From NCBI RefSeq assembly GCF_015207425.1, contig NZ_JADEWZ010000003.1:62001-126000 (forward strand): 64,000 nucleotides of DNA. Reading direction: 5' to 3'. Source of the stretch: Lusitaniella coriacea LEGE 07157. GTDB taxonomy: Bacteria; Cyanobacteriota; Cyanobacteriia; Cyanobacteriales; Spirulinaceae. The number at the start of each line of letters is the position of its first letter. The stretch's first letter is position 1. A model generated the notes under the pieces. The model was not told the origin of the DNA. It saw only the letters and a program-made list of their open reading frames with translations, and ran no database searches. The position numbers were made by a program, and so were the translations under genes. Positions 1 to 64,000 of this stretch are shown here, piece after piece.

Positions 1-3000
1 GGTAAAGATGCGATCTGCCTCTGCTGCATCTTCAATTTCCACGCGCTTGAGAGTGCGAGTTTCCGGGTTCATGGTTGTGTCCCACAGTTGCTTGGGCATC
101 ATTTCTCCCAATCCCTTAAAGCGTTGAATCGTGTAGTTGGCATTGGATGGAAATTGACTGATGGCTTGTTGCAGTTCGCGCTCGGTATAGCAATACTGAT
201 GGTTGCGTCCCCGTTCTAATTTATAAAGGGGCGGACAAGCAATATAAATATATCCGCGATCGACCAAATCCCTTTGATAGCGATAGAAGAACGTCAGCAA
301 AAGAGTTCGGATGTGCGCCCCATCCACATCAGCATCCGTCATCAACAGAATGCGGTGATAGCGAAGTTGTTCGGAATCGAATTCTTCTCCCTTAATCCCC
401 AACCCCAAAGCAGTAATCAAAGACTGAATTTCATTGTTCTTGTAAATCTTGGCATCATCAGTCTTCTCGATGTTCAAAATTTTACCGCGTAAGGGAAGAA
501 TCGCTTGGAAGCGGCGATCGCGCCCTTGTTTGGCACTATTGTGGACAAAAATGCCACTGGCTAAGGCAAAGTTATTAGTATGCGGCACTTCAATGTCATA
601 AACATCTATCCGTTCTTCTAAGCGTTTGATCGAAACGACGCGGTGGTTGTAGTTTGCTACTACTTCGCGAGCTTTACTCGCATCCCCATCAAAATAGCGC
701 TGACAGAACGTATCAAATCGCAGTAAGGATTTATCTCGCGTTTCCAAGCGATAGGCGCGATAAGCATCAACTTCCAAAGAACCGCGATCGACTTCGATTT
801 GCTTGAGAGCAGCAAGCGTTTTTTGGTAATAGGTTTCATGCAACGCCGCACGACGTTTAGCGCGAAACTCCGGTGTCCACTGTTCCTTTGTTTTCTCGCT
901 CCGCCACGTCCGCAAGTCTTCATCTTGCCACTGCTGTTTAGCAGTTTCTGAGAGGGCAGTACGCCCCTCTGGATGAGCGATAAAGTAGTCGCGCACTCGT
1001 TCTGCTTGAGCTAAACGATTCGCCTCATCACTCCAGTAACGCTGCTGTGCCAGATTTAACTGCTCTTGGTTCTCCTGGCGATAAGCCTCATTGCTTTGGT
1101 AAAACTCTCGCCACTTCTGAGCCATATAAGCTTTGTAAGCCTCATCTTCCCACTGTGACTTCGCCTGCTCTGAAAGAATTTGCCGCGTTTGAGGTTGCAT
1201 CATGCGATCGCGCATTTTGGCACGAAATTCTTCACTCTGATGAATCTGACGGCTCTTTTCAATCACATCTGGACGATGCAATGTTCGTTTGAGATGCTCT
1301 CGATGCAATTTTAGATGTTGTTCGGCTGGGAGTCGCTGGAGGTTCGTCGGATTGTTATTGCGCTTGTCAAAGTCCGCATGATGACAATGCTCCCCATCCT
1401 GTAACCGATAAACACCACGCCAGCGATTGTACCAATCAGCAATCAGATGGGTAAACAACCAGGAATTAGACTTGGTATCCCACACCATCTCGTAGCCATC
1501 AATCGTAATTCCCGGTTCGGTTTTATCAGATAGCTTGCGATACAACGGCATGAGCGAATCATCCGGCGTTAAAGATTCGGCTGGCTTATAGCTGCCATCC
1601 CGCAGCATAAAACGGTGATCTGGCGTACAAATGAGCGTCTCGCCATTATCCAGCGTTACCTGAATAACTTCAGCATTTTTCTTCGTCACCCTGGCATTAA
1701 TAATCTTTTCAATGCCCACTTTTCCATCCCGTCGAATGGTATAGCAGAAATTCTCTTTACCTTGTGCCTGTTCTGCAACCAGCTCTTTAAAACTAAGATT
1801 CCGTCCATCGGCAAGAGCCACTAAAGTATCGCCATCAAAGCAACCGCCCGCACTATCGCCTTCTACGATGAAGATTTCCGACTCTGAAGGATCGCGCGTG
1901 CTGCAATCGGCTAATTTCCCCGGTAATGTTGAAGATTCGAGTACCGATTTGCGTCGAACCAATTCGCGAGCGCGACGAGCAGCTTCTGCGGCTTTGTAGG
2001 CTTGGACTGCTTTTTCAATAACGGCATCTGCAACTTGGGGGTTAAATTCCAGATACTCGTTGAGAACTTCCCCCACCAAGGAATCGACAATCCCGCGAAC
2101 TTCCGTATTGCCGAGTTTGGTTTTGGTTTGCCCTTCAAATTCAGGGTCGGGAACTTTGACGGAAATGACTCCAGTTAAGCCTTCCCGAACATTTTCTCCT
2201 CCTAAATTTGATTCGTTCTCTTTAATTTTGTTGCGCTTGCGGGCGACAATATTCATCGTCCGGGTGAGAACGGTTTTTAATCCTTCAAGGTGGGTTCCCC
2301 CGTCAATCGTACGGATATTGTTGGCAAAACCGAGTAGGTTATCGCTGTAAGCATCAATACACCACTGCAACGCAACTTGAACCTTCACGCCATCTCGCTC
2401 GCCATCCACATAAATAATGTCTTGATGGAGGGCTGTCTTTTCACGGGTCATGTAGGTGACGTATTCCCGAATCCCTCCTTCGTAACAATAGCTTTCAATG
2501 CGGGGTTCTTCAGGGCGATGGTCGGTGAAGGTGATTTTGACCCCTGCATTGAGATATGCCAGTTCTCGCAAGCGTCCGGCAAGGGTGTTGTAGTCAAATT
2601 GAATGCCGTCGGTAAAGATTTGGGTATCGGGTAGAAATGTAACGGCAGTTCCCGTACGATTTTTCTGGGGGTCGGGTTTTTCTTGCAACTCTCTCGTTGG
2701 CGTTCCCCGTTCGTAGCGTTGGGTGTGGATTTTGTTTTCTCGCAATACTGTAACGTTAACCCATTCGGAAAGGGCGTTGACCACAGAAACCCCAACGCCG
2801 TGGAGTCCGCCGGAGAATTTGTAACCGCTACCGCCAAACTTACCGCCAGCGTGGAGAACTGTCATGACGGTTTCGAGAGCCGATTTTCCGGTTTTGGGAT
2901 GAATCCCAGTCGGGATACCGCGTCCGTCGTCCGTTACGCTCACAGAGTTGTCGGGATTGATGTCAACTTCAATATGGGTACAATAGCCAGCTAGAGACTC

Positions 3001-3144
3001 ATCAATTGAATTATCCACCACTTCGTAAACAAGATGGTGCAGTCCTTTCGGGCCTGTGGAGCCGATATACATCCCCGGACGCTTGCGCACGGCTTCAAGA
3101 CCTTCAAGCACTTGAATCTGCTCGGCACTGTAACTGCTCGTCAT
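1..3144 (-). CDS. gyrB: DNA gyrase subunit B with in-frame intein (3' end outside window)
   Basis: ATPase subunit of DNA gyrase, which introduces negative supercoils together with GyrA. The N-extein (434 residues) has the GHKL ATPase features (VVDNSIDE, DDGRGIP, GGLHGVGVSVVNAL) and the transducer. The TOPRIM domain begins at IFIVEGDSAGG, is broken by an intein, and resumes with SAKQGRDRRF and the acidic DADVDG. The C-extein runs at least 179 residues to the window edge, so roughly 25-30 residues are missing. The start ATG at 3144 has a good Shine-Dalgarno (AGGAGA, about 7 nt upstream). The extein is functional only after protein splicing. The gene lies far from the type IIA A-subunit gene at 19.2 kb. 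Confidence 0.97.
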   Translation of the reverse strand, partial: MTSSYSAEQIQVLEGLEAVRKRPGMYIGSTGPKGLHHLVYEVVDNSIDESLAGYCTHIEVDINPDNSVSVTDDGRGIPTGIHPKTGKSALETVMTVLHAGGKFGGSGYKFSGGLHGVGVSVVNALSEWVNVTVLRENKIHTQRYERGTPTRELQEKPDPQKNRTGTAVTFLPDTQIFTDGIQFDYNTLAGRLRELAYLNAGVKITFTDHRPEEPRIESYCYEGGIREYVTYMTREKTALHQDIIYVDGERDGVKVQVALQWCIDAYSDNLLGFANNIRTIDGGTHLEGLKTVLTRTMNIVARKRNKIKENESNLGGENVREGLTGVISVKVPDPEFEGQTKTKLGNTEVRGIVDSLVGEVLNEYLEFNPQVADAVIEKAVQAYKAAEAARRARELVRRKSVLESSTLPGKLADCSTRDPSESEIFIVEGDSAGGCFDGDTLVALADGRNLSFKELVAEQAQGKENFCYTIRRDGKVGIEKIINARVTKKNAEVIQVTLDNGETLICTPDHRFMLRDGSYKPAESLTPDDSLMPLYRKLSDKTEPGITIDGYEMVWDTKSNSWLFTHLIADWYNRWRGVYRLQDGEHCHHADFDKRNNNPTNLQRLPAEQHLKLHREHLKRTLHRPDVIEKSRQIHQSEEFRAKMRDRMMQPQTRQILSEQAKSQWEDEAYKAYMAQKWREFYQSNEAYRQENQEQLNLAQQRYWSDEANRLAQAERVRDYFIAHPEGRTALSETAKQQWQDEDLRTWRSEKTKEQWTPEFRAKRRAALHETYYQKTLAALKQIEVDRGSLEVDAYRAYRLETRDKSLLRFDTFCQRYFDGDASKAREVVANYNHRVVSIKRLEERIDVYDIEVPHTNNFALASGIFVHNSAKQGRDRRFQAILPLRGKILNIEKTDDAKIYKNNEIQSLITALGLGIKGEEFDSEQLRYHRILLMTDADVDGAHIRTLLLTFFYRYQRDLVDRGYIYIACPPLYKLERGRNHQYCYTERELQQAISQFPSNANYTIQRFKGLGEMMPKQLWDTTMNPETRTLKRVEIEDAAEADRIFT
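538..1842 (-). mobile_element. GyrB intein with HNH homing endonuclease domain
   Basis: The 435-codon insertion sits between EGDSAGG and SAKQGRD of GyrB, in the TOPRIM active site. Splicing residues are visible: Cys1 (start CFDGDTLVAL, block A), block B with TPDH (LICTPDHRFML), block F-like VYDIEVPHTNNFAL, and a C-terminal His-Asn followed by Ser as the first C-extein residue. The middle holds HCHHADFDKRNNNPTNL, an HNH nuclease core. After it come repeated helical segments (QWEDEAYK, RYWSDEAN, QWQDEDLR, QWTPEFRAK) that look like NUMOD-type DNA-binding repeats. Length and sequence match my memory of the Synechocystis GyrB intein. All splicing residues are intact, so it should be active. The nuclease also looks complete. 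Confidence 0.95.
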
Positions 3145-3437
3145 GAAAATTCTCCTGTGGGCGCTTTGAGCTAGCTTACGAATCTTTTATAGCAAAATCT
3201 TTAAAAATTCTAACACAAAAGGGTTAAAGACGACTGTAGACCAGTTTTAGCAGGATTTTATTTGGGGGATGAACCCTTGATTTAAGGGGGGCTGTGTTTT
3301 GGGGATGACGAATGTCGTTGTGCTGGGGTTGAAGATGTCGGCTCAACACAGAAGATTTTATTGCGCGATCACGTACATTTAGATTGTGGCGAGACGGTAG
3401 TAGTGAAGAAGATATTCTAACAGAAGATTGCAGCAGT

Positions 3438-4967
3438 CTAAGCTCTGGCTTCGATTTGTCGCACGACGGTTAAGGCAGAATAACTCACACCTGCGGTTCC
3501 TTCTCCGGGATGGGTGGAGTCGCCCACTAACCACAAATTAGCAATGGGAGTGCGCGGTGCAAAGCCGAAGGGCCCAAAGGTGGAAATGCGCTGTCCGATG
3601 CCGCCGACGTAGCCTTGGGCGCGATCGGTGAAACGGGCGAAGGTGCGCGGGGTTGCGGCTTCGATGTGGAGGATGGTTTCAGGGGTGAGATTGAAATATT
3701 GTCCCAGGAGCGCGATCGCGCGATCGGTATAGTCTTGTTTCAAACCCTCGTACTCTTCTGAGTTTGCATCCCACCAAGGACGCACGTCTACAAAGGAGGA
3801 GGCAATTAGGGTAGCTTTCCCCTCTGGCGCGCGCCCATCTCCCGGTTTGCTGACAGAGACGAAGAGGGAATTATTCTCGCCAATTGCCCCTTTATTGTCG
3901 TAGAGGAATTGCAGGTGTGGGGGACAGTTTTCGGGAATCGCCGCGCGATCCACGCCCAGATATACCACAAAGGCACCGGAAGGGGATGGAAGGTTCTCAA
4001 CGCGCCGTTTGTAGCGATCGAGTTCCGGAATGGGCGATCCCTGGAATAATTGTCCTAAATTCTGTACGGTGACATTTGCCACGACGAGATCCGCCGTTTC
4101 TCGCCAGGTTTTCCCGGTTTTAATATCTCGTACGGTTACACCTGTCGCGCGATTGGATTCAAGGTGAATTTCCTCAACAGAATGGCGCGTCAGGAGTTTT
4201 CCCCCATAACGGCATAAGGCTTTCTCCAAACAATCGCTCAAAACTTGCATACTCCCTTGTAGGTGGTATAACCCTTGGGGTTCCTGGGAGAGTCCTAACG
4301 CTGTTGCTGCGTACAAAAGCGCGGTTTCATCGGCATTCACCTGAGAATAGAGCTTGAGTTGCAAATCTAAAAAAGTTTTTAACCGCTTATCTTTATCGAG
4401 GCGCAACAAGCGCAAAATATCCCCAACACGCAGGAAGGTGAAAGGAAAGGTAATCAGGGTGTCGCTGCGAATTGCCGAGAGGAGTTGCCAAAGATCCCAA
4501 AGGTTGCGCGGAGGCAAAATCGGATCGCGCAGTTGAAATTTCCAACTCGCCTCAAATAAAGCGCTCATTAATTGCCAAAAGGGTTCGCTTCCGGGGAATT
4601 GTCGCTGTCGTTCGGCTGCCCATTTTTCGCGATCGCGCCAAACGTTGATGGGTTCCTCTTCTCCCGGTAAAAAGACGGCACAAGCGGGATCGCAGGGGGT
4701 TGCTGGGGGAACTTCTACGCCGAGTTCGTCAAAAATGCGTTTGTGGATGCCTCCAGGTTCTAATCCCGCGACTTGGGTTGCACCAACATCAAAGGTAAAA
4801 CCGCGCCGCTTAAAGGTTGAGGCGCATCCTCCCGATACGAAGGCTTGCTCGAAAATAGTCACTTCATAGCCGCGACGGGCGAGTAATGCGCCAGCCGTGA
4901 GTCCGCCGATTCCCGCACCAATAACAATAACGCGGCGAGAGTTGTGAGGTTGGGATGAACTGGGCAT
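3438..4967 (-). CDS. crtD: Carotenoid C-3',4' desaturase (CrtD-like)
   Basis: FAD-dependent phytoene-desaturase-family enzyme of 509 residues. The N-terminus carries the dinucleotide-binding motif VIVIGAGIGGLTAGALLARRGY followed by the family segment FVSGGCASTF and FDVGATQVAGLEPGG. The C-terminus has LVGDSTHPGEGTAGVSYSAL, the usual FAD-contacting end. The wording of the first 80 residues fits the cyanobacterial CrtD group, which desaturates the 3',4' position during myxol glycoside synthesis, rather than CrtH (cis-carotene isomerase) or CrtO (ketolase). It would act at membranes. It stands alone between gyrB and a kinase gene. A related CrtH-type function cannot be fully excluded from sequence alone. 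Confidence 0.82.
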   Translation of the reverse strand: MPSSSQPHNSRRVIVIGAGIGGLTAGALLARRGYEVTIFEQAFVSGGCASTFKRRGFTFDVGATQVAGLEPGGIHKRIFDELGVEVPPATPCDPACAVFLPGEEEPINVWRDREKWAAERQRQFPGSEPFWQLMSALFEASWKFQLRDPILPPRNLWDLWQLLSAIRSDTLITFPFTFLRVGDILRLLRLDKDKRLKTFLDLQLKLYSQVNADETALLYAATALGLSQEPQGLYHLQGSMQVLSDCLEKALCRYGGKLLTRHSVEEIHLESNRATGVTVRDIKTGKTWRETADLVVANVTVQNLGQLFQGSPIPELDRYKRRVENLPSPSGAFVVYLGVDRAAIPENCPPHLQFLYDNKGAIGENNSLFVSVSKPGDGRAPEGKATLIASSFVDVRPWWDANSEEYEGLKQDYTDRAIALLGQYFNLTPETILHIEAATPRTFARFTDRAQGYVGGIGQRISTFGPFGFAPRTPIANLWLVGDSTHPGEGTAGVSYSALTVVRQIEARA

Positions 4968-5258
4968 TGGAAATAGAGTTAAGTATTGTTAACCCTATTG
5001 TAAACATTTGTTGTATGGTCATCAGCTCTCAGCCGTCAGTCATCAGAAGAATTACGCTTAATGTGTATTAGAAGCTAAAGCCCTTATTCTGCGGTAATTT
5101 CTTCTAACTCTTCCCTGTTCTCTGTCTTGCCGAGCGTTCCCTTGCGCCTTCCGGCGGCGCGGGGTCTTGGCGCTGTTCCCTTCTCCTAGCAAGGGTTTTA
5201 GGGTGTTCACATCAGGCGTAATTGGTAATTGCGAATTGAGGTTGACAAACCCGCAGTC

Positions 5259-6869
5259 CTATATCGGCGATTCGGTGGGTTGGGGACTTTGAAGAGGGGA
5301 AGGACTGACGATAGGTTCTGGTTGGGGACTTTCGTCGATTGGGGACGGATTGACAACGGGTTCTTGCGGTTCGGTAATGGGAATTTGGGGAATTTCGAGT
5401 GTGAGGGTTTTGTTGAGATCGGTGACAAATAAAGATACTTCTTGGGAATCGGTGAGGACGTTGGAGGGAATTTTAAGGGTTCCAGAGGTTTGCTCGTTAG
5501 GCTGTAATTCCAGTTTTAAACCTTCTTGAAGGGCGCTTAAAGTTTGTTCTTTTTCGTTCTGAAGTACCCAATCGCTCCACAGAAATTTGATGGTTCGGGG
5601 ACTATTATTGGTGAGGGTTACGGCAAGGCGAGTAAACCCGCCTAACTCTTCTAGGACGCTGAGTTCAAGGGCAACGCCTTTATCGGTGCTGGTGAGTGAA
5701 GGGGCTTGAGGGAGGGTGTCGGGAATTGCGTTGGGCGCGATCGCGGAAGGAACTGGCGAGGGGACATCTGGCGTGGGTTCGTTAAGGTTTGCGCGCATTA
5801 TCCTTTCTAAGAATTTCCCTACGGAGTTGAGGGAAAGAGGAGTCAGGGTGCTTGGAGAAGGTGCAAATAATAAACGCGCTCCCCCGCCGAAAATGAGGAT
5901 TAAAAGGACAACTGCACCCGCCAACCAAAATTTTTTTCCTCGATGATTCTCCTCAAAAGCATCTCGATCTTGGGGATTTTCGCGATCGATTTGCGCCAAA
6001 CGCTCTTTAATAACGCGGGTATTTTGGGGACGATTGCCTGGAAAGGGAGCCATTAGTTCGTCAATTAAATCACCGAGAGAACCAAAGTTGCGTTCTGCGG
6101 AATCTCGCCAAATTAAGTTACCCGATCGCGGATCTTCATCAAATTCTGTCGGACTTTTCCCGGTGAGTAAATAAACGAAGGTTCGTCCCAAAGCATAAAA
6201 ATCCGATTGCGGTACGGCTTTGCCATTATTTTGCTCTAGGGGGGTATATCCCGCCGAAGCAATACTCGTTACCCCAGATCCATCTCCCACTTTGGATAAG
6301 TACGTCGCAGTCATCTCTCTGGCGGTACCAAAGTCAATCAATACCAGCTTGCCATTCGGTCGAAGCATGATATTCGCGGGTTTAATATCTCGGTGAAAAT
6401 AATGTTCTTGGTGAACGCATCCTAATATATTCACCAATTGTTTGAGCCAATCTTTTGCTTGCTCTTCGTCAATGGGAGGGTTTTCCTTGAACCATTGTTG
6501 TAAATTTTTTCCCTGGATTTTTTCCATGACCAAACAATACAATTCCGTATCGCTTCCTTTGGGTTTCCAGGTGAAATAGTCGTCAATTTTGGGCGTTCCG
6601 GGATGATCGAGACGACTTAAAACTTGAGCTTCTTGCTGAAACAGCTCAATTGCTTTGGTATTGTGAACTTTTAAAACTTTTAGAATTTTAGGTTCTCCGC
6701 GATCGCTCGCCTCATAGATCGTGCCGAAACCCGTTGCATCGCTGAGAAGACGCACGACTCGATAGCCTTCCCGCAAAATTAGTTCGGAATTACAGCTCGC
6801 ACAAACCGCGCGATCGCGATTTTCTTCGCAATCTGGTTGAGCGCACTTGGGATTAATGCACAAACTCAT
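5259..6869 (-). CDS. Membrane serine/threonine protein kinase with N-terminal zinc ribbon
   Basis: Eukaryotic-type Ser/Thr kinase of 536 residues. It opens with a cysteine-rich ribbon (CINPKCAQPDC, then CASCN), common on cyanobacterial kinases. The kinase domain (about 35-300) has a modified glycine loop, the catalytic HRDIKPANIML, DFG in LIDFGTARE, and the APE-region equivalent GYTPLEQ. A single membrane segment (about 322-342, WLAGAVVLLILIFGG) separates it from a Pro/Ser-rich linker and a C-terminal domain resembling an extracytoplasmic beta-sandwich, ending in a Pro/Ser/Glu tail. Substrate unknown. It is transcribed away from the sugar genes that follow, with a 504-bp gap between. Confidence 0.9.
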   Translation of the reverse strand: MSLCINPKCAQPDCEENRDRAVCASCNSELILREGYRVVRLLSDATGFGTIYEASDRGEPKILKVLKVHNTKAIELFQQEAQVLSRLDHPGTPKIDDYFTWKPKGSDTELYCLVMEKIQGKNLQQWFKENPPIDEEQAKDWLKQLVNILGCVHQEHYFHRDIKPANIMLRPNGKLVLIDFGTAREMTATYLSKVGDGSGVTSIASAGYTPLEQNNGKAVPQSDFYALGRTFVYLLTGKSPTEFDEDPRSGNLIWRDSAERNFGSLGDLIDELMAPFPGNRPQNTRVIKERLAQIDRENPQDRDAFEENHRGKKFWLAGAVVLLILIFGGGARLLFAPSPSTLTPLSLNSVGKFLERIMRANLNEPTPDVPSPVPSAIAPNAIPDTLPQAPSLTSTDKGVALELSVLEELGGFTRLAVTLTNNSPRTIKFLWSDWVLQNEKEQTLSALQEGLKLELQPNEQTSGTLKIPSNVLTDSQEVSLFVTDLNKTLTLEIPQIPITEPQEPVVNPSPIDESPQPEPIVSPSPLQSPQPTESPI

Positions 6870-7373
6870 AGAAATTTAGGGGAATTAACGGAATTAGGAA
6901 TTGAAGATTTCCGACGGAGCAATCCCACTAGAGCAGTCCAATCGAACTCAATTGTCCTCTATCTTAACCCTTAATCTGACAGCATTTAAAGCCGACTGAA
7001 AAGAGTCGCGCGATCGCGCACTATCCCATTGAACTTTTTGGATTTATTTTCCTTCATTTTTGTATTTTCTCTAGAGCGAGTTTCAGGGAAATTGCGGAGA
7101 ACAAGAGCGAATTTTAAAGATTTTGTAAACCGCAAACTTTATTCATGATTTTCCCTTGCCTAAACAGAATTGATTCAGATACTCTTGGAGTGATATGAAG
7201 ATTTCTTCCTTAAAAAGCTGAAGGATAAATGCTTAAAATTCAATAAATGTGGCCCTCTTTGCATTTAAATTGTGAAGGATGGATGCTGACCTTTATTTTA
7301 CCCAAGATAAAAGTAAAAAATATACTATTAAAATCTACAAAAAAAATATTACATTTTGTAAAAAAAAGTAAAT
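6870..7373. other. Long AT-rich divergent intergenic region
   Basis: The region separates the divergent kinase gene and the sugar cassette. No ORF or RNA gene is convincing. The last 120 bases before the methyltransferase start are extremely A/T-rich with A-runs and a possible -10 (TATACT near 7321). This is likely where the cassette promoter lies. No clear Shine-Dalgarno precedes the ATG at 7374. Confidence 0.5.
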
Positions 7374-8645
7374 ATGAATGCAAGTGAATCTTCCCTAAAT
7401 CAGTCTTCTAAAACGCAAAGCAACTGTCGATTTTGCAACTATCCCCTACAACACACCTTTGTCGATTTAGGAATGTCTCCCCCTTGCGAAAGTTATCGCA
7501 CCCTCGAACAGTCGAACGAAATGGAGCCTTTTTATCCACTTCACGCCTACGTCTGCGATCGCTGTTTTCTTGTTCAACTCCAAGAATATATCAGTCCAGA
7601 GAATATTTTTAGCGAATACGCCTATTTTTCTTCTTACTCTGATACTTGGTTAAAACACTGTCAAGATTACACGAATGCAATTGTCGAACGCTTTCAACTC
7701 GATCGAGAAAGTCATGTTGTAGAAATTGCCAGCAATGACGGCTATTTATTGCAATACTTCCTGGAAAAAAGAATTCCCTCGCTCGGCATTGAACCGGCAG
7801 CAAATATTGCCAAAGTTGCCCAGCAAAAAGGCGTTCCCACCCTTATTGAGTTTTTTGGTCGAGAAATTGCACAAAAACTTGTCGAACAAGGAAAAAAAGC
7901 CGATCTTTTAATTGGAAATAACGTCCTCGCTCAAGTCCCCGACCTTAATGATTTTGTCAAAGGGATGAAGCTATTACTTCAACCCCAAGGCGTTATTACT
8001 ATTGAATTTCCTCATCTCATGCGGTTGATGGAAGAGAATCAGTTTGATACTATTTATCACGAACATTTTTCCTACTTTTCTCTCCTGACAATGGAACAAA
8101 TTTTTGCAGCGCATGAATTGAAAATATTTGATGTAGAAGAGTTGTCTACACATGGCGGTTCCTTGAGGATTTATGCCGCTCACTCAGAAGATATTTCTAA
8201 ATCAATAAGTTCGCAAGTAACAGAACTTAAACAACGAGAAGAGAATGCAAATTTAAATCAATTAAAACGTTACTTTTCCTTTACCGAACAGGTTAAAGAA
8301 ACAAAGCGCAAAGCACTTGATTTTCTAATTAAAGCCAAACGCGAAGGTAAATCTATTGCCGGATATGGTGCGCCTGGAAAAGGAAACACCTTTTTAAATT
8401 ACTGCGGTATTCGTACTGATTTCATTGATTATACTGTTGACCGCAATCCCTACAAACAAGGCAAGTTTCTTCCAGGCACTCATATTCCAATTTTTCATCC
8501 CGATAAGATTGCTGAAACTCGTCCCGATTATGTCGCGATCTTACCCTGGAATTTTAAAGATGAAATTATGGAACAAATGGCAAATATTCGTACCTGGGGC
8601 GGTCAATTTGTCATTTTTGTTCCTGAAGTCAAAGTGTATTCATAA
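7374..8645 (+). CDS. SAM-dependent sugar C-methyltransferase family protein
   Basis: A 423-residue protein with the three-part layout of NDP-hexose C-methyltransferases (TylCIII type). An N-terminal zinc-binding region has CRFCNYPL and CDRC. A central class I SAM domain has EIASNDGYLLQYF as motif I and NNVLAQVPDL. The C-terminal Rossmann-like domain contains SIAGYGAPGKGNTFLNYC. Members methylate a keto-sugar nucleotide or act on related substrates. It is the first gene of a three-gene co-directional set (gaps of 37 and 23 bp) with a sugar nucleotidyltransferase and a PIG-L deacetylase, supporting a role in an unusual surface or secreted sugar. The set is clearly more A/T-rich than its surroundings, consistent with transfer. 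Confidence 0.85.
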   Translation: MNASESSLNQSSKTQSNCRFCNYPLQHTFVDLGMSPPCESYRTLEQSNEMEPFYPLHAYVCDRCFLVQLQEYISPENIFSEYAYFSSYSDTWLKHCQDYTNAIVERFQLDRESHVVEIASNDGYLLQYFLEKRIPSLGIEPAANIAKVAQQKGVPTLIEFFGREIAQKLVEQGKKADLLIGNNVLAQVPDLNDFVKGMKLLLQPQGVITIEFPHLMRLMEENQFDTIYHEHFSYFSLLTMEQIFAAHELKIFDVEELSTHGGSLRIYAAHSEDISKSISSQVTELKQREENANLNQLKRYFSFTEQVKETKRKALDFLIKAKREGKSIAGYGAPGKGNTFLNYCGIRTDFIDYTVDRNPYKQGKFLPGTHIPIFHPDKIAETRPDYVAILPWNFKDEIMEQMANIRTWGGQFVIFVPEVKVYS

Positions 8646-8682
8646 GTTTTTAAATTGTCTCAATCTACGCTAAGGAGAAATC

Positions 8683-9498
8683 ATGAAAGTTGTTTTATTT
8701 TGCGGCGGTCTTGGAACCAGAATGAGAGATTATTCTGAAAAAATCCCCAAGCCAATGGTAACCATTGGTTATCGACCGATTTTATGGCACGTCATGAAAT
8801 ACTATGCCCATTACGGCCATAAAGACTTTATTCTTTGTTTGGGGTATAAAGGTGATGCTATTAAAAGCTATTTTCTTAACTACAATGAATGGCTCTCTAA
8901 TGACTTCACTCTCTCCGAAGGTAATAAAATAAAACTCGTCAATCGAGATATCAAAGATTGGAAAATTAATTTTGTAGATACGGGGTTAACCAGTAATATC
9001 GGTCAGCGACTCAAAGCTGTCGAACCTTATTTAGAAGGAGAAGATGTTTTTCTTGCTAATTACAGCGATGGTTTAACCAATCTACACTTACCAAGTTTTA
9101 TCGACTACAGTCGAAAAGTGAATAAAATCGGCAGTTTCTTATGCGTTCGTCCCAGTCAAAGTTTTCATTTAGTGGATACGGATAAAACGGGAATCGTTTG
9201 CAGTATCAAGGATGTAGCGCAACGCGATATTTGGATCAATGGCGGCTATTTCATGTTCAAAAAGGAGATATTTGACTATATTAATTATGGAGAAGAATTG
9301 GTTTACGAACCTTTCCAAAGATTGGTCGATCGCGAAGAATTAATCGCCTATAAATATAAAGGCTTTTTTGGCGTGATGGATACCTTCAAAGAAAAGCAAC
9401 AACTGGATGATATGTATGCTCAAGGAGATACCCCTTGGGAAGTTTGGAAACAGCCAGAATTGGAGACGCAGTGGGACGAGTTTCCACATTCTGCTTAA
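8683..9498 (+). CDS. Sugar-1-phosphate nucleotidyltransferase (glucose-1-phosphate cytidylyltransferase-like)
   Basis: A 271-residue nucleotidyltransferase. The N-terminal LFCGGLGTRM is the nucleotide-binding signature, followed by the PKPMVTIGYRPILWHVM segment typical of the RfbF group (glucose-1-phosphate cytidylyltransferase). YSDGLTNL supplies the metal-binding Asp, and WINGGYFMF follows. It should make an NDP-sugar from a sugar phosphate and NTP in the cytosol. A strong Shine-Dalgarno (AAGGAG) precedes the ATG. It is second in the cassette between methyltransferase and deacetylase. A CDP-glucose 4,6-dehydratase, the usual partner of RfbF, is not nearby, so the true sugar product is uncertain. 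Confidence 0.88.
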   Translation: MKVVLFCGGLGTRMRDYSEKIPKPMVTIGYRPILWHVMKYYAHYGHKDFILCLGYKGDAIKSYFLNYNEWLSNDFTLSEGNKIKLVNRDIKDWKINFVDTGLTSNIGQRLKAVEPYLEGEDVFLANYSDGLTNLHLPSFIDYSRKVNKIGSFLCVRPSQSFHLVDTDKTGIVCSIKDVAQRDIWINGGYFMFKKEIFDYINYGEELVYEPFQRLVDREELIAYKYKGFFGVMDTFKEKQQLDDMYAQGDTPWEVWKQPELETQWDEFPHSA

Positions 9499-9521
9499 AT
9501 TCGTTTCGGGATATTTTGTGA

Positions 9522-10175
9522 ATGCTGCAACCGATCTTCAACCCAACACAACAATCGAACTATAAAGTTTTATGTTTGGGCGCGCACTGCGATGATATTG
9601 AAATCGGTTGTGGCGGCACGCTTTTAAAATTGATAGAAAATTATAATATTTTCGTTCATTGGGTTATTTTTAGCTCCAATCCCCAAAGAAAGCAAGAAGC
9701 ACTCGCCAGCGCAAATCTTTTTTTACAGAATGTCGATCGCAAACAAATAATAATCAAAGACTTTAGAGACGGATTCTTACCTACTCAAATCGTAGAAATC
9801 AAAGAATATTTTGAACAACTCAAAAAAGAATTCTCTCCCGATATTATCTTCACTCACTATCGTCACGATCTGCACCAAGACCATCGCCTCATTTCCGATT
9901 TAACTTGGAATACATTTAGGAATCATTTTATTTTAGAGTATGAGATTCTAAAGTATGACGGAGATTTAGGAAACCCAAACTTTTTTACTGCATTAGAAGA
10001 ATCTCATTGCAGTCGCAAAATTGAATATATTCTCTCGGCATTTGAAACGCAAAAAAACAAACATTGGTTTGAAGAAGAAACCTTTCGCTCTCTTTTGCGG
10101 ATTCGAGGCGTTCAATCGAATGCACTACATCGATATGCGGAGGCATTTTATTGCCGAAAAGCAATCATTTTTTAA
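9522..10175 (+). CDS. PIG-L family (LmbE-like) deacetylase
   Basis: A 217-residue protein of the GlcNAc-PI de-N-acetylase/LmbE family. LGAHCDDIEIGCGGTL is the zinc-binding segment (the family usually reads HPDDxE, here HCDDIE, with the Asp and Glu kept). HYRHDLHQDHR provides the second His cluster. Members remove acetyl groups from GlcNAc-type substrates using zinc. It follows the nucleotidyltransferase by 23 bp, suggesting that the cassette product is an amino or formerly N-acetylated sugar. The substrate is inferred only from context. Confidence 0.88.
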   Translation: MLQPIFNPTQQSNYKVLCLGAHCDDIEIGCGGTLLKLIENYNIFVHWVIFSSNPQRKQEALASANLFLQNVDRKQIIIKDFRDGFLPTQIVEIKEYFEQLKKEFSPDIIFTHYRHDLHQDHRLISDLTWNTFRNHFILEYEILKYDGDLGNPNFFTALEESHCSRKIEYILSAFETQKNKHWFEEETFRSLLRIRGVQSNALHRYAEAFYCRKAIIF

Positions 10176-10498
10176 AGGATTGATATTGTACAAAAAAATT
10201 CAATCGATCGGTAGGATAAGGATGGGGAGCATCCCACTTTTGTCGCCCTCATCCCCCAACCCCTCAAGGTCGGCTTGCGTCCTCTGAGGAGGTGGCGACA
10301 TCTGACGGGGCGTACAGGGTTTCGAGGAAACCTCGAAACACAGCCCCTCAGTTTTCCTCAGATGCTTGTGACCGCCGTGAAACCTCAGAGGCGTTCCGAC
10401 CTCTCCCAAATCTGGGAGAAGAGGAGCTAGAGCAAAGTAACAGAGTTGCATACTTGGGATGCTCCCATAAGAATGTCCCGATCTTCAATTTTCAAGCG
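10176..10498. other. Intergenic region occupied by a palindromic element
   Basis: The region between the deacetylase and the GT4 gene is mostly filled by the palindromic repeat at 10267-10403. An in-frame extension of the GT4 reading frame runs back to 10292, but its residues derive from the repeat and do not resemble a glycosyltransferase N-terminus. Confidence 0.6.
10267..10403. repeat. Palindromic MITE-like element, long form
   Basis: The ends pair as an imperfect stem. AGGTCGG then CCTCTGAGG (10281-10289) on the left is complementary to CCTCAGAGG (10383-10391) then CCGACCT on the right. At the centre is a perfect 9-bp hairpin (GTTTCGAGG 10319-10327, loop AAA, CCTCGAAAC 10331-10339). The first 13 bp and last 22 bp recur directly joined at 12442-12476, so that copy looks like an internally deleted form. 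No coding capacity. Family identity unknown. Confidence 0.7.
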
Positions 10499-11713
10499 AT
10501 GAGCGAATCCCAAAAATATCGCGTTCTAATTATCGTTTCCCATCCCGTTCCCTACATCATTCCTCAATTTCGCCTGATGGCACAGCACCCGAAACTGGAA
10601 ATTTTGGTGGCTTATTGTAGTTTAGAAGGCGCTCAGTCCTATGTTGACCCAGAATTTGGTACGGAGGTGAGTTGGGAGGATTTGCCGATTCTGGAGGGGT
10701 ATCCTTGGGTTTGCGTTCCTAATAATTCCCCAAAACCTGGCTTGGGACGTTTCTGGGGGTTGATGAACGGACAGTTATGGGAGATGATTCAGCGCAGTCG
10801 CGTGGATGTGGTTAGCGTTTATGCGGGATATGCCTATGCAAGTTTTTGGATTGCTGCTGTTGCAGCGAAATTGCGGGGAATCGGGTTTATTTTTGTCACT
10901 GATGCCAGCAGTATCGCCTCTCGCGCCAGAAAAACGTGGAAATCCTGGCTCAAACCCCTTCTTCTTCCCGCTATCTTCCGATTGGGCGATGCCATTTTAG
11001 TATCTTCGCGGTTGGGACAGGAGGTGGTTTGCAGTTTGGGAATGCCAAAAGAGCGGGTCGTTGTTACGCCATCTTCAGTGGATAATGAGTGGTGGGAAGC
11101 ACAAGCGGCTAAAACCGATCCCAAACGCTTTCGTTCTGGGTTGGGAATTCCCGAAACTGCTTCGGTGTTACTCTTCTGTGCGAAGTTGCAGTCCTGGAAA
11201 CGTCCCCAGGATGCATTGCAAGGATTCGCTAAAGCCAATCTCCCCGATGCTTATCTTTTGTTCGCAGGGGATGGGGAAATGCGGGGGGAACTCGAAGCAG
11301 AAGCAGAAAAATTACAAGTGCGCGATCGCGTGAAATTTCTCGGTTTCCTCAGTCAGTCTCAGTTACCCGAAGCCTACCGATCGGCAGATTTATTTATTTT
11401 ACCCTCAGAATACGAACCCTTTGGAGTGGTGGTCAACGAGGCGATGCTGTGCGGTTGTCCGGTTCTTGCGAGCGATCGCGTGGGTGCAAGAGAAGAGTTA
11501 ATTTGGGAAGGAGAAACCGGGTTTATTTATCCCTGCGGCGATATTGACGCGATCGCGCAAATCTTACAATCGATTTTACCCAACCGCGATCGCTTGTACA
11601 AAATGGGGCAAGCTGCGAAGGAACGAATGAAAACTTGGTCGCCGCAAGAAAATATTGAAGCACAAATCCACGCAATTGAACTGAGTTATCATCGCCGTCA
11701 ACAATCGCATTAA
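10499..11713 (+). CDS. Glycosyltransferase family 4 protein
   Basis: A 404-residue GT-B glycosyltransferase. MSESQKYRVLIIVSHPVPYIIPQF starts the N-terminal Rossmann domain. The C-terminal domain holds LLFCAKLQSWKRPQDAL, then FLPSEYEPFGVVVNEAM with the E-x7-E donor-binding motif and GCPVLASDRVG. It transfers a sugar from an activated donor to a lipid or polysaccharide acceptor. The start was set at 10499 because upstream in-frame codons lie in a repeat element. Its G+C is higher than that of the cassette before it, so it may not belong to the same transferred block. Acceptor unknown. Confidence 0.88.
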   Translation: MSESQKYRVLIIVSHPVPYIIPQFRLMAQHPKLEILVAYCSLEGAQSYVDPEFGTEVSWEDLPILEGYPWVCVPNNSPKPGLGRFWGLMNGQLWEMIQRSRVDVVSVYAGYAYASFWIAAVAAKLRGIGFIFVTDASSIASRARKTWKSWLKPLLLPAIFRLGDAILVSSRLGQEVVCSLGMPKERVVVTPSSVDNEWWEAQAAKTDPKRFRSGLGIPETASVLLFCAKLQSWKRPQDALQGFAKANLPDAYLLFAGDGEMRGELEAEAEKLQVRDRVKFLGFLSQSQLPEAYRSADLFILPSEYEPFGVVVNEAMLCGCPVLASDRVGAREELIWEGETGFIYPCGDIDAIAQILQSILPNRDRLYKMGQAAKERMKTWSPQENIEAQIHAIELSYHRRQQSH

Positions 11714-11759
11714 AAGGAATCAAAATCATCCTGTTAACAAGACAGAAAATTGCAGACTA

Positions 11760-12377
11760 ATGCTAGCAGAACTCATCCAAAACTTAGAGCAAAATCCCTC
11801 AGATACACTCGAAATAGAAGAACGCGCGATCGCGAACCCAATCACCTGGAAACAGTACGAAACCCTACTACTCAAATTGGAAGACAATTCCAGCTATCGC
11901 GTCACCTATCTCAATGGAGTACTAGAAATCGTGTCTCCCAGTCGTCGTCATGAAGGTGTAAAAAAACGGATTGCAACGCTATTAGAAGTGTATTTTGAAG
12001 AAACAGACACAGAATATTTTCCCCTCGGTTCCACCACATTTCGCACACAAAAACGGCGAGGAGGAACGGAACCCGATGAAAGTTATTGTATTGGTACAGA
12101 AAAAGCATTTCCTGACTTAGCTATAGAAGTTGTCTTCACCAGTGGCGAGATTGATAAATTAGCCGTCTACAAAAGCCTTGGCGTTCTAGAAGTATGGTTT
12201 TGGCAAAACAATCAATTTTCTTTATATCGTTTGGAAGGAGATGCTTACACGCCAATCTCAAAGAGCGAATTGCTTCCCGATCTCGACTTAACCTTACTCA
12301 CTGAGTGCGTACGGCATCCCAATCCACTTTTCGCTGTCAAACTATTTCGCAAACATTTTCGAGAGGAATTTAAATAA
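11760..12377 (+). CDS. Uma2-family (DUF820) restriction endonuclease-fold protein
   Basis: A 205-residue protein of the PD-(D/E)XK-like Uma2 family, massively expanded in cyanobacteria. The family pattern is visible: WKQYETLLLKLEDNSSYRVTYLNGVLEIVSPS at about 27-60, then GTEPDESYCI and FPDLAIEVVFTSGEIDKLAVYKSLGVLEVWFW with the D...E-x-V catalytic core. Function is unproven. Members are suspected DNases and often travel with mobile DNA. It lies 46 bp after a glycosyltransferase and is followed by a short copy of the palindromic repeat. A decayed relative lies at 36627. Confidence 0.9.
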   Translation: MLAELIQNLEQNPSDTLEIEERAIANPITWKQYETLLLKLEDNSSYRVTYLNGVLEIVSPSRRHEGVKKRIATLLEVYFEETDTEYFPLGSTTFRTQKRRGGTEPDESYCIGTEKAFPDLAIEVVFTSGEIDKLAVYKSLGVLEVWFWQNNQFSLYRLEGDAYTPISKSELLPDLDLTLLTECVRHPNPLFAVKLFRKHFREEFK

Positions 12378-12441
12378 AACAGGCTGACTTAAAACTGGCG
12401 AGTACTATCCACAAATTACCCATTATCAAAACTTCTCCGCT

Positions 12442-12476
12442 AGGTCGGCTTGCGACCTCAGAGGCGTTCCGACCTC
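12442..12476. repeat. Palindromic element, short form
   Basis: A 35-bp hairpin whose first 13 bp (AGGTCGGCTTGCG) and last 22 bp match the two ends of the element at 10267-10403. About 100 bp of interior are absent. Arms AGGTCGG/CCGACCT pair. Confidence 0.7.
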
Positions 12477-12543
12477 AATCCTCACTGAGAGCATTCAACC
12501 GGATTTTATATGACGCGATCGCGCAAAAATGAGATCTTCCCCA

Positions 12544-13707
12544 TTAACACGATGCAACAAACGTCCTCAACCGCTCCAAACCGCGCTGAATAGAGTCCAT
12601 ATCCGTCGCGTAGGACAAACGAATGCAACGATCGTCGCCAAAGGCGATCCCCGGAATTGCTGCAACTTGCTGGGAGTCGAGCAAGCGGCTGCAAAATTCG
12701 ATTGAAGTCAAGCCAAATTTACTAATATCGATGAAGAGGTAGAATGCGCCACCAGGTTTGGGACAGCTTAACCCTTCAATGGCGTTAACGCCCTCAAACA
12801 TAACCGTTCGACGTTGGGTAAAAGCATCGAGCATCTTCTGTACGGGGTCTTGGGAGCCTTCTAGCGCCGCGATCGCGCCAAACTGAGCAAAGGTGCAAAC
12901 ATTCGAGGTACTGTGACCTTGAACCTTACTCATTGCCTGAATCAACTCCACAGGAGCGGCAATGTAACCCAAACGCCATCCCGTCATAGAATAGCTTTTG
13001 GCAAACCCATTACTAATAATCGCGCGATCGAATGCTTCTGGACTGACAGCACCAATACTTAAGTGTTCTGCTCCATCGTAGAGAATTTTTTCATAAATCT
13101 CGTCGGACACTACAGTTACATTTGTTTCAACGACAACTTCTGCTAAAGCGCGAATTTCCGACGGACTATAAACAGCGCCAGTGGGGTTGGAAGGGGAATT
13201 GAGGATAAAGAGTTGCGTTTTGGGGTTAATCGCCTGACGGAGTTGGTCGGGTGTGATTTTGTAGCCGTTACTCGCCTCGGTTGGGACGATAATCGGCGTA
13301 CCCCCCGCCAATTTAACCATTTCCGGGTAGCTTAACCAATAGGGTGCGGGAATAATCACCTCATCCCCAGCCTCAATGGTCGCCATCATCAGATTAAATA
13401 GGGAATGTTTTCCCCCATTCGTAACGATGATATTTTCTGCTTGGTAGTTAAGATTGTTGTCCCGTTGCAACTTGTTGGCGAGTGCCTTGCGGAGTTCGGG
13501 TTCCCCGGCGGCGGGCCCATAGCGCGTTTTTCCGCGATCTAGCGCCAGTTTTGCCGCTTCTTTAATCGAGTCGGGCGTATCAAAATCCGGTTCCCCCGCG
13601 CTAAAATTACACACGGCAATCCCATCAGCTTTCATTGCTTTTGCCTTCGCCGCGATCGCCAAGGTTACTGAAGCGGGTACTTGCTTGACTCTTGCTGCCA
13701 GTCGCAT
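12544..13707 (-). CDS. Pyridoxal-phosphate aspartate aminotransferase
   Basis: A 387-residue class I/II aminotransferase. Landmarks: [12 protein letters not shown] near residue 35, [14 protein letters not shown] near 170 (PLP-phenol contacts), [14 protein letters not shown], and the PLP-lysine in [17 protein letters not shown]. Length and the opening [18 protein letters not shown] fit the class Ib aspartate (or aspartate/prephenate) aminotransferases of cyanobacteria. It interconverts aspartate and oxaloacetate with 2-oxoglutarate/glutamate. It is divergent from rpsD with about 200 bp between. A second aminotransferase of a different subgroup is at 49.6 kb. Confidence 0.92.
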
Positions 13708-13908
13708 ATTTTTTTCTTCCCCAAGACTACAGGTTCCAAACCCAGTTATCGATTTTCTAGTCTCTCAGAGATTCAGATTGTTAAGGAGGATACTTAAGGA
13801 AATTTGTAGGTTGCTATTTTCCTTTTTCTAATACCTCTTGCCTTCACTCATTTAGGCGATATAATTGAATGTTCGGATATTAATTAAAAACAGGAGCTAT
13901 CAATTTAT

Positions 13909-14517
13909 ATGTCTCGCTATAGAGGACCCCGCTTGCGGGTAGTGCGTCGCTTAGGTGAATTGCCGGGGTTAAGTCGCAAAACCCCGCGTCATGCGTATCC
14001 CCCCGGTCAACACGGTCAAAGTCGGCGCAAGCGCTCGGAATATGCGATTCGTCTCGAAGAAAAGCAAAAACTTCGCTTTAACTACGGCATCAACGAAAAG
14101 CAACTGTTGCGCTATGTCCGCAAAGCTCGTCGCGCTACGGGTTCAACGGGTGAAGCATTGCTGCAATTGTTAGAGATGCGTCTTGACAATACAGTATTTC
14201 GTTTGGGGATGGCAGGAACGATTCCTGGTGCGCGCCAATTGGTGAACCACGGTCATGTCACTGTCAATGGTCGAGTGGTTGATATTGCCAGCTATCAATG
14301 TCGTCCGGGAGAAATTATTTCCGTGCGCGATCGCGATGCGTCCCGTCGTTTGGTACAAACCAATATGGAGTATCCCGGTTTGGCCAATATTCCCAGTCAC
14401 TTGGAATTTGATAAAAATACCATGACAGGGAAAGTAAATAGCATGGTCGAACGGGAATGGGTTGCCCTTAGCGTTAACGAACTGCTTGTGGTTGAGTACT
14501 ATTCTCGAAAAGCTTAA
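13909..14517 (+). CDS. rpsD: 30S ribosomal protein S4
   Basis: A 202-residue S4 beginning [22 protein letters not shown], followed by the S4 RNA-binding domain ([37 protein letters not shown]). Primary 16S rRNA binder that nucleates 30S assembly. Usual bacterial length. It stands outside any ribosomal operon, as commonly seen in cyanobacteria. GAGCT upstream of the ATG is a plausible ribosome site. A hairpin at 14526 follows the stop. Confidence 0.98.
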
Positions 14518-14525
14518 AAGTGTTG

Positions 14526-14564
14526 AATTGTGGGTTATGCACTCGCTCCATAACCCCACAATTT
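14526..14564. terminator. Hairpin between convergent rpsD and exporter permease
   Basis: AATTGTGGG-TTATG pairs with CATAA-CCCCACAATT across a short loop with one bulged base. It lies 8 bp after the rpsD stop and is followed by a weak T-rich stretch. Probably a bidirectional terminator for the convergent genes. Confidence 0.55.
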
Positions 14565-14594
14565 CTTCGCGTTTCCTTGTTTAACCGATGCTTG

Positions 14595-15812
14595 CTATGC
14601 CGTTCTCAATGCCACAATAGGATCGAGTTTCGCCGCGCGACGAGCGGGAAATACGCCGAAAATCAAGCCAATTCCCCCCGAAACCGTCACTGCAACCACA
14701 ATTGCAATGGGGGAAATTCCAGCTTTCAAGGGACTGACTAAACCCACAAATCCAATTCCTCCCAAACCCAATAGCGTTCCAATTAAACCGCCTGTGGCGG
14801 AGAGGATTGCCGCTTCAATTAAAAATTGCAGCAAAATATCCTTCTCTTTCGCTCCAATTGCTTTGCGCAGACCAATTTCTTGAGTGCGTTCGGTGACGGA
14901 AACGAGCATAATATTCATAACGCCAATTCCACCAACCAGAAGAGAAATTCCCGCGATCGCGGCGAGCATTGCAGTTAATCCACTGGTTACCGTTCCCACA
15001 ATTGTGAGAATATCCTTTTGGGTCTGTACGCCGAAGTCATCAGAACCGGTGATTTTGTGGCGCAACCGCAGCAAATTTTCAATTTGGAATTGAGCCGCCC
15101 CAACGCTATCCTCATCCTTCGCCGAGACATTAATCCAACTCACCTCAACGCCGTAGGGAGAAGTTCGCCCCACCAATTGATTGGACATGGTTGTGAGGGG
15201 AACGAAGACAAATTCATCCTGATTCGTCCCCAGGAAAGACCCCTTTGACTCCATTATCCCCACCACCTCAAAACTGACATTTTTGATGCGAATGCGCTGT
15301 CCGAGGGGATCGCTGCTGTCGAATAATTTCTCTGCAATCTCTGACCCTAAAATCGCCACGCGAGTGTTGCGCTTCAAGTCTAGCTCGTTCACAAACCGTC
15401 CGCGATCGACATTGAAACTCCGCACGCTGAGGAACTCAGGCGTTGTCCCCACCACCAAATTGCTCGTATTGCGATCGCGGTAGGACAGAACTTGATTCAT
15501 ACTAATTTGGGGCGCAACTTCCGCCACCGCAGGGACTTGGGACGCGATCGCTTCCGCATCTGCCAGCACCAAGGTTTTGGGTAAATCGAAGGTGGTATTT
15601 CGCTCTTCCTGGGAACCCGGAACGATAAACAAAATATTCGGGCCCAAAGACTCAAATTGCTCCTCCGCCAGATTCTGCGCCCCCTGTCCGATGCCCACCA
15701 TCGCAATCACCGAAGCATTCCCAATCACAATCCCCAGCATCGTTAAAGTGCTACGAAGCTTATTACTCACCAGCGTTGCTGATGCCATTTTGACGCTTTC
15801 AACTAAATCCAT
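14595..15812 (-). CDS. MacB/DevC-like ABC transporter permease
   Basis: A 405-residue FtsX/MacB-type permease. It has an N-terminal membrane helix (about 18-40, LRSTLTMLGIVIGNASVIAMV), a large periplasmic MacB_PCD domain (about 45-250), and three C-terminal helices in the FtsX domain (near 275-300, 330-360 and 370-395) ending VFPARRAAKLDPIVALRTA. It belongs to DevBCA-like efflux systems that export lipids or peptides. The adaptor gene lies 234 bp upstream on the same strand. The ATPase (DevA/MacB NBD) expected with it is not in this window. Confidence 0.9.
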   Translation of the reverse strand: MDLVESVKMASATLVSNKLRSTLTMLGIVIGNASVIAMVGIGQGAQNLAEEQFESLGPNILFIVPGSQEERNTTFDLPKTLVLADAEAIASQVPAVAEVAPQISMNQVLSYRDRNTSNLVVGTTPEFLSVRSFNVDRGRFVNELDLKRNTRVAILGSEIAEKLFDSSDPLGQRIRIKNVSFEVVGIMESKGSFLGTNQDEFVFVPLTTMSNQLVGRTSPYGVEVSWINVSAKDEDSVGAAQFQIENLLRLRHKITGSDDFGVQTQKDILTIVGTVTSGLTAMLAAIAGISLLVGGIGVMNIMLVSVTERTQEIGLRKAIGAKEKDILLQFLIEAAILSATGGLIGTLLGLGGIGFVGLVSPLKAGISPIAIVVAVTVSGGIGLIFGVFPARRAAKLDPIVALRTA

Positions 15813-16046
15813 TTTTTATATAGTTCAGAATTATGAGTTTAGGCAACAGTTATCAATCATTCAGTCATAAAAGAAGAAGGAATATAGTCACTCCCTCTCC
15901 CCCAGCTTTCCTAGCTCCTGCCTCACCGTGTCATATCAAATCCTTCAAATTGCACATCATAAAAATTCCCCGTGTCTCCGTTTCAGCCTTAACTAGGTCG
16001 ATTCAAACGGATTTTATATCACCGTGTCACCGCGTCCCCGCGTCCG

Positions 16047-17516
16047 TCAATTCATGTTGGGTACGCCATCATCGGGCAATTCCGTAAACACTCGTTCTCC
16101 CGGAGACAAACCGCGCAAAATTTGGGTTTGATCGCCCAGAGTCAAACCCACCGTAACCGGACGAAATTCCGGCTTATTATCATCCCCAATCACCATCACG
16201 CCTTTCTCCCCTTCCTGCGTCACCACTGCCACCGTTGGAACCACAACATTACTGTCTAACTCTTGTCCCAAAAACGTGACATCCACATTCATCCCGGAAC
16301 GCAATCGATCGTGTCCCCCCAGCAGATGAATGCGCACCTCAAAGGAGGTGACATTTTGCTCGACAATCGCTTCTGGAGCAATACGACGGATAACGCCGCG
16401 AAAAACTTTCTCTGGATAGGCTTCTGCGGTAATTTCTACGGGTTGTTTGGGTTGAAGTTGAGCCACATCCACTTCTGGAATTTTGGCGACAATTTCTAAG
16501 CCTTGAGCGAGGGCTAAAATCGAGCTGGAGGTTGCTGAAGCGCTGGTGGATGCAGAGGTGGTTGGCGTAACGAACGCGCCTTCTGTGGCATAACGTTGGG
16601 TCACAATTCCAGCAAAAGGAGCGCGAATCCCTGTTTCTTGGAACTCAATCTGTACGCGCTGCAATTCTGCCGCGGCCGCTTTCACTGCTGCTTGTAGCTG
16701 CTCGATTTCTGCTGATGCACTGCGTTGGCGCTGCTCGAAATCAACTTTAGTCTCCCGAATACTCGCTTCGGCTTCTCCAAGAGCGGCTTGGAGCTGACGA
16801 ATTTCTGGGGTGTTTGTCCCTTTGGCTTGCTCGAATCGCTGCCGTGCTTCAAAGAGATCTGCTTCTGCTAAGTGAAATTTATTGACGGCTTCATCGAAAG
16901 CATCGAGAGAAATGGCTCCTTCTTTAACTAATTCTTGATTGCGTTCCGCTCGTTTTTTGGCGAGGTTATATCGAGCTTGAGCCGAAGCAACTTGGGCGCG
17001 AATTTGCTCCATATTGCGAGGAATACTGGCTGCTTCTTCCTGCAAACGAGCTTGTGCTTGACGATAGCGCGCTTGCGCTTGAAGATAACGCGATCGTTTC
17101 TGTTCGATTTCCCCCGGAATTCTTATCTGTGCGGCTTTGAGATTTGCTAATGCTTGTTGATAATTCGCTTCTGCTTGCGCGCCTCTTGCCTGAATGGTGT
17201 TGTTCTCCATGACTGCGAGAACTTGACCCTTTTTAACCTCATCTCCTTGTTCGACAAGCAATCGAACTAAACGCCCGGAATTTTGCGGACTGATATTGAC
17301 ATTTTTGAAGGGGACGACGGTTCCGGTGGCTTGAATGTCCGCTCTCAGGGCTTCTTGACGAGCGGGAACGGTTAATTCCTCGAATTCTGAGGAGGGGTTA
17401 CTCGCTTTGATTAACGCAACAGAGGTTCCTCCAACAAGCACGAGGATGCCGCTAATAATGAGTGCTGGCACCCAGGGAAAAGGACGCTTTGATTTACCAA
17501 CAGTAGGAAATTCCAT
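16047..17516 (-). CDS. HlyD/DevB-like periplasmic adaptor (membrane fusion protein)
   Basis: About 489 residues from the ATG at 17516. One N-terminal membrane helix (WVPALIISGILVLVGG) is followed by a beta-barrel/lipoyl half (NVNISPQNSGRLVRLLVEQGDEVKKGQVLAVM), a long coiled-coil hairpin of Ala/Gln/Glu-rich repeats (about 95-270), then the returning lipoyl and barrel domain. It bridges the inner-membrane permease to an outer-membrane channel. The start is a choice: 17516 gives the usual family N-terminus (MEFPTVGKSKRPFPW), while an ATG at 17558 has a GGAG ribosome site. The frame stays open to a TTG at 17639. Confidence 0.88.
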   Translation of the reverse strand: MEFPTVGKSKRPFPWVPALIISGILVLVGGTSVALIKASNPSSEFEELTVPARQEALRADIQATGTVVPFKNVNISPQNSGRLVRLLVEQGDEVKKGQVLAVMENNTIQARGAQAEANYQQALANLKAAQIRIPGEIEQKRSRYLQAQARYRQAQARLQEEAASIPRNMEQIRAQVASAQARYNLAKKRAERNQELVKEGAISLDAFDEAVNKFHLAEADLFEARQRFEQAKGTNTPEIRQLQAALGEAEASIRETKVDFEQRQRSASAEIEQLQAAVKAAAAELQRVQIEFQETGIRAPFAGIVTQRYATEGAFVTPTTSASTSASATSSSILALAQGLEIVAKIPEVDVAQLQPKQPVEITAEAYPEKVFRGVIRRIAPEAIVEQNVTSFEVRIHLLGGHDRLRSGMNVDVTFLGQELDSNVVVPTVAVVTQEGEKGVMVIGDDNKPEFRPVTVGLTLGDQTQILRGLSPGERVFTELPDDGVPNMN

Positions 17517-17684
17517 GAAAGGGAAAGGATGAGATGTTCTGACCCACACTTTCTTCATAGTAACGCTACTCTCCGCGATCGCGCGCTCTACAAGCAGACT
17601 CATTGGCAATAGCGGCGATAGGGATATCCTATTTGTCAATTATCATTGGTATCTTAGTAGATGAATTGATTGTGAGGCGGCACT

Positions 17685-18539
17685 GTGCCTAAGTTGAATT
17701 GGTTATTTTCCCTTTTCGCGATCGCGGGTTTCTCGACGATTGCCCTTCCCGTTTCCGGACAAGCATTACTTCCCTACACCCTGAACCTCGACTCAGAGGA
17801 ACTCGAACAGCAGGGGGTAGCCCTTATCCAAGATGCCGTTCAGTTAGTGCGTTTCGAGCAATACGATCTAGCTTTGCCTCGTGCCAAGTTAGCAACGCAA
17901 CTCGCGCCTAACCTCTTTGAAACTTGGTTTGTTTTGGGGAGTTTGTACGTTCAGCAAAGGGAATTTGACAAAGGCATTGAGGTGCTGATGAAGGCGCGCG
18001 CGATCGCGCCAGAGGAGCCGGGGATTATGTTTACCCTGGGATCGGCTTATTTCCAAAAGGAAAATTACGATGCGGCGGTTAAAGAACTAGAAACCGGATT
18101 AAAGCTCGATCCCGAAGCAACCGAAGCGCTCTTCGATTTGGGGAATTCTTATTTGATGCTCAAACGCTATTCCGAATCGATCGCTGTCTACGAGCGCGCG
18201 ATCGCGCAGGACGAAGAATTTTGGCCCGCGATTAACAACATCGGACTCGTGAAGTACGAACAGGGCGATATTTCAGGAGCGATTCAACATTGGCGAAATT
18301 CCGTCACTATCGATCCCGAAGCCGCAGAACCGCAACTCGCGATCGCGGTTGCCCTTTATACCCAAGGTCAACAACAGGAAGGTCTAAAGTTAGGGGAAGC
18401 GGCTCTTTCTCTCGATCGTAAATACGCCGACTTGGAGTTTCTCAAGGAAAATCTTTGGGGAGAACGCCTCCTCGGAGATACCCAACGCTTTCTCGCAACC
18501 CCAGAAATACAGGCGGTTATTGAGCGCTTTCAATCCTGA
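17685..18539 (+). CDS. Secreted/periplasmic TPR-repeat protein
   Basis: A 284-residue protein with a GTG start and an N-terminal signal peptide (LFSLFAIAGFSTIALPVSGQA, likely cleaved near residue 26). Tandem TPR units fill about 50-240 (for example LFETWFVLGSLYVQQREFDKGIEV, PGIMFTLGSAYFQKENYDAAVKEL, TEALFDLGNSYLMLKRYSESIAVY). Such proteins are scaffolds. No partner is identified. It is divergent from the adaptor gene with a 170-bp shared upstream region. Confidence 0.85.
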   Translation: MPKLNWLFSLFAIAGFSTIALPVSGQALLPYTLNLDSEELEQQGVALIQDAVQLVRFEQYDLALPRAKLATQLAPNLFETWFVLGSLYVQQREFDKGIEVLMKARAIAPEEPGIMFTLGSAYFQKENYDAAVKELETGLKLDPEATEALFDLGNSYLMLKRYSESIAVYERAIAQDEEFWPAINNIGLVKYEQGDISGAIQHWRNSVTIDPEAAEPQLAIAVALYTQGQQQEGLKLGEAALSLDRKYADLEFLKENLWGERLLGDTQRFLATPEIQAVIERFQS

Positions 18540-18675
18540 GCGGGAACCCGGAAACTTGTCAAAGGCACGCTTTAGTAGTACAAATTTACTATAACCTCGC
18601 ACAAAATTAGGAGAGGGGGGAACGTAAAACCCGTTTTCCCCGTACTCCCATCCTCTAGCAGAAAACGCCCAGTCC

Positions 18676-19077
18676 TTAACCGTCCTGTGGCAAGTACTGG
18701 AGAATTTGATTGACAAACTCTTGGTGATCGACCACAGGCTTAGAAATATAGCCATCAGCGCCACTTTGCTTGAGAAAATTTTCGCGATCGCCCTCCATTG
18801 CGTGAGCCGTCACCAAAATAATGGGCAACGAAGAAGTTTGCGGATCGGACTTTAACATCTGAGTGATTTTAATGCCATCCACAGATTTACCCTGGTAAAC
18901 GCTGTGCGCTAAGGAAACATCCATCAAGATAACGTCGATCTCCCTAGCTTGGGCAGCGCGCATCACTTCTTCAACATCTTCTGTGCCTTTAACATCCAAG
19001 CCACCGCGTTTGGTGAGAATCTTAGAAAAAACGCGAAGATTAATGGGATCGTCTTCTACAATCAGAACGGTTGTCAT
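18676..19077 (-). CDS. Single-domain response regulator (CheY/DivK-like)
   Basis: A 133-residue receiver-only protein. MTTVLIVEDDPINLRVF supplies the acidic pair, VILMDVSL the phospho-acceptor Asp, IILVTAHAM the switch Thr, and YISKPV the conserved Lys, so all receiver residues are present. It carries a signal by phosphorylation without a DNA-binding output. The frame is open to 19158, but the receiver fold starts at 19077, which I take as the start. No histidine kinase is adjacent. It is divergent from the topoisomerase gene. Confidence 0.9.
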   Translation of the reverse strand: MTTVLIVEDDPINLRVFSKILTKRGGLDVKGTEDVEEVMRAAQAREIDVILMDVSLAHSVYQGKSVDGIKITQMLKSDPQTSSLPIILVTAHAMEGDRENFLKQSGADGYISKPVVDHQEFVNQILQYLPQDG

Positions 19078-19213
19078 AAGTACTAATGAAAAGGAATCAG
19101 GTGCGATCGGGGCAAAATTGGAACCCAAATTAAATTGCGACTTTTGTAATGTTGCCATTACAACGGTAATCCGTCATTACCTTTCGCTGTACAAACTATA
19201 GGATAGAGAACTC

Positions 19214-21736
19214 ATGGCAGAACAGTTAAACCTGTTAAAGACCGGTCAAATTATTCCAACAGCATTACACGCAGAAATGGAACGGTCTTATCTTGAATAT
19301 GCCATGAGTGTCATTGTGGGGAGAGCGCTCCCTGACGTTAGAGATGGTCTGAAACCCGTCCATCGGCGAATTTTGTACGCCATGCACGAGCTAGGTTTGA
19401 CTCCCGAACGCCCTTACCGCAAGTGCGCCCGCGTAGTTGGGGACGTGTTAGGGAAATACCATCCCCACGGGGATCAGTCGGTCTATGATGCCCTGGTACG
19501 AATGGTACAGGATTTTTCCTCCCGCTATCCGCTTTTGGCAGGTCACGGCAACTTCGGATCGGTGGATAACGATCCCCCGGCTGCCATGCGTTACACCGAA
19601 ACGCGACTCGCATCCGTTGCACATCAAGCAATGCTGGCGGAGATCGGAGAAGCCGTCGTCAACTATACGAGCAACTTTGACAACTCCCAACAAGAACCCG
19701 TCGTTCTTCCCGCTCAACTTCCTCTATTATTACTCAATGGCTGTTCGGGAATTGCTGTGGGAATGGCGACAAATATTCCCCCTCACAACTTGGGAGAGAT
19801 TGTCGATGGGGCAATTGCTCTGATTGATAAACCGGAACTTCCCGATGAAAAGCTATGGAAACTCATTCCAGGCCCGGATTTCCCCACTGGCGGCGAAATT
19901 ATCGATACAACGGGCATTCAAGATACCTATCGCGTGGGGCGGGGCATCATGCCCGTTCGCGGCGTAGCGACAATCGAGCGCATTCGGCGGCAAGGCAAGC
20001 GGCGTAAAGAAAAAAGCGCCATTATTATCACGGAATTACCTTTCCAAGTGAATAAGGCGGGGTGGATTGAAAAAGTTGCCGATTTAGTCAATCAAGGGCG
20101 TTTAGAGGGAATTGCTGACATTCGAGACGAGAGCGATCGCGACGGAATGCGCGTGGTCATTGAATGCAAGCGCGATGCCAATGCCAGAGAAGTGCTGCGA
20201 CAACTCTACAAAAAGACAGCACTGCAAAGCAATTTTGGGGCAATTATGCTCGCCTTGGTGGATAACAAGCCTCGTCAGTTGTCTTTGCGCGAGATGTTGG
20301 AGGAATTTTTAAAATTCCGCGAGCAAACTCTGACGCGGCGCTACACTCATGAGTTGGAGGTCGCTCAACGCCGCTCGCATTTGATTGAGGGTTTACTCGC
20401 TGCTTTGCAGCACTTAGACGCGACGATCGATATTTTACGCAATGCGCCCGACGGGACGACAGCAAAAGTCTCGCTACAAGAGCGTTTGGGGATTAGTGAA
20501 TCTCAAGCCGACGCTATTTTGGCGATGCCCATGCGCCGCCTCACGGGACTGGAACGACAAAAGTTGCAGGCAGAGGGCGAGGAGTTACGAGAACAAATCG
20601 CTCGCTTGCAAGAGCTATTGGACGATCGCCACGAACTGCTCAAATCCTTAAAAAAAGAGCTGCGCGCCCTCAAACGGAAATTTGGCGACGAACGACGGAC
20701 AAAAATTCTCAAAGCTGTGCCTGTTGATGGGAAAACATCGGGGCAATCTCAAAGTAAGAGTAAGGCGAAAAAAACGGACAAACAAAGTCCTGTAGAACCC
20801 CCTCCCGCGTTGGAGATCGCGATCGCGTCCCCTGAAGATGCGGTGCTGGAGGTGACGCGCAAAAGCACGATTTGCTGGCATTCTCCCCCGCCGAAAAAGA
20901 CGGGAAAATTGCCGAAAAAAATTGACGACGCGATCGCGTATCGCGAACCGATTCGACAGCGAGAACGAGTGGTGGTGGTGACAGAAGGTGGAAAAGCTTA
21001 TCCCATCGCGATCGCGGATATTCCTTCTGCGAGTTACCCCATTCCCATTCTCAAATTACTCTCCAGCAGCGTTCAGAGTAAGCGAGAAGCGATTGAAACC
21101 CAGTTTTTTATCCCCGATAACCTGAACCAAAACGATCTCATTCTCTTGACCCAGCAAGGGCGGATTAAGCGCTTGGCAGGTTTGGAGTTAGCAGACCTCA
21201 CCAATCGCGGTGCAATGTTGATTAAGTTGAAGGACGAGGATGAGTTAAATACTGTGGAATGGGCGCAGACGGGGCAAGAAGTCGCGATCGCGACCTCCGG
21301 GGGGCGAATTCTCCGCTTTACCATCGACGACCTGCAAATGCCTGTCATGGGTCGCAGCGCTCAAGGAAACCAAGCCACGCGGCTGCGGAAGGGGGAAGAA
21401 GTTGTGGGGTGTGCGGTTCTCAATGCCACAGACCATCTTTTGCTCTTCTCTCAATTTGGCTATGGCAAGCGCTTGCCTTTAAGTGCCATTCGTCAAGCCA
21501 ATCGCGGCGATATCGGCACCCAAGCATTCCAATTTAATCCCAAGGATCGGTTAGCAGTTGCGCTCCTCTCGCCGCCGGAAACGACCCGTTTGGCAATATC
21601 AACAACCGCTCGTCGTTTGCTCGAAGTTCCCGTAAAATCCATTGGGGTTTGGGGAAAAGACGGGTTTGGCGATCGCGTCCCCCACCTCAAACCAGGGGAA
21701 CAAGTCGAGGAAGTCATTGTTTTGGATGGGTTTTAA
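19214..21736 (+). CDS. Type IIA topoisomerase subunit A (GyrA/ParC family, probable ParC-like paralogue)
   Basis: An 840-residue protein with the breakage-reunion domain: [20 protein letters not shown], the quinolone-pocket segment [10 protein letters not shown], and the catalytic Tyr in [11 protein letters not shown] coiled-coil tower and beta-pinwheel C-terminal domain follow. Cyanobacteria usually carry two such genes. The start [18 protein letters not shown] and the absence of a clear GyrA box (QRRGGKG; only NRGDIG near 760) favour the ParC-like paralogue over true GyrA. It cuts and passes double-stranded DNA together with a B subunit (GyrB at 1-3144 or ParE elsewhere). Which B subunit it uses is unknown. 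Confidence 0.93.
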
Positions 21737-21804
21737 TGTCATAGATGGGGCGTTTTCCCACACTGTTATGGCTACAGCGATACTTTATAATTCCAGCGAT
21801 CGTT

Positions 21805-22344
21805 ATGGATATACGAGAGGCTTCAGACTCAGAACGCAACGACGTGCTATTTGTAGAGCGTGCAGCTTTTGGCAGCGACTGCGAGGCTGAATTAGTGAGT
21901 AACCTTTTAGAGGATCCCAGTGCAAAACCCATTTTATCGCTGCTAGCGTTTGACGGCGATCGCGCGGTGGGACATATTCTCTTAACAACAGCCCATTTAA
22001 CAAACAAGCAAAATTCAGTATCGATAGCGCTTTTAGCCCCCCTAGCCGTCATTCCTGACGTTCAAAGACAAGGGATTGGCGGCAACCTTATCGAGCAAGG
22101 ATTGAATCGCTTATCAGAATCGGGAGTTGATTTAGTGTTCGTTCTCGGACATCCAGGATACTATTCGCGTCACGGATTTCAACCCGCAGGTTGTCTGGGA
22201 TTTGAAGCACCCTATCCTATTCCAGAGGAACACGCGGAGGCGTGGATGGTTCGAGCGCTTCGTCCCGACGCAATCGATTCTGCTGGGGGAAAGGTCGTTT
22301 GTGCGGATGCGATCTCTCAGCCTGAATATTGGCGCGAAGATTGA
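21805..22344 (+). CDS. GNAT N-acetyltransferase (YhbS-like)
   Basis: A 179-residue acetyl-CoA-dependent acetyltransferase. LAPLAVIPDVQRQGIGGNLIEQGL contains the pyrophosphate-binding Q/R-x-x-G-x-G/A, and VFVLGHPGYYSRHGF is the YhbS-subfamily signature. The start at 21805 (MDIREASDSERND) fits the domain. An upstream in-frame ATG at 21745 would add residues unlike the family. Substrate unknown. It lies just after the topoisomerase gene, possibly co-transcribed. Confidence 0.85.
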   Translation: MDIREASDSERNDVLFVERAAFGSDCEAELVSNLLEDPSAKPILSLLAFDGDRAVGHILLTTAHLTNKQNSVSIALLAPLAVIPDVQRQGIGGNLIEQGLNRLSESGVDLVFVLGHPGYYSRHGFQPAGCLGFEAPYPIPEEHAEAWMVRALRPDAIDSAGGKVVCADAISQPEYWRED

Positions 22345-22390
22345 AGGCGAGATTTAGCCGTTGTCTCAACTTTCCCAGATCCCTGTCCCC

Positions 22391-24232
22391 TTAACGCTCT
22401 CCCTTCTGCCAGCGCGCGATCGCGGCTTTTGCTTTTGGGTGAGATGAGGTATCGCTGGGAACGAACTGTGCTGCCGCGATCGCGGATTGAAATTCCTGAC
22501 GCGCCGCGCGAGAATTAGCAATGAGATAAACTTGCTTGCCCCAGTTTTCAATCAGCTTCTTCGCTTCGGGATGACCCGGTTCGCCGAGGGGAACCTCCCG
22601 CAGTTTCTGAATCGCTTTACCGTAGGAAGAAGCCTGAGTCGGTTGAATTAACTTCCTTGCGGCTGCAATAATAGCTCCGTTTTTCTGCTGCTTTTGTTCC
22701 AGTTGGTTCCAAGTTTTAATTTTTTGTTGTGCCAGGGTGTAAATTTCCTGTTCGTCTGTGCCAATCAAGGAGGCTGCTGCAATCGCGCCGGAGAAATTCC
22801 CCTGTTTTGCACGTCCGCGAGCAATATCGAGAATCGACAAACTCCAGGTATTAATACAGCGTTGGGCTTCCTTGTAATTGGGGGAATCTGGGGGGACTTT
22901 ACGGGCATCCGCGATCGCGCGACCAAATTTAGAGGCTTGAACGCTTTGAATGTGGGTACTCGCTGCCATTCCCGCAGGAGCAGCATTAGTAGCAACCGGA
23001 GATGCAGCAGGGGAAGGTGTTGTTGCTTCCTGTTGCGCTGACGGTTGAGGACTTGCAATAGGAGAAGGAATTGCGGTCTCCGGCGATTGAGCAACAGGAG
23101 CAGGTGTTTCTGTTTCACCCGTAGGATTTACCGTCTCAATTTCGCCAGGATTTTCAACGGACGCTGGCTGTAAAGTCTTTAAAAGCGGTTGCCCCACTAT
23201 CCCTAAGAACGAGAATAATAATGCGAGTCCGCCCCCCACAAGGATCCACTTCTTGTAGTCAATCGGTCGCGGGGAGTTTGGTTCTTCCGCTTTAGCCGGC
23301 ATCCTGGTATCTCCAGGCGGAGGCGAGGAATTTGTTGAATTTGGCGGAACCAGAGGGGGCGGTTGCCGCGTAATCGGTGCTGAGGTGGCAATTTTCGCCG
23401 ATGACGCTTTGCCATTGCTTTGAACTTTAACGTTCTCTGTCGCCAAAATCGCCGCACCGTTCGTTCCCACCAACTCCCAATCCAGGAGGGCGCGATCGCC
23501 CGGTAAAATAAGCTGTCGCTTCAATTCCGGGGAAGGAACGAGGGTTAGCGGGACTTGAGGGGGTCGCCAATGATGCTCGCACAATTCCGGCAGGCGATCG
23601 CGCAAATAACCATCCAACTTATCTAAAGTCAGATCCTGGTTATAGTAGCGCAGCGCTTCGAGTAGCGTAGCCGCAAACATTCCGTGACCCAACTCCGACG
23701 ACTCGTGAGAGGTTTGTTGCAATTGACTCGACAAAATAACCGGAATTCCCATTTCCTTCGCCAGTTCCGTCGTTTCGACCCCCACCGAATCCCCCGCTAA
23801 AATGCCGGGAGAGCGGTTGATATCCAACAGAACCAGCAAGCGTTCTGCTCTTTGTTGTTGCAGGGAGTGGAACAAAGAACGTACTGAAATTCCCGTACCC
23901 GGAATATCTTTCGGATTGCCATCAATCGGCATCAAATAGTCAGCCCCCTCCCAGCAAACGCCATAGCCACTGAAAAAGAACCACATCCACGGAAGCGGTT
24001 GTTCGCTCGCCCCTGCTTTGAGCCAGTTGAGAATATTTTCCTTCGTGGGCGTTGTCGCTCGATCTTCAATCCACGCCGAAGCATCCGTTAACAGAAGATT
24101 TTGGGCTGGGGGAATTCGAGCCTCTCCCACCATAAATTGCCAAATTGCTTGAGCATCGGCTTGAGCGTAACTCAAGGGTTGGATAAATTGATAGCGATTG
24201 ATCCCAATTGCCAGAGAACTGTAGTTTGCCAT
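22391..24232 (-). CDS. Caspase-like (orthocaspase) protein with replaced catalytic dyad
   Basis: A 613-residue protein with an N-terminal caspase p20-like domain (about 1-240). Where active members have His in SGHG and Cys in DACRSG, this one has Tyr90 (FFFSGYG) and Asn139 (LLDINRSPG), confirmed in the codons. It is therefore a pseudo-orthocaspase that should not cleave peptides through the usual dyad. A membrane helix (about 330-350) and a Pro/Thr/Ala-rich linker follow. The C-terminus has two related helical repeats, each near SKFGRAIADARKVP or SSYGKAIQKLREVP and ending in IAAA. Such proteins are known in cyanobacteria and are thought to have regulatory or scaffold roles. Confidence 0.88.
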   Translation of the reverse strand: MANYSSLAIGINRYQFIQPLSYAQADAQAIWQFMVGEARIPPAQNLLLTDASAWIEDRATTPTKENILNWLKAGASEQPLPWMWFFFSGYGVCWEGADYLMPIDGNPKDIPGTGISVRSLFHSLQQQRAERLLVLLDINRSPGILAGDSVGVETTELAKEMGIPVILSSQLQQTSHESSELGHGMFAATLLEALRYYNQDLTLDKLDGYLRDRLPELCEHHWRPPQVPLTLVPSPELKRQLILPGDRALLDWELVGTNGAAILATENVKVQSNGKASSAKIATSAPITRQPPPLVPPNSTNSSPPPGDTRMPAKAEEPNSPRPIDYKKWILVGGGLALLFSFLGIVGQPLLKTLQPASVENPGEIETVNPTGETETPAPVAQSPETAIPSPIASPQPSAQQEATTPSPAASPVATNAAPAGMAASTHIQSVQASKFGRAIADARKVPPDSPNYKEAQRCINTWSLSILDIARGRAKQGNFSGAIAAASLIGTDEQEIYTLAQQKIKTWNQLEQKQQKNGAIIAAARKLIQPTQASSYGKAIQKLREVPLGEPGHPEAKKLIENWGKQVYLIANSRAARQEFQSAIAAAQFVPSDTSSHPKAKAAIARWQKGER

Positions 24233-24355
24233 AAGCCCGCCCGATAATCGACTGAATGGAATTGTAGGATTGAAGAGAATCGTTAAGATAACAGAATTAG
24301 TTTATAGTTTTGTGCAACGTTTTGCTTCCTTAGAGAGAAAATTCACTTTAAGATT

Positions 24356-24949
24356 ATGTTGAAACTCGATAGATCTAAATTCAAGACTTTCATTCCCCTT
24401 TCCGTGCAATTAGGTTCGTTTTTATTCGCAATCGCGCCCAACTCGTCTAAAAATTCAAATCATAACCTGCCCGTACTGCTGGGACTTGCAGGATTGAGTT
24501 GGATGGGAGGGTGCGCGATCGCGCCTCAAATGGTACAAGCTTACACCGCACGGTTCGCAATTCCCCTCCTTCGTCAAGGCGAAGAATCCTACCAAACCCT
24601 ACTCACAAGAGCCGAGAATATCGCCAGAGCCGCCGCTCAACGCAGTTTCGACAGCGACATCTTAGTCACACAAGTTTCTATCTCTATTATCGGGCAAAAT
24701 AACAGCGCCACCGTTCCCATCCTCAAACTGGAAGTTAGCCGTCAAGATTGGCGCAAATTCCCCGATCCGCAGCGTTGGGCGCGCTATTTCCCCAATGCTC
24801 CCATTTTACTCGGCATCAGCCCGACTCCTTCTCCATCTGCGGTTCCTTCCACACAACCCGAACCCACAGAAAACCAAACCTCCGACGATCCTGAATCGCC
24901 AGAAATTCCAATTCTGCCCCCTCTTCCCGCACTTCCGCCTTTACCATAG
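24356..24949 (+). CDS. Conserved cyanobacterial protein of unknown function
   Basis: A 197-residue protein. Residues about 38-60 form a hydrophobic segment (LPVLLGLAGLSWMGGCAIA) that could be an inner-membrane or lipoprotein-like region. The middle (about 80-150) looks like a compact alpha/beta domain (QTLLTRAENIARAAAQRSFDSDILVTQVSISIIG). The tail is Pro/Glu/Ser-rich and low complexity, ending PPLPALPPLP. No family is recognised with certainty. It ends 75 bp before a glycosyltransferase gene in the same direction. Confidence 0.7.
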   Translation: MLKLDRSKFKTFIPLSVQLGSFLFAIAPNSSKNSNHNLPVLLGLAGLSWMGGCAIAPQMVQAYTARFAIPLLRQGEESYQTLLTRAENIARAAAQRSFDSDILVTQVSISIIGQNNSATVPILKLEVSRQDWRKFPDPQRWARYFPNAPILLGISPTPSPSAVPSTQPEPTENQTSDDPESPEIPILPPLPALPPLP

Positions 24950-25024
24950 CGTTAAGAGCATTGACAACTATCAACGCCGAGTATGTAGCATTTCTCAATC
25001 AGGCGAAGTACAAACGAAAAGACC

Positions 25025-26296
25025 ATGAAGCCAGGGAAATTGAAGGTTTTATTAATTATCGAACAATGCAATCCTGAATGGTCGTCCGTTCCCTTGGAGG
25101 GGTACAACTACTTTCAGGGAATTCGTCAGTGGGTTGATGTTACATTAGCAACGCATATTCGGAACCGCGAAGCCCTCGAAAAACTCCCCAAACCCCCCAA
25201 TGCCGTCTATATCCCTGAAAGCGCGTTAAGCCGAAAGTATCATCGCTTCATTGAAAATATTGTGGCGAAAGGCAAAATTAATTGGCCCCTCTACCACGCC
25301 TTAAGCTATCCCATTTACGAAGAGTTTAATCGGCGCGTCTACCAACACTTTAAATCTGAAATTGCCAGGGGCGATTACGACATCGTTCACGCACTCACGC
25401 CAATGATGCCTCGCTATCCTGTTAAAGCAGTGAAAGCCTGTAAAACTACGCCTTTTATTCTGGGGCCCGTGAATGGAGGGGTTCCTTTTCCCCCCGGATT
25501 TCAAGAAACCGCACGCCAGGAAAATGCCAATCTCAACTTTCTAAGGGCGTTTGGGCGATTTTTAATTCCCGGTTATCGAGCAACCTATCAAAAAGCAGAT
25601 CGAGTGTTAGCGGGTTCGACCTATACCTTGAACCTTATTCAACGCCTCTTTTCCCTGACCGACGAACGAATTTCCCTCTTTTATGAAAACGGAATTCCCA
25701 AACACTTTTTGCAAAATTCTTCCGCTTCTGACCATAAAGATAAAATTCATTTACTTTTTGTCGGTCGTTTAGTTCCCTATAAGTGCGCAGACCTTGTTAT
25801 TGCTGCTTTGGGTCGTTTAAATGCTTCAGCGCGCGATCGATTGCACTTAACCATTGTGGGTGGAGGTTCGGAACAGCAGAAATTGGAACAACAAGTTCGA
25901 GACTTGAAATTAGAAGATATCGTTCATTTTGCCGGGTGGGTCGAACAAAAAGAAACCTTGCAATACTACAGACAGGCAGATATTTTCTGTTTTCCCTCCA
26001 TTCGAGAATTTGGCGGTGCAGTGGTCTTAGAAGCGATGGCTTGTGGATTGCCCTGCATTGTGGCGAACAATGGCGGAATCGGAGAATACGTTACCGAACA
26101 AACGGGATTTAAAATCGATCCTCGTTCTCGCGAATATCTGACCGAGCAGGTAGCAGAAAAAATCGACCTCTTGGTCAAAGATGAGAATCTTCGATCGCGA
26201 ATGTCACAAAAATCGACTGAAAGGGCGAAAGAGTTTGTCTGGGAGAATAAAGCAACAAAAATCATCGAAATTTACCAAGAAATACTCGAAAAATAA
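25025..26296 (+). CDS. Glycosyltransferase family 4 protein
   Basis: A 423-residue GT-B enzyme. N-terminal Rossmann half with VHALTPMMPRYPVKA and ILGPVNGGVPFPPGF. C-terminal half with LFVGRLVPYKCADLVIAAL, then ADIFCFPSIREFGGAVVLEAMACGLPCIV carrying the E-x7-E donor-binding motif. It transfers a hexose-type residue to a glycolipid or polysaccharide. It precedes the pilin gene by about 270 bp. No operon with other sugar genes. Confidence 0.88.
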   Translation: MKPGKLKVLLIIEQCNPEWSSVPLEGYNYFQGIRQWVDVTLATHIRNREALEKLPKPPNAVYIPESALSRKYHRFIENIVAKGKINWPLYHALSYPIYEEFNRRVYQHFKSEIARGDYDIVHALTPMMPRYPVKAVKACKTTPFILGPVNGGVPFPPGFQETARQENANLNFLRAFGRFLIPGYRATYQKADRVLAGSTYTLNLIQRLFSLTDERISLFYENGIPKHFLQNSSASDHKDKIHLLFVGRLVPYKCADLVIAALGRLNASARDRLHLTIVGGGSEQQKLEQQVRDLKLEDIVHFAGWVEQKETLQYYRQADIFCFPSIREFGGAVVLEAMACGLPCIVANNGGIGEYVTEQTGFKIDPRSREYLTEQVAEKIDLLVKDENLRSRMSQKSTERAKEFVWENKATKIIEIYQEILEK

Positions 26297-26350
26297 TTTT
26301 AAACACTCAGAAATACAAAATACAGCTTTTTCACCGAGGCTGTTTGAGCA

Positions 26351-26424
26351 GATTTCACATCATGAGATGGGTTAATCCCATTATCGAGATCGTGGGAATT
26401 GCTTTTTTTTTGAGATGTGAAATC
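26351..26424. repeat. Inverted repeat upstream of pilA
   Basis: Perfect 11-bp arms GATTTCACATC (26351-26361) and GATGTGAAATC (26414-26424) enclose 52 bp that includes a run of T. It could terminate the preceding glycosyltransferase transcript or be a small palindromic repeat. A second weaker pairing, GGTGGG with CCCACC, lies just before the pilA ribosome site. Confidence 0.6.
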
Positions 26425-26567
26425 CTTGTAGAGCAAGAGTTACATCCATTGAAAACTATTTCTTCAAAAAAAGTTTTGAGTCGGATGATATGAAATTGAA
26501 CAAAGGTGGGTAAGATACACCAGTGAGCTAAAAATCAAGCCCCACCTACCATTTCGGAGAGAGTTTT

Positions 26568-27146
26568 ATGAAGTCAGAATTTCAAGCTAAGTTTCTAATG
26601 CACCTCAACCAGAAGAAGCAAAATGAGGGTTTCACCCTGATCGAGCTGCTGGTTGTTATTATCATTATCGGTATTCTTGCCGCGATCGCGCTTCCCTCAT
26701 TGTTAGGTCAAGCCAACAAAGCCAAGCAGTCTGAGGCTCGTCAGAACGTTGGTTCAATTAACCGCGCTCAACAGGCTTTTGCCCTTGGCCCAGGAAGATT
26801 TACTGACGCTCTTCCTGATTTGGGACTTGGGATTAAAACCCAAACCACGAACTATCTTTACACAATTAAGACAACGAATAATTCGGAGTCAGCGGCGAAT
26901 TGGGGGCTTTCTGTCCAACCGACGACGAAAACCTATGTGGGTTTGACCGGTGCCATTGTTGACACAAAGACCAATGAAGCATTGACAGTTACTGCAACCT
27001 GCGAGTCTGTAGAACGCAAAGAGTTCACCAATGTCAATTCGGCTGCGGCCCCGCCAGCTCCAGGGAATGATGGGGTGAATATTGTGTGCGACAAGGCTCC
27101 TACACCCAATGGAATTCAGAAATGGAAGGATCTCAAGAGCGGTTGA
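26568..27146 (+). CDS. pilA: Type IV major pilin-like protein
   Basis: A 192-residue prepilin. After a 21-residue leader, the prepilin peptidase site NEG|FTLIELLVV is followed by the long hydrophobic helix (IIIIGILAAIALPSLLGQANKAKQSEARQNVGSINRAQQAF) typical of cyanobacterial PilA, with Glu5 of the mature protein present. The C-terminal globular part has a Cys pair (TATCESV, NIVCDKA) able to form the D-region disulfide. Pili drive phototactic twitching and DNA uptake. A hairpin terminator follows at 27245, and the next gene encodes an O-GlcNAc-transferase-like protein. Confidence 0.93.
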   Translation: MKSEFQAKFLMHLNQKKQNEGFTLIELLVVIIIIGILAAIALPSLLGQANKAKQSEARQNVGSINRAQQAFALGPGRFTDALPDLGLGIKTQTTNYLYTIKTTNNSESAANWGLSVQPTTKTYVGLTGAIVDTKTNEALTVTATCESVERKEFTNVNSAAAPPAPGNDGVNIVCDKAPTPNGIQKWKDLKSG

Positions 27147-27244
27147 TCCAAAGAAAAGAAACAAATCGTCTTCTAAAAATTAGTTACCTATAAGGCTAAA
27201 TTGCCAGGGTACAGCTTTCATTAAGTCTTTTTAGATTCGATCCT

Positions 27245-27280
27245 AAGTAGGGGTGTGGCAATGCTATGCCCCTACTTTTT
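27245..27280 (+). terminator. Rho-independent terminator after pilA
   Basis: Nine-bp arms AAGTAGGGG (27245-27253) and CCCCTACTT (27269-27277) are followed by a T run. It lies about 100 bp after the pilA stop and directly before the next gene. Confidence 0.8.
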
Positions 27281-27304
27281 AAATGTTCATTGCAGTAGTT
27301 AACG

Positions 27305-29524
27305 ATGTCAACTTTCAGTACAGCAGCAGAAATCGATCGCGCTTATCATCAAGGCGACTACGAACGGGCGGCACGTCTGTGTGAAGAAGCGATCGCGGCT
27401 GCACCAGAGGAAAAATTCTTATACTGGCAGCTCGGACTAATTCTGTTGTTGCAGGGACAAACCGTCGAAGCGCAAACGACCTGGTTGATGGGAATGCTGG
27501 ATGGGGAACCCGAAGAGGTTGCTGCCTGGAATCAGGAAATCGTCGAACTATTGCAACAGGAGGCAGTGCGACAGGAAAACCTAAAACAGGACAACCTTGT
27601 TTGGAATATCCGGCAACAAATTCAAGAAATCGCTCCCAAAGACATTAACAATCTTCTACATTTAGTGCGACACGCGATCGCGCAAGAAACTTATACGGGT
27701 GAAATTTTAAGAGAATTAGAGATTATCGAGCTGCTTCAGTCGAATTCCTCCATTACCGTAGATTTTAGCTTACTCGCCCCCACCCTTTGGGACATTCTCA
27801 ATTATGCCTCCTTTGACCCCACTTCCTTAGAATTCGCAGAAGCCAGTTTAACCCACGCTAAAAAGCCTCCAGAGATTGCAGCCCTGCTGGATATCTTCCT
27901 CGCAGCCGCCATTAACATCGGTCATTCCAGAAAGCGCCCCGATCTGGCAATTCACCTGTGCAAATTCGCCCTACAACTTGACCCTGACAACCTCGACGCG
28001 ATCGGTCAACTTGCGGTATTTTATCGGAATTTCGAGCAATTCGAGCAAGGCATCGAAACGGCTAAACTGTATGCCTCTCTTGTAGAAAATTTACCCGATC
28101 GCGTTTTTGCCATCAAAGAAGTCGTATGCGCGTTAATGACCACAGGCGGACATTGGCAAGAAGCCTATGAAGTTTTCCAAGAACAGGAAAAAACGGTGCG
28201 CTCTCTTGTCGAACAACACCCCAAAAATCTCAGTCCAATACAAATCTCTCGCCTCTGCAACGCTTACTTTTTCCCTCCATACTTTCGCGATTTCCCCAGA
28301 GAAGATCGCACTCTTCTCAATCAACTCGTTCGGCTTTGCCACATCAACGCCAAAAGCCAGTACCAGGAGCAAATTGAGAAATATGCACGAGGACATCAGC
28401 AACGCTTGAGCCAAAGAAAACAAACCCATCGTCCGCTTAAAATTGGTTACCTATCCTATTGCTTTAAAACCCATTCTGTCGGATGGTTGGCGCGATCGCT
28501 CTTTGAGCATCACAATCGAGAGCAGTTCGAGATCCACGCCTACATGATAGTCGCGCCCAATAGTTACGACTCCCTCGGAGAATGGTATAAAACTCAAGTG
28601 ACAAAAGTCGAGCAGTCCACCGATATCTTCGAGCTGGCAGAAGCCATTTATCAAGATGAAATCGATATCTTAATCGAACTCGATAGCCTCACCCTGGATG
28701 TAGCCTGCGGCGTTGTTACACTCAAACCCGCTCCGATTCAAGTCACTTGGTTGGGATGGGATGCCTCTGGAATTCCCACAATCGATTATTTTATTGCAGA
28801 TCCCTACGTTCTCCCGGAATCCGCTCAAGAATACTACCAAGAAAAAATCTGGCGCTTACCCCAAACCTATATTGCCACTGATGGATTTGAAGTCGGCTTA
28901 CCAACCCTGCGCCGCGAACAGTTAGAAATTGAAAGCGATGCGATTGTTTACTATAGCGCTCAAAAAGGCTACAAACGCCACATCGAGACAATTCGACTCC
29001 AGATGAACATTCTCAAAGCCGTACCGAATAGTTACTTTGCCATAAAAGGAGCAGCAAGAATTGAAGCAGTCAAAAGCGTTTTTGAAACGGTAGCCGAAGA
29101 AGAGGGAGTCTCGAAGGATCGCCTGCGCTTTTTAGGCGTTGACTACACCGAAGCAACTCACCGCGCTAATTTAGGAATTGCAGATGTGGTACTGGATACT
29201 TATCCCTACAACGGTGCAACAACAACGATGGAAACCCTTTGGATGGGCATTCCCTTAGTGACGCGCGTGGGAGAGCAATTTGCAGCGCGAAATAGCTATA
29301 CGATGATGGTGAATGCGGGAATTACGGAAGGCATTGCTCGGACGGATGAGGAATATGTAGAGTGGGGCGCGCGCTTGGGTAAGGACGAAGCACTGCGACA
29401 GAAAATTTCCTGGCAATTGAGAAAGTCTCGACAATCCTCACCCTTATGGAATGGTCGCCAATTTGCCCGCGAGATGGAAAAGGCTTATCGTGAAATGTGG
29501 ATCGAATATTTAAAAGAGCCATAA
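27305..29524 (+). CDS. TPR-containing O-GlcNAc transferase-like glycosyltransferase (GT41, SPINDLY type)
   Basis: A 739-residue protein. The N-terminal half (about 1-350) is TPR-like helical repeats (AYHQGDYERAARLCEEAI, DLAIHLCKFALQLDPDNLDAIGQL). The C-terminal half is the GT41 catalytic region: IGYLSYCFKTHSVGWLARSL, VTWLGWDASGIPTIDYFIAD, and the nucleotide-sugar site LDTYPYNGATTTMETLWMGIPLVTRVG. Members O-glycosylate Ser/Thr in proteins using UDP-GlcNAc or GDP-fucose. Position directly after pilA makes pilin a possible substrate, but this is inference. A terminator separates the two genes, so they need not be co-transcribed. Confidence 0.88.
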   Translation: MSTFSTAAEIDRAYHQGDYERAARLCEEAIAAAPEEKFLYWQLGLILLLQGQTVEAQTTWLMGMLDGEPEEVAAWNQEIVELLQQEAVRQENLKQDNLVWNIRQQIQEIAPKDINNLLHLVRHAIAQETYTGEILRELEIIELLQSNSSITVDFSLLAPTLWDILNYASFDPTSLEFAEASLTHAKKPPEIAALLDIFLAAAINIGHSRKRPDLAIHLCKFALQLDPDNLDAIGQLAVFYRNFEQFEQGIETAKLYASLVENLPDRVFAIKEVVCALMTTGGHWQEAYEVFQEQEKTVRSLVEQHPKNLSPIQISRLCNAYFFPPYFRDFPREDRTLLNQLVRLCHINAKSQYQEQIEKYARGHQQRLSQRKQTHRPLKIGYLSYCFKTHSVGWLARSLFEHHNREQFEIHAYMIVAPNSYDSLGEWYKTQVTKVEQSTDIFELAEAIYQDEIDILIELDSLTLDVACGVVTLKPAPIQVTWLGWDASGIPTIDYFIADPYVLPESAQEYYQEKIWRLPQTYIATDGFEVGLPTLRREQLEIESDAIVYYSAQKGYKRHIETIRLQMNILKAVPNSYFAIKGAARIEAVKSVFETVAEEEGVSKDRLRFLGVDYTEATHRANLGIADVVLDTYPYNGATTTMETLWMGIPLVTRVGEQFAARNSYTMMVNAGITEGIARTDEEYVEWGARLGKDEALRQKISWQLRKSRQSSPLWNGRQFAREMEKAYREMWIEYLKEP

Positions 29525-29604
29525 AATTTTTTCAAACTTGCACTAGGATAGAAAGTGCTTAAAAATAGCGCATTACCCCTCACAAATCTATCCTACAGAT
29601 TGTT

Positions 29605-29994
29605 ATGTTCGGACAATTTCAACAAAGCCAACTCCGCATTGAAGTTGACGCTCCTGCAAATATTATTGGCGATAGCTTGTTGCATTCCGCTCAACTGCGT
29701 CAGTGGCTATTTCCCCAACGTTTTGATACGGGGTTGCCTGAACGGTTGCATTCGGGTTTAACCTTTTCTAGTTCCCTTGGCCCCCTTACGATTCAACACC
29801 ACGTCCAACTGGCAGATTCTCATTGCTTGCGTTTGTTGTTGAGTCAGGGAATTGATGGCTATCACGAATGGTATTGGGGAGAGGGTTGGGTGCAGTCTCG
29901 TTTAGAGGGGATTTCGCTGTTGCCGTTGAATCTGAGCCAAACCCTAAACTTATTGCGCCTGCGGGAATTTGTTGCCCGTTCGCCCTCATCTTAA
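29605..29994 (+). CDS. Conserved hypothetical protein
   Basis: A 129-residue protein without recognised motif, starting MFGQFQQSQLRIEVDAP. Pattern of strands with a helix near residues 25-35 and aromatic strands (YHEWYWGEGWVQSRLEGI) is compatible with a small SRPBCC-like or beta-barrel fold, but this is only an impression. Codon use matches neighbours, and the gene sits 80 bp after the GT41 gene in the same direction. Confidence 0.65.
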   Translation: MFGQFQQSQLRIEVDAPANIIGDSLLHSAQLRQWLFPQRFDTGLPERLHSGLTFSSSLGPLTIQHHVQLADSHCLRLLLSQGIDGYHEWYWGEGWVQSRLEGISLLPLNLSQTLNLLRLREFVARSPSS

Positions 29995-30070
29995 ATCGTC
30001 AAGTGGGAAGGGTTTTGCAAAACCCACACGCCAATTTCCACCTAACTGCGAATCCTCGCGGTTGATTCTT

Positions 30071-31795
30071 CTACCCAAAATCGTTGAACATCCAAAAATT
30101 CTTGTCTGCCGCGCGAAATACAAGCTTTTGCTCGAATAAGTCAACGAGATCGGCATTAACTTTCCCTTTGTCTGCTTCTTCTCGTAAGATTTGTAGGACG
30201 ATCTCCGTCGGTAATGGTTGTTTATAAGGACGGTCTGCGGCAGTTAGGGCATCGTAGATATCGGCGACAGTCATCATCTGTGTTTGAATGGGGATCGCAT
30301 CGCCTCGTAACCCTTGGGGATAGCCCGTCCCATCTAGTTTTTCGTGGTGTCCGTAGGCAATGAGGGGGATATTTTGCAAGTCTTTTGTCCAGGGAATACG
30401 CTTGAGAAAGGCGTAGGAATGGGTAACGTGAGCTTCGATTGCAAGCCGTTCAGCAGTGGTCAAATTTCCCCTGGGCAACATGAGTTGTTCGATTTCATTG
30501 GGTTCGAGTAAGGGTTTTAATTGACCGTTAATATTGCGGTAGGTATATTTTGCCAACTCATCTAGTTCCTGAAGGGCTTCTTCAAAGAAGGTTTCAAAAA
30601 TTTTGTGTTCTAGGACTTCTGGTTCGTTGATCTGTTCGATGAGCGAATAGTAACGGTGGAGTTTGGTAATCGCTGTTTCGAGTTGACGGTCGAGCTGCTC
30701 TAATTGCTGGCAGTAGGGACAACTGGAATCGTGGTTTGGATGGCGTGCGAGGTGACTGGGGTGTTCGATTAAGTATTTATATTTATTTTGAGCGCATTCC
30801 ATTTCCAGGGTTCGCTGTACGAAGGCAAATCGCTGGCGAATGACTTTAAGTTGTTCGGGGTAAAGTTTTTTCTGTTTGTTTAAAATGGCTTCGGGAACGC
30901 CAACTTTACCGAAGTCGTGGAGGAGAGCTGCATAGCGGATTTCCTGGATTTGGCGAGTGCTAAATTGGCGTTTTCCTAAGGGACCAATATCGATCTCATT
31001 AATTGCTTTTGCTAACTGGACAGTAAGGGCTGCAACGCGCTCGGAGTGACCTGAAGTGGTGGGATCTCTCGCTTCAATAACTTGTACGGATGCGCGGACA
31101 AAGCCTTCAAAAAGGTTTTCAATACTTTCTTCAAGGGAGTTCCGTTCGATGGAAATGGCGGCTTGGGAGGCGAGGGAACACACGATTCTCTCTTCCCAGT
31201 CGGAATAGGGTTGCGTCATTTCAAAGGTATTGTCTGGCGTAAGAATTGCGTCGGAGCAAACCTTGCGATTGATCAGTTGCAATACTCCGATCACTTCTCC
31301 TTGAGGATTTTGCATGGGGAGAACGAGAACGGAGCGGGTACGATAAAGGAAATCGCGATCGAAGTTTTGATCGAGTTTATAGGGCATCCCGGAGGGTAAG
31401 TCGTAAGCATCGTGTAAGTTCAGACTTTCTCCAGTCAGAGCGACATATCCTGCTAGACTTTCGGGGGTAATATTGATGGCAAATTCTTTGAAAAAGGATG
31501 CTTTAGGCTGAGAATCGTTGGTAGCATCCTCAAAGAGAGAATCGTTTTGAGCCACTTTAAAGATTAGTTTTGGGATCGCTTCTGTCTTGTCAAGCAGATA
31601 AACGCTCCCTGCATCGCTCAGGGTGATTTCTCGACTTCCGGATAGAATACGATGGAGTAATTCCCCTAGATCGTGAATGTCAGAGAGGGCGGTGCCAATA
31701 GAGAGCAACTTTTCAATCAGTCCAACTCGTTCGTCAGAGGAAGCAATGAAGTCTTCACTCTCCAGGAGAGATTTTAGGGACTTAGACGTTTCCAT
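30071..31795 (-). CDS. GAF and HD-GYP domain protein (putative cyclic-di-GMP phosphodiesterase)
   Basis: About 574 residues from the ATG at 31795 (the frame opens at a TTG at 31831). The N-terminal GAF domain (about 25-215) reads VLVLPMQNPQGEVIGVLQLINRK. The HD-GYP domain follows with LLHDFGKVGVPEAIL and the GYP motif HHEKLDGTGYPQGLRGDAIP. About 190 residues separate the HD pair from HHE, against roughly 60 in most members. The insert contains CPYC preceded by two His residues and helical repeats. Metal ligands of HD-GYP are kept, so hydrolysis of cyclic-di-GMP is plausible. The GAF ligand is unknown. Confidence 0.88.
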   Translation of the reverse strand: METSKSLKSLLESEDFIASSDERVGLIEKLLSIGTALSDIHDLGELLHRILSGSREITLSDAGSVYLLDKTEAIPKLIFKVAQNDSLFEDATNDSQPKASFFKEFAINITPESLAGYVALTGESLNLHDAYDLPSGMPYKLDQNFDRDFLYRTRSVLVLPMQNPQGEVIGVLQLINRKVCSDAILTPDNTFEMTQPYSDWEERIVCSLASQAAISIERNSLEESIENLFEGFVRASVQVIEARDPTTSGHSERVAALTVQLAKAINEIDIGPLGKRQFSTRQIQEIRYAALLHDFGKVGVPEAILNKQKKLYPEQLKVIRQRFAFVQRTLEMECAQNKYKYLIEHPSHLARHPNHDSSCPYCQQLEQLDRQLETAITKLHRYYSLIEQINEPEVLEHKIFETFFEEALQELDELAKYTYRNINGQLKPLLEPNEIEQLMLPRGNLTTAERLAIEAHVTHSYAFLKRIPWTKDLQNIPLIAYGHHEKLDGTGYPQGLRGDAIPIQTQMMTVADIYDALTAADRPYKQPLPTEIVLQILREEADKGKVNADLVDLFEQKLVFRAADKNFWMFNDFG

Positions 31796-32321
31796 ATACG
31801 ATTCAGCAAGAACTTTGCGAACTGAGTGCAAAATTGTTAAGAATATCGAGCAAGGAATGCAAATTCAATCTACTTCTGCGGGTTTTTTGAGCGAACGAGC
31901 TAGTACGAATGCTCTCTTTCAAGAGATAATAGGCAATTTGAATTAAATAGCATTTTTTCGAGTGGATTGACTCGCTCTGGTTTCTTGTTTTTTTCGATTG
32001 AGTGATTTTCAGTTTTCAGTAGATATACGATTTAGTAAACTTAGGTTCCCATCGCAAATTTTTGAGCATTGGTGGAATTACGGGATTTGAGAGAAAATCT
32101 ATCCGAAAGAGCTGAAACCGACAAGCAGATGCACTTATACACTTGCTCCTATTGTAGCGATACTTATTGCACAAAGAATTTATTTTGTCGATCGCGCTAA
32201 CTTTGTATAAAGCACTGCTCCCATTCATGCAGTTTCTTTTGATGATCTTCACAACTCATTCGTTATTTACCGGATAAATTTTGCCTTGCTTTGAGTTTAT
32301 TACCTAATTTTTTAATTGGCG
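31796..32321. other. Intergenic region without supported gene
   Basis: A 526-bp A/T-rich region between two minus-strand genes. A minus-strand frame of 78 codons (32016-32252) lacks a ribosome site and any familiar pattern. It probably holds the promoter of the GAF/HD-GYP gene near 31.9 kb. Nothing else is convincing. Confidence 0.5.
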
Positions 32322-32639
32322 CTAAGGAGTTGTTTGTTTTCTTTGTTGCCAGAGTGTTTGAATGCCAAGGGCTATTAATCCAACTGTTGCAACGGCAAAT
32401 AACCCTGTTGCTAGGGTGGCAGCGCCAACAACGAGGGTACGAACGGCGACGGAGAGATTTTGCGCGATCGCGCTACCGGTGGGCAGGGGTTTTTGAGCAA
32501 AGGTTTGGGCGATGGAGGTTGTGAGAAAATAGAGCGCGATCGCCAGAGAACTAGAAATCGCTGCTCCTGTCAAGCATTGCCCGAAGGTTACAGATTTCTT
32601 GACCTTTTCAGCAGCAGATGGAGGGGTCGGATCGTTCAT
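32322..32639 (-). CDS. DUF3082 family membrane protein
   Basis: A 105-residue protein with two predicted membrane helices (about 22-48, CLTGAAISSSLAIALYFLTTSIAQTFA; about 66-94, VRTLVVGAATLATGLFAVATVGLIAL). It fits the small DUF3082 family of cyanobacteria and plants. Function unknown. Divergent from the peroxiredoxin gene with 220 bp between. Confidence 0.78.
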   Translation of the reverse strand: MNDPTPPSAAEKVKKSVTFGQCLTGAAISSSLAIALYFLTTSIAQTFAQKPLPTGSAIAQNLSVAVRTLVVGAATLATGLFAVATVGLIALGIQTLWQQRKQTTP

Positions 32640-32860
32640 TACTATATACTCCGAAAAAATAAAACTTTTTTGCCTGACTGGATACCCACGCCCTCCCCTA
32701 GATAGATTCTATCTCGCAGAGGTTGCATTACGATCGGACGAGGCTCAACCCCTCACCGAGGGAATTTTTCTCTGGGAACCCTTGCCAAATCAAACTCATT
32801 ATGAGTATGATTATTTAAGTAAAGTCATAACGAGTTCGATTTCTCGAGGAGTTTAAGCCT

Positions 32861-33595
32861 ATGTTGTCCAACAAAGAAGGAAGCCGCATTCCCCAGGCGA
32901 CGTTCCGCACCCGCCAGAATGATGATTGGGTCGATGTCACCACAGACGAGATATTTTCGGGAAAAACTGTTGTTGTTTTTGCACTCCCCGGAGCTTTTAC
33001 GCCAACCTGTTCTTCCACCCATCTTCCTGGCTACAACGAGTTGGCTTCAACCTTTAAAGAGAACGGCGTTGATAACATTGTTTGCTTATCTGTCAATGAT
33101 GCCTTTGTGATGAACGAGTGGTCAAAAGACCAAGAAGCAGAGAATATCACCCTCGTTCCCGACGGGAATGGCGAGTTTAGCGAAGGCATGGGGATGTTGG
33201 TTGACAAGACAGACCTGGGTTTTGGCAAGCGCTCGTGGCGCTATTCAATGCTGGTTAAAGACGGCAAGATTGAAAAGATGTTTATCGAGCCAGAAGTTCC
33301 CGGCGATCCCTTTGAGGTGTCTGACGCACACACGATGCTCGATTACATCAACCCCGATGCAAAGCGTCCTAAAATTGTATCCCTCTTCACCAAACCCGGT
33401 TGCCCCTTCTGCGCGCGCGCCAAGAAGGCGCTGAACGATCGCGGAATGGCTTACGAAGAAATCATCTTAGGTCGAGATGCGACAACGCGCTCCATCAAAG
33501 CAATCACCGGGGAAACAACGGTACCGCAAGTCTTCATTAACGGCGAGCGCATTGGCGGTTCTGAAGCATTAGAAGATTATCTCAATCGGAATTAG
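32861..33595 (+). CDS. Peroxiredoxin-glutaredoxin fusion
   Basis: A 244-residue hybrid peroxidase. Residues 1-160 are a Prx5-type peroxiredoxin with the peroxidatic Cys50 in [15 protein letters not shown] and the conserved [11 protein letters not shown]. Residues about 170-244 are a glutaredoxin with CPFC in [16 protein letters not shown] and [14 protein letters not shown]. The fused Grx uses glutathione to recycle the Prx, reducing H2O2 and alkyl hydroperoxides. The ribosome site GAGGAG lies before the ATG. A Dps gene follows 86 bp downstream in the same direction, forming an oxidative-stress pair. Confidence 0.95.
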
Positions 33596-33681
33596 TTTAT
33601 AAACTGTCGTAGAGTCAGCAAAACGGGGTAATCTCCCTATTAATTTTTACCCTTCAGTTTATTCAGGAGAGAATCAATATC

Positions 33682-34209
33682 ATGACTGCTACAACTCTAT
33701 CCAAATCCTCTCGACGCTTTTTCCCGACGCGCCACGATCTCGCGGCAGATGTACGGAAACAGGTGGTTGAAATTCTCAGCCAAACCCTGGCGACAACGAC
33801 TGATTTGAAAACCCAAGTCAAGCAAGCGCACTGGAATGTCAAGGGAATGGATTTTTATCAGTTGCACGAGTTGTTTGACGAACTTGCAGCAGAATTAGTG
33901 GGCTATATTGACATGACCGCAGAGCGCATTACGGCATTAGGTGGCGTTGCGCTTGGAACGGCTCGCATTGCGGCTGAGGCTTCGATTTTACCGGAATATC
34001 CTGCCGATGCGGTGGATGGAGGCGAACACGTTACTGCCCTTGCGGAACGCTATAGCGAATATGCCAAGCATCTTCGGGACGGAATCGCAAAATCTGCTGA
34101 GTTAGGGGATGACGATACCGCAGACCTCTACACGGAAATTTCTCGAACCATTGATAAGCACCTCTGGTTCCTCGAAGCACACCTACACAAGAAGGCGGAT
34201 TTAAGCTAG
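33682..34209 (+). CDS. Dps family ferritin-like protein
   Basis: A 175-residue Dps. The ferroxidase signature is HWNVKGMDFYQLHELFDELAAELVGYIDMTAERITALGG (His, Asp and Glu ligands), and the helical tail IDKHLWFLEAHL is typical. It forms a 12-subunit shell that oxidises and stores iron with H2O2, protecting DNA. The ribosome site CAGGAGAG precedes the ATG. Likely co-regulated with the upstream peroxiredoxin-glutaredoxin gene. Confidence 0.93.
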   Translation: MTATTLSKSSRRFFPTRHDLAADVRKQVVEILSQTLATTTDLKTQVKQAHWNVKGMDFYQLHELFDELAAELVGYIDMTAERITALGGVALGTARIAAEASILPEYPADAVDGGEHVTALAERYSEYAKHLRDGIAKSAELGDDDTADLYTEISRTIDKHLWFLEAHLHKKADLS

Positions 34210-34216
34210 AAATTTT

Positions 34217-34288
34217 GTAGGTTGGTTTGAAGAATGAAACCCAACAGAATTCAAGGATTTTGTTGAGTTCCGCTCAACGCCAACCTAC
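34217..34288. repeat. Inverted-repeat element between convergent genes
   Basis: Nine-bp ends GTAGGTTGG and CCAACCTAC enclose AAACCCAACA and TGTTGAG segments that pair internally. The same kind of GTAGGTTGG hairpin occurs at 46368-46396 and in altered form at 50921-51058. Such elements are frequent between cyanobacterial genes and may end transcription of dps and ycf20. Confidence 0.7.
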
Positions 34289-34332
34289 TTTTTTGGGTTG
34301 TTTGAGATCGAATCCTTCAAATGAGGAGATTT

Positions 34333-34686
34333 TCAAGTGTTGAGTTTGAACGCTTCCAAACACAATCCGTAGTTCACCCCAATTTTCAGGGCATTCAGGA
34401 CATCTGCCAATAGTTTTCCTCTGGTTAGGGTTCCCGGCAAAACGGGACGAGAACGGCGATAAACCCAAAAACTAATGGCTTCGGTTATCAGTACGGTGAC
34501 AATCGCGGCTGGAACATCCCAATAGGCAAGCTGTCCGAGGGTACTGGTGATGGCACTCCCTCCTAAAAAGAAGCCAAATAGTAAAGAGATGGCCAGAAGC
34601 GAGACTCGCCGCCAAGGATTTCTAAATATCGCGATCGCGCGATCGCTCAAAGAATCAAAAAGACCATTCAGGCGCGTATTTTGCAT
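34333..34686 (-). CDS. Ycf20-like (DUF565) membrane protein
   Basis: A 117-residue protein of the Ycf20 family found in cyanobacteria and plastids. Two or three hydrophobic segments (RVSLLAISLLFGFFLGGSAITSTLGQ; WDVPAAIVTVLITEAISFWVYRR) precede a C-terminal NALKIGVNYGLCLEAFKL that is typical of the family. In plants a homologue affects non-photochemical quenching. The bacterial role is unknown. Follows pepP on the same strand with 29 bp between, likely one transcript. Confidence 0.85.
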   Translation of the reverse strand: MQNTRLNGLFDSLSDRAIAIFRNPWRRVSLLAISLLFGFFLGGSAITSTLGQLAYWDVPAAIVTVLITEAISFWVYRRSRPVLPGTLTRGKLLADVLNALKIGVNYGLCLEAFKLNT

Positions 34687-34715
34687 GGTGATGTTTCTCC
34701 AGAAAGAATCGATCC

Positions 34716-36074
34716 TTAAGAATTTGCGCTGACCAATTGTTCGATTTCATCAGCATTATTGGGAAGATCGGCACTGACAACCTCCCGACCCGATTCGGTC
34801 ACTAATACATCATCTTCGATCCGAATGCCGCGCACGTCCCCAAAGCGTTCGAGTTGTTGCCAATTGATGCAATCTTGATATTTTTCTCGCCAGTGAGGGT
34901 TTTGTAAAATTCCCGGAACTTGATAAAACCCCGGTTCAATGGTGACGAGCATTCCCGGTTGCAAGGGTCGATCTAAACGGAGATAGCACCAGCCAAAGCG
35001 ATCGCGCCGTTTTCGTCCAGGGGCATATCCGGCAACATCTCCCAAGTCTTCCATATCGTGTACGTCCAGCCCCAAAAGATGCCCGATACCGTGGGGGAAA
35101 AATAGGGCGTGTGCGTCCCGTTCGACTAAATCGTCGGCTTGACCGCGTAAAATGCCCAAATCTACCAACCCTTGAGCGAGAACCAAAGCGGCGAGATGGT
35201 GAATTTCTGAGTACTCTACTCCTGGACTCACGCGATCGACACAAGCATCGTGGGCGGCTAAAACAAGATTGTATATCTCTCGCTGGGTTGCGGAGAATTT
35301 TCCCGCGATCGGAAAGGTGCGGGTAATATCCGATGCCCACCCCATCTGCGTTTCCGCCCCAGCATCCACCAACAGCAAATCCCCCGGTTGCAATAGGTTA
35401 TCGTACCGTTCGTTGTGGAGAACTTCTCCCCGAACCGTGACAATACTGTTATAGGAACAGCTCATATTACGAGCAAAAATTGCCCCTTCAATTGCCCCGC
35501 GCACTTCCGCTTCTGTGTGAGCGTGGGATACCATTCCCATTCCAATCTTGTGGGCTTCGACCGCGATCGCGGCAGCTTGACGCAATTGCTCTAGCGCCCC
35601 TGCATCGTGTCTAAGGCGTAAGGTCGCGATCGCTTGGGCGAGTTGGGCATCAATCCCTTCTAGCGCGATCGCGCGTTGAAGAATTTGGAATTGTTGGGTT
35701 TGCACCTGGGAGACGGGAATCGTCGCGGCATCTTTACAATGAAAAGCTAAATCTGCGAGGGGATATGCCGCATCCGCACCAATCGTTCGAGCGAGATCCG
35801 ATCGCGCGGGCATTTCCCCATGCCACAATGCACTTTCCGGGGGAGCTTCATCGTAAAACAGTTCGAGTTTACCTCCCTCTAAGCGAATCACAGAATTTTT
35901 TAAGGAAAGTCCCGCAAAATAGAGAAAATGACTGCTGGCGCGAAAGGGAAAGCGGTTGGCGGGAAAGTTTCGCGAAAGGGCGCATCCCGACCAAAGCAGG
36001 ACGGGAAAATCCACAAGTTGGGCAAGGTGCTGGCGGCGTTGCTGTAGTATCGAGGCAAGAGAAGGAGCGGTCAT
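34716..36074 (-). CDS. pepP: Xaa-Pro aminopeptidase (aminopeptidase P)
   Basis: A 452-residue M24B metallopeptidase. The N-terminal creatinase-like domain contains SHFLYFAGLSLKNS. The C-terminal pita-bread fold has all metal ligands: two Asp in LVDAGAETQMGWASDITRTFP, His in FFPHGIGHLLGLDVHD, Glu in TIEPGFY, Glu in IRIEDDVLV. It releases N-terminal residues preceding proline, using manganese. Usual length. The first gene of a likely two-gene transcript with the ycf20-like gene. Confidence 0.93.
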   Translation of the reverse strand: MTAPSLASILQQRRQHLAQLVDFPVLLWSGCALSRNFPANRFPFRASSHFLYFAGLSLKNSVIRLEGGKLELFYDEAPPESALWHGEMPARSDLARTIGADAAYPLADLAFHCKDAATIPVSQVQTQQFQILQRAIALEGIDAQLAQAIATLRLRHDAGALEQLRQAAAIAVEAHKIGMGMVSHAHTEAEVRGAIEGAIFARNMSCSYNSIVTVRGEVLHNERYDNLLQPGDLLLVDAGAETQMGWASDITRTFPIAGKFSATQREIYNLVLAAHDACVDRVSPGVEYSEIHHLAALVLAQGLVDLGILRGQADDLVERDAHALFFPHGIGHLLGLDVHDMEDLGDVAGYAPGRKRRDRFGWCYLRLDRPLQPGMLVTIEPGFYQVPGILQNPHWREKYQDCINWQQLERFGDVRGIRIEDDVLVTESGREVVSADLPNNADEIEQLVSANS

Positions 36075-36336
36075 AGAATCAGTAATTTGATGGGAAAGGT
36101 TGTTTCAGTCTGCGAAATTACGGATGAGAATAGTGTAGTTAAATTTGAGCAACGCAATATTCCTTGTTCCTTAAAGGCGACAACCTTGATTTTGCATTAA
36201 ACTGCGTAAGTCTTCGCTCAATTGGAACCGAGTTATCCCAAACCTAGAGGGAGAAAAACAAAATCGATTTAAATTTATCCCGTTCGCTCGCGCTTCAAGA
36301 GTTTTAAGTTCATCGTAGTTTTGAGATTTTCTAATT

Positions 36337-36594
36337 ATGTTTTCATCTACTGCAAATTCTTTCGACAACGCTATCCGCACTGCCAATGACAATATCGCAA
36401 AGCAGCCAATTTGTTATCGAGGCTGGATAGTAAGTACGCAGGTGGTTCAAGGTCAACTTTGGATTCGCTGGCAACATCCCCAGGATACCTTTCCCCGATA
36501 CGGTCGTCCGGTCACGAATAATGGATTATCCGCAACGGTGAGCCATGTTAAATTTCTGATCGATTTGGCGATGACCCTCGAACCAGAAAGTTAG
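36337..36594 (+). CDS. Short conserved hypothetical protein
   Basis: An 85-residue protein, MFSSTANSFDNAIRTANDNIAKQPICYRGWIVSTQVVQGQLWIRWQHP by its first part (split here only as description: acidic-helix start, then aromatic strands WIVSTQV and WIRWQHP, then a helix ending DLAMTLEPES). Looks like a real small protein because strand/helix alternation and codon use are regular. No family recognised. It starts an accessory stretch. Confidence 0.55.
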   Translation: MFSSTANSFDNAIRTANDNIAKQPICYRGWIVSTQVVQGQLWIRWQHPQDTFPRYGRPVTNNGLSATVSHVKFLIDLAMTLEPES

Positions 36595-36626
36595 GGAATG
36601 AAGAAAGTCGAGAAAAGCGGGTTCCT

Positions 36627-36827
36627 TTGACTAGAATGGGATGGCTATTGGACCTAGAAGAATCATCTATTTGTGTCTGTGGAGCCGATCGATCGGTACA
36701 GCTTTTTGAGAATCTAGAGTTAGTCTTACCTTTACCAGAGTTTGCCAAAATTGCGCAACTTAAGGTGGGTCAGATATTTAATGGGTTGAAAGAGCAAACT
36801 TATACCAAATCTCGTAGGGTGCGTTGA
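36627..36827 (+). pseudogene. Remnant of a Uma2-family gene (C-terminal part)
   Basis: The translated 66 residues, MTRMGWLLDLEESSICVCGADRSVQ at the front, match the C-terminal third of Uma2 proteins: GWLLDPEEESILVY, then a strand naming the inhibitor-like loop, LPLPEFAKIAQLKVGQIFNGL. The N-terminal catalytic region is missing; only about 30 bp separate it from the preceding gene. The 3' end runs into the inverted-repeat element at 36812. It is best read as a truncated, non-functional copy. Confidence 0.65.
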
Positions 36828-36955
36828 TGAAATGTAACGCATCATCTCTCTGTTTTGGTGGTTTACTTTCTCTGCGCTTCTGTAAATAAGGAAGAATTGA
36901 TGGATTTTTAATTTGTCTTAGTGGCGCGCCACGCTAGCGATAAAACACCCTACGA
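36812..36955. repeat. MITE-like element with 10-bp terminal inverted repeats
   Basis: Ends TCGTAGGGTG (36812-36821) and CACCCTACGA (36946-36955) are perfect inverted repeats 144 bp apart. Near the left end a smaller palindrome is visible (GCGTTGATG with a CGCATCATC partner). No coding capacity. It abuts the Uma2 remnant and reaches almost to the DUF4291 gene, whose AAGGAGG lies 6 bp beyond the right end. Confidence 0.6.
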
Positions 36956-36996
36956 ATTTTAAGGAGGTGAATATTTTAAAAAATATTGCGCGATCG

Positions 36997-37644
36997 ATGA
37001 AGTTACAAATTGAACCTTACCGCGATCGGAACATACATTTACCCGAAAAAGGGCGAATTATCCTCGCTCAATACGATGCAGACTCAATTGTAGTTTATCA
37101 AGCTTATCGCTCCGCGATCGGTCATTTTGCCGCACAAAATGGTTATTTTGGCGGAGAATTCAAGCTGTCACGCATGACATGGATTAAACCCAATTTCTTG
37201 TGGATGATGTATCGATCTGGTTGGGGAATGAAAGAAGGTCAAGAAGTCATTTTGGCAATTCGTATTCTGCGTTCTGCATTCGATTCAATCCTTGCTCAAG
37301 CTGTTTTCTCAAAATACATTCCTGAGATTTATGAGAATCCACAACAATGGAGTCAAGCATTAAAAGTATCTGATGTTCGTTTGCAGTGGGATCCAGATCG
37401 TTCTCCAGCAGGGGGAAAATTGGAACGCAGAGCCATTCAACTCGGATTACGGGGTGAAGTCGCAATGAAATATTCACGAGATTGGATTATAAGTATTGAA
37501 GACATTTCCGAATTTGTTGCAGAACAGCGACAACACGTTATTACCAAGAACTACGATACACTTTTTATGCCAAAAGAGTGCATTTATGAGGTGAATAATC
37601 CTCAAACTGCTCAAATTTTGCAACTCACGCCTAATGTTGATTAA
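36997..37644 (+). CDS. DUF4291 domain-containing protein
   Basis: A 215-residue protein matching DUF4291 across its length: RIILAQYDADSIVVYQAYRSAIGHFAAQ, then FKLSRMTWIKPNFLWMMYRSGW and VILAIRILRSAFDSILAQAVFSKY. Function unknown; the family is scattered in bacteria and fungi. Start placed at the ATG at 36997 (MKLQIEPYRDRN). A perfect AAGGAGG at 36961-36967 is too far from that ATG and would fit a non-ATG start near 36973 in the same frame (ATT) better. Part of an accessory stretch of unknown genes. Confidence 0.85.
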   Translation: MKLQIEPYRDRNIHLPEKGRIILAQYDADSIVVYQAYRSAIGHFAAQNGYFGGEFKLSRMTWIKPNFLWMMYRSGWGMKEGQEVILAIRILRSAFDSILAQAVFSKYIPEIYENPQQWSQALKVSDVRLQWDPDRSPAGGKLERRAIQLGLRGEVAMKYSRDWIISIEDISEFVAEQRQHVITKNYDTLFMPKECIYEVNNPQTAQILQLTPNVD

Positions 37645-37855
37645 AACGATTCGCTAAGATAGCCGACCAGCATTAAATTTGAGTTCTTGGCGGTTTGAGA
37701 AATACCAATTCACATCAAGCGTAACTCTCAAAACCCAATACATTTAGTATCGATCCCTAAAACAAAATTCGCTATGCTTAAACAAATATTTCTTAAAATA
37801 GAATAAATCGCTCTATTTTTGCTATTGTAAAGTTTGTAAATTCTCGGTTAGAAAG

Positions 37856-38317
37856 ATGATTGAAAGAACCGATATTTTCAAAAGTAACATCAATAACGCA
37901 ATTCAAAGCGAATTTAGTAAAATTATTCACAATTGGTCAGTCGAACATCCTCTTATTAATTGGGGATTTTCTCATCCAATTCTAACTGTTATTTTGTTAC
38001 TAGTTTTGGTATCTTTTATTGTTTTTATTATTCAAAACTTGTTCAAATTTATCAATCAATTGATTACCGCAACTTGGCTGGCTATTTTAGGATCGCCTTT
38101 CAAAATTGGTAATTATTTGTTTAACTTCGTTAAAATTAGAGCGACTCAAAAACAAACGCGCGATCGCGGAACTTTACCAGTCCTCAATTCCACCGAAGAG
38201 AAATTAGAATTATCGGAAATTGTGCAGCGACTAGAAACCCTCAATCAAGAACAAGATCGGTTATTGAAACAAGTTGTAGAAATCTTGAATGCGGATCGTA
38301 AATCTTCGTCCGAGTGA
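37856..38317 (+). CDS. Small membrane protein of unknown function
   Basis: A 153-residue protein with one strong membrane helix (about 42-63, ILTVILLLVLVSFIVFIIQNL), an amphipathic second hydrophobic stretch (about 68-95) and a C-terminal coiled-coil-like segment (LSEIVQRLETLNQEQDRLLKQVVEIL). No family recognised. It lies 78 bp before a SUKH-domain gene in the same direction, so the two could act together at the membrane. A/T-rich like its neighbours. Confidence 0.65.
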   Translation: MIERTDIFKSNINNAIQSEFSKIIHNWSVEHPLINWGFSHPILTVILLLVLVSFIVFIIQNLFKFINQLITATWLAILGSPFKIGNYLFNFVKIRATQKQTRDRGTLPVLNSTEEKLELSEIVQRLETLNQEQDRLLKQVVEILNADRKSSSE

Positions 38318-38395
38318 GAAGATGGTGGTTGAGTCAGTCTTACCGCGATCGCGTAAAAAATCATTTACCCCATCGCAAAACTCCCAGAGAAAGAC

Positions 38396-39943
38396 ATGAA
38401 GACTTTTCCCAAAGACTATTCTCAGCTTCTATCTCAACTCACAGAAGAAATTAAAACAGCACCCCGCGATCGCGCCAAGACTATTATTCATCAAGTGGGC
38501 TACTGGTTTATTCTGGCAGGTTACGGACAAGCGGCATACGAATCTTTGTCGTCTCTTTTAAATGGGACACTGCGCCTCAGTCCATCCAGTGCGTTGATGC
38601 ACTCCCTTAAAGATAATGCACTTCCCTACTTATGTTATACGCTGAATATTCCCTGTCCCGCGATCGCGGATCGAGCGGAGATGTCTGGGGAAGAACTTGC
38701 AGAGTTTGTACGCGAGCTAGAACGGCAAAGTCTTAGCATGATGCTAATCGATCCATTTTCATTAGCAGGAATTTACGGCGCTCCCACACTGTTTAATCTA
38801 AGAGTCATTCAAGCTGTTCGCTATCATTTTCGATGGGTAATTGCTCTCTTTCATCCATTATTAAAGATCTTTCCTCCCAAAGCTCCACCTTGGACAGATA
38901 AAACATTACAAAAAATGTTAGGTTTGAGCGATGAAAAACCGCGCGATCGCGAAATTTACGCTTTTCTCCAAGAAGTTCATCGAGTTATTCAAGCATACTG
39001 TCGTAACGATCGGCTGCATGAAGCCATTGAACTTGCCGAACAGTACGACGCTATTCGTCAAACTTGGAATCTTGCAACAGAAGACTGGATATCTAAAGCT
39101 GTACAAATAATCGCAATTGCTGCTTGCTTTCAGGTGGGTAAAGAGGCCAAAGCAAAAGCTCGCCTCGTAAAATGGTGGCATCAAAACCAGGAGAGATTTA
39201 ACCTAAATCTATTTTTGCCTAACCATCGTGCGATCTTCCAAGCTTTATTAGAAGGTTTGTTGGAAGATGAAATTGGTATTTCACAAGAACAAGTTGCTAC
39301 TTTTTTGGATGCTATCCGGAACTACTCGTACATTCCACAAACTCCTAAGATTCCATCAGTGTCTGACTGGAAAGAGTTAATGGAAGCTTGGAACCGCAAT
39401 ATTTTTTCCAAAACGTCTGAAGAAGAGCGAGAAAGTTTTGCTGATTGGTTCCCCGATGCAACCACACAAAAAGATTGCAGTCAACCTCCTGCAACCGAAG
39501 AAGAAATTCAAGAACTAGAGCAGCGTTTAGGACAAACTTTACCGCCAAGCTACCGCAATTTTCTCTTGTACAGTAATGGTTGGACAGTTGCGAATATGTA
39601 CCAAAAGTTGTTCGGGACTCAAGAGGTTGATTGGTTTAATACGCTCAATCAGGAGTGGGTAGAAGCGTGGACTGGAATTGAAGAAGATGAGATTAGCGAC
39701 GAAAAATATTTTCAGTATGGAGAGCATCAAGATTGCGTTTATATGCGTAGCCGATATCTGGAAACGGCTTTACAAATTAGTACAGATGAAGACGGGTACG
39801 TTTATCTTTTAAACCCGATGGTTGTTGACGAACGAGGGGAATGGGAAGCGTGGGATTTTGGAAATAAACATCCTGGAGCCTATCGATATCGATCGTTTTG
39901 GGAGATGATGCAAGCGACTTACAATAGTGCTTTTGGTGAGTAA
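38396..39943 (+). CDS. SMI1/KNR4 (SUKH) domain protein
   Basis: A 515-residue protein. The C-terminal 165 residues form a SUKH domain: ATEEEIQELEQRLGQTLPPSYRNFLLYSNGW and later FWEMMQATYN. The N-terminal 330 residues are helical and unrecognised (YSQLLSQLTEEIKTAPRDRAKTIIHQVGYWF). SUKH proteins often neutralise polymorphic toxins, or occur singly with unknown roles. No toxin gene is visible nearby, so an immunity role is only possible. Sits after a small membrane protein. Confidence 0.8.
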   Translation: MKTFPKDYSQLLSQLTEEIKTAPRDRAKTIIHQVGYWFILAGYGQAAYESLSSLLNGTLRLSPSSALMHSLKDNALPYLCYTLNIPCPAIADRAEMSGEELAEFVRELERQSLSMMLIDPFSLAGIYGAPTLFNLRVIQAVRYHFRWVIALFHPLLKIFPPKAPPWTDKTLQKMLGLSDEKPRDREIYAFLQEVHRVIQAYCRNDRLHEAIELAEQYDAIRQTWNLATEDWISKAVQIIAIAACFQVGKEAKAKARLVKWWHQNQERFNLNLFLPNHRAIFQALLEGLLEDEIGISQEQVATFLDAIRNYSYIPQTPKIPSVSDWKELMEAWNRNIFSKTSEEERESFADWFPDATTQKDCSQPPATEEEIQELEQRLGQTLPPSYRNFLLYSNGWTVANMYQKLFGTQEVDWFNTLNQEWVEAWTGIEEDEISDEKYFQYGEHQDCVYMRSRYLETALQISTDEDGYVYLLNPMVVDERGEWEAWDFGNKHPGAYRYRSFWEMMQATYNSAFGE

Positions 39944-40148
39944 TTCAATCGTACTGAACCACTTCTACAGGAAAGATATTTACCATGATGCAGTCAAAGG
40001 CGAACTTAATTTCTCAAATGCCAGTCTAGATAATAATTATCGGCTTTGATCGCAGCAGCCGATCGCGTTTATCATTGATTCCCAGGTACTGACAGAGGGA
40101 GCAGAGCTTAATTCGCATTTAATAAACTCCGAATAAAGGCGTTGAATC

Positions 40149-40889
40149 ATGACAGAAGCAATTAATCGCAAGAAAAAATCCCGCACTTTAACGAGTCCCC
40201 AACCCGTTCGCCGCCTTAATCTTTGGCTGGATTCGGCAAGCGATCGCGAGGTACGCATTGAAATTATCCCCCTGATCGATGTCATTTTCTGTATTTTGAC
40301 CTTCTTTATCCTCGCCGCAGTGGGATTTTCCCGCCAACAGGCAATTAACCTCAATTTGCCAAAAGCAACGACGGGTGCGCCGCAATTGCGAGAGATGTTG
40401 ATTGTTAGCATTGATTATTCGGGACAGGTGTATGTGGAACAGCAACCCGTTGCGGAAAACCAACTTTCCGAAGCGGTACAAAACTATTTCCTGAGCCGAC
40501 CTAATGGGATGATGGTGTTGTACGCCTCTAAGGATGTAAACTACGATCGCGTGGTTCGGGTATTGGATACTTTACGGGAAGTCGGTGGCGATCGCGTGGC
40601 GTTGGCAACTCTCCCGGAAGGACAATCTCAACCCTCTCCTACAACTCCTTTACCCGGTGCGGGTACGCCGAATTTCAACCCCGCTTCTCCCAATAACGAT
40701 CCCCTCGATTCCTTTGGCGCGCCTCCCATTCCCGATAACTCCTTTGAGAGTCCAGTTGTCCCCCAACAAAGTCCGACACCTGCCAATCCGACTCCCCAAC
40801 AAAGTCCCGCGCAACCGAATTTACCCACAACACCGGGACAAGATGTTGCGCCTGCTACGCCAAATCTTCCTCCTGTACCCAGTGAGTAG
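40149..40889 (+). CDS. ExbD/TolR family biopolymer transport protein
   Basis: A 246-residue protein. A single N-terminal membrane helix (about 38-62) follows IEIIPLIDVIFCILTFFILAAV, which carries the proton-channel Asp of ExbD. The periplasmic domain extends to about 150 (LDTLREVGGDRVALATLP). The last 90 residues are a Pro/Gln/Asn-rich tail. It works with ExbB to couple proton flow to TonB- or Tol-like transport. No exbB gene is adjacent. The long low-complexity tail is more than the family usually has. Confidence 0.9.
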   Translation: MTEAINRKKKSRTLTSPQPVRRLNLWLDSASDREVRIEIIPLIDVIFCILTFFILAAVGFSRQQAINLNLPKATTGAPQLREMLIVSIDYSGQVYVEQQPVAENQLSEAVQNYFLSRPNGMMVLYASKDVNYDRVVRVLDTLREVGGDRVALATLPEGQSQPSPTTPLPGAGTPNFNPASPNNDPLDSFGAPPIPDNSFESPVVPQQSPTPANPTPQQSPAQPNLPTTPGQDVAPATPNLPPVPSE

Positions 40890-41071
40890 AGAGACTGGGG
40901 AAGCTGGGGGGGTTTTTTTGAGACACGGAGACACTGAGACGCAGGGACGCGGAGAGGGGAGAGCAGAGGAAGCTGGGGAAGCTTTTGATAACACGGAGAC
41001 GACTAATGACTGTTCCCTATTCCCTTAAGCTTCAAGTTTGTACCTCATCAGAGCGAGAATTGCGATAAACG

Positions 41072-41821
41072 ATGAAAGATTCAATTGTTTTAATTACCGG
41101 AGCGAGTAGCGGAATTGGCGAGGCTTGTGCTAAAGTTTTTGCGAAATTGGAAGCGAAACTAATTCTCACTGCACGAACCCAAGAGCGATTGCAACCCATT
41201 GCCGAGTCTCTCGACTGCGAGTATTATTTATTACCCTTCGATGTGCGCGATCGCGCGGCTGTAGATACAGCGATTGAATCCCTTCCCCCGGAATGGTCTG
41301 ACATCGATCTCTTAATCAACAACGCCGGATTGAGTCGCGGTTTGGACAAATTCCACGAAGCCGACATTCAAGACTGGGAAGAGATGATCGACACGAACAT
41401 CAAAGGCTTACTCTACATGAGTCGCAAAGTCGTCCCCGATATGGTTCGGCGCGGCAAAGGCTACATCATCAATATCGGCTCCACCGCAGGGCATCAAACC
41501 TATCCGGGGGGTCACGTCTACTGCGCCACCAAAGCGGCGGTGAAGTCCATTACGGAGGGATTGAAGCAAGATTTACTGGGGACTCCCATTCGGGTGAGCT
41601 TAGTCGATCCGGGTTTGGTGGAGACGAACTTCAGCAACGTGCGCTTTCACGGCGACACCGAACGCGCAGAGAAAGTATATCAAGGACTCGTGCCGTTAAC
41701 CCCCGATGATGTTGCCGAAGTGGTTCTGTTCTGCGCGACTCGTCCCCCTCACGTCAACTTGATGGATATTGTGATGATGCCCGTGGATCAAGCGCCGTTG
41801 ATGTTATTCAATCGCAAGTAG
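41072..41821 (+). CDS. Short-chain dehydrogenase/reductase (YdfG-like)
   Basis: A 249-residue SDR. TGASSGIGEACAK is the NADP-binding glycine motif, NNAGLSRG follows, INIGSTAG carries the catalytic Ser and VYCATKAAVKS the Tyr-x3-Lys. PGLVETNF and the full length fit the YdfG/3-hydroxy acid dehydrogenase branch, which oxidises serine-like 3-hydroxy acids with NADP. Exact substrate not determined by sequence. Followed immediately by a MITE-like repeat. Confidence 0.92.
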   Translation: MKDSIVLITGASSGIGEACAKVFAKLEAKLILTARTQERLQPIAESLDCEYYLLPFDVRDRAAVDTAIESLPPEWSDIDLLINNAGLSRGLDKFHEADIQDWEEMIDTNIKGLLYMSRKVVPDMVRRGKGYIINIGSTAGHQTYPGGHVYCATKAAVKSITEGLKQDLLGTPIRVSLVDPGLVETNFSNVRFHGDTERAEKVYQGLVPLTPDDVAEVVLFCATRPPHVNLMDIVMMPVDQAPLMLFNRK

Positions 41822-41824
41822 GGG

Positions 41825-41933
41825 CAGTGGTTCGTCAACCTCGATCTTGTGCGTTGAGGCTGACACGGTGACGGGGAGAGTGGGAGACGCGGAGAAAGAA
41901 TTGACTCACAAGTTAGAAACTGACAGACCACTA
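41825..41933. repeat. MITE-like element with TA ends, copy 1
   Basis: About 109 bp. Left end CAGTGGTTCGTC and right end GACAGACCACTA are near-inverted repeats. A 93-bp relative at 57957-58049 shares most of the sequence (CCTCGATCTTGT, GCGTTGAGGCTGA, GAAAGAATTGAC, AGAAACTGACAGACCACTA). This copy has a 16-bp purine-rich internal expansion. No ORF. Confidence 0.75.
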
Positions 41934-41995
41934 TTCCTCCAACCAGGGACTGGGTTTTAAGCCGAGCGATATTCTTGGTTGGTATTCAATCCACA

Positions 41996-43414
41996 TTAGG
42001 CATGATTTTGCAATTTGAACTGGGAAGGAAGAGGTTTTGATGCCTTTGCGCGATCGCGCACACCACCCAATAGCACTTTTTTGAGAACGCGAAGCAGTAT
42101 CTTAGGATGAAATAGCGCGATCGCGGGTGTAAGCAGGTTAAAGACATTTAACAAGGTTTGGCGCACAAAAACACTTTCAGTCGTCAGCGCAACAACGCGA
42201 TCCATATAGCCGTGCATGAAGCGGACGCTAGGAGTCGGAGACATCCCCACAACAGTTTGGTAGCGGCAATCTTCAGTAGTTGCCATCTCCCAAAGCGGCG
42301 CATTTTCCTTCGCCAATTTCTTTTGAAAGTGCAGCGAGAATCCCCACAACGAATCTTTTTGCCATGCCTTCAAAGTGCGATCCAACAGCAGCGCGCTCAG
42401 TGCCGCAGCCGTCATTCCCTGTCCGTAAATGGGGTTGAACGCACAAACCGAATCCCCAAGCGCGACAAAGCCATCGGGCAATTGAGAGAGGCGATCGTAT
42501 TGCCGCAAGTGGTTTTGAGTTCCGCGATAGCAGTAGATTGGCGATCGCGCTTTTGCCTTTTGAATCGCGTCGTACATCACTGGAGTGGGCAGCGTGCGAA
42601 TGAATTCCAAAAACGCTTCCTCATCCCCCGGAGGATAATCTCCATCTCCACCCCCCAAAGTGACTAACCACCGATTGCCCTCTATGGGTAAAAGAAAACC
42701 TCCGCGCGGCTGATAGGGCGGTAATGTCTGAACCAAAAAGCCTTTCCAATCGGCATCCAACCCCTCCGGAAACTCGTAGACGCGGCTCGCATAGCCAATA
42801 TGGGCGGTCACAATCGTTTCTTGAGGAGGGAGGTATCCCAACTGTTCGAGCCATTGGGGCGCTTTAGAATTGCGTCCGCTTGCATCCACAACGAGATCGG
42901 CAAATAACGGTTTTTCTTCTTCTCCTGTGCGAACCCGCGCACCCGTTACTAACACCCCTTCTGCATCCATCAACAATCCTTTCACCTCTGAACCTTGCTG
43001 GAATTTAATTTGAGGAAAAGCATTGAGTCGGCGGCGCACATTCCATTCCAAGAAAAAGCGGCTACAGGAGAGCATGATTACATTTAAATCAAAACGAATG
43101 CCCCAACCAAAGGGAGTGAGCCACGCAAGATCCTCAGCCATATCCAGAGGGTGTGCGCCCCTTGCCACAATTTCTTCTTGGAAACCGGGGAAGAGTTCTT
43201 CTAAGATCGCGCGACCTCGCTCCAAGAGGACGTGTCCTTGGCGACTTTGGGGAACGCCAGGACGGTAAATGGGTTGGTCTGGCAGGCGATCTCGCTCGAT
43301 AATGGTGACGCGATTGTAGTGGTTGATGAGGATGCGAGCAGTCAATAATCCGGTCATGCTCCCGCCAATGACGATGGCATGGCTGTTGTGGGATAAATTG
43401 TTTTGTGCGTTCAT
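41996..43414 (-). CDS. FAD-dependent monooxygenase/oxidoreductase
   Basis: A 472-residue flavoprotein of the PHBH/geranylgeranyl-reductase-like group. AIVIGGSMTGLLTARIL is the Rossmann FAD motif, DLVVDASGRNSKAP matches the second nucleotide motif, and GDSVCAFNPIYGQGMTAAALSA is the C-terminal FAD-ribityl motif. Enzymes of this kind hydroxylate, epoxidise or halogenate small molecules. The substrate cannot be read from sequence. The next genes on the same strand are acetyltransferases and a methyltransferase, but gaps are wide. Confidence 0.85.
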   Translation of the reverse strand: MNAQNNLSHNSHAIVIGGSMTGLLTARILINHYNRVTIIERDRLPDQPIYRPGVPQSRQGHVLLERGRAILEELFPGFQEEIVARGAHPLDMAEDLAWLTPFGWGIRFDLNVIMLSCSRFFLEWNVRRRLNAFPQIKFQQGSEVKGLLMDAEGVLVTGARVRTGEEEKPLFADLVVDASGRNSKAPQWLEQLGYLPPQETIVTAHIGYASRVYEFPEGLDADWKGFLVQTLPPYQPRGGFLLPIEGNRWLVTLGGGDGDYPPGDEEAFLEFIRTLPTPVMYDAIQKAKARSPIYCYRGTQNHLRQYDRLSQLPDGFVALGDSVCAFNPIYGQGMTAAALSALLLDRTLKAWQKDSLWGFSLHFQKKLAKENAPLWEMATTEDCRYQTVVGMSPTPSVRFMHGYMDRVVALTTESVFVRQTLLNVFNLLTPAIALFHPKILLRVLKKVLLGGVRDRAKASKPLPSQFKLQNHA

Positions 43415-43472
43415 AATGGATGTCTTTCCTATTGCTTACAAATGTTCGATCGCGGTCAGCTCAAAAGAAAAT

Positions 43473-44075
43473 TCAAACGGGAGCCGTCATTAGCAGTAAA
43501 TCTCCGGTGTGGTGAATGAATTCGTGGGGGACGACCTTTACGCGATCGATTATTTTGAAGTTATTGCGTTGGTAGAGTTTGAACGCCCCGGTATTCTGCT
43601 CGAAGCACAGCAGGCTGACTTCTTTGAATTCTTGTTCTTTGGCTTGTTGGAGTGCTATGTCGATAAATTGCGTTCCCAGTCCTTGACCGCAAAATTCCGG
43701 AAAGAGCGCAATCGCGCAAACATACCACGTCCCTGGCGCTTCTAAATTGTAAGGCGCTAAAACATCGGGTTCTTCGGAAGCCTCTTCAACCTCCTCTGTT
43801 GCGCTGTCTCCCTCGGATTCTGGGATGGGAAAGGTCACCAACAACCCAACAACTTCCCCCTCTTTTTCGGCAACAACGCAGTTTTTATAGCTAAAGTTCC
43901 CGTCTGGATTGGCGTAGCGCTGCGCGCCGATTTCCAGCAGCGTCAAACCCGGATAGTCTGCGGACATCGTACTCCAAACATAGTTGGACACGCCATCGGA
44001 TGCAATGGTAAATAACTCGGCAATTTTGCGACAGTCTTCGATGTGAGCGGGTCGAAAAGGAGGTTGTAAGTTCAT
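43473..44075 (-). CDS. GNAT N-acetyltransferase
   Basis: A 200-residue acetyltransferase. LFPEFCGQGLGTQFIDIALQQA contains the acetyl-CoA pyrophosphate loop. EVSLLCFEQNTGAFKLYQRNNFKIIDR is the typical beta5-alpha4 end. An acidic loop (about 90-110, ATEEVEEASEEPDV) is inserted before the core strand, unusual for the family. Substrate unknown. Next to the FAD monooxygenase on the same strand. Confidence 0.87.
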   Translation of the reverse strand: MNLQPPFRPAHIEDCRKIAELFTIASDGVSNYVWSTMSADYPGLTLLEIGAQRYANPDGNFSYKNCVVAEKEGEVVGLLVTFPIPESEGDSATEEVEEASEEPDVLAPYNLEAPGTWYVCAIALFPEFCGQGLGTQFIDIALQQAKEQEFKEVSLLCFEQNTGAFKLYQRNNFKIIDRVKVVPHEFIHHTGDLLLMTAPV

Positions 44076-44208
44076 CGTTCAGAGTTATGAGTTATGAATC
44101 AGCAGTCAGCAGTCAGCAAAAACCCTTCTATTTCTAGCTTGTCTCTTTGTGAAATGCTCTAATTTCAATAGGTAGTGCGATATATGCTCTCTCACCGCAT
44201 CTCCCTAT

Positions 44209-44244
44209 CTTCCCCAGCTTCCCCAGCTTCCCCAGCTCCCCCAG
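44209..44244. repeat. Tandem 9-bp repeat
   Basis: Four near-perfect copies of CTTCCCCAG (the last reads CTCCCCCAG) between two minus-strand GNAT genes. On the opposite strand it reads CTGGGGAAG, also seen near 40895-40980 with related purine-rich text. Typical low-complexity intergenic repeat of cyanobacteria. Confidence 0.75.
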
Positions 44245-44265
44245 CTTCTCATCACCCCGTCCCCC

Positions 44266-44847
44266 CTATCGCGGATTGCGCACCATTGGGAAAAGCGTTG
44301 GCGAGTCTCCCGCTTGAATTTGACCCATGACTTCAAACCCGCGTCGTTCGTAGAACGGAATATTGGACAGCTTAGAAGATTCGAGGTAAGCTACTTTCTT
44401 TTCGCGATCGCACAGTGCCAGAATGTCTTCCATTAACGCCGAACCGTAACCCTGACCTTGTTGAATTGGGTCTACCCCCAAAATTCCTAAGTACCAACAA
44501 GGTTCGCTGGGATGGTAATGACTCATTTGCTCCAAAAGACCAAAAACTTCTTCAGCATGGGATACGGTTTGTTGGAGTAGGTTACCTAACGCTTCTTCGT
44601 CGGGTTCAGTATTTGGGGGAAACCAAAACGCAGCACCTTTATACCCCTCAATGAAGTAAGTCGTGTTATTTTCTATGGATTTGCTGCCAAAGGCTTTTAC
44701 AAAGTTGGGGAACTGTTTGAGGTATTGCTGTGAATCGGGATACATCCAACGAACGATAGGATCTGTAGCAAATGCAAGGGTCATTGCATCGATGATGCGA
44801 GCAATATCGTTGTTTGTTGCGACTTGGATGAGAGATGTTGCGATCAT
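44266..44847 (-). CDS. GNAT N-acetyltransferase
   Basis: A 193-residue acetyltransferase. LGILGVDPIQQGQGYGSALMEDILALCD carries the acetyl-CoA loop and VAYLESSKLSNIPFYERRGFEVMGQI the C-terminal arch. Resembles the fungal-type and streptomycete GNATs that modify small molecules. The ATG overlaps the stop of a 60-codon upstream frame (ATGA), hinting at translational coupling. Confidence 0.87.
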   Translation of the reverse strand: MIATSLIQVATNNDIARIIDAMTLAFATDPIVRWMYPDSQQYLKQFPNFVKAFGSKSIENNTTYFIEGYKGAAFWFPPNTEPDEEALGNLLQQTVSHAEEVFGLLEQMSHYHPSEPCWYLGILGVDPIQQGQGYGSALMEDILALCDREKKVAYLESSKLSNIPFYERRGFEVMGQIQAGDSPTLFPMVRNPR

Positions 44848-45026
44848 TTTTCCTCTTTTTTTGGAGCGGGTGGACTGGGACGAAAGGTAGTCTTTCGTGG
44901 AATTTCTTGTGAAAATGCGCGTCGATCGCGCACAATCATGGAAGAAAATGGACTATCTGGGGATAAAAGCGAATCTCGGCAATTCCTTTGGCGATAGCGC
45001 GATGCAATAGAACAAATTTGACACAT
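44844..45026 (-). CDS. Possible small protein coupled to the GNAT gene
   Basis: Sixty codons, MCQICSIASRYRQRNC at the front, ending in a charged and Pro-rich tail. Its TGA overlaps the ATG of the downstream acetyltransferase. Apart from this overlap there is no strong support: no ribosome site and no known family. It may be a real leader peptide or chance. Confidence 0.3.
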   Translation of the reverse strand: MCQICSIASRYRQRNCRDSLLSPDSPFSSMIVRDRRAFSQEIPRKTTFRPSPPAPKKEEK

Positions 45027-45235
45027 GGCGACCTCAGCGATCAGTTATCAGCGACCAACGAGCGATATTTGCCCGAAAAAGAAAAGAAGAAATACCATGA
45101 GGTCGCAGTAGGGGCGGATTTTGCAGATATCTCATGAATCATAGTAATAACTGTTGCTCAAACCCGCCCAGCCTCAGTGAAAAATTGTGTTTCACCAAGA
45201 GTCAACAGTCATCAGAAGAATTGGTAATTTGGTCA

Positions 45236-46306
45236 TTACTTCCGAACGATGTAATAGTTATTTTGGAAATCGTGGTCGAGTTGTTCGATTTCCACGCGAG
45301 TAAACCCAGCCTCTTTCAGCATTTCCAACGCCTTCTGCTCTCCCCACATTGCTCCCAACCCCATCCCGCCATCGGCGAGGGATACGCTCATACAATGCAA
45401 ACAGGAGATGGTGTAGAGAAAAGGAGCCGCAGGATGTTCCATGTTACCGCTCACTTCGCTGGAGGCGCGGATATCTTGCATGAGATACACCCCATCATTG
45501 CGCAACGCTCGGAAAATGCCGCGTAAAACTACATCGGGTCGTGCTTGGTCGTGAATGGCATCGAAAGTGGTAATCAAATCGTAGCCTTCGATTTCATCCA
45601 AGGTTGCCGCATCTTTAACCCGGAATTGAATATTGGTGAGGTCGAGGGATTGGGCTTTGAGTTGAGCAACCGCGATCGCGTCCTGAGAAAGATCGTACCC
45701 GGTAAAGCGACTATTGGGAAAGGTTTTCGCCATCTTATTCAAGGCGCGTCCGCTACCGCATCCCACATCCAACACATCAATTCCACGCTTCAAGGCTTCG
45801 GTTAATCCCGGTACAATGGGAAGAATCAAATCCGTTAACGCCGCAACAACCGTTTGACCGCTATCTTCCGCCATAACTTGATGGAAGCGCTTGTATTCGG
45901 AGTAGGGAACGCCACCCCCGTTATAGAAACAATCGATAATCGGTTCTTCCACACTCGCCAGCAGGGGAATATACTGCGCAAAAGCGGCAATATTATCGGG
46001 AGAAGCGGCACGAGTGAGCAGCGCGGCGTGTTCGGAAGGGAGATAATAGGTTTGACGATCGCGATCGTATTCTATGAAACCACCCGTTACCATTGCACCC
46101 AACCATTCCCGAACGTAGCGTTCGTTCAATCGAGCAGCATCGGCAATTTCCTGGCTGGTTGAGGGCGGCAATTGCGCCATTATGTCAAATAATCCGGTAC
46201 GATGACCGATAGAGGTCATAATTGCCAACGCACCGTTATTGAGAGTACCGAATAGTTTGTCGGCAAAGGTTTCGATTTTGCTGCTGTCGAGGATTTGTAG
46301 AGTCAT
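45236..46306 (-). CDS. Winged-helix/class I SAM-dependent methyltransferase
   Basis: A 356-residue methyltransferase. The N-terminal winged-helix dimerisation part ([39 protein letters not shown]) resembles that of Rv2258c-like and O-methyltransferase proteins. The catalytic Rossmann domain has motif [17 protein letters not shown], then [15 protein letters not shown] and [19 protein letters not shown]-dependent methylation of a small molecule is expected. Substrate unknown. It could cooperate with nearby GNATs and the FAD enzyme, but no shared transcript is evident. Confidence 0.88.
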
Positions 46307-46367
46307 TTTCAGTTACCAGTTAGGGTGAGTAGTCGTAGTTTGCCAAGACTAAAATGGTGGGCATTGT

Positions 46368-46415
46368 GTAGGTTGGGTTGAGGGACGAAACCCAACATCA
46401 GCAAGTATTTGTTGG
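46368..46415. repeat. GTAGGTTGG hairpin repeat
   Basis: GTTGGGTT (46372-46379) pairs with AACCCAAC (46389-46396), followed by another TGTTGGGT. Related to the element at 34217-34288. Lies between two minus-strand genes and probably acts as a terminator. Confidence 0.6.
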
Positions 46416-46432
46416 GTCTGAAAGATTGGGGG

Positions 46433-47047
46433 TTAAAACCTGTTTTCTTGTTGCATTTGCCACTCGCGGTTGAGGATGCCATACTGCTTGAGGTCTTCAA
46501 ATTTGCCCCATTTCCAAAAGTGCTGACGCAGACATCCCTCGTAAGTCATGCCAATTTTTTCCATGACTCGTCCCGATGCGGGGTTACGGGCAAAATGATT
46601 TGAGCAAATGCGATTGAGTCCTAGGGTAGCAAAACCGTATTCCAAGATGGTGCGGGCAGCTTCGGTGCAGTACCCTTGTCCCCAGTAAGGTTTGCCAATC
46701 CAGTACCCCAGTTCGGCGTGGACATTAACGATGCTGATGCCAAAACCGATCGCGCCGCACAATCGACTGCTCTGGCGTTCTACAATGGCAAAGGCAAGAC
46801 TTTTGCCCTCTTGAAAGGAGACTGCATTTTGCTCAATCCACACTTCCGCCACGCCATCTTCGTAGGGATGGGGAATGTGTGCGGTGTTTGCGGCAATTTC
46901 TCGCGCGCCTGCCAAACGCTGTACGTCTGGCGCGTCGGCTAAGTTGAAGGGACGTAATACCAAGCGTTGGGTTTGCAGGATGGGTTGTTGAGTCATGCAA
47001 CGCTCATCGCGAGTTTCGGATGGATGTAATGAAGTACTTGGAGTCAT
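46433..47047 (-). CDS. GNAT N-acetyltransferase (RimJ/RimL-like)
   Basis: A 204-residue acetyltransferase. TQRLVLRPFNLADAPDVQRLAGAREIAANTAHIPHPY begins the RimJ/L-type domain. GYWIGKPYWGQGYCTEAARTILEYGF contains the acetyl-CoA loop, NHFARNPASGRVMEKIGMTYEG the conserved N-x-AS-x-x-V. It may acetylate protein N-termini or small amines. The ATG at 47047 has GGAG 8 nt upstream, so I prefer it over the internal ATG at 46996, which fits the family start but lacks a ribosome site. Confidence 0.88.
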   Translation of the reverse strand: MTPSTSLHPSETRDERCMTQQPILQTQRLVLRPFNLADAPDVQRLAGAREIAANTAHIPHPYEDGVAEVWIEQNAVSFQEGKSLAFAIVERQSSRLCGAIGFGISIVNVHAELGYWIGKPYWGQGYCTEAARTILEYGFATLGLNRICSNHFARNPASGRVMEKIGMTYEGCLRQHFWKWGKFEDLKQYGILNREWQMQQENRF

Positions 47048-47101
47048 TGGCTTATCTCCGTGATGATTGGCGAGGAGTCAGAATTCGATGTGCTGACAGC
47101 T

Positions 47102-47338
47102 TTAGGAGTTGATTGCAACTTTGCTTTTTTTGAGTTGTTGCCACAACTGACTGATTTGCTCGTGAGCTTTGTCCGCAGAGATTTTACCTCCGGTGTAAAA
47201 AGCGCAAATGTAGCCAACTTTTTGGGAAAATTCTTGGAGATTGGCGTGAAAAACCAAATTTTCTGGGGTAACCGAACCACGATAGGAATGGTAAGGATAT
47301 AAAAAGTTTTGTTTTTGGTTCGCGTCTGTAGATTTCAT
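47102..47338 (-). CDS. DUF7219-like small cyanobacterial protein
   Basis: A 78-residue protein from an ATG with strong GGAGGTGAAGTA upstream. The core YRGSVTPENLVFHANLQEFSQKVGYIC, followed by TGGKISADKAHEQISQLWQQLKKSK, matches a short protein family found throughout cyanobacteria. Function unknown. Reading frames beginning further upstream are not supported. Confidence 0.75.
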   Translation of the reverse strand: MKSTDANQKQNFLYPYHSYRGSVTPENLVFHANLQEFSQKVGYICAFYTGGKISADKAHEQISQLWQQLKKSKVAINS

Positions 47339-47829
47339 TACTTCACCTCCGATTGATACAATTTTTTTCGTCTTTTTTTGCCCTCTATTTAGTAATACGA
47401 ATGAAGGCAAAATAATATGCAGGAAAATCAAAAAAAAGTTCATTTGTGAGCAAAGTCACAGATTATTTGTGAGCGAAGTCTCTGCACGTTAAAAAAAACA
47501 AAAAACAGCTATAGAATCACAAAAGGAAAAGAACAGAGAGAGTAAATTAAGCATTGAAATCTTTGCTGTAACTCGATTGCATTGTAAAACGCTTACTTTT
47601 TTTGCCCTTGCCCCTGGAGTTTCACGATCCGCTCAAAAAACGCAGAAAGAAGTTATTGCTATCCCAAACTCTCTCAGTAGTCTGTCGTATTTCCGAAGAA
47701 TTAACTCAGGAAATTTTAAGATTAGATTTTATTGGCATTAAACCAAGAGAATTGATATATCTCTCCTCAAATCTTGGCAAAGCGACAAGCTGAAAATAGA
47801 AAGGTTTTTGCTGACGGCTATAGGCGACT
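47339..47829. other. Intergenic region with a doubtful 63-codon frame
   Basis: Between two minus-strand genes. A plus-strand frame at 47602-47793 encodes 63 residues (core SEELTQEILRLDFIGIKPREL) from a TTG without ribosome site. It could be a decayed or very small gene. The right end carries sequence (GCTGAAAATAGAAAGGTTTTTGCTGA) resembling text at 58080-58110, a dispersed intergenic repeat. Confidence 0.4.
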
Positions 47830-48540
47830 CTAAGCAGATTTTGCCAAAGTCTGCCGACAGTCTTCTCGAAGGACATAACCAACACAATGAATCGTGTGAA
47901 TCAGACGATCTTCGCAGTGTGCTTCTAGTTTGCGACGTAAATAGCGAATGTAGACTTCAACAATGTTGGAGGTTCCTTCAAATTCATCGTTCCACACGGC
48001 ATTCAGGATTTGTTCGCGGGAGAGAACTTGCCTGGGGTGTGCCATCAAGTAGTTGAGAAGATCGAATTCTTTGGCAGTTAATTCAAGGACGCGATCGCCG
48101 CGATATACTTCTCTAGTGAAGGGATTTAAGCTCAAGTCTTGGAATTGTAGGATGTCCCATTTGCTGGATTGTCGCACGCGACGCAAGCGAGCGCGAATTC
48201 GAGCAAAAAATTCTTCTAACCAAAAGGGTTTCACGATATAGTCGTCTGCGCCTGCGTCTAAACCAGCGACGCGATCGCGGATAGTATCTTCATCATTGAG
48301 CAGTATAATGGCACTGCTGTTTCCCACAGAACGCAAACACCGACAAATATCTAACCCTGAAAAATCTGGAAGCATCCAATTGAGAATCGTCAAATCCGGT
48401 TGCAATTCTTGTACGGCGCGCAAACAGTTCATGCCATTATCAACGGTGGTGATGCGGTAGCCGTTTCCCTCAAGTTCTTGTTCTAGCAATTGAACTAACA
48501 AAAGATCGGTATCTGCTAAGAGGATATGTGCGTTTGTCAT
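47830..48540 (-). CDS. OmpR-family response regulator with atypical receiver
   Basis: A 236-residue protein with a receiver (1-120) and a winged-helix Trans_reg_C domain (about 130-230; ELTAKEFDLLNYLMAHPRQVLSREQIL, VYIRYLRRKL, HTIHCVGYVL). The phospho-acceptor position is Asn54 (LTILNWMLPD, codon AAT), one acidic-pair residue is Thr (LLADTDLL), and the switch Thr/Ser is replaced (IILLNDEDT). The Lys is kept (YIVKPF). It should bind DNA but cannot be phosphorylated in the standard way. It resembles atypical regulators such as the NblR type, though I cannot assign it. No kinase is adjacent. Confidence 0.9.
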   Translation of the reverse strand: MTNAHILLADTDLLLVQLLEQELEGNGYRITTVDNGMNCLRAVQELQPDLTILNWMLPDFSGLDICRCLRSVGNSSAIILLNDEDTIRDRVAGLDAGADDYIVKPFWLEEFFARIRARLRRVRQSSKWDILQFQDLSLNPFTREVYRGDRVLELTAKEFDLLNYLMAHPRQVLSREQILNAVWNDEFEGTSNIVEVYIRYLRRKLEAHCEDRLIHTIHCVGYVLREDCRQTLAKSA

Positions 48541-48783
48541 GTCTTTTAGTCCCTGAAGATTTTTACTGTATCGATATCGAGCGAGATTGCTTACTATCTG
48601 GGGGAGGAATTGCTACTACGCCTGGGGGTTAGGATATCTCGCGAACTCGCTAGCGATAAACAGCATAAGGGACTTGCATAAAAATAAGATACCAGCGATG
48701 CACCTGCGGCTGTCGCCTAACACATCCTACAATTGGGACGTTATTTAACCGCAAGCCCCTAACTAACTGCTCTAGTGCAAGAG

Positions 48784-49248
48784 TTACCGATAGAAGTCCA
48801 ACTGTCGTTTGCCAATTGCGCCATCGGGGAGAATGGTTTGACTTAAATTGGCATGGCGTAGGTTAGCATTACTCAAGTTTGCTCGTGTTAGGTTAGCGCC
48901 GCTTAAATCTGCATCGCGCAAATCCGCACCGCTTAAATTCGCTTCGCAAAGGTTTGCTCCGTGTAAGTCGGCGGATGTTAAAACCGCCTGGGTGAGATTG
49001 GCTCCATAGAAATTGGCTCCTTGAAGGATTGCTTTTCTCCCTAGAACCCAACACAGGATTGCTCGGCTCAGATTGATTCCGGTGAGATTGACTTGACTTA
49101 AGTTTTCGTGACTCAAATCAATTTTGGAAAAATATCGCTCTCCTGCTGCGTATCGCTTAAGCAGTTCTGAGGCTGTCATTTTGGGATAATGCGCGGTTGA
49201 CTCATCACTGCGAAACGCGAGAAACTGCAAACTCCATTGCGCGTTCAT
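48784..49248 (-). CDS. Pentapeptide-repeat protein
   Basis: A 154-residue protein. After ELLKRYAAGERYFSKIDLS, a standard cyanobacterial lead-in, come consecutive A(D/N)LXX repeats (LQGANFYGANLTQAVLTSADLHGANLCEANLSGADLRDADLSGANLTRANLSNANLRHANL), forming a right-handed quadrilateral beta helix of about three to four coils. Role unknown. Start at 49248; the ATG at 49179 (MTASELL) is equally possible and closer to the family norm. Confidence 0.85.
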   Translation of the reverse strand: MNAQWSLQFLAFRSDESTAHYPKMTASELLKRYAAGERYFSKIDLSHENLSQVNLTGINLSRAILCWVLGRKAILQGANFYGANLTQAVLTSADLHGANLCEANLSGADLRDADLSGANLTRANLSNANLRHANLSQTILPDGAIGKRQLDFYR

Positions 49249-49617
49249 CGGTCGTCTGCACGGCTCATCTGATTAAGATGCTTGGTGCTTCCCCCTTTCA
49301 TTTACCAACGTAAGGGCGAATTTTCGATCTGTCATTACAGGAAATGTCAGGATTTCTCTAGGTGATTTCCTCAATGGATTGTCAGTTTTAGGTCGCCGCA
49401 CAATTCCGCAGAGATTCGCGCAAATCCTTTTCTCTATTGGCTTTTGGCTAACGAAGAGCGCGGGATCTTAAGGTTGTGAGAAATTCAGGAAGCTTAAAAA
49501 CAGAGCAATGAATTGTTAACCCAAAATTAAAAAGACTCTACCTCTGCGGATTGACGCAATGGGACCCCTTAGTGGGAGAATAAAGACTTTCCCTTTGCTC
49601 TTTCCGGTTTTGCGTCT
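49249..49617. other. Divergent intergenic region
   Basis: A 369-bp region between the pentapeptide-repeat gene and the aminotransferase gene. It must hold both promoters. A TTGACG near 49551 lacks a well-spaced -10. No RNA gene or repeat is recognised. Confidence 0.4.
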
Positions 49618-50832
49618 ATGCCGATGAACCCCAATTGGATTGCCCCCGCTCAACGCCTCAGCAAGCTCCCGCCTTATGTTTTTGCCCGTTTGGATGAATT
49701 GAAAGCCCGTGCCAGAGAGCAAGGGTTAGATTTAATTGATTTAGGAATGGGCAATCCCGACGGTTCTGCGCCACAACCTGTTATTGATGCGGCAATTGCT
49801 GCCCTGGCGAACCCAAAAAATCATGGTTACCCGCCTTTTGAAGGAACCGCAAGCTTTCGTCGCGCGATCGCGAACTGGTATAACCATTCCTATGGCGTTA
49901 GACTCGACCCCGACAGCGAAGCCTTACCCCTACTGGGTTCAAAAGAAGGATTAAGTCACCTCGCCCTGGCATACGTCAATCCCGGAGATGTCGTCCTCGT
50001 TCCCAGTCCCTCCTATCCCGCACACTTTCGGGGTCCCTTAATCGCTGGAGGAACGATTCACCCCATTCATCTCAAAGCCGAACAAGACTGGTTAATCGAT
50101 TTGGGAACCATTCCCGATGAAGTCGCCCAACGCGCCAAAATTCTCTACTTCAACTATCCCAATAATCCCACCACCGCCACCGCCCCGCGAGAGTTCTTTG
50201 AAGAAATTGTCGCCTTCGCACGCCGTTGGGAAATCCTCCTCGTTCACGACTTGTGTTACGCCGAACTTGCCTTTGATGGCTACCAACCCACCAGCTTGCT
50301 GGAAATTCCCGGTGCAAAAGAAATTGGCGTTGAATTCCACACCCTCTCTAAAACCTACAATATGGCAGGATGGCGCGTGGGATTTGTGGTGGGAAATTCT
50401 CAGGTGATTCAAGGATTGCGCACCCTGAAAACCAATCTCGATTATGGGATCTTCGCCGCAATTCAAACCGCCGCAGAAACCGCATTGCAATTACCGGATC
50501 TTTATGTCAAACAGGTGCAAGAACGCTATCGCACTCGTCGAGATTTTCTCATTGAAGGGTTAGCGGAGTTGGGTTGGAACATTCCTAAATCCAAAGCAAC
50601 CATGTATTTGTGGATTCCCTGTCCTGTGGGGATGACTTCAACGGATTTTGCCCTCGATGTGCTGCAAAATACTGGGGTGGTGCTTACGCCGGGAAATGCC
50701 TTCGGTACGGCGGGAGAGGGGTATGTTCGTGTTAGTTTAATTGCAGAGCGCGATCGCTTGGGAGAAGCCCTAAGTCGCTTAAAACGTGCTGGCGTTCGCT
50801 ATCAACCGGGAACAGTCATGTCTCAAATTTAA
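49618..50832 (+). CDS. Class I/II aminotransferase (AlaC/DapL-like aspartate/alanine aminotransferase)
   Basis: A 404-residue PLP enzyme. LSKLPPYVFARLDELKARAREQGLDLIDLGMGNPDG opens it as in AlaC-like and LL-diaminopimelate aminotransferase-like proteins. ILYFNYPNNPTTATAP and HDLCYAELAFDG supply PLP contacts, and the lysine lies in FHTLSKTYNMAGWRVGF. It transfers an amino group between alanine or aspartate and a keto acid. The true substrate pair is not settled by sequence. Confidence 0.9.
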   Translation: MPMNPNWIAPAQRLSKLPPYVFARLDELKARAREQGLDLIDLGMGNPDGSAPQPVIDAAIAALANPKNHGYPPFEGTASFRRAIANWYNHSYGVRLDPDSEALPLLGSKEGLSHLALAYVNPGDVVLVPSPSYPAHFRGPLIAGGTIHPIHLKAEQDWLIDLGTIPDEVAQRAKILYFNYPNNPTTATAPREFFEEIVAFARRWEILLVHDLCYAELAFDGYQPTSLLEIPGAKEIGVEFHTLSKTYNMAGWRVGFVVGNSQVIQGLRTLKTNLDYGIFAAIQTAAETALQLPDLYVKQVQERYRTRRDFLIEGLAELGWNIPKSKATMYLWIPCPVGMTSTDFALDVLQNTGVVLTPGNAFGTAGEGYVRVSLIAERDRLGEALSRLKRAGVRYQPGTVMSQI

Positions 50833-50920
50833 GCATTCAGCAGGCAGATGGGACAAACCCACACCGACAGAGAAAGTGAGAAACTTGGCTCTTGGAAGGA
50901 AGTTCCTGAAGAGATATTGC

Positions 50921-51058
50921 GTAGGTTGGGCATTGCCCAATATCTTTAAGTCAGTGCTATTAATCTTAAGGTGTTTGAAAGCCTGGGTTTTGGTGGGTTA
51001 CGGTGAAAACAAAGGTCAACGAGGAGATATCCATCGAATTGCCACCTAACCCACTCTA
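50921..51058. repeat. Degenerate GTAGGTTGGG element between convergent genes
   Basis: Left end GTAGGTTGGG with a perfect palindrome TTGGGCATTGCCCAA (50926-50940). Right end CCCACTCTAC is an imperfect inverted match (8 of 10). GGTGGGTTA and CTAACCCA lie inside. It resembles the 34217 and 46368 elements in its ends. Confidence 0.5.
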
Positions 51059-51086
51059 CACAAGCATTTAATCTTTCCTTTAGGAA

Positions 51087-52169
51087 TTAGCTCTCAGCCA
51101 AAAAACGATCCCAGTGAAAATGAGTCAAAAGCGGATTAGACTGTCCGGTTAAAACCCAATCAGCAATTAAGGTCGCTGTCACCGGAGCGAGTAAAATACC
51201 ATTGCGATAGTGTCCTGTTGCGAGGGTTAAATTTTCCAGAGGACTTGCACCCAAAATGGGAAACTCATCGGGGGTTGCAGGGCGATATCCCCACCAAAAA
51301 TCCTGTAAAGGGAAATCCTTCAACGCGGGGTAAAGGCGGATTGCATTAGCTAATAATTGGTTAATTCCTTGGGGAGTAATTTCGGGGGCAAACTCCACAT
51401 CTTCAACGGTTGCGCCAATAACAATTAAACCGTCGCGGCGAGGAACGATGTAAATGTTGTCTCCAAAAAGAACTTGTTTGAGGGGTAATTTGGGGAAAGA
51501 ACTCGGTACGCGCACCGAAAGCATTTGCCCTTTTCTGGGATAAACGGAAATAGGAAGGAGTTGACCCGACCACGCACCTGTGGCGAGGATGTAGTGTGTG
51601 CCTTGGATTGTACCGCGATTTGTTTTTAGCGCGATCGCGCGATCTCCCTTTTGTTGTATTTCTTCAACGCTAACGCCTTCTTGAAAATCCACCCCCAAAT
51701 CCTCGGCTGCAACCCGCAAACATTGAATCAAGGCGCGACGATTGTCCACCTGTGCATCGCGAGGATACCACCATCCCCCCATAATATTCTCCCCTAAACC
51801 GGGCTGAAATTGGTGGATTGTCGCGCGGTCGAACCACTCCGCATCCTCATTAGAATCTGTTTCTGAATCTTCGTAAACTGGCGCAAGAATACCGCAAGAC
51901 CAATATCCCGTTTCTAAACCCGTAATTCCTTCGAGTTTCCGCGTCCACTCCTCATACATCCCGCGACTGTACAGACACAAATCGAGCATTGGACTAGGGG
52001 GAATTCTTTCTGCTTGAGGGGCAATCATTCCAGCACCAGCATAGGCGGCAGCTTCCTTTATATCGCGACTGAGAACGGTGACAGTCGCACCGCGCAATTT
52101 CAATTCAACAGCTAAGGACAAGCCAATAATGCCACCGCCAATGACAATGATTTCACTGGGGACGTTCAT
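51087..52169 (-). CDS. thiO: Glycine oxidase ThiO
   Basis: A 360-residue DAO-family flavoprotein. EIIVIGGGIIGLSLAVELKLRGATVTVL is the FAD motif, AGAGMIAPQAER follows, and the C-terminus contains WWGYRPATPDEFPILGASPLENLTLATGHYRNGILLAP, the ThiO hallmark. It oxidises glycine to iminoglycine for the thiazole ring of thiamine. In several cyanobacteria ThiO is fused to ThiG, and here it is a separate ThiO-length protein. It is divergent from nirA. Confidence 0.92.
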   Translation of the reverse strand: MNVPSEIIVIGGGIIGLSLAVELKLRGATVTVLSRDIKEAAAYAGAGMIAPQAERIPPSPMLDLCLYSRGMYEEWTRKLEGITGLETGYWSCGILAPVYEDSETDSNEDAEWFDRATIHQFQPGLGENIMGGWWYPRDAQVDNRRALIQCLRVAAEDLGVDFQEGVSVEEIQQKGDRAIALKTNRGTIQGTHYILATGAWSGQLLPISVYPRKGQMLSVRVPSSFPKLPLKQVLFGDNIYIVPRRDGLIVIGATVEDVEFAPEITPQGINQLLANAIRLYPALKDFPLQDFWWGYRPATPDEFPILGASPLENLTLATGHYRNGILLAPVTATLIADWVLTGQSNPLLTHFHWDRFLAES

Positions 52170-52441
52170 GAGTGTTTAACGGTTAAAGGGCTTCTGACAG
52201 GAGGCATTTATCATTATTGCTTATTTCCGATTTCGGTAATGACCTTAAGGAAAAGACTTGGCAGGGTGAAGATAATTCAGAAACCCCAGATGCGAAATGT
52301 ATCGCGTTGAGTTTTTGCTTTGGATGCCTCTACCCTTGGAATTTCGCCCAGTCATGATTTTAGCTGACGGCGGATAGCGCGATCGCGAAATGCATTAAAT
52401 GCACATTTTCAATGCAATTTTCGCAAAACAAAAAATGTTCT

Positions 52442-52483
52442 GTATCACAAAGTACAAACCACCAAAGAACTCCTCTATAACCT
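52442..52483 (+). promoter_or_regulatory. NtcA-activated class II promoter of nirA
   Basis: GTA-TCACAAAG-TAC (52442-52455) is a perfect NtcA site, GTA-N8-TAC. Exactly 22 bp later is TAACCT (52478-52483), matching TA-N3-T. This is the canonical arrangement of nitrogen-regulated promoters in cyanobacteria. Transcription would start near 52490, about 70 bp before the nirA ATG. The wider 52170-52562 gap otherwise shows only A/T-rich sequence and short ATGCATT repeats. Confidence 0.92.
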
Positions 52484-52562
52484 GTTCGATAGTAAGCAAA
52501 TAGAGCGTTTGAGATTCGACAAATTACATCTTAAACGTTAGCTCTCTATTAAGGTTGAATTT

Positions 52563-54449
52563 ATGACTACTGCTACTGAAAAAAAAATCAAACTCAATAA
52601 GATAGAAAAAGCAAAAGCGGCTAAAGATGGATTAGACATTAAAGACGAATTAGAAAACTTTTCTAAAATTGGTTGGGAAGCTGTTGATAAAACCGATCTA
52701 GAACTTCGCTTAAAATGGTTTGGGATTTTTTATCGCCCCGTAACTCCTGGAAAATTTATGTTGCGGCTGCGCATTCCGAGCGGCATTGTAAATAGCCAGC
52801 AAATGAACGTACTTGCAGAAATCGTACAACGTTACGGAGATGATGGAAGTGCAGACATTACAACTCGTCAAAATATTCAACTGCGTGGCGTTCGCTTAGA
52901 AGATATTCCTGAAATTTTTCGCAAATTAAAAACATCTGGTCTGACATCCGTACAGTCAGGAATGGATAATGTGCGCAACCTAACGGGTTCTCCTGTTGTT
53001 GGAATCGATCCTGATGAATTGGTTGATACCCGCGAAATCGTACAGAAACTTCAAGACATGATTACGAATAACGGGGAAGGGAATTATGCTTTTAGTAACC
53101 TCCCTCGTAAATTCAATATTGCGGTTGAAGGCGCAAGGGATAATTCAATCCACGCAGAGATTAATGATATCGCTTTTGTCCCTGCCTATAAAGAAGGTGT
53201 CTTAGGGTTTAATGTTCTTGTTGGCGGTTACTTATCCGCTCAACGTTGTGCCGAAGCTGTTCCCATGAATGCTTGGGTTCCTGCTAATGATGATGTTGTC
53301 GAATTATCCCGCGCCATTCTAACAGTTTATACCCAAAATGGATTAACAGAAGGATTACGGGAAAGTCGCGCGAAAGCCAGACTCATGTGGCTGATTGATA
53401 AATGGGGAATGGATAAATTTCGGACTGAAATTGAACGGGAATTTGGCAAACCACTCGCAACGGCTGCGCCAAAAGATGAGATTACCCAAGATAAAAAAGA
53501 TCATCTAGGCATTCATTCTCAAAAGCAAGAAGGTTATAGTTATGTTGGGCTACACGTTCCAATGGGGCGTTTGTCAGCCGAAACCATGTTTGAGTTAGCA
53601 CGATTAGCTGAGGTTTATGGAGAGAGCGAAATTCGCTTAACCGTCGAACAAAATGCGATTATTCCCCACATTGCTAATGAAAACGTAGAAGCCTTTTTAG
53701 GAGAACCTTTACTCGAAAAATTCACCATTAACCCCAGTACTTTAACCCGCTCTGTTATTTCTTGTACTGGCGCGCGCTATTGTAACTTTGCCATTATTGA
53801 AACCAAACAAAGAGCGTTGAAATTTGCTCAAGAATTAGATGAAGAACTCGATATTCCCAACCGAGTTCGCATTCATTGGACGGGATGTCCAAACTCTTGC
53901 GGACAAGCTCAAGCGGGAGATATTGGATTGTTAGGAACCAAGGTTCGCAAAGATGGAAAACCGGTAGAAGGAGTCAGAGTTTATACCGGAGGGAAAGTGG
54001 GTAAAGATGCAAAATTAGGCTCGCTTTTAGAAAAGGGAATTGCTTGTGATGACCTTAAACCGTTGCTGCGGAATTTGTTGATTGAAGAATTCGGAGCAAA
54101 ACTCAAAGAAGGCGTAGTTATTGAACCCGAACCCACAACAGAACCTTCCGAACCTAAAACTCCAGAAACGGAAACGGATACTTCTACCACAACTCAGAAA
54201 GTCTTCTTTGCGAATTCTTGGAAAGAAGCGGCTTGTTCGCAGAAAGAATATATTCTTGATGCGGCTGAAAGCCAAGATATAGAAATTGAAAGCAGTTGTC
54301 GTGCGGGAACCTGTGGAACTTGTGCTAAAAAGCTTCTCAAAGGAGAGGTGAAGTACGAGGAAGATTACGATGCAGTGGGGAGTTTAGAACCTGGATATAT
54401 CTTAACTTGCTGTTCTCAGGCTGTTACCCCTGTTGTTATTGACGCTTAA
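52563..54449 (+). CDS. nirA: Ferredoxin-nitrite reductase with fused C-terminal ferredoxin domain
   Basis: A 628-residue protein. Residues to about 525 are assimilatory nitrite reductase: DITTRQNIQLRGV near 100, and the siroheme-4Fe4S cysteines in SCTGARYCNFA and TGCPNSCGQAQ. It reduces nitrite to ammonium with six electrons from ferredoxin. A Pro/Thr/Glu linker (about 523-547) leads to a plant-type [2Fe-2S] ferredoxin (SSCRAGTCGTC and YILTC, C-x4-C-x2-C-x28-C). A similar C-terminal extension is known in some cyanobacterial NirA such as that of Plectonema. Controlled by the NtcA promoter upstream. No other nitrate-assimilation gene follows, so the cluster is split. Confidence 0.97.
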   Translation: MTTATEKKIKLNKIEKAKAAKDGLDIKDELENFSKIGWEAVDKTDLELRLKWFGIFYRPVTPGKFMLRLRIPSGIVNSQQMNVLAEIVQRYGDDGSADITTRQNIQLRGVRLEDIPEIFRKLKTSGLTSVQSGMDNVRNLTGSPVVGIDPDELVDTREIVQKLQDMITNNGEGNYAFSNLPRKFNIAVEGARDNSIHAEINDIAFVPAYKEGVLGFNVLVGGYLSAQRCAEAVPMNAWVPANDDVVELSRAILTVYTQNGLTEGLRESRAKARLMWLIDKWGMDKFRTEIEREFGKPLATAAPKDEITQDKKDHLGIHSQKQEGYSYVGLHVPMGRLSAETMFELARLAEVYGESEIRLTVEQNAIIPHIANENVEAFLGEPLLEKFTINPSTLTRSVISCTGARYCNFAIIETKQRALKFAQELDEELDIPNRVRIHWTGCPNSCGQAQAGDIGLLGTKVRKDGKPVEGVRVYTGGKVGKDAKLGSLLEKGIACDDLKPLLRNLLIEEFGAKLKEGVVIEPEPTTEPSEPKTPETETDTSTTTQKVFFANSWKEAACSQKEYILDAAESQDIEIESSCRAGTCGTCAKKLLKGEVKYEEDYDAVGSLEPGYILTCCSQAVTPVVIDA

Positions 54450-54485
54450 ATTCCTTTAAACATTCTACTGCTATAACTGACATAA

Positions 54486-54535
54486 CGCGATCGCGCGCCT
54501 TTATTGCGACTGGAGTGATGGGGCGCGCGATCGCG
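54486..54535. terminator. HIP1-containing hairpin after nirA
   Basis: Fourteen-bp arms CGCGATCGCGCGCC (54486-54499) and its perfect complement (54522-54535), each containing HIP1, with a 22-bp loop. Placed 37 bp after the nirA stop; no T run follows, so it may stabilise the transcript end rather than terminate by itself. Confidence 0.55.
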
Positions 54536-54594
54536 CTTCAATGAAAGAGAAAATGTTAAGATCGATATAGACTTGCGATTATTCATTGAAACCC

Positions 54595-55530
54595 ATGCCA
54601 AGTAATTTAATCGATGCACTTCGCCGCACCAAACGCGATTTAATCTACAGTTTTGAAGATACCGTAAGAATTATCGAACAAAATTTCCTATCCTCTAAAT
54701 CCGAGATTATCAATCAAAAAGCAATTCGGATAGTTGGATTAAAACGAAGCGGAAATCACGCAATTATCAATTGGATTAGAAAACAAGAAGGAGGAAATGT
54801 CTGGTATCTCAATAATCTTCGTCCCCAACAAAATCCTTATCGCTACTTAGACGAACATTATCCTCGTGAAAAATGGGAAAAAGAAGCTAAAGGCAACTTA
54901 ACGAAAAAAGATTGTTTGATTTATAGTTATGAAAATTGCGAACTCTCTAAAATAATCGATTCAGATTTTGAAGAAAAGCACGAACTCTATTTAGGTAAAA
55001 GTGCAGAGCGATATGATGTTTTGATCTTGAGAGATCCTTTTAATATGCTGGCAAGTATGTTGCACAATCACAAAAAGCAAATTCAGCAACAGGGTCAAAT
55101 AACAAAAAATTACTTTCAAGGAAAAAACAGATATGGAAGGGACAAAAAAGGAGGAGAAGAACTGATTTCCTTGTGGATTGATTATGCAAAAGAGTTTTTA
55201 GGGGAAACAAACTTTTTAAATCACAATAAAGTAGTCATTAGTTATAATTCTTGGTTTTCTAGTGAAGATTATCGAAAAGAACTCTCTCAAAAATTAAAAC
55301 TCAACTTCTCCGATAGAGGAAAAAATGAGGTCAAAGACTTTGGTGGTGGAAGTTCATTTGAGGGATTAAAACTAGATGGCACAGCCGTTACAATGGATGT
55401 GTTAAATCGCTGGAAAACACTAATAGATAACCCTCAGTATCGAGCTTTATTAGATAATCGAGAACTTGTACAATATTCAGAAAAAATCTTTGGTCACATT
55501 CCCGATACAGAAAAGTTACGCGAATCGTAA
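54595..55530 (+). CDS. Sulfotransferase-like P-loop protein
   Basis: A 311-residue protein from the ATG at 54595. IRIVGLKRSGNHAIINWI resembles the 5'-phosphosulfate loop of sulfotransferases, and YDVLILRDPFNMLASML the 3'-phosphate-binding R-D-P-x(4)-S segment. Thus it may transfer sulfate from PAPS to a carbohydrate or lipid. The C-terminal half is Lys/Asp-rich and unrecognised. A/T-rich compared with flanking core genes, and no partner PAPS gene nearby. Alternative: a P-loop protein with other activity. Confidence 0.7.
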   Translation: MPSNLIDALRRTKRDLIYSFEDTVRIIEQNFLSSKSEIINQKAIRIVGLKRSGNHAIINWIRKQEGGNVWYLNNLRPQQNPYRYLDEHYPREKWEKEAKGNLTKKDCLIYSYENCELSKIIDSDFEEKHELYLGKSAERYDVLILRDPFNMLASMLHNHKKQIQQQGQITKNYFQGKNRYGRDKKGGEELISLWIDYAKEFLGETNFLNHNKVVISYNSWFSSEDYRKELSQKLKLNFSDRGKNEVKDFGGGSSFEGLKLDGTAVTMDVLNRWKTLIDNPQYRALLDNRELVQYSEKIFGHIPDTEKLRES

Positions 55531-55672
55531 TTATTGGGATAGTTTCGATAAATAGTAGTGGGGATTCTTCCTTTCAAACAGTTGGAGTTCGCAGGTTCGC
55601 ACGCGATGGTATAGGATAAGCAATGCCACTAGAGCTTTAGGCAAAAACTAAATTTCAGGAGCATTGTTATTG

Positions 55673-56068
55673 ATGGTTACGTTAGAAGACGCAAGAAGAA
55701 TTATTGCTGCGGCTGAAAAGAAAGCGGCTGAAATCGGTCAACCGATGAATATTGCAGTGGTTGATGGCGGTGGAAATCTCGTCGCACACGTTCGGATGGA
55801 TGGTGCGTGGATTGGTAGTATTGATATTTCAATTAAGAAAGCATGGACTTCTCGCGCCTTCGATATCACCACGCAGGATTTAGCAACCCATAGCCAGTCA
55901 GGAGGACAATTCTTCGGGATTCACGCTTCCAATGAGGGTAAGGTAATGGTTTTCGCGGGTGGCATTCCCCTCAAAAAAGATGGCAAAGTGGTTGGAGGGA
56001 TTGGAGTTAGCGGAGGCTCTGGCGAACAAGATAGTACGGTTGCACAAGCAGGGGAAGCCGCTTTTTGA
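55673..56068 (+). CDS. GlcG/HbpS family heme-binding-like protein
   Basis: A 131-residue protein covering the whole GlcG/HbpS fold: LEDARRIIAAAEKKAAEIGQPMNIAVVDGGGNLVAHVRMDGAW, then SIKKAWTSRAFD and IPLKKDGKVVGGIGVSGGSGEQD. Homologues bind heme or act with diol and glycolate enzymes. The role here is not known. ATG at 55673 with GGAG 11 nt upstream. Confidence 0.88.
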   Translation: MVTLEDARRIIAAAEKKAAEIGQPMNIAVVDGGGNLVAHVRMDGAWIGSIDISIKKAWTSRAFDITTQDLATHSQSGGQFFGIHASNEGKVMVFAGGIPLKKDGKVVGGIGVSGGSGEQDSTVAQAGEAAF

Positions 56069-56340
56069 TGGGGTTGAGTGAATTGAGAAGCGCGATCTTG
56101 CAAAGCCGCATCAGAGATGCGATCGCGCTTTTTCCCGTTTGAAAGTCTATGCATCAATATCCTAAAACATCCTCTGCCTTACCTGTTAATTACTTGGGAT
56201 CGTTCTTGATAGGTGTTCTTGAACTTGCAGAAACAAAGGGTACAGATAAGTCCGCGATCGCGCGAACTCGATAAAAACAACATACATCGCTCACTGCAAC
56301 AATCCAAGCGATTGTATAAATTGAGTCGATTGAGGGGGAA

Positions 56341-56979
56341 ATGCAGATGTACGAACAGATGGAACTGTGGCGAGATCGCGCAGAGAATGTCGAACGAAAT
56401 GGAAAAGTTATCCTATCAACCAATGGTGAAGTGATTTTGTACGAAAATTTCTTCACAGCCAAGGAAAGCGATCGGCTATTCAACAATCTACATTCTCATA
56501 TTCAATGGCAACAAGATACCATTCAAATGTTTGGCAAGTCCATTCCTTTACCCCGGTTAACGGCATGGTATGGTGACGAAGGGAAGTCTTACACCTACTC
56601 AGGAATTAAACAATATCCAAAGCCTTGGATTCCCGAACTTTCTCTGATTAAAAACAGAATCGAACAGGTTGTAAAAGTAAAATTCAATAGCGTTCTCCTC
56701 AATCTTTATCGTAATGGAAAAGATGGAATGGATTGGCACAGCGACGACGAGCCAGAACTTGGGAAAAACCCGATTATTGGATCGGTTAGTTTTGGTGGAA
56801 CTCGCCGTTTTTTATTGAAACACAAGAAAATGAAAGTGCAAAAAATCGAGACTAAATTATCTCATGGTAGTCTTTTGTTAATGTGCGGTGAAACTCAACA
56901 TCACTGGCAGCATAGGGTTCCCAAAACGGCTAAAACAGTGGAGCCTCGAATCAATCTCACATTTAGAATTATTCATTGA
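56341..56979 (+). CDS. AlkB-like 2-oxoglutarate/Fe(II) dioxygenase
   Basis: A 212-residue AlkB-family protein. The iron ligands lie in HSDDEPELG (H-x-D) and in HHWQHRVPKT (distal His); the 2-oxoglutarate-binding Arg lies in RINLTFR. LTAWYGDEGKSYTYSG and IGSVSFGGTRRFLLKHKK are typical. It repairs alkylated bases (1-methyladenine, 3-methylcytosine) by oxidative demethylation. Closely followed (30 bp) by a Rossmann-type protein gene in the same direction. Confidence 0.92.
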   Translation: MQMYEQMELWRDRAENVERNGKVILSTNGEVILYENFFTAKESDRLFNNLHSHIQWQQDTIQMFGKSIPLPRLTAWYGDEGKSYTYSGIKQYPKPWIPELSLIKNRIEQVVKVKFNSVLLNLYRNGKDGMDWHSDDEPELGKNPIIGSVSFGGTRRFLLKHKKMKVQKIETKLSHGSLLLMCGETQHHWQHRVPKTAKTVEPRINLTFRIIH

Positions 56980-57009
56980 TTAAGGTATCGAGTTCAATAA
57001 AGTGCGTGC

Positions 57010-57912
57010 GTGGAAAGGCTGTATGAATATATCCTGAATGGGATAAAAAGTTCGAGAAAATTTTACGATTCAAGGACTAAGGGTTCTTTTGAAAATTACC
57101 TCACATCTTTACAAGCTTCAGTCAGAGAACTGAGAAACTCTTATCGGTCGAGTTATGTTGATGTTGACTACTCAAGACCTGCAATACAAGCAGCTTATTT
57201 AATTGCGTATTACCCTCACTATGTCGAGATGAATCTTGAAATTCTGAGATTACTTTCCTCAGAATTAAGTTACGATCGCGAAATTAAGGCTTGTTTTTTC
57301 GGTGCGGGTCCTTGTCCCGAACTTGTGGGTTTAGCACAATTGTTAACAGAACGTTCCCTAAAGACGAAAAGGGTTACTGTAAATGCCTACGATATCGCTT
57401 CGGATACATGGACTTTAAGCCGGGAAATCACGCGCAAGTCTATCGTTCCGAATTTATGGCAAGGAAGGCTTACTTTAAATAGCCAAAGTCTAGATTTCAA
57501 TCGAAGGAAATCATTTTTTATTATTCAACCTAATCTTCAGGACTGCAATCTTTTTGTATTTCAAAACTGTCTGAATGAAATAGTAGAGCGCTCGGTTTTG
57601 CTAGAAAACGTTGAGTTTTTAATCAATAATATCTCCAGGGGGAGTTTTATTATTTTTGCCGATCTTCTCTACAAGCAAAATTCGATTGTGTTTGAAGCAA
57701 TCGGAAAAATGGTCAATTCGCGATACGATTTTGAGATTTTTCAAGAAAGAACTTTAACGATTACATCCTCTTTGCGCATACCCCGCGCGATCGCGGAAAA
57801 TCTACTGACTGGAAAACGTGGATTAATCCCACGCTCTAAAACTAATTTTATGTTTTTAGCGCTCCGTAAGGGCAAAAAGATCAGAGACAATTACGACGAT
57901 ATTCCTTTTTGA
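57010..57912 (+). CDS. Putative Rossmann-fold (methyltransferase-like) protein
   Basis: A 300-residue protein with a GTG start. ACFFGAGPCPELVGLAQLL at about 95-113 looks like motif I of a class I methyltransferase, VNAYDIASDTWTLSREI like motif II, and NLFVFQNCLNEIV like the post-II strand. The N-terminal 90 residues are helical. The substrate is unknown. It may be co-transcribed with alkB. The C-terminal part is basic and does not match a known domain. Confidence 0.65.
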   Translation: MERLYEYILNGIKSSRKFYDSRTKGSFENYLTSLQASVRELRNSYRSSYVDVDYSRPAIQAAYLIAYYPHYVEMNLEILRLLSSELSYDREIKACFFGAGPCPELVGLAQLLTERSLKTKRVTVNAYDIASDTWTLSREITRKSIVPNLWQGRLTLNSQSLDFNRRKSFFIIQPNLQDCNLFVFQNCLNEIVERSVLLENVEFLINNISRGSFIIFADLLYKQNSIVFEAIGKMVNSRYDFEIFQERTLTITSSLRIPRAIAENLLTGKRGLIPRSKTNFMFLALRKGKKIRDNYDDIPF

Positions 57913-57956
57913 AAAGAGTGAATTAAATTGCTACTCATTCAAATTGAGGATGAGAC

Positions 57957-58049
57957 TAGTGGTTCGTCCACCTCGATCTTGTTCGTTGAGGCTGATGCGG
58001 TGACGCGGAGAAAGAATTGACCCAAAAATTAGAAACTGACAGACCACTA
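57957..58049. repeat. MITE-like element with TA ends, copy 2
   Basis: Ninety-three bp beginning TAGTGGTTCGTC and ending GACAGACCACTA, imperfect inverted repeats with TA at each outer end. Strongly similar to 41825-41933 but lacking its 16-bp internal expansion. The TA ends recall the target duplication of IS630/Tc1-type elements. No transposase is near. Confidence 0.78.
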
Positions 58050-58137
58050 CCCATTAGTTTTTTAGGACATTTTTCAAAGCTGAAAGCTAGAAATAGCAAG
58101 GTTTTGGCTGAGATCTGATTGCTTATGGCTATAGACC

Positions 58138-58482
<345 letters not shown>

Positions 58483-58489
58483 AACTATA

Positions 58490-58640
58490 TCGTCCCGCGC
58501 CCCGACAGCTAAAGCGTACACACTACCATCTGATAAATGGAAGGTTGTAGGTTCGAGTCCTATCGGCGGTATGACTTGCCGCTGTAGCTCAAATGGAAGA
58601 GCATCACGTGAAATTGCTTTGCAAACTTGCGCGGGATTAT
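58490..58640 (+). ncRNA. tRNA-like RNA with circularly permuted parts (YrlA-type Y RNA or permuted tRNA), copy 1
   Basis: Parts in order: closing-helix strand TCCCGCGC (58493-58500), AAAGC (58511-58515), TACACACTAC (58517-58526), hairpin CCAT-CTGATAA-ATGG (58526-58540), T arm GTAGG-TTCGAGT-CCTAT (58547-58563), acceptor 3' strand CGGCGGT (58564-58570), loop ATGACTT, acceptor 5' strand GCCGCTG (58578-58584), TA, D arm GCTC-AAATGGAA-GAGC (58587-58602), GCTTT (58616-58620), and GCGCGGGA (58629-58636) closing with the first strand. The acceptor strands pair 7/7 (two G-U). Spacing from hairpin to T arm equals that of a tRNA, and the loop CTGATAA is an isoleucine (GAU) anticodon loop. The same architecture is known for YrlA RNAs that bind the Ro60 homologue Rsr. 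Confidence 0.8.
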
Positions 58641-58673
58641 CACCTTTAACTCACACCGAATCTGGAGGAACCA

Positions 58674-58874
58674 ATGCTAACCGAACAAAGCAATACGCTA
58701 GAGTGTCCCCAGTGTGGAAAAAAAGTATTGGTTCAGGAAAACGGAACAAAATACACCTGTTTGTGGTGCGATTTTAATCGCGATCTGACTCCAGTACTTA
58801 AAACAGCAGATAAGACTCTACCGTTTTTTTCAGTTCTTGCTTTGATGGCGTTCGTTTTACTCTTCTTGCTGTAG
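58674..58874 (+). CDS. Small zinc-ribbon membrane protein between the two tRNA-like RNAs
   Basis: A 66-residue protein with GGAGG shortly before the ATG. CPQCGKKV and CLWCDF form a zinc ribbon at about 11-35, and the C-terminus is a membrane helix (FFSVLALMAFVLLFLL). A tail-anchored rubredoxin-like knuckle is plausible. No family known. Located between the two tRNA-like RNAs; possible involvement in their function is inference. Confidence 0.72.
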   Translation: MLTEQSNTLECPQCGKKVLVQENGTKYTCLWCDFNRDLTPVLKTADKTLPFFSVLALMAFVLLFLL

Positions 58875-58982
58875 AACAATTTAGCCTTTTTTATTGAAAT
58901 TTTAGATAAGCACTCAGCTTTAAACAGGAGTATTAACTAATCTCTTTTATTCAAAGGCTGAAGGCTGAAAGCTGACAAATTT

Positions 58983-59135
58983 AAAGAGTCGCGCCCTAAC
59001 TTGTAAAGCCTACACACTACTTGGAGCCAAAGGTTGTAGGTTCGATTCCTACCTGCTGCGTTCGCGTGCAGCAGTAGCTCAATGGTAGAGCGTTGGAATG
59101 TGCTTATACTGCTTTGCAAACTTGCGCGACTCCCT
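58983..59135 (+). ncRNA. tRNA-like RNA with circularly permuted parts, copy 2
   Basis: Same order as copy 1: GAGTCGCGC (58986-58994), AAAGC (59005-59009), TACACACTAC (59011-59020), TTGGAGCCAA (59021-59030), T arm GTAGG-TTCGATT-CCTAC (59036-59052), acceptor 3' strand CTGCTGC (59053-59059), loop with a TTCG, acceptor 5' strand GCAGCAG (59068-59074), TA, D arm GCTC-AATGGTA-GAGC (59077-59091), GCTTT (59111-59115) and GCGCGACTC (59124-59132). The acceptor stem is a perfect 7 bp and the closing helix a perfect 9 bp. TTGG after the D arm (59093-59096) can pair with CCAA (59027-59030), as an anticodon stem would. Single-strand blocks TACACACTAC and GCAAACTTGCGCG are identical to copy 1. Confidence 0.8.
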
Positions 59136-59208
59136 TAAAAAAATACTTGTAGCATTGAAGTGGGATAATAATCTCCGATCGCGGACTGCGGAGAATTTAT
59201 TCAATCCT

Positions 59209-59820
59209 ATGAATCCTAGTACTGAAATTTACCGTTTGCGCGAATTAATGCCTGCAACGGGACGAATGCTCGTTAAAATTTCGAGTCAACCGCAGCAGGC
59301 GAAGGTACTGGAAACGCCTTTCCCCCTTCCCTGGAAATCCGGAACTCGCCCGATCTATATTAATTTCGACTTGTGGCAACGCCTTTCAACCCCACAGCGA
59401 GATTTACTGTTGTTGAGATCGGTGAGTTGGGTTTTAGGAATTCAATGGTTTAAAGCCGATTGGCAGCGAGGAGTTGCCCTTGCGGGAATTGTCGGTAGTC
59501 TATTTGAACTCTCCCAAGGCGATGCTGTGGGGGTTTTAGTGGCGGGTGGATTGAGCGCGATCGCGCTACGACAAATTTGGCGCTCCAACCGCAGTGCCAA
59601 AACAGAGATCGATGCAGACGAAGCCGCGATCAAAGTCGCTCAGAGACGAGGCTACAGCGCGGTGGAAGCCGCAGAAGCCCTCCTCGAAACCTTAGAGAGC
59701 GTTGCCAAACTTGAAGGGCGTTCTAACTTGAATTTCACAGAATTAATTCGCGCTCAAAACCTGCGCGCGATCGCGAATCTCTCTCCCGTTGGCGTTCCCG
59801 AACAGATTCGACGGAACTAA
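59209..59820 (+). CDS. DUF3318 family cyanobacterial protein
   Basis: A 203-residue protein. EIYRLRELMPATGRMLVKISSQPQQAKVLETPFPLPW and RPIYINFDLWQRLSTPQRDLLLLRSVSWVLG match the DUF3318 family of cyanobacteria. A short hydrophobic stretch (about 88-116, GVALAGIVGSLFEL and GVLVAGGLSAIAL) suggests membrane association. Start set at 59209; the frame extends upstream into the tRNA-like RNA. Function unknown. Confidence 0.87.
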   Translation: MNPSTEIYRLRELMPATGRMLVKISSQPQQAKVLETPFPLPWKSGTRPIYINFDLWQRLSTPQRDLLLLRSVSWVLGIQWFKADWQRGVALAGIVGSLFELSQGDAVGVLVAGGLSAIALRQIWRSNRSAKTEIDADEAAIKVAQRRGYSAVEAAEALLETLESVAKLEGRSNLNFTELIRAQNLRAIANLSPVGVPEQIRRN

Positions 59821-59862
59821 ATCGCGCTTGATTGCGGATTATTTGTCCCTAAAAACTCGAGC

Positions 59863-59983
59863 TAAACCGCGTCCATGTTGGAACCTGGAGTTTGTTCGGA
59901 ATACTCTAAAACCTACAGTCTTTAGCCTAAAAGATTTTCAGGTGGATTCCCAAAACTATGGTTTTCAAGCTAGACGCGGTTTA
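59863..59983. repeat. Inverted repeat upstream of exoprotein genes
   Basis: Perfect 11-bp arms TAAACCGCGTC (59863-59873) and GACGCGGTTTA (59973-59983), 121 bp overall, non-coding. Possibly another MITE-like element inserted between the DUF3318 gene and the exoprotein tandem. Confidence 0.55.
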
Positions 59984-60053
59984 ACTGAAAGTTTCGCGCG
60001 ATCGATGGGCATCTTACGAAGAGTAAGACAATACTTTACTACCCAAAACCTAA

Positions 60054-62522
60054 ATGTCCCAGAAAATTTCCTATTCCTTGCTCCTCACCCTCGGACTCCT
60101 AGCGCCCCCCGTTCAAGCACAAATCGCTACAGACGGAACCGTTGGCACAATTGTAACCCCTTCCGGAAACACCTTCACCATCACCGGAGGCACCACATCC
60201 GGAACAAACCTCTTCCACAGCTTTTCCCAATTTTCCGTCCCCACAGGCGGTGCAGCGATCTTCGATAACAATACCAACATTGCCAACATCTTCAGTCGCG
60301 TCACCGGAAGCAGCGCCTCCAACATCGACGGAAAAATCCAAGCAGCCGGAACAGCCAACCTCTTCCTCCTCAACCCCAACGGCATCATCTTCGGGGCAAA
60401 TTCTTCCTTACAAATCGGCGGTTCTTTCCTCGCCACGACAGCCAATAGCATCCAATTTGCTGATGGGGTTGAATTCAGCGCAACAAATTCGAGTCTCTCA
60501 CCTCTGCTAACGATTAGCGTTCCCATCGGTCTGCAGTTTGGACAAAATTCTGGCGATATCGCTGTTCGAGGCTCAGGTCACAACATTACATCCAATAATG
60601 CGTTTGTCAGCCCTATTCGCCGTAGTGGTTCTGTTTCAGGTTTGCGAGTGAGTCCGGGTCGCACCTTTGCCCTCGTGGGAGGTAGCGTTAATTTAGAGGG
60701 CGGCGCGATCGTTGCGAACTCAGGTCATATTGAGCTAGGCAGTGTTGATTCTGGTATCGTTCATCTTAATCCAACATCCCTCGGCTGGAAATTCGGCTAT
60801 GAAGGCGTGCAAAACTTCCGAGATATTAGTCTCTCCCAACGTTCTTTACTAGAAGCCAGTGGATTTTTGGGAGGTGGGTCAATCCAAATCCAAGCCAGTC
60901 GTTTCACTCTCAGCGATGGCTCAACCGCTCTCATTCAAAACTTCAGTTCTCAGCCTTCTGGAAGTATCCGCATCTCCGCTACAGAGTTGGTGGATTTCGG
61001 CAGACCCTTACCCACGGCTGGGATTGTCAACGGCTTGATTAATGAAACTCTCGGTGCTGGAAGAGGTGGAAATATTGAGATTACGACCCAACGGTTGACT
61101 TTCACTGAAAGCGGTATCATTATGACCCGAACACTTAGCGGAGCAAATGGTGGTGACATTATCGTGAATGCTTCTGACTCTGTTCGATTTCAATCCGCTC
61201 AATCCAGCAGTAGTTTGATAGTTTCTGCCGCTCTCCGCGCCGGGAATGCTGGGGATATAACCCTATCCACAAAGCGCCTGACGGCAGCCGGTGGCAATAT
61301 TTCAACCCCCACGTTAGGCTTTGGGAACTCGGGAAATCTGACAATTAACGCTACAGAATCAATAGATTTATTCGGAGCAGATCGGGGTTCTCAGGGGGCC
61401 ATTCTAGCAGTATCAACGTTCAATTCTGGTGATGCAGGTCAGTTAACAATTAACACGCCTCGACTGCGAGTTCAGGAGGGGAGTATCATTAGTTCTTCGA
61501 CTTTTTCTAGGGGTACAGCCGGACAAATTCTTATCAATGCTTCCGAGTCAGTTGAAATCAGTGGTAGTGATTCCCAAACCGGCGAGTTGAGTCTGATTAA
61601 GTCTTCTGCCGATATTCCCAGCCCAGGAATAAGGCAATTTCTTCGACTATCTCCTATCGTAGATGGCGTATCTGGGAACGTGACGATTAATACGCCTCGA
61701 TTGAGTGTTACCGATGGTGCTGAAATTTCAGTCAGTCACGCTGGGTCTAATAGTGCAGGAGACGTGAAAATTAATGCTAATTCAGTGTTTCTCGATCGCG
61801 GCGGTCGAGTGATAGCATCCACATCCTCGGGAGAGGGGGGTAACCTGAATTTGCAACTGCGGGATGTTTTAGTGATGCGTAACAACAGCCTCATCTCTAC
61901 CAATGCAGGTGGTACGGGAAATGGAGGCAATATCACCATTCAGTCTCCCTTTATTGTTGCGGTTCCCACAGAAAATAGCGATATCACTGCCAATGCCTTT
62001 GCGGGTAACGGAGGTAATATTCAAATTGCCACCAATGGCATTTTTGGCTTGCAATTCCGTCCCCAACTTACCCCCTTGAGCGATATTACAGCGAGTTCCC
62101 AATTAGGAGTCAGTGGTATTGTCAATATTAGTGAATTCATTACCGACCCCAGTAGCGGCTTGACAGAACTCTCAACGACTTTAGCCGACTCCTCTACTCA
62201 AATCAAAAGTGACTGTTCGGCGAGCCAGGGAGGGAAGTTTATTGTCACCGGACGGGGAGGGTTGCCTCCCAATCCCGACGAACGGTTGCAAAGCGATCGC
62301 GCGTGGGTGGATATTCGGGATTTATCGGAGTTTCGGGGAGAGAAGACAGCAGTTGAAGGACAAAGGGCAGAAAGCTTTGAGATGCAAGGCGTTGAAGCAA
62401 ACAGTTGGCGAGTGAACGAGGCGGGAAATGTGGAATTAGTCGCTGTTGTTTCCAATACGGAAGCACAAACTCCAACGGTTGATTGCGCTGGAGTCCCTCT
62501 AACTATTTCATTCTCTCAATGA
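60054..62522 (+). CDS. Two-partner-secretion exoprotein with filamentous-haemagglutinin N-domain (TpsA-like), copy 1
   Basis: An 822-residue protein. Signal peptide (ISYSLLLTLGLLAPPVQAQ) is followed by the TPS domain (about 23-250) with GGAAIFDNN, NLFLLNPNGIIFG and SLQIGGSFLATTA. Long stretches of GNxGD-type beta-helix repeats (SGNAGDITL, GNSGNLTI, GDAGQLTI, GTAGQIL, GNGGNITI) continue to about 700. It should be exported across the outer membrane by a TpsB partner, not seen here, and act as adhesin or S-layer-like surface protein. It shares its promoter-side sequence and N-terminus with the following copy. Confidence 0.92.
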   Translation: MSQKISYSLLLTLGLLAPPVQAQIATDGTVGTIVTPSGNTFTITGGTTSGTNLFHSFSQFSVPTGGAAIFDNNTNIANIFSRVTGSSASNIDGKIQAAGTANLFLLNPNGIIFGANSSLQIGGSFLATTANSIQFADGVEFSATNSSLSPLLTISVPIGLQFGQNSGDIAVRGSGHNITSNNAFVSPIRRSGSVSGLRVSPGRTFALVGGSVNLEGGAIVANSGHIELGSVDSGIVHLNPTSLGWKFGYEGVQNFRDISLSQRSLLEASGFLGGGSIQIQASRFTLSDGSTALIQNFSSQPSGSIRISATELVDFGRPLPTAGIVNGLINETLGAGRGGNIEITTQRLTFTESGIIMTRTLSGANGGDIIVNASDSVRFQSAQSSSSLIVSAALRAGNAGDITLSTKRLTAAGGNISTPTLGFGNSGNLTINATESIDLFGADRGSQGAILAVSTFNSGDAGQLTINTPRLRVQEGSIISSSTFSRGTAGQILINASESVEISGSDSQTGELSLIKSSADIPSPGIRQFLRLSPIVDGVSGNVTINTPRLSVTDGAEISVSHAGSNSAGDVKINANSVFLDRGGRVIASTSSGEGGNLNLQLRDVLVMRNNSLISTNAGGTGNGGNITIQSPFIVAVPTENSDITANAFAGNGGNIQIATNGIFGLQFRPQLTPLSDITASSQLGVSGIVNISEFITDPSSGLTELSTTLADSSTQIKSDCSASQGGKFIVTGRGGLPPNPDERLQSDRAWVDIRDLSEFRGEKTAVEGQRAESFEMQGVEANSWRVNEAGNVELVAVVSNTEAQTPTVDCAGVPLTISFSQ

Positions 62523-62589
62523 GAGTTTCGCAGGATCGATGGGCATATTTAAGAGTAAGACGCAAGACGATGCTTTCTACCCCAAACCC

Positions 62590-64000
62590 ATGTCCCAGAA
62601 ATCCTTACTCTCTTCAATCCTTCTCGCCCTCGGACTCCTCTCAACTTCTGCACAAGCGCAAGTGACCCCCGACGGAACCGTTGGCACCGTCGTTACCCCC
62701 GCAGGAACCACCTTCACCATCACCGGAGGCACCACAGCCGGAACCAACCTCTTCCATAGCTTTTCAGACTTCTCTGTCCCCACAGGCGGCGCAGCCATCT
62801 TCAATAACAATACCAACATTGCCAACATCTTCAGTCGCGTCACCGGAGGCAGCATTTCCAATATCGATGGAGCAATCCAAGCAGCCGGGACAGCCAACCT
62901 CTTCCTTCTCAACCCCAACGGTATCCTCTTTGGCTCCAACGCCTCATTACAAATTGGCGGTTCCTTCCTCGCCACCACCGCCGACAGTATGGTATTTGCA
63001 GACAGTCTCTTCAGCGCTACCCAACCCAACGCCACAACCCTACTCAGCATCAACGTACCCATCGGCTTACAAATGGGAGCTAATCCCGGCGATATTCAAG
63101 TAACCGGAACCGGACAAGCTCTTTTTACCAACATCGATCCGCTATTTGCTTTCCCCGCAATTCGGCTACCAGGTCCTGCCAACCTAGAAGTCGCACCGGG
63201 CAAAACCTTAGCTCTGGTTGGGGGAAATGTCACCCTGCAAGGTAGCGGTCTCAGAGCCACCAACGGTCGGATCGAACTTGGGGGAGCAAGCAATGGAATC
63301 GTTGGTCTACAGCCAGACCTGCTGGGCTGGAAACTAGACTACACAAGAGCATTAGCCGATCGAGATATCATTCTTAAGTCCCAATCCGCCGTCGATGCAA
63401 GCGGTTTAATTAGCGGTGGCATTCAACTCGTCGGTCGGCAAATTCAAGTCAGAGACGGTTCGATTGCTCTGATGCAATTGTTTGGCAATGCCCCCACAGC
63501 CGAGGTGAGAGTCACTGCAACAGAACGTGTTGAGGTGGACGGTTTCGACCCGACAAAACTCCTTGCCAGTCGCATTGCTCTTGAGAATCTGAGTAGTGGA
63601 GAAGCAAGCGACCTAACCGTTACAGCTCCTGAGCTTGCTATCCGCAATGGAGGAGAAATTACCCTCTATCATCTCAGCCCAGGTCGAGGAAGCAATATGA
63701 ATTTAAATATCGCTAATTCCGTCTTGATTAGCGGTCGATCTCCCCTGAACATTTCTCGCTCCAGCCGTTTAGGGACAGCCGCCCTTGGCCCTGGAGTGGC
63801 TGGCAATGTAAACATTACTACAAAAAATCTCAGGGTAGACGAAGGTGCTTTGATCGGTTCATTTGCTGGCTCGCCTTTTACGACAGGTTCGGGAGGGGAT
63901 GTCATTATCAATGCCACAGACTCGGTTGAGATCGTCGGTCCCCCTCTAACCAATCAATCTGCTCTCATCGATTCAAGCAGTATCAACTCGTCAACTTTTG
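62590..64000 (+). CDS. Two-partner-secretion exoprotein, copy 2 (3' end outside window)
   Basis: At least 470 residues in frame to the window edge. Starts MSQKSLLSSILLALGLLSTSAQAQ (signal peptide), then the TPS domain nearly identical to that of copy 1 (TNLFHSFSDFSVPTGGAAIFNNNTNIANIF, NLFLLNPNGILFG, SLQIGGSFLATTADS). Downstream the beta-helix part diverges in sequence but keeps the fold. The 67 bp between the copies repeat the upstream sequence of copy 1 (GAGAGTTTCG, GATCGATGGGCAT), so the tandem arose by duplication including the leader region. Confidence 0.92.
   Translation, partial: MSQKSLLSSILLALGLLSTSAQAQVTPDGTVGTVVTPAGTTFTITGGTTAGTNLFHSFSDFSVPTGGAAIFNNNTNIANIFSRVTGGSISNIDGAIQAAGTANLFLLNPNGILFGSNASLQIGGSFLATTADSMVFADSLFSATQPNATTLLSINVPIGLQMGANPGDIQVTGTGQALFTNIDPLFAFPAIRLPGPANLEVAPGKTLALVGGNVTLQGSGLRATNGRIELGGASNGIVGLQPDLLGWKLDYTRALADRDIILKSQSAVDASGLISGGIQLVGRQIQVRDGSIALMQLFGNAPTAEVRVTATERVEVDGFDPTKLLASRIALENLSSGEASDLTVTAPELAIRNGGEITLYHLSPGRGSNMNLNIANSVLISGRSPLNISRSSRLGTAALGPGVAGNVNITTKNLRVDEGALIGSFAGSPFTTGSGGDVIINATDSVEIVGPPLTNQSALIDSSSINSSTF

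Follow-up and report, generated by a model that had tools for sequence, protein, structure and literature searches.

The two RNAs encoded in the window (the whole 64-kb stretch of DNA analyzed here, taken from contig C3 of a 5.86-Mb genome that is assembled in 114 contigs and 99.96% complete) are genuine representatives of a scaffold RNA family that occurs in cyanobacteria (and in phages). As read from the sequence, each member of the family combines a constant two-helix scaffold and internal loop (5' CCYAAC, 3' ACUU) with a variable insert that appears to mimic a part of the translation machinery. In relatives, several such predicted RNAs stand in a row behind the gene for a small protein, here called sp1, and mostly before a gene whose product has a predicted Ro60 fold. 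We consider it probable that the window RNAs are noncoding RNAs of a Y-RNA-like type that belong to a dispersed Ro60-like ribonucleoprotein (RNP) system with decoy or sentinel inserts. The products most likely form a Ro60-like RNP, whose inserts, we infer, may act as decoys or sentinels when translation is attacked. The whole looks like an apparently undescribed RNA-protein system that imitates the translation machinery, perhaps with decoys.

Both window RNAs carry a permuted tRNA (Table 1). The order of T arm, acceptor 3' strand, 7- or 8-nt loop, acceptor 5' strand, and D arm reported by the initial annotation was recovered in both copies, as was an outer helix, P1, that closes each RNA around the permuted body. 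The acceptor strands pair at 7 of 7 positions in both copies when G-U is allowed. A search for the permuted core across the whole 64-kb window returned exactly two matches, which were the two copies, both on the plus strand. The same search produced 9 matches in total, or 0.3 per window, in 30 dinucleotide-shuffled windows. The full-cassette search of the window returned both copies above the cutoff plus one low-scoring site on the other strand, and 30 dinucleotide-shuffled windows yielded one match above the cutoff. The covariation of the acceptor, first claimed from the two copies, extended to relatives: among 50 of their cassettes picked blind to the acceptor, 48 pair at 7 of 7 positions and 2 at 6 of 7. 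Moreover, 32 distinct acceptor stems averaged 6.94 pairs, compared with 4.89 pairs when partners were shuffled and 5.44 pairs at the top of 1,000 shuffles. Covariation in the acceptor stems is strong across the permuted tRNA class.

Table 1. Features of the RNA locus, in positions of the window
Feature	Position	Strand	Description
Sigma-70-like promoter	58139..58167	+	upstream of 66-aa ORF; TTGACA, 17 nt, TAGTAT; consensus scan 10/12
sp1	58282..58482	+	conserved 66-aa ORF just 5' of RNA array; beta-grasp (ubiquitin-like) type model
RNA cassette 1	58493..58636	+	P1 58493-58500/58629-58636; P2 58507-58515/58616-58624; permuted tRNA insert
Cassette 1 internal loop	58501-58506 / 58625-58628	+	CCCGAC / ACTT
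Cassette 1 anticodon-arm-like hairpin	58526..58540	+	CCAT-CTGATAA-ATGG, from sequence
Cassette 1 permuted tRNA body	58547..58602	+	T arm 58547-58563; D arm 58587-58602, GG in loop
Cassette 1 acceptor	58564-58570 / 58578-58584	+	3' CGGCGGT, 7-nt loop, 5' GCCGCTG
sp2	58674..58874	+	66-aa ORF between cassettes; zinc-ribbon-like, hydrophobic tail
RNA cassette 2	58986..59132	+	P1 58986-58994/59124-59132; P2 59001-59009/59111-59119; permuted tRNA insert
Cassette 2 internal loop	58995-59000 / 59120-59123	+	CCTAAC / ACTT
Cassette 2 permuted tRNA body	59036..59091	+	T arm 59036-59052; D arm 59077-59091
Cassette 2 acceptor	59053-59059 / 59068-59074	+	3' CTGCTGC, 8-nt loop, 5' GCAGCAG

The scaffold recurs in relatives. 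Starting searches with DNA and Rfam in 59 genomes, the window's own included, found many short-loop permuted cores. The shared frame consists of P1 (e.g., CGCGC/GCGCG), 5' CCYAAC opposite 3' ACUU, and P2 of up to 9 bp ending in AGC/GCU, after which come UUACAUAC and then the insert. A finder that used the frame only, and that itself constrained P1 and the inner end of P2, recognized 382 distinct cassettes when applied to 100 loci (20 stretches and 80 named loci). Across the 1.107 Mb of the 80 named loci, all 342 cassettes recognized lay on the same strand as sp1, with 0 on the other. The 3' ACTT was present in 376 of 379 cassettes, its middle CT being fixed by the finder. Among 261 distinct P2 helices, two of the freer positions were paired in 81 to 83% of cases compared with 46 to 64% with shuffled partners, the figures for one freer position being 81% and 46%, and pairing at the outermost position was not above chance (39% versus 45% when shuffled). 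When loci were chosen by sp1 alone, a cassette was found downstream in 77 of 80 at a median distance of 37 nt, with a median of 4 and at most 10 cassettes per locus, and 19 further cassettes lay upstream of sp1. As to the three misses, one had no recognized sp1 end, one had only 90 bases of downstream sequence, and one, L174, was without a cassette. The named organisms that carry the locus are cyanobacteria almost throughout, among them the cultured strains Fischerella muscicola PCC 7414, Cylindrospermum sp. NIES-4074, and Calothrix sp. NIES-4101.

The small protein sp1 is conserved. An alignment of 61 sp1 sequences has 15 invariant residues, and 22 of the 59 genomes, including the window's own, have a single match each. 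Either sp1 or a relative of 61 to 73% identity precedes the RNAs in 15 of the 20 stretches, that of the window included; four of the five stretches without sp1 had been taken around tRNA arrays and the fifth beside a TROVE gene. The AlphaFold2 (AF2) model of sp1 has a pLDDT of 87.6 and an order of elements that fits a beta-grasp, with structural matches that are weak (MoaD at Z 5.9, rmsd 2.9, and 63 residues aligned; a best Foldseek E of 0.14; ubiquitin also weak), and no Pfam or NCBIfam family came near its cutoff. The promoter listed upstream is a weak candidate, as the scan found 3 sites and shuffles gave a mean of 2.0. When the 20 stretches were compared, the other 19 lacked a homolog of the second small protein, sp2 (best E, 0.32). 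It gave only sub-cutoff matches in family searches and may be a passenger. Thus, the early impression that the copies alternate with small proteins held for the conserved 66-aa ORF before copy 1 but not for the zinc-ribbon ORF between the copies, which is without a homolog in those stretches. The accompanying idea of a dedicated locus was right and understated.

The candidate protein partner is a family of about 477 aa encoded downstream of sp1 in 69 of the 80 named loci, typically directly after the array. Pfam searches with four members returned mainly weak or subthreshold matches to vWA and other families, and no match to PF05731 at an E of 0.5. Against PDB sequences, one member matched a "TROVE domain-containing protein" at an E of 9.3e-4 and the family profile reached an E of 0.2 only; hhalign of the family with six cyanobacterial TROVE proteins gave an E of 2.4e-4 and a probability of 43.7. 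An AF2 model was made of L156, a Cylindrospermum member (pLDDT 84.6, pTM 0.75), and its 12 best Foldseek matches were all Ro60/Rsr/TROVE chains, the best with an E of 7.2e-14. The best Ro60 match had a Z of 22.0 and an rmsd of 4.4 over 439 aligned residues, the VIA list contained ten Ro60-type entries with Z of 19.5 to 22.0 over 418 to 441 residues, and the best vWA-only chain had a Z of 15.8 over 158 residues. The family is predicted by the model to have a Ro60 fold over its whole chain, and because the sequence link is weak, homology to TROVE would rest mainly on the predicted fold.

The genome of the window encodes a relative of this family that the Pfam TROVE model misses, on the minus strand of another contig than the array (C13:93815-95245), and a 73-nt cassette lies about 200 nt upstream of it. 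Contig C76 of this genome also bears cassettes. Cassettes ending within 350 nt upstream were found for 54 of 66 testable Ro60-like genes in the named loci; 41 of these end at 57 to 131 nt, and 33 are short, with lengths of 68 to 94 nt. By eye, at least L153, L160, and L188 among the 12 genes missed also show a cassette. Upstream cassettes are partly expected because the array precedes the Ro60-like gene, but genes away from sp1 have them as well: of the 8 testable genes whose contig lacks sp1, 6 had an upstream cassette, the window genome's own among them (present at L201, L202, L204, L205, L208, and L210; absent at L206 and L207). Since the scaffold, often in its short form, also sits directly upstream of the Ro60-like gene, binding of the scaffold and autoregulation are suggested.

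What the scaffold carries varies widely. Pattern rules applied to the 382 distinct cassettes gave 139 unpermuted tRNA cores, 71 permuted tRNAs, 48 short inserts, 23 of an H69-71 class, 6 of an SRL-GAC class (sarcin-ricin loop with GTPase center), 8 of a class K, and 6 of a class Q, with 81 outside the rules. No counterpart was recognized for classes K and Q. By eye, many of the 81 look like variants of the tRNA or H69 class, and two look like SRL-GAC. The unpermuted cores consist of D arm, anticodon arm, and T arm, with the frame replacing the acceptor, and 33 of the 48 short inserts contain a hairpin with a 7-nt loop, mostly anticodon-like by eye. An anticodon arm was recognized, with U33 required, in 126 of the 139 unpermuted cores, and these display 36 anticodons; 24 arms have A34, and the anticodons of 14 complement UAA or UAG. 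A purine occupies position 37 in 121 of the 126, and an A occupies position 38 in 93.

The anticodon triplet is the part of the tRNA-like inserts that changes most. Over 525 non-independent pairs of similar cassettes, sites differed at 41.7% in the triplet, 6.7% in the D arm, and 7.1% in the T loop. The triplet differed more than fourfold sites in the Ro60-like gene did in pooled close pairs (0.259 versus 0.135 and 0.500 versus 0.262) but not in more distant bins (0.333 versus 0.346, 0.413 versus 0.466, and 0.526 versus 0.629). In disjoint genome pairs, the triplet excess had P values of 0.14, 0.032, and 0.085 at three cutoffs and is merely suggestive. Diversifying selection on the anticodon is therefore not claimed, as the signal is strong in all-against-all and close pairs but absent in distant bins. 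Because the triplet varies most and because distant and disjoint pairs give no firm excess, we regard it as either unconstrained or diversifying, with the shape kept.

Two insert classes, H69-71 and SRL-GAC, resemble 23S rRNA by sequence. When four H69-class cassettes were compared with the window genome's own 23S rRNA, 26 to 33 nt around AACTATAACGGTCCTAAGGTAGCGA matched closely. By eye, the H69 mimic is itself permuted, with TAAGAACGGCCGTA near its 3' end being the 23S sequence that precedes H69. An alignment of 16 SRL-GAC RNAs, one of them from the window genome, has TACGAGAGGA invariant and a GTPase center region alongside, and the Rfam LSU models scored the GTPase center part above the cutoff both in the window genome (54.3 bits) and in L186 (54.6 bits). 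The SRL-GAC RNA of the window genome sits on the contig with the tRNA array. Double changes were seen at 20 of 34 pairs in an alignment of 14 of 17 H69-71 cassettes and at 14 of 40 predicted pairs in the SRL-GAC alignment, counts that do not represent independent events because the rows of both alignments are related.

The presence of sp1 and that of the Ro60-like gene go together. Among the 59 genomes, sp1 was found in 22 and the Ro60-like gene in 24 (that of G051 being weak), and all 22 genomes with sp1 had the gene. Among 386 cyanobacterial genomes, sp1 was found in 25 and the gene in 29, with both in 24 of the 25 sp1 genomes; the one sp1 genome without the gene is G362. Three of the 24 genomes with both have a split or interrupted Ro60-like gene, namely G120 and, with the gene at a contig end, G020 and G147. 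Five genomes have the gene but lack sp1: the copy in G002 is intact, and those of G165, G206, G240, and G418 are partial or interrupted.

Relatives of the system also occur in phages. A direct scan of viral contigs with sp1 found none, and two IMG/VR contigs that carry a Ro60-like gene of 47 to 49% identity were found via the protein. The viral contig L221 encodes an sp1 relative (28% identity; E, 9e-14) and has at least three cassettes, two of which are among its 15 tRNA calls, and the viral contig L222 has one permuted cassette. The 595-kb phage LR756511.1 encodes relatives of sp1 and of the Ro60-like protein, together with a Prok-JAB protein and a 297-aa relative (33% identity) of a 275-aa family found beside the arrays. 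A loose scan of this phage gave frame-like matches at six plus-strand sites and one minus-strand site, and shuffling gave about 0.3 chance matches per strand. Finally, sp1 was found on two cyanobacterial plasmids, and the one inspected has three cassettes.

Genes next to the arrays include paralogs of translation proteins. A paralog of L7/L12 is present in 16 of the 80 loci and a paralog of EF-Ts in 7. When ten genomes were checked, the seven with an L7/L12 paralog at the locus had two L7/L12 genes and the other three had one, and a second EF-Ts was present in 4 of the ten. The window genome has one L7/L12 and one EF-Ts. A family with one member confirmed by Pfam as E1/ThiF was found in 15 of the 80 loci, the 275-aa family in 19, and others in fewer. 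Further neighbor families of 113, 150, and 228 aa were also noted. Activation of sp1 by the linked E1-like enzyme is a lead only.

How the RNAs might act can be put as follows. The Ro60-like protein likely would bind the scaffold, and the inserts may, with less assurance, serve as decoys or sentinels that are bound or attacked instead of the real targets. The targets mimicked would be tRNA anticodon arms, tRNA bodies, the sarcin-ricin loop, the GTPase center, and H69-71, and the attackers might be anticodon nucleases and other ribotoxins deployed by phages, competitors, or internal defense systems. Real tRNAs and ribosomes would then be spared, or the damage would be sensed. More speculatively, captured proteins might be tagged or released by the ubiquitin-like small protein together with the products of E1-like and JAB-like genes present in some loci. 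The insert classes that can be named correspond to sites that ribotoxins attack. We propose that a decoy role is favored by the insert classes, the free anticodon, the translation factor paralogs, and carriage by phages. One paper raises the possibility that the tRNA-like domain of YrlA competitively inhibits an anticodon nuclease, and YrlA was not cut by the nuclease (PMC7790460), a result that fits a decoy only if binding occurs without cleavage. We hold a broader version more tentatively, with less credence than we give the RNP with decoy or sentinel inserts: a "decoy translation apparatus" for immunity or self-protection, in which a Ro60-like RNP with a changing library of tRNA and rRNA mimics, decoy L7/L12 and EF-Ts, and ubiquitin-like tagging would trap or sense attackers of translation, in cyanobacteria and phages and so on both sides of the conflict.

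It is rather unlikely, in our estimate, that the inserts are instead adaptors, each linking the Ro60-like protein with its own enzyme partner that binds tRNA or the ribosome (an exonuclease, a modification enzyme, or a translation GTPase) to form specialized machines for RNA decay or quality control. Tethering of this kind has been reported for the Y RNA and Rsr of D. radiodurans. A connection of Rsr to PNPase through a Y RNA is described in PMC7790460. The window RNAs would share the two-part design of Y RNAs, a protein-binding stem plus an effector module, and the T loop and D arm, which are parts recognized by tRNA enzymes, are the best kept (about 7% mismatch). Anticodon triplets, however, are the least conserved (41.7% mismatch), whereas fixed partners of the anticodon arm predict conservation. 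Moreover, decay needs neither mimics of the SRL and GTPase center nor paralogs of L7/L12 or EF-Ts.

Less likely still, the mimics might bind the cell's own factors (EF-Tu, EF-G, EF-Ts, and aminoacyl-tRNA synthetases) and so throttle or store translation under stress, with no toxin involved. The SRL, the GTPase center, L7/L12, and EF-Ts all concern the factor-binding site, as such control would have it, but the patchy distribution (25 of 386 cyanobacterial genomes) and carriage by phages suit a conflict system better.

Very improbable is the reading as an ordinary YrlA Y RNA with a classical Rsr. The initial annotation had likened the RNAs to YrlA, and this direction was right in kind: with relaxed settings, the Rfam YrlA model (RF02553) matches both copies, copy 2 with 40.0 bits and copy 1 with 31.0 bits, and the permuted tRNA-like module is one YrlA feature that the window RNAs have. 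Both scores are under the gathering score of 69; Rfam at standard cutoffs found nothing in the window, and 0 of the 59 genomes had a YrlA match at or above the cutoff. At an E of 0.01 the model also matched 9 of 14 control genomes. Tandem tRNA genes that resemble the model probably account for this and for several matches in tRNA arrays. Assignment to the family leaned on genomic context because control genomes also match. Tandem ordinary tRNA genes were considered as a source of the "permuted" matches in general and rejected, as they cannot explain isolated cassettes with a scaffold.

The classical Rsr partner that the YrlA reading implies was likewise rejected. A PF05731 search found no TROVE gene in the 99.96%-complete genome, and classical TROVE genes, present in 13 of the 59 genomes, occur in 5 of 22 with sp1 and 8 of 37 without. 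Because TROVE is not associated with sp1, the two systems appear to be independent. Moreover, inspection of seven loci beside TROVE genes showed RNAs that are likewise permuted but built on another scaffold. We conclude that the window RNAs are Y-RNA-like but not members of YrlA/Rsr.

True circularly permuted tRNA genes that mature into tRNA, the other reading raised at the outset, can be given practically no credence: the arm order, the 7-bp acceptors, and the anticodon-like CTGATAA loop of copy 1 fit it, but ARAGORN finds no tRNA in the window, copy 2 has no anticodon arm of standard form, relatives use the same scaffold for acceptor-less, unpermuted tRNA cores and for 23S rRNA mimics, and the anticodons vary freely, with 14 of 126 in the unpermuted cores such as would read UAA or UAG. 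A permuted tmRNA is argued against by the D arm, which has GG and a stem of 4 bp, and the Rfam permuted and cyanobacterial tmRNA models gave subthreshold matches only, in one related locus.

Bacterial Y RNAs are familiar as one or a few RNAs with a tRNA-like domain beside Rsr. Here, a distinct Ro60-like family comes with arrays, and up to ten RNAs were detected behind one sp1 gene. The literature search, with subscription papers mostly outside its reach, found no description of this system, and literature on DUF2997/DUF1257 clusters and on permuted tRNA in cyanobacteria gave no lead. The system would add an RNA family unlisted in Rfam, a Ro60-like family outside Pfam TROVE, and, in sp1, a conserved small protein that neither Pfam nor NCBIfam covers. 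Phages, and perhaps a ubiquitin-like module, would also be brought into Ro60 biology. Why partners of Ro60 imitate tRNA is an old question, and it is now directly testable because the inserts name candidate targets.

Among the closest known systems is YrlA (RF02553) with Rsr, which shares the outer stem, an internal loop whose 3' strand is similar (AAACUUG ahead of the closing helix), the permuted tRNA-like module, and a Ro60-fold partner, here predicted. The 3' ACUUG of the scaffold resembles the 3' strand of the YrlA consensus and that of vertebrate Y RNAs. The window RNAs and their relatives differ from YrlA in the sub-cutoff score, in a partner that Pfam TROVE does not recognize, in several RNAs per locus, in inserts that also mimic unpermuted tRNA, anticodon hairpins, H69-71, and SRL-GAC, and in the presence of sp1 and, at some loci, of E1/ThiF and of L7/L12 and EF-Ts paralogs. 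With vertebrate Ro60 and D. radiodurans Rsr (PDB 1YVP and 2NVO), the partner protein shares a predicted fold over 439 and 441 residues at a Z of about 22, with a helical part plus a vWA domain that bears a DKSGSM motif, but identity is 15 to 17% and PF05731 misses the roughly 477-aa protein. The circularly permuted tRNA genes of algae and archaea have the same order of the two tRNA halves, but here an outer helix closes the RNA, which is not a tRNA gene by the tests run. Finally, the rsr-yrlBA-rtcBA RNA repair operon (PMC7790460) differs in scaffold and gene set but likewise pairs a tRNA-mimic RNA with a Ro60 protein, and a decoy-like idea has been voiced for it.

The sp1 gene in the window is preceded by a promoter-like site that, as read from the sequence, sits inside an inverted repeat (CTTGACAA..TTGTCAAG), and the repeat could be an operator. 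Further upstream lie genes for a 2OG-Fe(II) oxygenase-family (AlkB-like) protein and for a 300-aa protein, which had no match in a Pfam search. The same genome carries two more cassettes of the same frame on another contig (C76, locus L062), amid a tRNA-gene array. One is an SRL-GAC mimic, and the other combines a T-arm with an acceptor hairpin and has no D arm.

Among the inserts, classes K and Q are two recurring types in which we recognised no resemblance, and the 102-nt cassettes of loci L158 and L170 are a single cassette type with a tandem pair of anticodon-like hairpins. Paralogues of ribosomal protein L7/L12 and of EF-Ts, additional to the normal copies, are found within or adjoining the array. 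There are hints of a ubiquitin-like pathway in two further genes: an E1/ThiF-like one, whose family is present in 15 of the 80 named loci, and one of the JAB family. Finally, sp1 was absent from four genomes in which the Ro60-like gene was matched (G165, G206, G240, and G418), and there the copy was mostly partial or interrupted.

Locations of features in the window and in compared loci
Feature	Location	Strand	Remark
AlkB-like gene	window 56341-56979
300-aa protein	window 57010-57912
Inverted repeat	window 58138-58179		5' of sp1
Cassettes	C76 (L062) 4848-5053 and 9713-9837	minus
Class K inserts	L157, L142, L177, and others		..TACGCTGCAAGCC..
Class Q inserts	L116, L135, and others		..GAAGCCGTCTTCAGGC..
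L7/L12 and EF-Ts paralogues	L120:9274-9657, L156:10859-11506, and others
E1/ThiF-like gene	L186:13979-14617		downstream of Ro60-like gene
JAB-family gene	L229:13646-14122		phage locus
TROVE-adjacent RNAs	L014, L018, L019, L021, L023, L025, L028 (about 1400-1800)

In seven loci of other cyanobacteria, the RNAs that neighbour a classical TROVE gene likewise have a permuted tRNA-like form and frequently occur in tandem pairs. Their scaffold, however, differs from that of the cassettes and is a repeated one of its own (..TTGCC..GGCCGAAGAATTGAGGGTTATCG..).
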